Assembly (NCBI GenBank): GCA_013375405.1 | Contig: JABXJU010000177.1 | Location: 1 to 9,396, forward strand | DNA: 9,396 nucleotides | Direction: 5' to 3' | Source: Candidatus Helarchaeota archaeon | GTDB lineage: Archaea; Asgardarchaeota; Lokiarchaeia; Helarchaeales; HEL-GB-A | Shown here: one piece after another, positions 1-9,396 of the stretch | Numbering within the stretch: the stretch's first letter is position 1 | Layout of the letters: every line of letters begins with the position of its first letter | Notes under the pieces: model-generated | What the model saw: the letters and a program-made list of their open reading frames with translations, nothing else | The model's database searches: none | Told to the model about the DNA's origin: nothing | Translations under genes and position numbers: made by a program

Positions 1-213
1 GGCCTGAGCTCCGGCAGAGCGTGGCCTTCTTCGCCTGAGAGGAGGGCTGGGGATGGACGGATGGGCTAGAGGATGCCATGTGTCTGTTGGTGTCGGGGAG
101 GACCTCTGCGGCATTGGGTCTCCTCTGTTGACGGTTTTCAGATGAGTCTTGAGCTGGATTCACCTGGAAAGAGATTAAGAAAATGTGTAACAAGCACCCC
201 ATCGAATCAATAA
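1..213. other. GC-rich left flank, no recognisable gene
   Basis: This stretch is clearly more GC-rich than the following 8 kb and resembles the right-hand virus flank in composition. On the plus strand one frame enters from the left edge and stops at 36-38, as the tail of an upstream gene would. A purine-rich GGAGGG (about 41-46) precedes an ATG at 53 that opens a 30-codon ORF ending at 145, which overlaps an ATG at 142 (ATGA) of a 23-codon ORF ending at 213. A third frame is open from 153 onward and contains the peptide FTWKEIKKMCNKH, which looks more protein-like than the others. A minus-strand frame is also open from 202 to the edge, but its Ser/Pro/Gln-rich translation looks like a shadow. 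None of these can be assigned a product. The best reading is virus DNA interrupted by the cargo block. Confidence 0.4.
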
Positions 214-220
214 CTCATAA

Positions 221-724
221 TTATTGAATTCGCCCACGCGCGTTATGATTGTTCTTTAAGAAAGATTGATACTCTCCGAAGTCTTGTGTCCATTCATGCC
301 TGCTTCTCTTGCTCCAGATCTGAAAAGCTTCATCCTCGTGCTTTAAAAAATCACTTTCAGAACAGCTATTTACTAAACAAAAGTGATTGATTAAGTCTTG
401 CCATGAAAGTCCTTGATTTGATAGAAGCTGTCTCCCATCATTCGTGTGACACCAGAAACCAATGTGTTTGATCTTGTGGCAGTAGTCGCACAGGTGGTGT
501 ATGGCATCCAACTTTTGGATGTGGTTTTTATCATCATACTCCCAGAACTCATGAGCTTGAAGCTTTCCCTTTGTAGAACCACAGATATAACATTGATGGC
601 CTTCTCTCTGGTAGATCTCAAATTTAATACGATTCCACAAACGCCTTCTTTTCCTAAGCATTTGATATATTGACTTGTTCCATGCTGTTGAAGGAACTAG
701 TTCAATTGTTAAAACGAGCTCCAA
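221..724 (-). CDS. HNH endonuclease, free-standing
   Basis: The product is predicted to be a 167-aa zinc-finger HNH nuclease, a metal-dependent DNA-cutting enzyme of the kind often free-standing in viruses and mobile DNA. A CxxC knuckle at C45/C48 is followed by AHEFWEYDDKNHIQKL (H58, E59) and then LCDYCHKIKH (C79, C82, H83, H87). This is the HEvWEYDD...LCxxCHxxKH pattern of a well-populated HNH family, and the length is usual for that family. The start is a TTG. It was chosen because the N-terminal ELVLTIELVPSTAW matches the beginning of the family and the next Met, at residue 22, would remove it. No Shine-Dalgarno precedes the TTG, which suggests a leaderless or short-leader transcript. The gene stands alone at the left edge of the cargo and carries the palindrome ACGCGCGT at both its 3' end and just upstream. 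It could be a homing-type nuclease or a cargo nuclease. Family assignment is firm; role is inferred. Confidence 0.
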   Translation of the reverse strand: MELVLTIELVPSTAWNKSIYQMLRKRRRLWNRIKFEIYQREGHQCYICGSTKGKLQAHEFWEYDDKNHIQKLDAIHHLCDYCHKIKHIGFWCHTNDGRQLLSNQGLSWQDLINHFCLVNSCSESDFLKHEDEAFQIWSKRSRHEWTQDFGEYQSFLKNNHNARGRIQ

Positions 725-738
725 ATCTTCGCACCGTT

Positions 739-771
739 TCTATATAGACGCGCGTGCATTAGTAATATTTA
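739..771 (-). promoter_or_regulatory. Candidate TATA elements for the HNH gene
   Basis: Two AT-rich elements precede the TTG start at 724: the palindromic TCTATATAGA at 739-748 and an AATATT element near 763-769. The first is only about 20 nt from the start codon, rather short for an archaeal TATA box serving that start. The second would give a leader of roughly 15 nt. An ACGCGCGT palindrome abuts the first element. Confidence 0.3.
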
Positions 772-783
772 CTTTTAACTCAA

Positions 784-792
784 TATACTATA
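784..792 (+). promoter_or_regulatory. Candidate TATA box for the 834 gene
   Basis: TATACTATA lies about 46 nt upstream of the ATG at 834. A transcript starting some 25 nt downstream would carry a short leader that includes the ribosome binding site. This is a sequence-only guess. Confidence 0.3.
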
Positions 793-822
793 CAAGATTG
801 GGGTCGAGAACCTTGAGTAAGA

Positions 823-830
823 AAGGAGAG
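823..830 (+). promoter_or_regulatory. Strong Shine-Dalgarno for the 834 gene
   Basis: AAGGAGAG with its GGAG core at 825-828 sits five bases before the ATG at 834. This well-placed site decides the start codon and argues that the downstream interrupted frame was a real gene. Confidence 0.6.
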
Positions 831-833
831 AAG

Positions 834-1157
834 ATGATTTGCATTATCTGGTCCGGTTACCAACCGGGTGTCTATATTGGCTCCCCTAATAGAAGGAAAC
901 ACTTCTCTAAAGAGAATAATGATGTAATAATTGAAATCGATGGCGATGAATGTACATCCTCTCTGCCATCTTCTTTCTGAAAAGGATGTCCTGAAATTAG
1001 GGTCGCTAAAAGTAGAACAGGTTTCAATGTTCTAAAGAATTGGATAAGGAAAAATGGTCTTCTCTCTCCAAAGGATTCCCTTGAGAAAAAAGGCAAGAAG
1101 GATGTTGTGACCCTAGAAGTAGTCGAACCATATCGAAAATTCAGATTGACTCTTTAG
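834..1157 (+). pseudogene. Small conserved-looking protein with in-frame UGA
   Basis: An ATG with an excellent Shine-Dalgarno opens a frame of 108 codons that is clean except for a UGA at codon 49 (978-980). The first half begins MICIIWSGYQPGVYIGSP and has VIIEIDGDE shortly before the stop. After the UGA the same frame continues, protein-like, with KGCPEIRVAKSR, KNWIRKNGLLSPK and a final VVTLEVVEPYRKFRLTL up to TAG at 1155-1157. The continuity of a charged, globular-looking sequence on both sides suggests one ~107-residue protein interrupted by a point mutation. TGG to TGA fits, since Trp after SSF would be natural. The family is not recognised. It is probably a dead small cargo or virus gene. 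Readthrough or recoding cannot be excluded but no SECIS-like structure was identified. The 48-residue truncated form would be the only product without readthrough. Confidence 0.6.
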
Positions 1158-1181
1158 TTTTTTCGCTCTTTTGAACTTGAT

Positions 1182-1391
1182 TTAAAGAAGTGGAAGGCCC
1201 TTTATTGTTCCAAAATCTAGTAGTAAATGACTCAGATAACTCGATCCGGTTATACCAAATAATAGCTTACTGTTTTCTTCTATTTCTTCGGAAGTTAATG
1301 TTAAACTTGTAAGGAGAATCAGTAATAGCCCCAGTGTAACACTATGGAAAAATCCCTTGTGATTAGGGTTTGTTGCAGGTTCAATAATATC
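1182..1391 (-). pseudogene. DUF457/YdjM-type membrane hydrolase, 3' remnant
   Basis: On the minus strand an open stretch of 69 codons ending in TAA (1182-1184) encodes DIIEPATNPNHKGFFHS followed by a hydrophobic segment (VTLGLLLILLTSLTL), a short charged loop, then LLFGITGSSYLSHLLLDF and a final KGLPLL. This is the characteristic C-terminal half of the DUF457 (YdjM-like, LexA-binding or metal-dependent membrane hydrolase) family: the NHxGFFHS and SHLLLD histidines and aspartate are metal-ligand candidates, and the ending GLPL is typical. The usual 60-70 N-terminal residues are missing. The homology begins precisely where the CG tract 1392-1412 ends, and the upstream frame is only CG-repeat translation and the tail of the neighbouring nuclease gene. 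No start codon is evident. The missing half was not found elsewhere in the window. It is therefore a remnant cut at its 5' side by a rearrangement. Confidence 0.7.
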
Positions 1392-1412
1392 CGCGCGCGC
1401 TGTGCACGCGCG
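1392..1412. repeat. Alternating CG tract at R-M cassette left edge
   Basis: A 21-bp run made almost wholly of alternating purine and pyrimidine, with CGCGCGCGC at one end, TGTGCA in the middle and CGCGCG at the other, partly self-complementary. It stands between the 3' end of the endonuclease gene and the truncated 5' edge of the DUF457 remnant, in DNA that is otherwise AT-rich. Confidence 0.6.
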
Positions 1413-1429
1413 AACACGAGTGAATAGTA

Positions 1430-2326
1430 TTAAGGCTTTTTCAACCAGCGAGTAAGGTTATTCATTTTATGGTTCTTATTTTTTTTGGGTATTTTCCATT
1501 CTTCAAGTTTTTGTAACGCTATATCCAATTCATCCTGAAATACTAAACAATCATAAGATTCTTTTCCTTCACGTTGAGCATTGATAGTATGTCTTATTCC
1601 TTCTTTATTTTCTAACTCGTGTTGTGGAATTCTAAATACAATTATTATTTTAGCATTAGGAAATTTGTCTCTAAAGTCATCAAATTCGGAGGAATATTCT
1701 TTAGCTCTTTTTACAAGGTCTCTTCTGACTCCTGTACGGATAGGTATGCCAACAAGTACATTTTTAGGATCTGATGATGGGGGAATTGCTGCATCAAGTT
1801 CTACTGGATTTGTAACTTTATCACAATTATACCCTTTTCTCCTAAAAAATTCTTTTACCTGTTCTTCAGCTTTTTTAGCTCTATAATGTCGTTTTTCATC
1901 AGCTTCCCACATTTTATAAAAAGTATATAGAAATGTTTCTAGTGATAATTCTAGATTTTCAAATAATGATGATATTATATCAATTAATTTTTTTGCATCT
2001 CTATCTAGGTGTGGATCCCATCTTCGAGGATTTCTTAATTTATAAATATTTTTTATTCCATATAATCTTTCAAATTCCCTTATGCTTAATCCACAATTTT
2101 TTACAAAAGCAGGAACTAAAGCATCTGGATCATTTGATATTAAATTTTTTAAATCTTCTTTACTCATTTTGTTAAAATATATTTTCTGATGTAATGAGTC
2201 ATATAGTTTTTTGTTTAAACTAGTAATTACATTTATGATTCGTATAGCTAATTGATCAAGATCATCATATAAATCTGGTAATTCAGAAAAATTTGGTTTT
2301 GGAAAATCTTTAATATTTATTGTCAC
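1430..2326 (-). CDS. Predicted restriction endonuclease of the R-M pair
   Basis: This 298-aa protein is read divergently from a complete adenine methyltransferase, the classic arrangement of a type II restriction-modification pair, and is predicted to cut unmethylated DNA at the partner's site. The N-terminal 120 residues are helical and contain a DNA-binding-like SIREFERLYGI segment (about 81-91). The C-terminal half has a PD-(D/E)XK-like outline: helix RAKKAEEQVKEFFRRKGYN (149-167, E154/E155), a PVELDAAIP strand (D178 as the candidate metal ligand), then VLVGIPIRTGVRRDLVKRA (190-208). At the place where E-x-K is expected, the sequence reads G-I-P-I-R, so the active site is unusual or my alignment is off. 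The start is GTG at 2326, since a stop lies two codons upstream and the next Met (54) would discard the conserved-looking N-terminus. No Shine-Dalgarno is present. Function rests mostly on context. Confidence 0.6.
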   Translation of the reverse strand: MTINIKDFPKPNFSELPDLYDDLDQLAIRIINVITSLNKKLYDSLHQKIYFNKMSKEDLKNLISNDPDALVPAFVKNCGLSIREFERLYGIKNIYKLRNPRRWDPHLDRDAKKLIDIISSLFENLELSLETFLYTFYKMWEADEKRHYRAKKAEEQVKEFFRRKGYNCDKVTNPVELDAAIPPSSDPKNVLVGIPIRTGVRRDLVKRAKEYSSEFDDFRDKFPNAKIIIVFRIPQHELENKEGIRHTINAQREGKESYDCLVFQDELDIALQKLEEWKIPKKNKNHKMNNLTRWLKKP

Positions 2327-2449
2327 TTTTCAGCCAAATTTACTTTATAAAGATACCTTTTTAAAAATTTCCATTTTAAAAATTTTTTTAGAAGTAACAA
2401 TACTATCAGAACATCTAAAAAGAATTAAGTGTAGATATTAAATGAAAAG
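2327..2449. promoter_or_regulatory. Divergent promoter region of the R-M pair
   Basis: This AT-rich 123-bp spacer must drive both the endonuclease (-) and the methylase (+). It holds a palindromic CTTTATAAAG at 2343-2352, a good TATA box for the GTG at 2326 with a nearly leaderless transcript, and two copies of TTTTAAAAATTT at 2359-2370 and 2374-2385, 15 bp apart. The second could be the TATA box for the methylase with a leader of about 40 nt, or the pair could be a regulator site. No controller-protein gene is present. The methylase ATG has no clear Shine-Dalgarno. Confidence 0.4.
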
Positions 2450-4120
2450 ATGGACGAATGGAGAAAAGAAATAGGGGCCTTTTTTACACCCCCACCCTTG
2501 GCAAGATTTCTAGTTAAATGGGCGATTACATCACAAGACGATATAGTATTAGATCCTGGTGCGGGTGATGGGATTTTTCTGATTGAATCTTTATATAGGT
2601 TTAATAAACTTGGAGTTGTTTCCGAAAAAGCGATAAATCAAATATTTGGTGTAGAGTTGGATGAAAAATCATATTTATATTCAAAAAAATTACTTTCTGA
2701 GTTTTCGGGATATGAGTGTCACAATATATTAAATATGAATTTTTTCGATCTTCGTCCACAAACATCCCGAAAATATCTTGGAATTACAATTCCATTAGTT
2801 AATGCTATCATAGGTAATCCACCATATATCAGGTATCATAGATTCAAAGGCAGAACGAGGGAAAAGGCCCAAATTGTGTCAAAGGAAATGGGTGTAACTT
2901 TCACGAATCTTGCTAGTTCTTGGGCGCCATATTTGGTCCATGCAACGAGTTTCTTGAAACAAGATGGAAAATTAGCTATGGTAGTTCCTGGAGAGTTGCT
3001 CTACGTTGATTATGCGAAAAATGTTCGAGAGTTTCTTCTTAAACATTATCATAGTGTAACTATTATTGCATTTGAGAAGAAAGTATTTCCAGAAGTATTA
3101 GAAGATACTTTATTACTTTTAGCAGATAAAAAAGAAGGAAAAAGAGGTTTAATAATAATAAGGTTGGAAGATGGAACTGAATTAGAAAAATTAAATTTAA
3201 GTAATGCAAATGAATCAATAATGGTTAATCCATTAAAATCTGGTGATAAATGGAGTAAGTATTTAATAAATGTTGAAGAATATAATATTTTGAAAAATTT
3301 TATTAAAAATGGATTTTATATTCCTTTTAGAGAATTTGCTAGTGTTGATATCGGATTTGTTACAGGAAATAATAAATTTTTTATATTATCTAAAAATGAA
3401 ATAAATGAATGGAATATAGAAAAAAAGTATCTTAAAAAAGTGATTCGAAAATCTTCCTCTTTAACGGGATTAGTTTTCTCAAAAGAAGATTGGGATTATT
3501 TATATAATAATAATGAAAAATGTTGTCTTCTTTATATTGAAAAAAATGATAATAATATAAAAAATACTAACGTTTGGAAATATCTAGAAAATGGAATTGA
3601 GTATAAAGTTAATTTAGGATACAAAACACGTAAAAGGGATCCTTGGTATTCTGTTCCATATGTAAAAATTCCTGATTGTTTCTTAACATATATGTCAAAT
3701 AATATACCAAAATTTTGTTTGAATGAAGCCAATGTTTCAAATTCTAATACAATTCATGGTGTATTTTTTAAAGATAAAAAAAACATAGATTTTATTATTC
3801 CAGCATATTATAATACATTAACATTATTAAGTATCGAATTAAGAGGACGTAGTTATGGCGGAGGTGTATTAAAATTAGAGACAAAAGAAGCAGAAAGCAT
3901 CTTAATTCCAAATATTAAAAATATAGAAATTAAAAAACAGTTAAAAATAATTTCTAACGAAATCGATTTATTATTAAGAAAAAATGAAATTAATAGAGTT
4001 ATTGAATTAATAGATGAAATTGTATTAGTAGATTATTTTAAAATAAATAATAATGATATTGATAAACTAAAAAAAGCATACTTGTCTTTAAAAAATAGAC
4101 GTCTAAAACGCATGTATTAA
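2450..4120 (+). CDS. N6-adenine DNA methyltransferase, type II R-M
   Basis: This 556-aa enzyme is predicted to transfer a methyl group from S-adenosylmethionine to the exocyclic amine of adenine at a specific DNA site, protecting DNA from the neighbouring nuclease. Motif order is that of gamma-class (M.TaqI/Eco57I-like) enzymes: motif X near the N-terminus (GAFFTPPPLARFLVKWAI, 9-26), motif I VLDPGAGDGIF (33-43), motif II acidic residue in FGVELDE (E69), a motif III-like MNFFD (D100), and catalytic motif IV IIGNPPYIRY (N123-P-P-Y126). The C-terminal half, about residues 280-556, is the expected target-recognition region, is lysine- and asparagine-rich and ends in a helical segment. All key residues are present and the length suits a solo-chain methylase. 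The recognition sequence cannot be read from the protein. It starts at ATG 2450; another ATG at 2442 is out of frame. It runs divergently from the endonuclease. Confidence 0.92.
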   Translation: MDEWRKEIGAFFTPPPLARFLVKWAITSQDDIVLDPGAGDGIFLIESLYRFNKLGVVSEKAINQIFGVELDEKSYLYSKKLLSEFSGYECHNILNMNFFDLRPQTSRKYLGITIPLVNAIIGNPPYIRYHRFKGRTREKAQIVSKEMGVTFTNLASSWAPYLVHATSFLKQDGKLAMVVPGELLYVDYAKNVREFLLKHYHSVTIIAFEKKVFPEVLEDTLLLLADKKEGKRGLIIIRLEDGTELEKLNLSNANESIMVNPLKSGDKWSKYLINVEEYNILKNFIKNGFYIPFREFASVDIGFVTGNNKFFILSKNEINEWNIEKKYLKKVIRKSSSLTGLVFSKEDWDYLYNNNEKCCLLYIEKNDNNIKNTNVWKYLENGIEYKVNLGYKTRKRDPWYSVPYVKIPDCFLTYMSNNIPKFCLNEANVSNSNTIHGVFFKDKKNIDFIIPAYYNTLTLLSIELRGRSYGGGVLKLETKEAESILIPNIKNIEIKKQLKIISNEIDLLLRKNEINRVIELIDEIVLVDYFKINNNDIDKLKKAYLSLKNRRLKRMY

Positions 4121-4158
4121 AATTTATATTATTTAAATTTCATAAAAGAAATTTTAAT

Positions 4159-4166
4159 GCGCGCGC
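4159..4166. repeat. CG tract between methylase and methylase stump
   Basis: GCGCGCGC in very AT-rich DNA, 39 bp after the stop of the intact methylase and 38 bp before the end of the truncated one. It matches the tract at 1392-1400 on the other side of the R-M pair. Confidence 0.5.
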
Positions 4167-4186
4167 TTTAGAGATATCTAATTACG

Positions 4187-4206
4187 TAATGAGATATTTC
4201 TCATTA
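4187..4206. terminator. Hairpin between convergent genes
   Basis: TAATGAGA and TCTCATTA form a perfect 8-bp stem around a TATT loop, overlapping the stop of the minus-strand methylase stump. ATTACGTAAT, itself a 10-bp palindrome, overlaps its left arm at 4181-4190, and a further ATGAGATA copy lies at 4211-4218. It may be a bidirectional terminator for the converging transcripts or scar DNA. The stem is AT-rich and weak, and no clear T-run follows. Confidence 0.3.
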
Positions 4207-4383
4207 AATTATGAGATAAATGCTCTTACTGTTCCATGCACGAGCAAATACTCCCCTACCAAATGCTGGATCAAGTATTTTTAGATCAGGTTCATTAATA
4301 GCCCAATGGGTTATCGCTTGTGCTAACTTCATTGGTGTGTGATATTTTCTATACATCTTTTTAATAGAGTTATTTTTTACCAT
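4204..4383 (-). pseudogene. N-terminal stump of a second N6-adenine methylase
   Basis: This frame encodes only the first part of an adenine methyltransferase: KYHTPMKLAQAITHWAI (motif X region) followed by LKILDPAFGRGVF (motif I), after which the sequence drifts into ARAWNSKSIYLII and stops. Motif IV and the whole catalytic and recognition parts are missing, so the product cannot methylate. It resembles the start of the intact methylase at 2450 (TP-xx-LA...WAI...LDPaxGxGxF), showing a common family but clearly different sequence. The ATG at 4383 follows the stop of the 241-aa protein by 16 bp, so it was the last gene of the kinase operon. A TTG at 4392 in the same frame is a weaker alternative start. 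The break lies close to a hairpin and the CG tract at 4159, and the R-M pair begins just beyond, consistent with replacement or deletion during cassette exchange. Confidence 0.75.
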
Positions 4384-4399
4384 AAAAATCAACTATAAT

Positions 4400-5125
4400 T
4401 TAAGATGGTTGATTGCATAGACTATCTAATAGTGTTTGATCAGGGGGGCTGCTATCCAGATAGTTTTTACATCTTTCATAATATTTTTTTAATATAAACT
4501 CTTCACTTTCTTTTATTAATTTTCTCCATTCGCCTTTTTGTAATAATTCATAATATATAGTTGGAAAAAAGGTCGCTACAACTACCTCACAAGCTAATAT
4601 CAGGTCAATAGGTGGGGAAGGAAAGTGTGGTAATTCAACATTATGTGGAAACCAGTATAACTCATCAACATGTGGAGTTCCGTGGAACTGAAAATGATAA
4701 TATGGAGCATATTGATCTACGCTACAATTATCATAATGACAACGAGATATTACTCTATCAATCGTATAATACTCCTTTAATCTTTCCATTATCTTTTCTG
4801 AATCCCATTCAGGTCTATAGCTAAGATTTTCTTGTATTGACCAAGCTCTTAAAACAAGGCGCAAATGAGTAAGTGGATAATCTTCATTACCTGATGCTGT
4901 AATTTCACAAAAAATGTCTGGTTTAACCCTATCATCCAATTCGGCTTTTATGAATTGTAGTGGGTTATCAGGGGTAATTATTAGTTCCCAGTTCTCTTCA
5001 GAGCCTGCTCGGATACTTTGTGCAACCTCATATAATATTCTCCATGAATTCTGAGTGATTAATCCTTTTCTCTTCAGTAAATTTGCCAAGCGATTTAAAT
5101 TAGTGGACATTCTATGAGAATTCAA
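4400..5125 (-). CDS. Unknown protein, third gene of kinase operon
   Basis: I do not recognise a named domain in this 241-aa protein. It is soluble, with no signal peptide or membrane helix. Visible landmarks are a helical N-terminus (LNRLANLLKRKG, ITQNSWRILYEVAQSIR), an acidic-hydrophobic middle (PDIFCEITASGN), a histidine- and cysteine-rich patch C129-H130-x3-C134, then YYHFQFHGTPH (142-152, H144, H148, H152), and a segment ELPHFPSPPIDLILACEVV (164-182) ending in a helical C-terminus. The clustered His, Cys and aromatic residues could bind a metal or form an active site, but that is inference. The start is TTG 5125, fixed by AGGAGGT six bases upstream; the ATG at 5110 is too far from that site. 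The Shine-Dalgarno lies inside the end of the response-regulator gene, so translation is coupled and the two proteins are likely partners. It is probably an effector or accessory part of the kinase system. Confidence 0.85.
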   Translation of the reverse strand: MNSHRMSTNLNRLANLLKRKGLITQNSWRILYEVAQSIRAGSEENWELIITPDNPLQFIKAELDDRVKPDIFCEITASGNEDYPLTHLRLVLRAWSIQENLSYRPEWDSEKIMERLKEYYTIDRVISRCHYDNCSVDQYAPYYHFQFHGTPHVDELYWFPHNVELPHFPSPPIDLILACEVVVATFFPTIYYELLQKGEWRKLIKESEEFILKKYYERCKNYLDSSPPDQTLLDSLCNQPS

Positions 5126-5128
5126 TAT

Positions 5129-6202
5129 TTAACCTCCTCTGATTGAGGGTAAACGTTCGGCATCTGCTTTTGGTATTAATTCTTCTTTAATATCTTTTTC
5201 AATCACTGCTTTGTATGATACTCTTGCTTGTTCCATTGATTCTGGTCGTTCATCTGGTAAATATCCAATTGTATATTTCATTTTTACAGGTTTATTTAAT
5301 ATATAACATACAGTGTTTGCGTGCGTCTCACCGCTAGTAACACAAATGGAAGGCTCTAACTCAATATCAGTAATTTTTTGGAATGCAATCATAAAATTTT
5401 TCGATAATATTGGTTTTAAGTTAGCATCTTGAATAAATTTAAAACCTATTTGTTGGAGTCTTCCTTTCCACCATCTTTTTTCCATTTCAGAAAAAACTCT
5501 ATCATACAAGGCATCTTCGAAATATAATTGCACTCCCTTACGTAGAAATGAAGATTCGCTAATCCCAAGAGCTGAAGCAGCATAGAGAGAGTTATAAAAA
5601 ATTCCTGGATATTTAAATAGTACCTGCAATATCCATTTTGCTACACTATGAATCCTCAATAATCCATTAGCCATGGGTTTTGGAGGGGATGAAAGTTGTA
5701 GATTTTCTTCTTCATATTTATTTGCACCCATTAATTCTACTAAAGATTTCCAGTTTCTTTTCTTTATATCTATTGACTTGATTTTATTAAATCCATTAAC
5801 TATAGTTATTAGAAATTTTTTTGCATATTCAACATCCTCATTTACATCATCCTTATAAAGTATATCATCAACAACTTGCACTTGTTCCAAATAATTTGGG
5901 TTTTGATTTAAGATATATCTTGTAGAAAATAATATTAAAGGAATTTCAGGGTTTTGTTCCGATATGTATGTTGCAATAGTGCCTCCTTTATAACTCACAT
6001 ATTCTCCTGTTTTTTGACGTTGAGTAAGAAGATAATCTATTAAGAAAAGATCTGGAGTTGAAGTTAATGATATATCCTCAATATGTTGAGGAGGAGGTAC
6101 GGACCTTACGTGAATCTTTCTTTCTTCAGACAATATTCGCGGAAATCTTTCGGAATCTCGTGGGTCTTCATCTATCAATAGGATATCTATTTCTCTATCC
6201 AT
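5129..6202 (-). CDS. Response-regulator-like protein with unknown output domain
   Basis: This 357-aa protein begins with a receiver domain (about 1-137). The acidic pocket is D11/E12/D13 in DILLIDED, the phospho-acceptor is D56 in DLFLIDYLL, the switch residue is S93 or T94 in LILFST, and the conserved Lys is K117 in ILYKDD. It should accept phosphate from the kinase encoded just upstream. An unusual loop between D56 and the Ser/Thr (about 61-75) lengthens the domain. The C-terminal 200 residues are not a known DNA-binding or enzyme domain. They hold KRWWKGRLQQIG (242-253), C287-x-TSGETHANTVC (to C299), KPVKMKYTIGYLPDERP (304-320) and EQARVSYKAV (324-333), which look like conserved motifs of an output or effector module. 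GAGGTGA, overlapping the kinase stop codon, is the ribosome binding site, with 4 bp between the genes. Receiver call is firm; output is unknown. Confidence 0.85.
   Translation of the reverse strand: MDREIDILLIDEDPRDSERFPRILSEERKIHVRSVPPPQHIEDISLTSTPDLFLIDYLLTQRQKTGEYVSYKGGTIATYISEQNPEIPLILFSTRYILNQNPNYLEQVQVVDDILYKDDVNEDVEYAKKFLITIVNGFNKIKSIDIKKRNWKSLVELMGANKYEEENLQLSSPPKPMANGLLRIHSVAKWILQVLFKYPGIFYNSLYAASALGISESSFLRKGVQLYFEDALYDRVFSEMEKRWWKGRLQQIGFKFIQDANLKPILSKNFMIAFQKITDIELEPSICVTSGETHANTVCYILNKPVKMKYTIGYLPDERPESMEQARVSYKAVIEKDIKEELIPKADAERLPSIRGG
5132..5138 (-). promoter_or_regulatory. Shine-Dalgarno fixing the TTG start at 5125
   Basis: AGGAGGT on the minus strand, inside the last codons of the response-regulator gene and six bases before TTG. 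It decides for the TTG over the downstream ATG and couples translation of the two genes. Confidence 0.7.
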
Positions 6203-6206
6203 TTTT

Positions 6207-8435
6207 TCACCTCGGTAGTTCTATTCTAAGACACGTGCTCCATCCTTCTGGCGGATTAGTAAAATTAATTTTGCCTTCATAAGACACCACAATATTTCGT
6301 ACTATTGTTAGACCTAAACCCGTTCCAAAACCAAAATCTAAATCTGGGTCGCTATATGATACAAATGGTTCGAAAACTTCCTCCCATCGTTCAGGCTCAA
6401 GTCCACAGCCAGTATCTAATAATTCTATAACTAATTTCTTATTTACATATTGAGATTTTACCAATATCTTTCTCTCTTCTACTTCGCTTAAAGCTTTTAT
6501 TGAATTTGTCATTAAATTCACCAATATTGAATGTAATTCAGATTCGTACATTGGTGGCGTACGAACATCAGCAGGTACATTATTAATAGGTTCAATACCA
6601 CTATCATCTAAATAACTTTGAAATGGAGCAAACATTTTATCAACCGCAAGTCGTAAAGAAAGATCTCTTTTTTTCTCACGAGCATCTCTTCCTAGCATAA
6701 GGCCAATCATACTAGCTAGTCTTTTAATGCTAAATCCCCAAGCCTTAATGTCTGATAAAATTATTCTATAATCATTTTTTTGACTTGAAGGAAGGGAGCC
6801 TAGAAATTGTTGAAGATCTGAAGCAATTTCCATTAAACGTCGATGAATCACACTCAACTCATGATTAAAAACAGTAATCATTGTACCAGTTGAGGCTAAC
6901 ACACGTAGCATCGATATGTGGGTGATTGATTCTTCTTGTTGTTTTATCACATCTTCCTTTGCCAAATGTATGTATTGTTGAATGACGTTAGTCGTTTCTT
7001 CTCCTAGAATATCTCTTTGTTTATCTACAATTTTTTCAATGGTAGTTAAAGTTGTAATTGGGTCCGTCTTTTTTTCTGATTCTTGCTCTTTTTTTATTTG
7101 TGCTTTATGAGCAGCGTATTTGATTGTCATCCAATCTATTCCAGTCCTTACAAATTGTTGGAGCTCATCAAAAGCTCGATTTTCGAGAAGTCGATCTCTA
7201 GTTACTGTGACTGATATTTTTGGGTTGAATTTTCGGGATAAAAATACCGCTCCAAATAATTGACTATTACTAGGAAGTGAAAGCATTGGTCTCTCTAGAC
7301 CTTCTGCTTCCTTTCTCAAAATCGAAGGAGTACTAGAACGTCGCCTACTCCTATCATATCCTAATTTTAGCCAATCGTTTCCAGGTTCCCCATATTGAAA
7401 TACTCTAAATCCATCCAGAAAGACCTTAACTCCTCCATATTCACTAGCTAATTTTCTAAGATCTCTTAAAGTAATTCCTGGAACCTCTGCAAATAATCTC
7501 TCCAAAGAAAACATATAAAGGGAAAACGATGCTGGACCTAAAATACGAATTTTTATCGGTGGTTGGTGATCATATTCTCGTCCAGTTGAAGTAATTATTA
7601 CTTTATACATAATTTTACCATTTTCATCAATATAACCTTCTAGCTTGCCCCATGATGTTTTTAAAATGGAATCAGATAATAACCCCTCAATTTCTGGATG
7701 CTCAGGAGATATTATATTAATTTTAATGCCAGGATCGTCTCCTTCTAAGCCCTTTATAATATATTCCTCAATTTCCCACGGAAATGGATTGACTAAGCCA
7801 AGAATCTCTTTTTTAAAGGAATTTAGAACATCCTCAGACCAAGGGTTTCTTGTATCCTGCAACACAAGTTTGGTTCCAGTTTTTTCTGTAACTGACACTT
7901 TTTCAACACTTACTTCGACTGAAAAATCGTTTACTAAACTACCGGATTTTATTTTGCCCCATTCAAAAATTGCACGAATACGTTCTTTTTCTTCTTTTTC
8001 ATTTATAATAGCAGTTGAAGTAAGAATTAGTATTTTAGAAATTAATCTACATGCAAATCTACCAATCCCTTTACTTCCTGTACGAGTTCTCTTATATTTA
8101 TTCGATATTGGATTTTTTTCTTTTTCATCGGTTCCTATTCTCATCCACTTAGTTTTTATATCCTTAAGTGTCATTCCCTCGCCAGTATCCTCTACAATAA
8201 TCGTACCGCCTTCCTTAGATACATCAATAAAAGTTATCGTAACGGAAGTTGCATCCGCATCATATGAATTTTTCACCAATTCTGCAAGAGCTATTGAAGG
8301 TTTAGCAACGAGTCGTTCTCCTAATTCAAGGAGAAGGTGGCTATCTACTTCGAAATGAAGCGTTTCCTTTTGGCTATTGTCATTTTGTGCCATGGGGACA
8401 TCCACTTTACTAAGTTCACTAATAAGATTAAGCAT
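6207..8435 (-). CDS. Cytosolic histidine kinase with two GHKL ATPase domains
   Basis: This 742-aa protein joins an N-terminal Hsp90/MutL/MORC-like ATPase to a C-terminal histidine kinase. In the first domain, ELVKNSYDADAT holds N56, VEDTGEGM holds D83/G85/G87, and RTGSKGIGRFA (119-128) is the lid motif. The connecting region contains GGVKVFLDGFRVFQYGEPGNDW (334-355) and SVTVTRDRLLENRAFDELQQF, typical of this ATPase type. A Lys/Glu-rich helical linker (about 440-510) leads to an H-box with FNHELSVI (H525, E526), then N box (N640/N644), G1 LLDTGCGL (D674), F box VFEPF and G2 GFGTGLGL (702-709). Both nucleotide sites appear intact. There are no membrane helices, PAS or GAF domains, so the signal must be cytosolic, plausibly sensed by the ATPase clamp. 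It should phosphorylate D56 of the next gene's product. A TATA box lies 31 bp before the ATG; M15 is an alternative start. GHKL ATPases of this kind are known in R-M neighbourhoods (Iyer, Abhiman and Aravind described MORC/MutL relatives); the defence role here is inferred. Confidence 0.92.
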   Translation of the reverse strand: MLNLISELSKVDVPMAQNDNSQKETLHFEVDSHLLLELGERLVAKPSIALAELVKNSYDADATSVTITFIDVSKEGGTIIVEDTGEGMTLKDIKTKWMRIGTDEKEKNPISNKYKRTRTGSKGIGRFACRLISKILILTSTAIINEKEEKERIRAIFEWGKIKSGSLVNDFSVEVSVEKVSVTEKTGTKLVLQDTRNPWSEDVLNSFKKEILGLVNPFPWEIEEYIIKGLEGDDPGIKINIISPEHPEIEGLLSDSILKTSWGKLEGYIDENGKIMYKVIITSTGREYDHQPPIKIRILGPASFSLYMFSLERLFAEVPGITLRDLRKLASEYGGVKVFLDGFRVFQYGEPGNDWLKLGYDRSRRRSSTPSILRKEAEGLERPMLSLPSNSQLFGAVFLSRKFNPKISVTVTRDRLLENRAFDELQQFVRTGIDWMTIKYAAHKAQIKKEQESEKKTDPITTLTTIEKIVDKQRDILGEETTNVIQQYIHLAKEDVIKQQEESITHISMLRVLASTGTMITVFNHELSVIHRRLMEIASDLQQFLGSLPSSQKNDYRIILSDIKAWGFSIKRLASMIGLMLGRDAREKKRDLSLRLAVDKMFAPFQSYLDDSGIEPINNVPADVRTPPMYESELHSILVNLMTNSIKALSEVEERKILVKSQYVNKKLVIELLDTGCGLEPERWEEVFEPFVSYSDPDLDFGFGTGLGLTIVRNIVVSYEGKINFTNPPEGWSTCLRIELPR

Positions 8436-8465
8436 TTAATAAATTCTAAGCTTTTCGGAAAATCG

Positions 8466-8473
8466 TATATAAA
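8466..8473 (-). promoter_or_regulatory. Archaeal-type TATA box of the kinase operon
   Basis: On the minus strand the sequence reads TTTATATA, a close match to the archaeal TATA consensus, about 31 bp before the kinase ATG. It predicts transcription starting some 8 nt ahead of the start codon and running through the three-gene operon and the methylase stump. Confidence 0.55.
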
Positions 8474-8481
8474 ACCTTGGT

Positions 8482-8529
8482 ACGCGTGATTTTCGCGCGC
8501 GGGAGCGCGCGCCTACCTTGCGCGACGCG
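8482..8529. repeat. CG-rich cluster with hairpin upstream of kinase promoter
   Basis: Three CG runs follow one another: ACGCGT (8482-8487); CGCGCGC-GGGA-GCGCGCG (8494-8511), a perfect 7-bp GC stem with a 4-base loop; and GCGCGACGCG (8520-8529). They lie immediately upstream of the kinase TATA box and downstream of the RHH gene. No T-run follows on the minus strand, so an intrinsic terminator is unlikely. A regulator site or a recombination scar are the alternatives. Confidence 0.55.
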
Positions 8530-8555
8530 ATAGTTGTCAGATCTTGTCTAGCTTA

Positions 8556-8750
8556 TTAGTCTTTACGAGCTAATGGCCTGGGAGAAATCGTTTTTTCCTC
8601 TATTTTTGGTCTGAAATATTCTCTAACAATTACGTCGAGCATGTTCGATCGTGATCTATGTTCTTTATCGGCTAATTCATCGATCATCTTTAGAACGTCT
8701 GGATATACCCCGATGGAGATCTTCTCTTGTTTTAATTTCTTCTCCGACAT
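8556..8750 (-). CDS. Ribbon-helix-helix (CopG/Arc-like) regulator
   Basis: This 64-aa protein has the ribbon-helix-helix plan: a basic leader, the DNA-contacting beta strand KISIGVYP (about 9-16), helix A VLKMIDELADKEH, the SRSNML turn and helix B VIVREYFRP. Such proteins form dimers that bind operators through the paired strands. The length is usual for the family, and the short C-terminal tail EEKTISPRPLARKD is basic. It starts at ATG 8750 with no Shine-Dalgarno. It reads in the same direction as the kinase operon 120 bp downstream, so it may control itself, that operon or the facing virus genes. A 6-3-6 inverted repeat 12 bp ahead of its start is a natural operator candidate. It could instead be the antitoxin half of a toxin-antitoxin pair, but no toxin ORF is beside it. 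Confidence 0.85.
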   Translation of the reverse strand: MSEKKLKQEKISIGVYPDVLKMIDELADKEHRSRSNMLDVIVREYFRPKIEEKTISPRPLARKD

Positions 8751-8895
8751 TCAATTTTTAAATTCATGGTATGAATATTAAGTCTTTCTTGCTACCTCTT
8801 ACTACTTTTCCCCAATCACGTTTTTACGACTATCGACCAATCTTCATCTCACAGAGGCTTGATCCTTGCCCGAGAAGCACCCGCCTAAGGCCGTT
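8751..8895. other. Transition from cargo to virus DNA
   Basis: Composition shifts here from AT-rich to GC-rich, at about 8850. Apart from the inverted repeat at 8762-8776 nothing gene-like is seen. A plus-strand frame opens at 8863 after a stop and runs without interruption into the short ORF ending at 9000. Confidence 0.4.
8762..8776. promoter_or_regulatory. Candidate RHH operator, inverted repeat
   Basis: ATTCAT-GGT-ATGAAT is a perfect 6-bp inverted repeat with a 3-bp centre, 12 bp upstream of the RHH start codon and beside an AATATT element (8774-8780 area) that could be its TATA box. The placement fits autorepression. The repeat is short and the match to any known operator is untested. 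Confidence 0.35.
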
Positions 8896-9000
8896 ATGGG
8901 TCGAGAACGTCCAAGCGAGCGAGATCCCTGGAAATGTTTCAGGGAGCAGCCGGGCGTCAAGATCCTCGACATCGCAAGGCGCAGATCGAGGGAGCGTTGA
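8896..9000 (+). CDS. Short ORF coupled to the portal gene
   Basis: A 34-codon frame starts at ATG 8896, preceded by TAAGG five bases upstream, and ends in a TGA that overlaps the portal ATG (ATGA). Its sequence is charged: MGRERPSERDPWKCFREQPG then a helical, basic KILDIARRRSRER. The overlap with the portal start marks it as the true frame ahead of that gene. The frame is open further upstream to 8863, so this may be only the C-terminal end of a longer virus gene whose front was cut off by the cargo; in many tailed viruses the terminase large subunit precedes the portal, but the fragment is too short to identify. The frame is well supported; the start and the product are not. Confidence 0.45.
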   Translation: MGRERPSERDPWKCFREQPGVKILDIARRRSRER

Positions 9001-9396
9001 TGTCGAAACGGCCTTGGCCTGGCCTGTTCCACGTGATACGGCGATTCTTCTACGGGAAGGCCAGCCTTCCCAAGGCCAAAAGATACGGTGAGACGACGAC
9101 ACCGACGACCAGCACCTACTACGAGGGTATGGATAAGGATTACCGTTGGTTCCGCCAGGATGAGCTCGTCCGCAAATGCATCGTGACCAACGCCTACATC
9201 GCCACCATGACAGCTGGCTTCAAGACAGTCCTTGAGTCCACAAGCGAAGACGTCAACGTTGACGACTTCAAATTCGTCAAGGAGGACGTCGACGAGCTCA
9301 ACAAGCGCGCGAATATGGATCTGGTCCTCTTTGTGGCCCAGATCAAGCGCAGCATATATGGTAAGACCGGGTTCGAGATCGTCCTCGAGGAGGATG
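9000..9396 (+). CDS. Virus portal protein, N-terminal part
   Basis: The gene starts at ATG 9000 and remains open at the right edge, giving 132 residues. Portal proteins form the dodecameric ring at the head vertex through which the packaging motor moves DNA. The sequence fits the N-terminus of phage-type portals: a basic leader (MSKRPWPGLFHVIRRFFYGK), a low-complexity TTTPTTST stretch, then DYRWFRQDELVRKCIVTNAY (the 'inactive region before wing' seen in portals), TAGFKTVLES, a charged helical stretch with DVDELNKRANMDL, and IKRSIYGKTGFEIVLEED, resembling the conserved Y-G-x-x-x-x-E segment. GAGGGAG five bases before the ATG is the ribosome binding site. Codon usage and GC content are far from the AT-rich cargo genes. 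The resemblance is to archaeal tailed viruses as far as I can judge from memory; a different structural protein is less likely. Confidence 0.65.
   Translation, partial: MSKRPWPGLFHVIRRFFYGKASLPKAKRYGETTTPTTSTYYEGMDKDYRWFRQDELVRKCIVTNAYIATMTAGFKTVLESTSEDVNVDDFKFVKEDVDELNKRANMDLVLFVAQIKRSIYGKTGFEIVLEED

What the first reader, a model, noticed from the sequence alone, without database searches (positions are those of the whole stretch)
4204..8435. Kinase, receiver and unknown-protein operon that once ended in an adenine methylase
Seen: four co-directional genes with 4-bp, 4-bp and 16-bp spacing and internal Shine-Dalgarnos, encoding a double-GHKL cytosolic histidine kinase, a receiver with intact phosphorylation residues plus unknown output domain, an unknown His/Cys-rich protein and a methylase stump. 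Known: GHKL ATPases of the MutL/MORC type occur in R-M neighbourhoods, and Detocs shows that two-component logic can serve anti-phage defence. Inferred: a phosphorelay defence system in which the ATPase half senses foreign or unmodified DNA and the receiver fires an effector. The architecture does not match Detocs as I know it (no TPR sensor, no separate phosphotransfer protein).
Basis: partly seen in the sequence, partly recalled or inferred. Interest (0 to 1): 0.75.

Follow-up and report, generated by a model that had tools for sequence, protein, structure and literature searches.

The report
Kinase-gated DNA-methylation operon, probably antiviral
Four neighbouring genes form a rare but widely scattered microbial module that couples a DNA-type sensor kinase and its switch protein to a DNA methylase and a protein distantly related to a virus-defence component, so it may be a phosphate-switched form of restriction-modification.

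Summary
The window carries a double-GHKL histidine kinase, a receiver protein, an unknown 241-aa protein and a methylase stump, in one operon. It is no local accident: in 10 genome loci found through the receiver, the kinase precedes it in 9, the third gene follows in 9, a methylase related to the window's Eco57I-type one follows in 8. Of 74 non-redundant kinase relatives in IMG/VR, 60 have a methylase within four genes and 10 have the third protein.

New here: the third protein looks like a remote DUF2290 relative (profile probability 93%; ordinary HMM scans mostly miss it), DUF2290 being a helicase's partner in a published anti-T7 system. And the methylase is probably not lost: an intact related one lies convergently 83 bp away, a layout seen in 4 of 11 IMG/VR loci with the third protein.

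Closest known: HEF_HK/Response_reg_2 pairs linked to cytosine restriction-modification (PMC8011034). This is a distinct variant: other receiver output, other third gene, adenine-type methylase, archaea included. Best reading: phosphorelay-gated restriction of unmodified DNA. Gating and defence are inferred, not shown.

The parts
6207..8435 (-). Soluble histidine kinase, 742 aa: N-terminal MutL/MORC-like GHKL ATPase (47-147), H-box with H525, C-terminal HATPase_c (631-741)
5129..6202 (-). Response regulator, 357 aa: receiver 1-145 with D11/E12, D56, S93, K117; conserved output domain about 180-357 with no recognised family
4400..5125 (-). Third protein, 241 aa, DUF2290-like: R128-x-H130-x-D132 ... 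P141-x-x-H144 motif; candidate effector
4204..4392 (-). 62-aa stump of an N6-adenine-type methylase (motif I region only), apparent relic of the fourth gene
2450..4120 (+). Intact Eco57I-type N6-adenine methylase, 556 aa, convergent with the operon; same best PADLOC model as 5 of 8 fourth genes of relatives; probably the methylase of this system

Best explanation
A phosphorelay-gated restriction-modification-like antiviral module. The methylase marks host DNA. The MutL-like ATPase half of the kinase closes on DNA (or a DNA-protein complex) that signals an invader, most simply DNA without the mark; this lets the rear half phosphorylate H525. The phosphate passes to D56 of the receiver, whose output domain then switches on the DUF2290-like protein, which damages or blocks unmarked DNA. 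Shown: gene order, conservation of the phosphorylation and ATP-binding residues, methylase linkage; supported: the remote DUF2290 relation. Inferred: defence, what is sensed, phosphotransfer, that gene 3 is the effector and its activity.
For: Operon conserved over very distant hosts, including a Methanoperedens genome and a Parvarchaeota bin (the latter on a 726,884-base contig). The residues checked in both GHKL sites and H525 are invariant in 11 of 11 kinases; H525 in 78 of 78 IMG/VR relatives. NPP[YF] methylase motif in 8 of 8 fourth genes. Methylase within four ORFs in 60 of 74 non-redundant IMG/VR kinase clusters, and annotated within about 5 kb in 10 of the 13 plasmid loci opened, an eleventh (L046) recognised by profile. 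The methylase is the most diverged part (median identity between loci 18%, against 37% kinase, 32% receiver, 25% third protein), as expected if target specificity is exchanged. Third protein against DUF2290: hhalign probability 92.8, score 52.7 against at most 22.2 in 100 column shuffles; 64.9 and 38.7 against 22.8 in 200 with the smaller set. DUF2290 with a helicase specifically inhibits T7 (PMC9122126, passages).
Against: No experiment. No defence island around the 10 genome loci. Gene 3 has no solved-fold match and no recognised nuclease family. The DUF2290 relation rests on profile-profile comparison: 17 of 18 members miss the Pfam and PADLOC models, none of five further relatives hits PF10053 at E <= 10, and none of 11 IMG/VR third proteins hits my DUF2290 HMM at E < 1; only L044 (E 0.0027) and L011 (E 0.016) do. 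A transcriptional output of the receiver is not excluded. Only 13 of 116 plasmid records were opened, through an incomplete gene table. The window copy carries a stump, and L003 keeps only the receiver.
Confidence: 0.48

Rival explanations
1. An ordinary-style two-component regulator that controls expression of the linked methylase (and thereby the methylome), not a direct defence effector chain; the third protein is a co-regulator.
For: The authors of the related HEF_HK study speculate that such pairs control R-M systems (PMC8011034 Discussion). Kinase and receiver are intact and the receiver profile hits ordinary receivers.
Against: No DNA-binding family was found in the output domain, though the structure search was filled by the receiver half and barely tested it. 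A DUF2290-like gene 3 fits an effector better. The genes lie in one operon, so a regulator would mostly control itself.
Confidence: 0.25
2. A standard type II R-M whose nuclease is the third protein, with the kinase/receiver as a maintenance or post-segregational control device of a mobile element.
For: Kinase relatives on plasmids and IMG/VR contigs; methylase plus small companion gene is R-M-like.
Against: Third protein not recognised as a nuclease by Pfam, PADLOC or PDB folds; a kinase-receiver chain is unusual for plain R-M (general knowledge).
Confidence: 0.15
3. The window copy is a decaying remnant: methylase lost, and a separate R-M pair (1430-2326 and 2450-4120) happens to lie beside it. 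(Not exclusive of the other readings, which concern the intact module.)
For: Stump of 62 aa; an uncharacterised gene 1430-2326 lies divergently beside the intact methylase; stump and intact methylase share only 14 of 43 aligned residues. The intact methylase was compared with system methylases only, and its best PADLOC model is a general type II one, so its kinship is not exclusive.
Against: The other three genes are intact with the key residues. The intact methylase aligns full length at 25-30% to those of L001, L002, L054, L056, L058, L059, L065, L067, L082 and over 487 residues to L008 (others lower or partial), with the same best PADLOC model as 5 of 8 fourth genes. Four IMG/VR loci have kinase, receiver, third gene and a convergent methylase (L054, L056, L059, L082).
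Confidence: 0.3

Closest known systems
HEF_HK (PF19191) / Response_reg_2 (PF19192) two-component-like pairs next to R-M genes (Bellieny-Rabelo et al. 2021, PMC8011034; abstract, Introduction, Results and Discussion read)
   Same: Soluble kinase with HATPase_c_3 in front and HATPase_c behind, adjacent receiver gene, DNA methylase neighbourhood. The profile of our kinases finds the kinases of two such loci at E 4e-36 and 5e-49.
   Different: No PF19191 or PF19192 match; the receiver profile does not hit the two regulators of those loci; adenine-type instead of mainly cytosine methylase; a DUF2290-like third gene; archaeal members. The paper describes bacteria.
Helicase + DUF2290 anti-T7 system (Rousset et al. 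2022, PMC9122126, passages)
   Same: A DUF2290-type protein as the small partner gene (remote).
   Different: Here the partners are kinase, receiver and methylase. All 9 DUF2290 plasmid loci opened have, just upstream, a gene annotated 'ATP-binding domain-containing protein'; that it is the helicase is from the paper and by eye, not searched.
Detocs (glossary passage in PMC11249213; gene details recalled)
   Same: Two-component logic serving defence.
   Different: A 3-gene system whose best-described effector is an ATP-cleaving PNP, and absent from archaeal genomes according to that paper. No methylase in Detocs as recalled.
MORC/paraMORC GHKL ATPases of R-M operons (Iyer et al. 2008, PMC2292703, passages)
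   Same: N-terminal GHKL ATPase in methylase neighbourhoods.
   Different: 'Receiver' and 'two-component' do not occur in that paper's text; here the ATPase is fused to a complete kinase core.

Membership tests
HEF_HK / Response_reg_2 pair | HEF_HK domain (PF19191) in the kinase | tested here: not met
   Not among the Pfam matches of the window kinase at E <= 1; the intermediate L011 kinase has a sub-threshold match, E 0.0079
HEF_HK / Response_reg_2 pair | Response_reg_2 domain (PF19192) in the regulator | tested here: not met
   0 of 14 receivers at E <= 10; 0 of 10 genomes (where the control genomes did not ring either); the same search does find 2 of 297 others
HEF_HK / Response_reg_2 pair | HATPase_c_3 + DHp + HATPase_c architecture, adjacent receiver gene | tested here: met
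HEF_HK / Response_reg_2 pair | C5 cytosine methylase neighbour (predominant in the paper) | tested here: not met
   Window methylase is N6/Eco57I, L007 and L011 have Eco57I matches, all 8 fourth genes match type II MTase models and carry NPP[YF]
Helicase + DUF2290 | DUF2290 protein | tested here: inconclusive
   hhalign 92.8; but PADLOC DUF2290 E 7e-4 and Pfam E 0.038 in only 1 of 18 members, none of five further relatives in Pfam, none of 11 IMG/VR ones with my HMM at E < 1
Helicase + DUF2290 | Helicase gene next door | tested here: not met
   No helicase domain among the 10 window proteins scanned
Type II restriction-modification | DNA methylase | tested here: met
   Intact 2450-4120 in the window, fourth gene in 8 of 10 relatives
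Type II restriction-modification | Cognate restriction endonuclease | tested here: inconclusive
   Third protein and 1430-2326 match no nuclease family; fold search of the third protein empty
Two-component system | Phospho-acceptor His and Asp with their motifs | tested here: met
   H525 11/11, D56 24/24, K117 23/24; HELR alignment
Two-component system | Phosphotransfer from kinase to regulator | not testable with these tools
   needs purified proteins
Detocs | PNP-type ATP-cleaving effector | tested here: not met
   No PNP match in the window proteins scanned; other Detocs effectors not tested
paraMORC | GHKL domain followed by an S5 domain | not tested
   GHKL part is met; S5 was not examined

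The most novel reading that the evidence does not exclude
A modular class of phosphorelay-gated DNA-discrimination immunity: one kind of MutL-like ATPase/histidine kinase plus receiver, tied to exchangeable methylases and exchangeable third proteins (DUF2290-like here, MBL-fold hydrolase or GIY-YIG nuclease in relatives), carried by archaea, bacteria, plasmids and (pro)viral contigs. The methylation state of DNA would be read by an ATPase clamp and transmitted by phosphate to an effector, instead of by the nuclease reading it directly.
Probability: 0.35. Interest if true: 0.88.

Novelty: new variant of a known kind. Interest (0 to 1): 0.66.

Why it matters
If the chain works as proposed, it would be a restriction-modification system in which recognition and attack are separated by a phosphorelay, which allows delay, threshold and reset. 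It would give the HEF_HK pairs, whose role is open, and the DUF2290 proteins a common functional frame, and it makes a clear test possible: substitute H525 or D56 in an intact relative and measure phage protection. It would also give MORC-type ATPases a sensing role.

Tried and rejected
Receiver as query in IMG/VR: single sequence and alignment found no relative; the kinase alignment did. The HNH protein found nothing there. The phage collection had two partial kinase hits and no match to the window DNA, to the right-end ORF or to DUF2290. The right-end ORF 8934-9395 looked portal-like to me by eye, but no search supported it, so I do not claim it.

L011's third protein against profile A3: hhalign probability only 23, local match. 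L046 and L051 third genes, and the regulators of L047, L051 and L053, hit none of my profiles.

Defence islands: 69 flanking proteins of 150 aa or more from the genome loci (the ORFs of that size outside the core genes, except one overlapping 162-aa ORF in L002; L005 has none). PADLOC matched 41 families at E <= 1e-5, 25 shown, 23 of these in one member each, many being variants of one family (RmrA); Pfam matched 75, 25 shown, mostly ordinary domains with a few transposase-type ones. No enrichment claimed, and no control set was run.

Whether the stump is nearer to other operons' fourth genes than the intact window methylase is: undecided over 43 residues. A phase-variable inversion of the methylase was considered; no long, good inverted repeat joins stump and methylase start.

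PF10053 weak hits in large ORFs (L026, L028, L029) were dropped as chance; I looked at the ORFs of L026 and L028, not L029. Profile A4 in 297 genomes gave 102 with a match, but only one was full length, and that was L001's own genome; the rest look like ordinary receivers.

Print check: searches in the held library (PubMed Central, open licences; no bioRxiv set). Among the listed titles and abstracts no paper on this four-gene set appeared; several lists were capped (20 of 115, 20 of 60, 6 of 17,723).

Full report

The genes belong together. Word-based protein searches list 15 receivers and 11 unknown-type proteins in 5.8 billion sequences, the window's own copy counted in each; a profile search for the third protein lists 15. 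Four of the longest-contig lengths (6292, 4295, 5980, 3304) occur in both lists, which suggests shared contigs. One scan of 84,980 species genomes with two peptide patterns from the receiver alignment gave 10 loci, named Desulfomonilaceae, Bacillota, Desulfobacterales, Acidobacteria, Proteobacteria, Methanoperedens, an unnamed bacterium, WOR-3, Parvarchaeota and Phycisphaerae; nearly all are metagenome bins. The kinase lies directly upstream in 9 of 10, the third gene downstream in 9 of 10 (in L001 only by tblastn, no full ORF called), and a methylase related to the window's next in 8 of 10. The two misses for the methylase are L004, whose contig ends there, and L003, a lone receiver. H525 and the checked residues of both ATP sites are invariant in 11 kinases (window, nine loci, L011); the residue after H525 is not (E 5, Q 5, T 1). 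D56 is invariant in 24 receivers; position 11 is acidic in 24 of 24 and position 12 in 23; S/T at 93 in 22; K117 in 23. NPP[YF] is present in all 8 fourth genes (all).

A wider family. The window kinase finds 116 of 72,556 plasmid records by tblastn, 43 of them Campylobacter. I opened 12 of these in addition to the Paraburkholderia plasmid L011, which the receiver search had found and which is also one of the 116. A methylase is annotated within about 5 kb in 10 of these 13; L046 has one recognisable by profile; L049 and L053 have none annotated and none of the N6 type by profile. L052 appears split. Third genes are related to ours in L042 (E 8e-15), L044 (E 2e-6) and weakly L011 (E 4e-3), not in L046 or L051; L045, L047 and L053 have an MBL-fold hydrolase and L044 also a GIY-YIG nuclease by annotation. 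In IMG/VR, 88 loci encode kinase relatives, 80 were kept, and 78 have a kinase ORF of 600 aa or more. In 75 of 78 a co-directional ORF starts within 100 bp of the kinase end or overlaps it; 29 of 78 of these next ORFs hit one of my receiver profiles, so many are more diverged or different. After collapsing at 90% identity, 60 of 74 clusters have a methylase within four ORFs (27 N6, 34 C5, some both), 3 an MBL hydrolase, and 10 the DUF2290-like gene; all 10 of those have both a methylase and a receiver of our family. H525 is kept in 78 of 78, D674 in 72 of 78. The scan patterns included the N-box of the front ATPase, so its invariance there is by selection; that of H525 is not. IMG/VR contigs are predicted viruses and proviruses; I did not check each boundary. 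ORFs were called mechanically.

The third protein. It matches no Pfam or PADLOC family itself. One of 18 relatives touches DUF2290 (Pfam E 0.038, PADLOC E 7e-4). A profile of the 18 against 10 DUF2290 proteins that I collected gives hhalign probability 64.9 over 166 columns, score 38.7, the best of 200 column shuffles being 22.8. With six more relatives, found by profile A3 or by place in the operon and not by DUF2290, it rises to 92.8, score 52.7, best of 100 shuffles 22.2. Against this: none of five of those relatives matches PF10053 at E <= 10, and none of 11 IMG/VR third proteins hits my DUF2290 HMM at E < 1; L044 (E 0.0027) and L011 (E 0.016) do. By eye the shared signature is R-x-[HD]-x-D, then P-x-x-H, then R-x-P. 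All 9 DUF2290 plasmid loci I opened have an ATP-binding-protein gene immediately upstream, which fits the published helicase + DUF2290 system that specifically inhibits T7 (PMC9122126, passages). The AlphaFold model is confident (pLDDT 90.8 for the best of five) yet has no convincing match in the PDB. Its activity is unknown.

The methylase question. The stump aligns to the first part of the fourth genes. But the intact plus-strand methylase at 2450-4120 aligns over all or most of its length to the methylases of L001, L002, L008 and seven of the IMG/VR loci at 25 to 30%; to L007 and L010 at 24 and 22%, to the rest only in part. Its best PADLOC model, PDLC03267, is also the best for 5 of the 8 fourth genes (L001, L002, L007, L008, L010; the other three fall in PDLC03227). 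In 4 of the 11 IMG/VR loci with the third protein (L054, L056, L059, L082) the order is kinase, receiver, third gene, then a convergent methylase of 561-563 aa, which is the layout of the window apart from the stump; in most of the others the methylase lies upstream of the kinase. So the function is probably retained. I compared the window methylase with system methylases only, so the alternative, that 2450-4120 with 1430-2326 is an unrelated R-M pair, stays open.

What is known. Bellieny-Rabelo and colleagues (PMC8011034) described HEF_HK kinases and Response_reg_2 regulators, 91.6% linked in 644 regions of bacteria, near type II R-M with C5 methylases conspicuous, and speculated about control of R-M. 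Our set lacks both Pfam domains, but its kinase profile finds two of their kind, so the kinases are relatives. Iyer et al. 2008 (PMC2292703, passages) described MORC-like ATPases in R-M operons without a two-component part. Detocs is a different three-gene system (glossary passage of PMC11249213; its genes recalled). I found no report of the present set among the papers listed by searches.

Judgement. That this is a real, conserved, patchily spread module of kinase, receiver, third protein and methylase is well supported. That the third protein is DUF2290-like is likely. That the module is antiviral is plausible by association; that a phosphorelay gates attack on unmodified DNA is the most coherent mechanism but is inference throughout. 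I file it as a new variant beside the HEF_HK pairs.

Noticed in passing
window 1430-2326 (-): 298-aa protein without any family above cut-off, divergent from the intact methylase; could be a restriction enzyme of an R-M pair or another partner of the module.
   Followed up: partly
window 221-724 (-): HNH endonuclease of a phage family (phrog_5200, E 8e-25); no relative in IMG/VR by pattern.
   Followed up: partly
window 8556-8750 (-): 64-aa ribbon-helix-helix, Arc-like repressor (phrog_3431, E 3e-6) 120 bp upstream of the kinase operon; possible operon regulator.
   Followed up: no
window 8934-9395 (+): Open frame of 154 aa in DNA of higher GC (about 52%) with no relatives found; the operon sits in an AT-rich stretch between two GC-richer ends.
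   Followed up: partly
L045:7811-8818, L047:7761-8798, L053:9031-9777; IMG/VR L071, L073, L075: A sister layout: N6-type methylase, double-GHKL kinase, about 227-aa regulator, MBL-fold hydrolase (no methylase annotated in L053, where an IS982 transposase splits the hydrolase). May be a second unnamed system.
   Followed up: partly
L044:8389-10038 (Rhizobium plasmid): Kinase operon continues with a DUF2290-like gene and a gene annotated as GIY-YIG nuclease; a bridge between the third protein and a recognised nuclease.
   Followed up: partly
L003:9920-10972: Receiver of the family standing alone, with no kinase, third gene or methylase found on the locus by tblastn; looks like a relic.
   Followed up: yes
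L005, L006, L009 kinases: These three kinases carry long coiled-coil-like insertions between the two ATPase halves (by eye) and use another methylase model (PDLC03227) than the other five: a subtype.
   Followed up: partly
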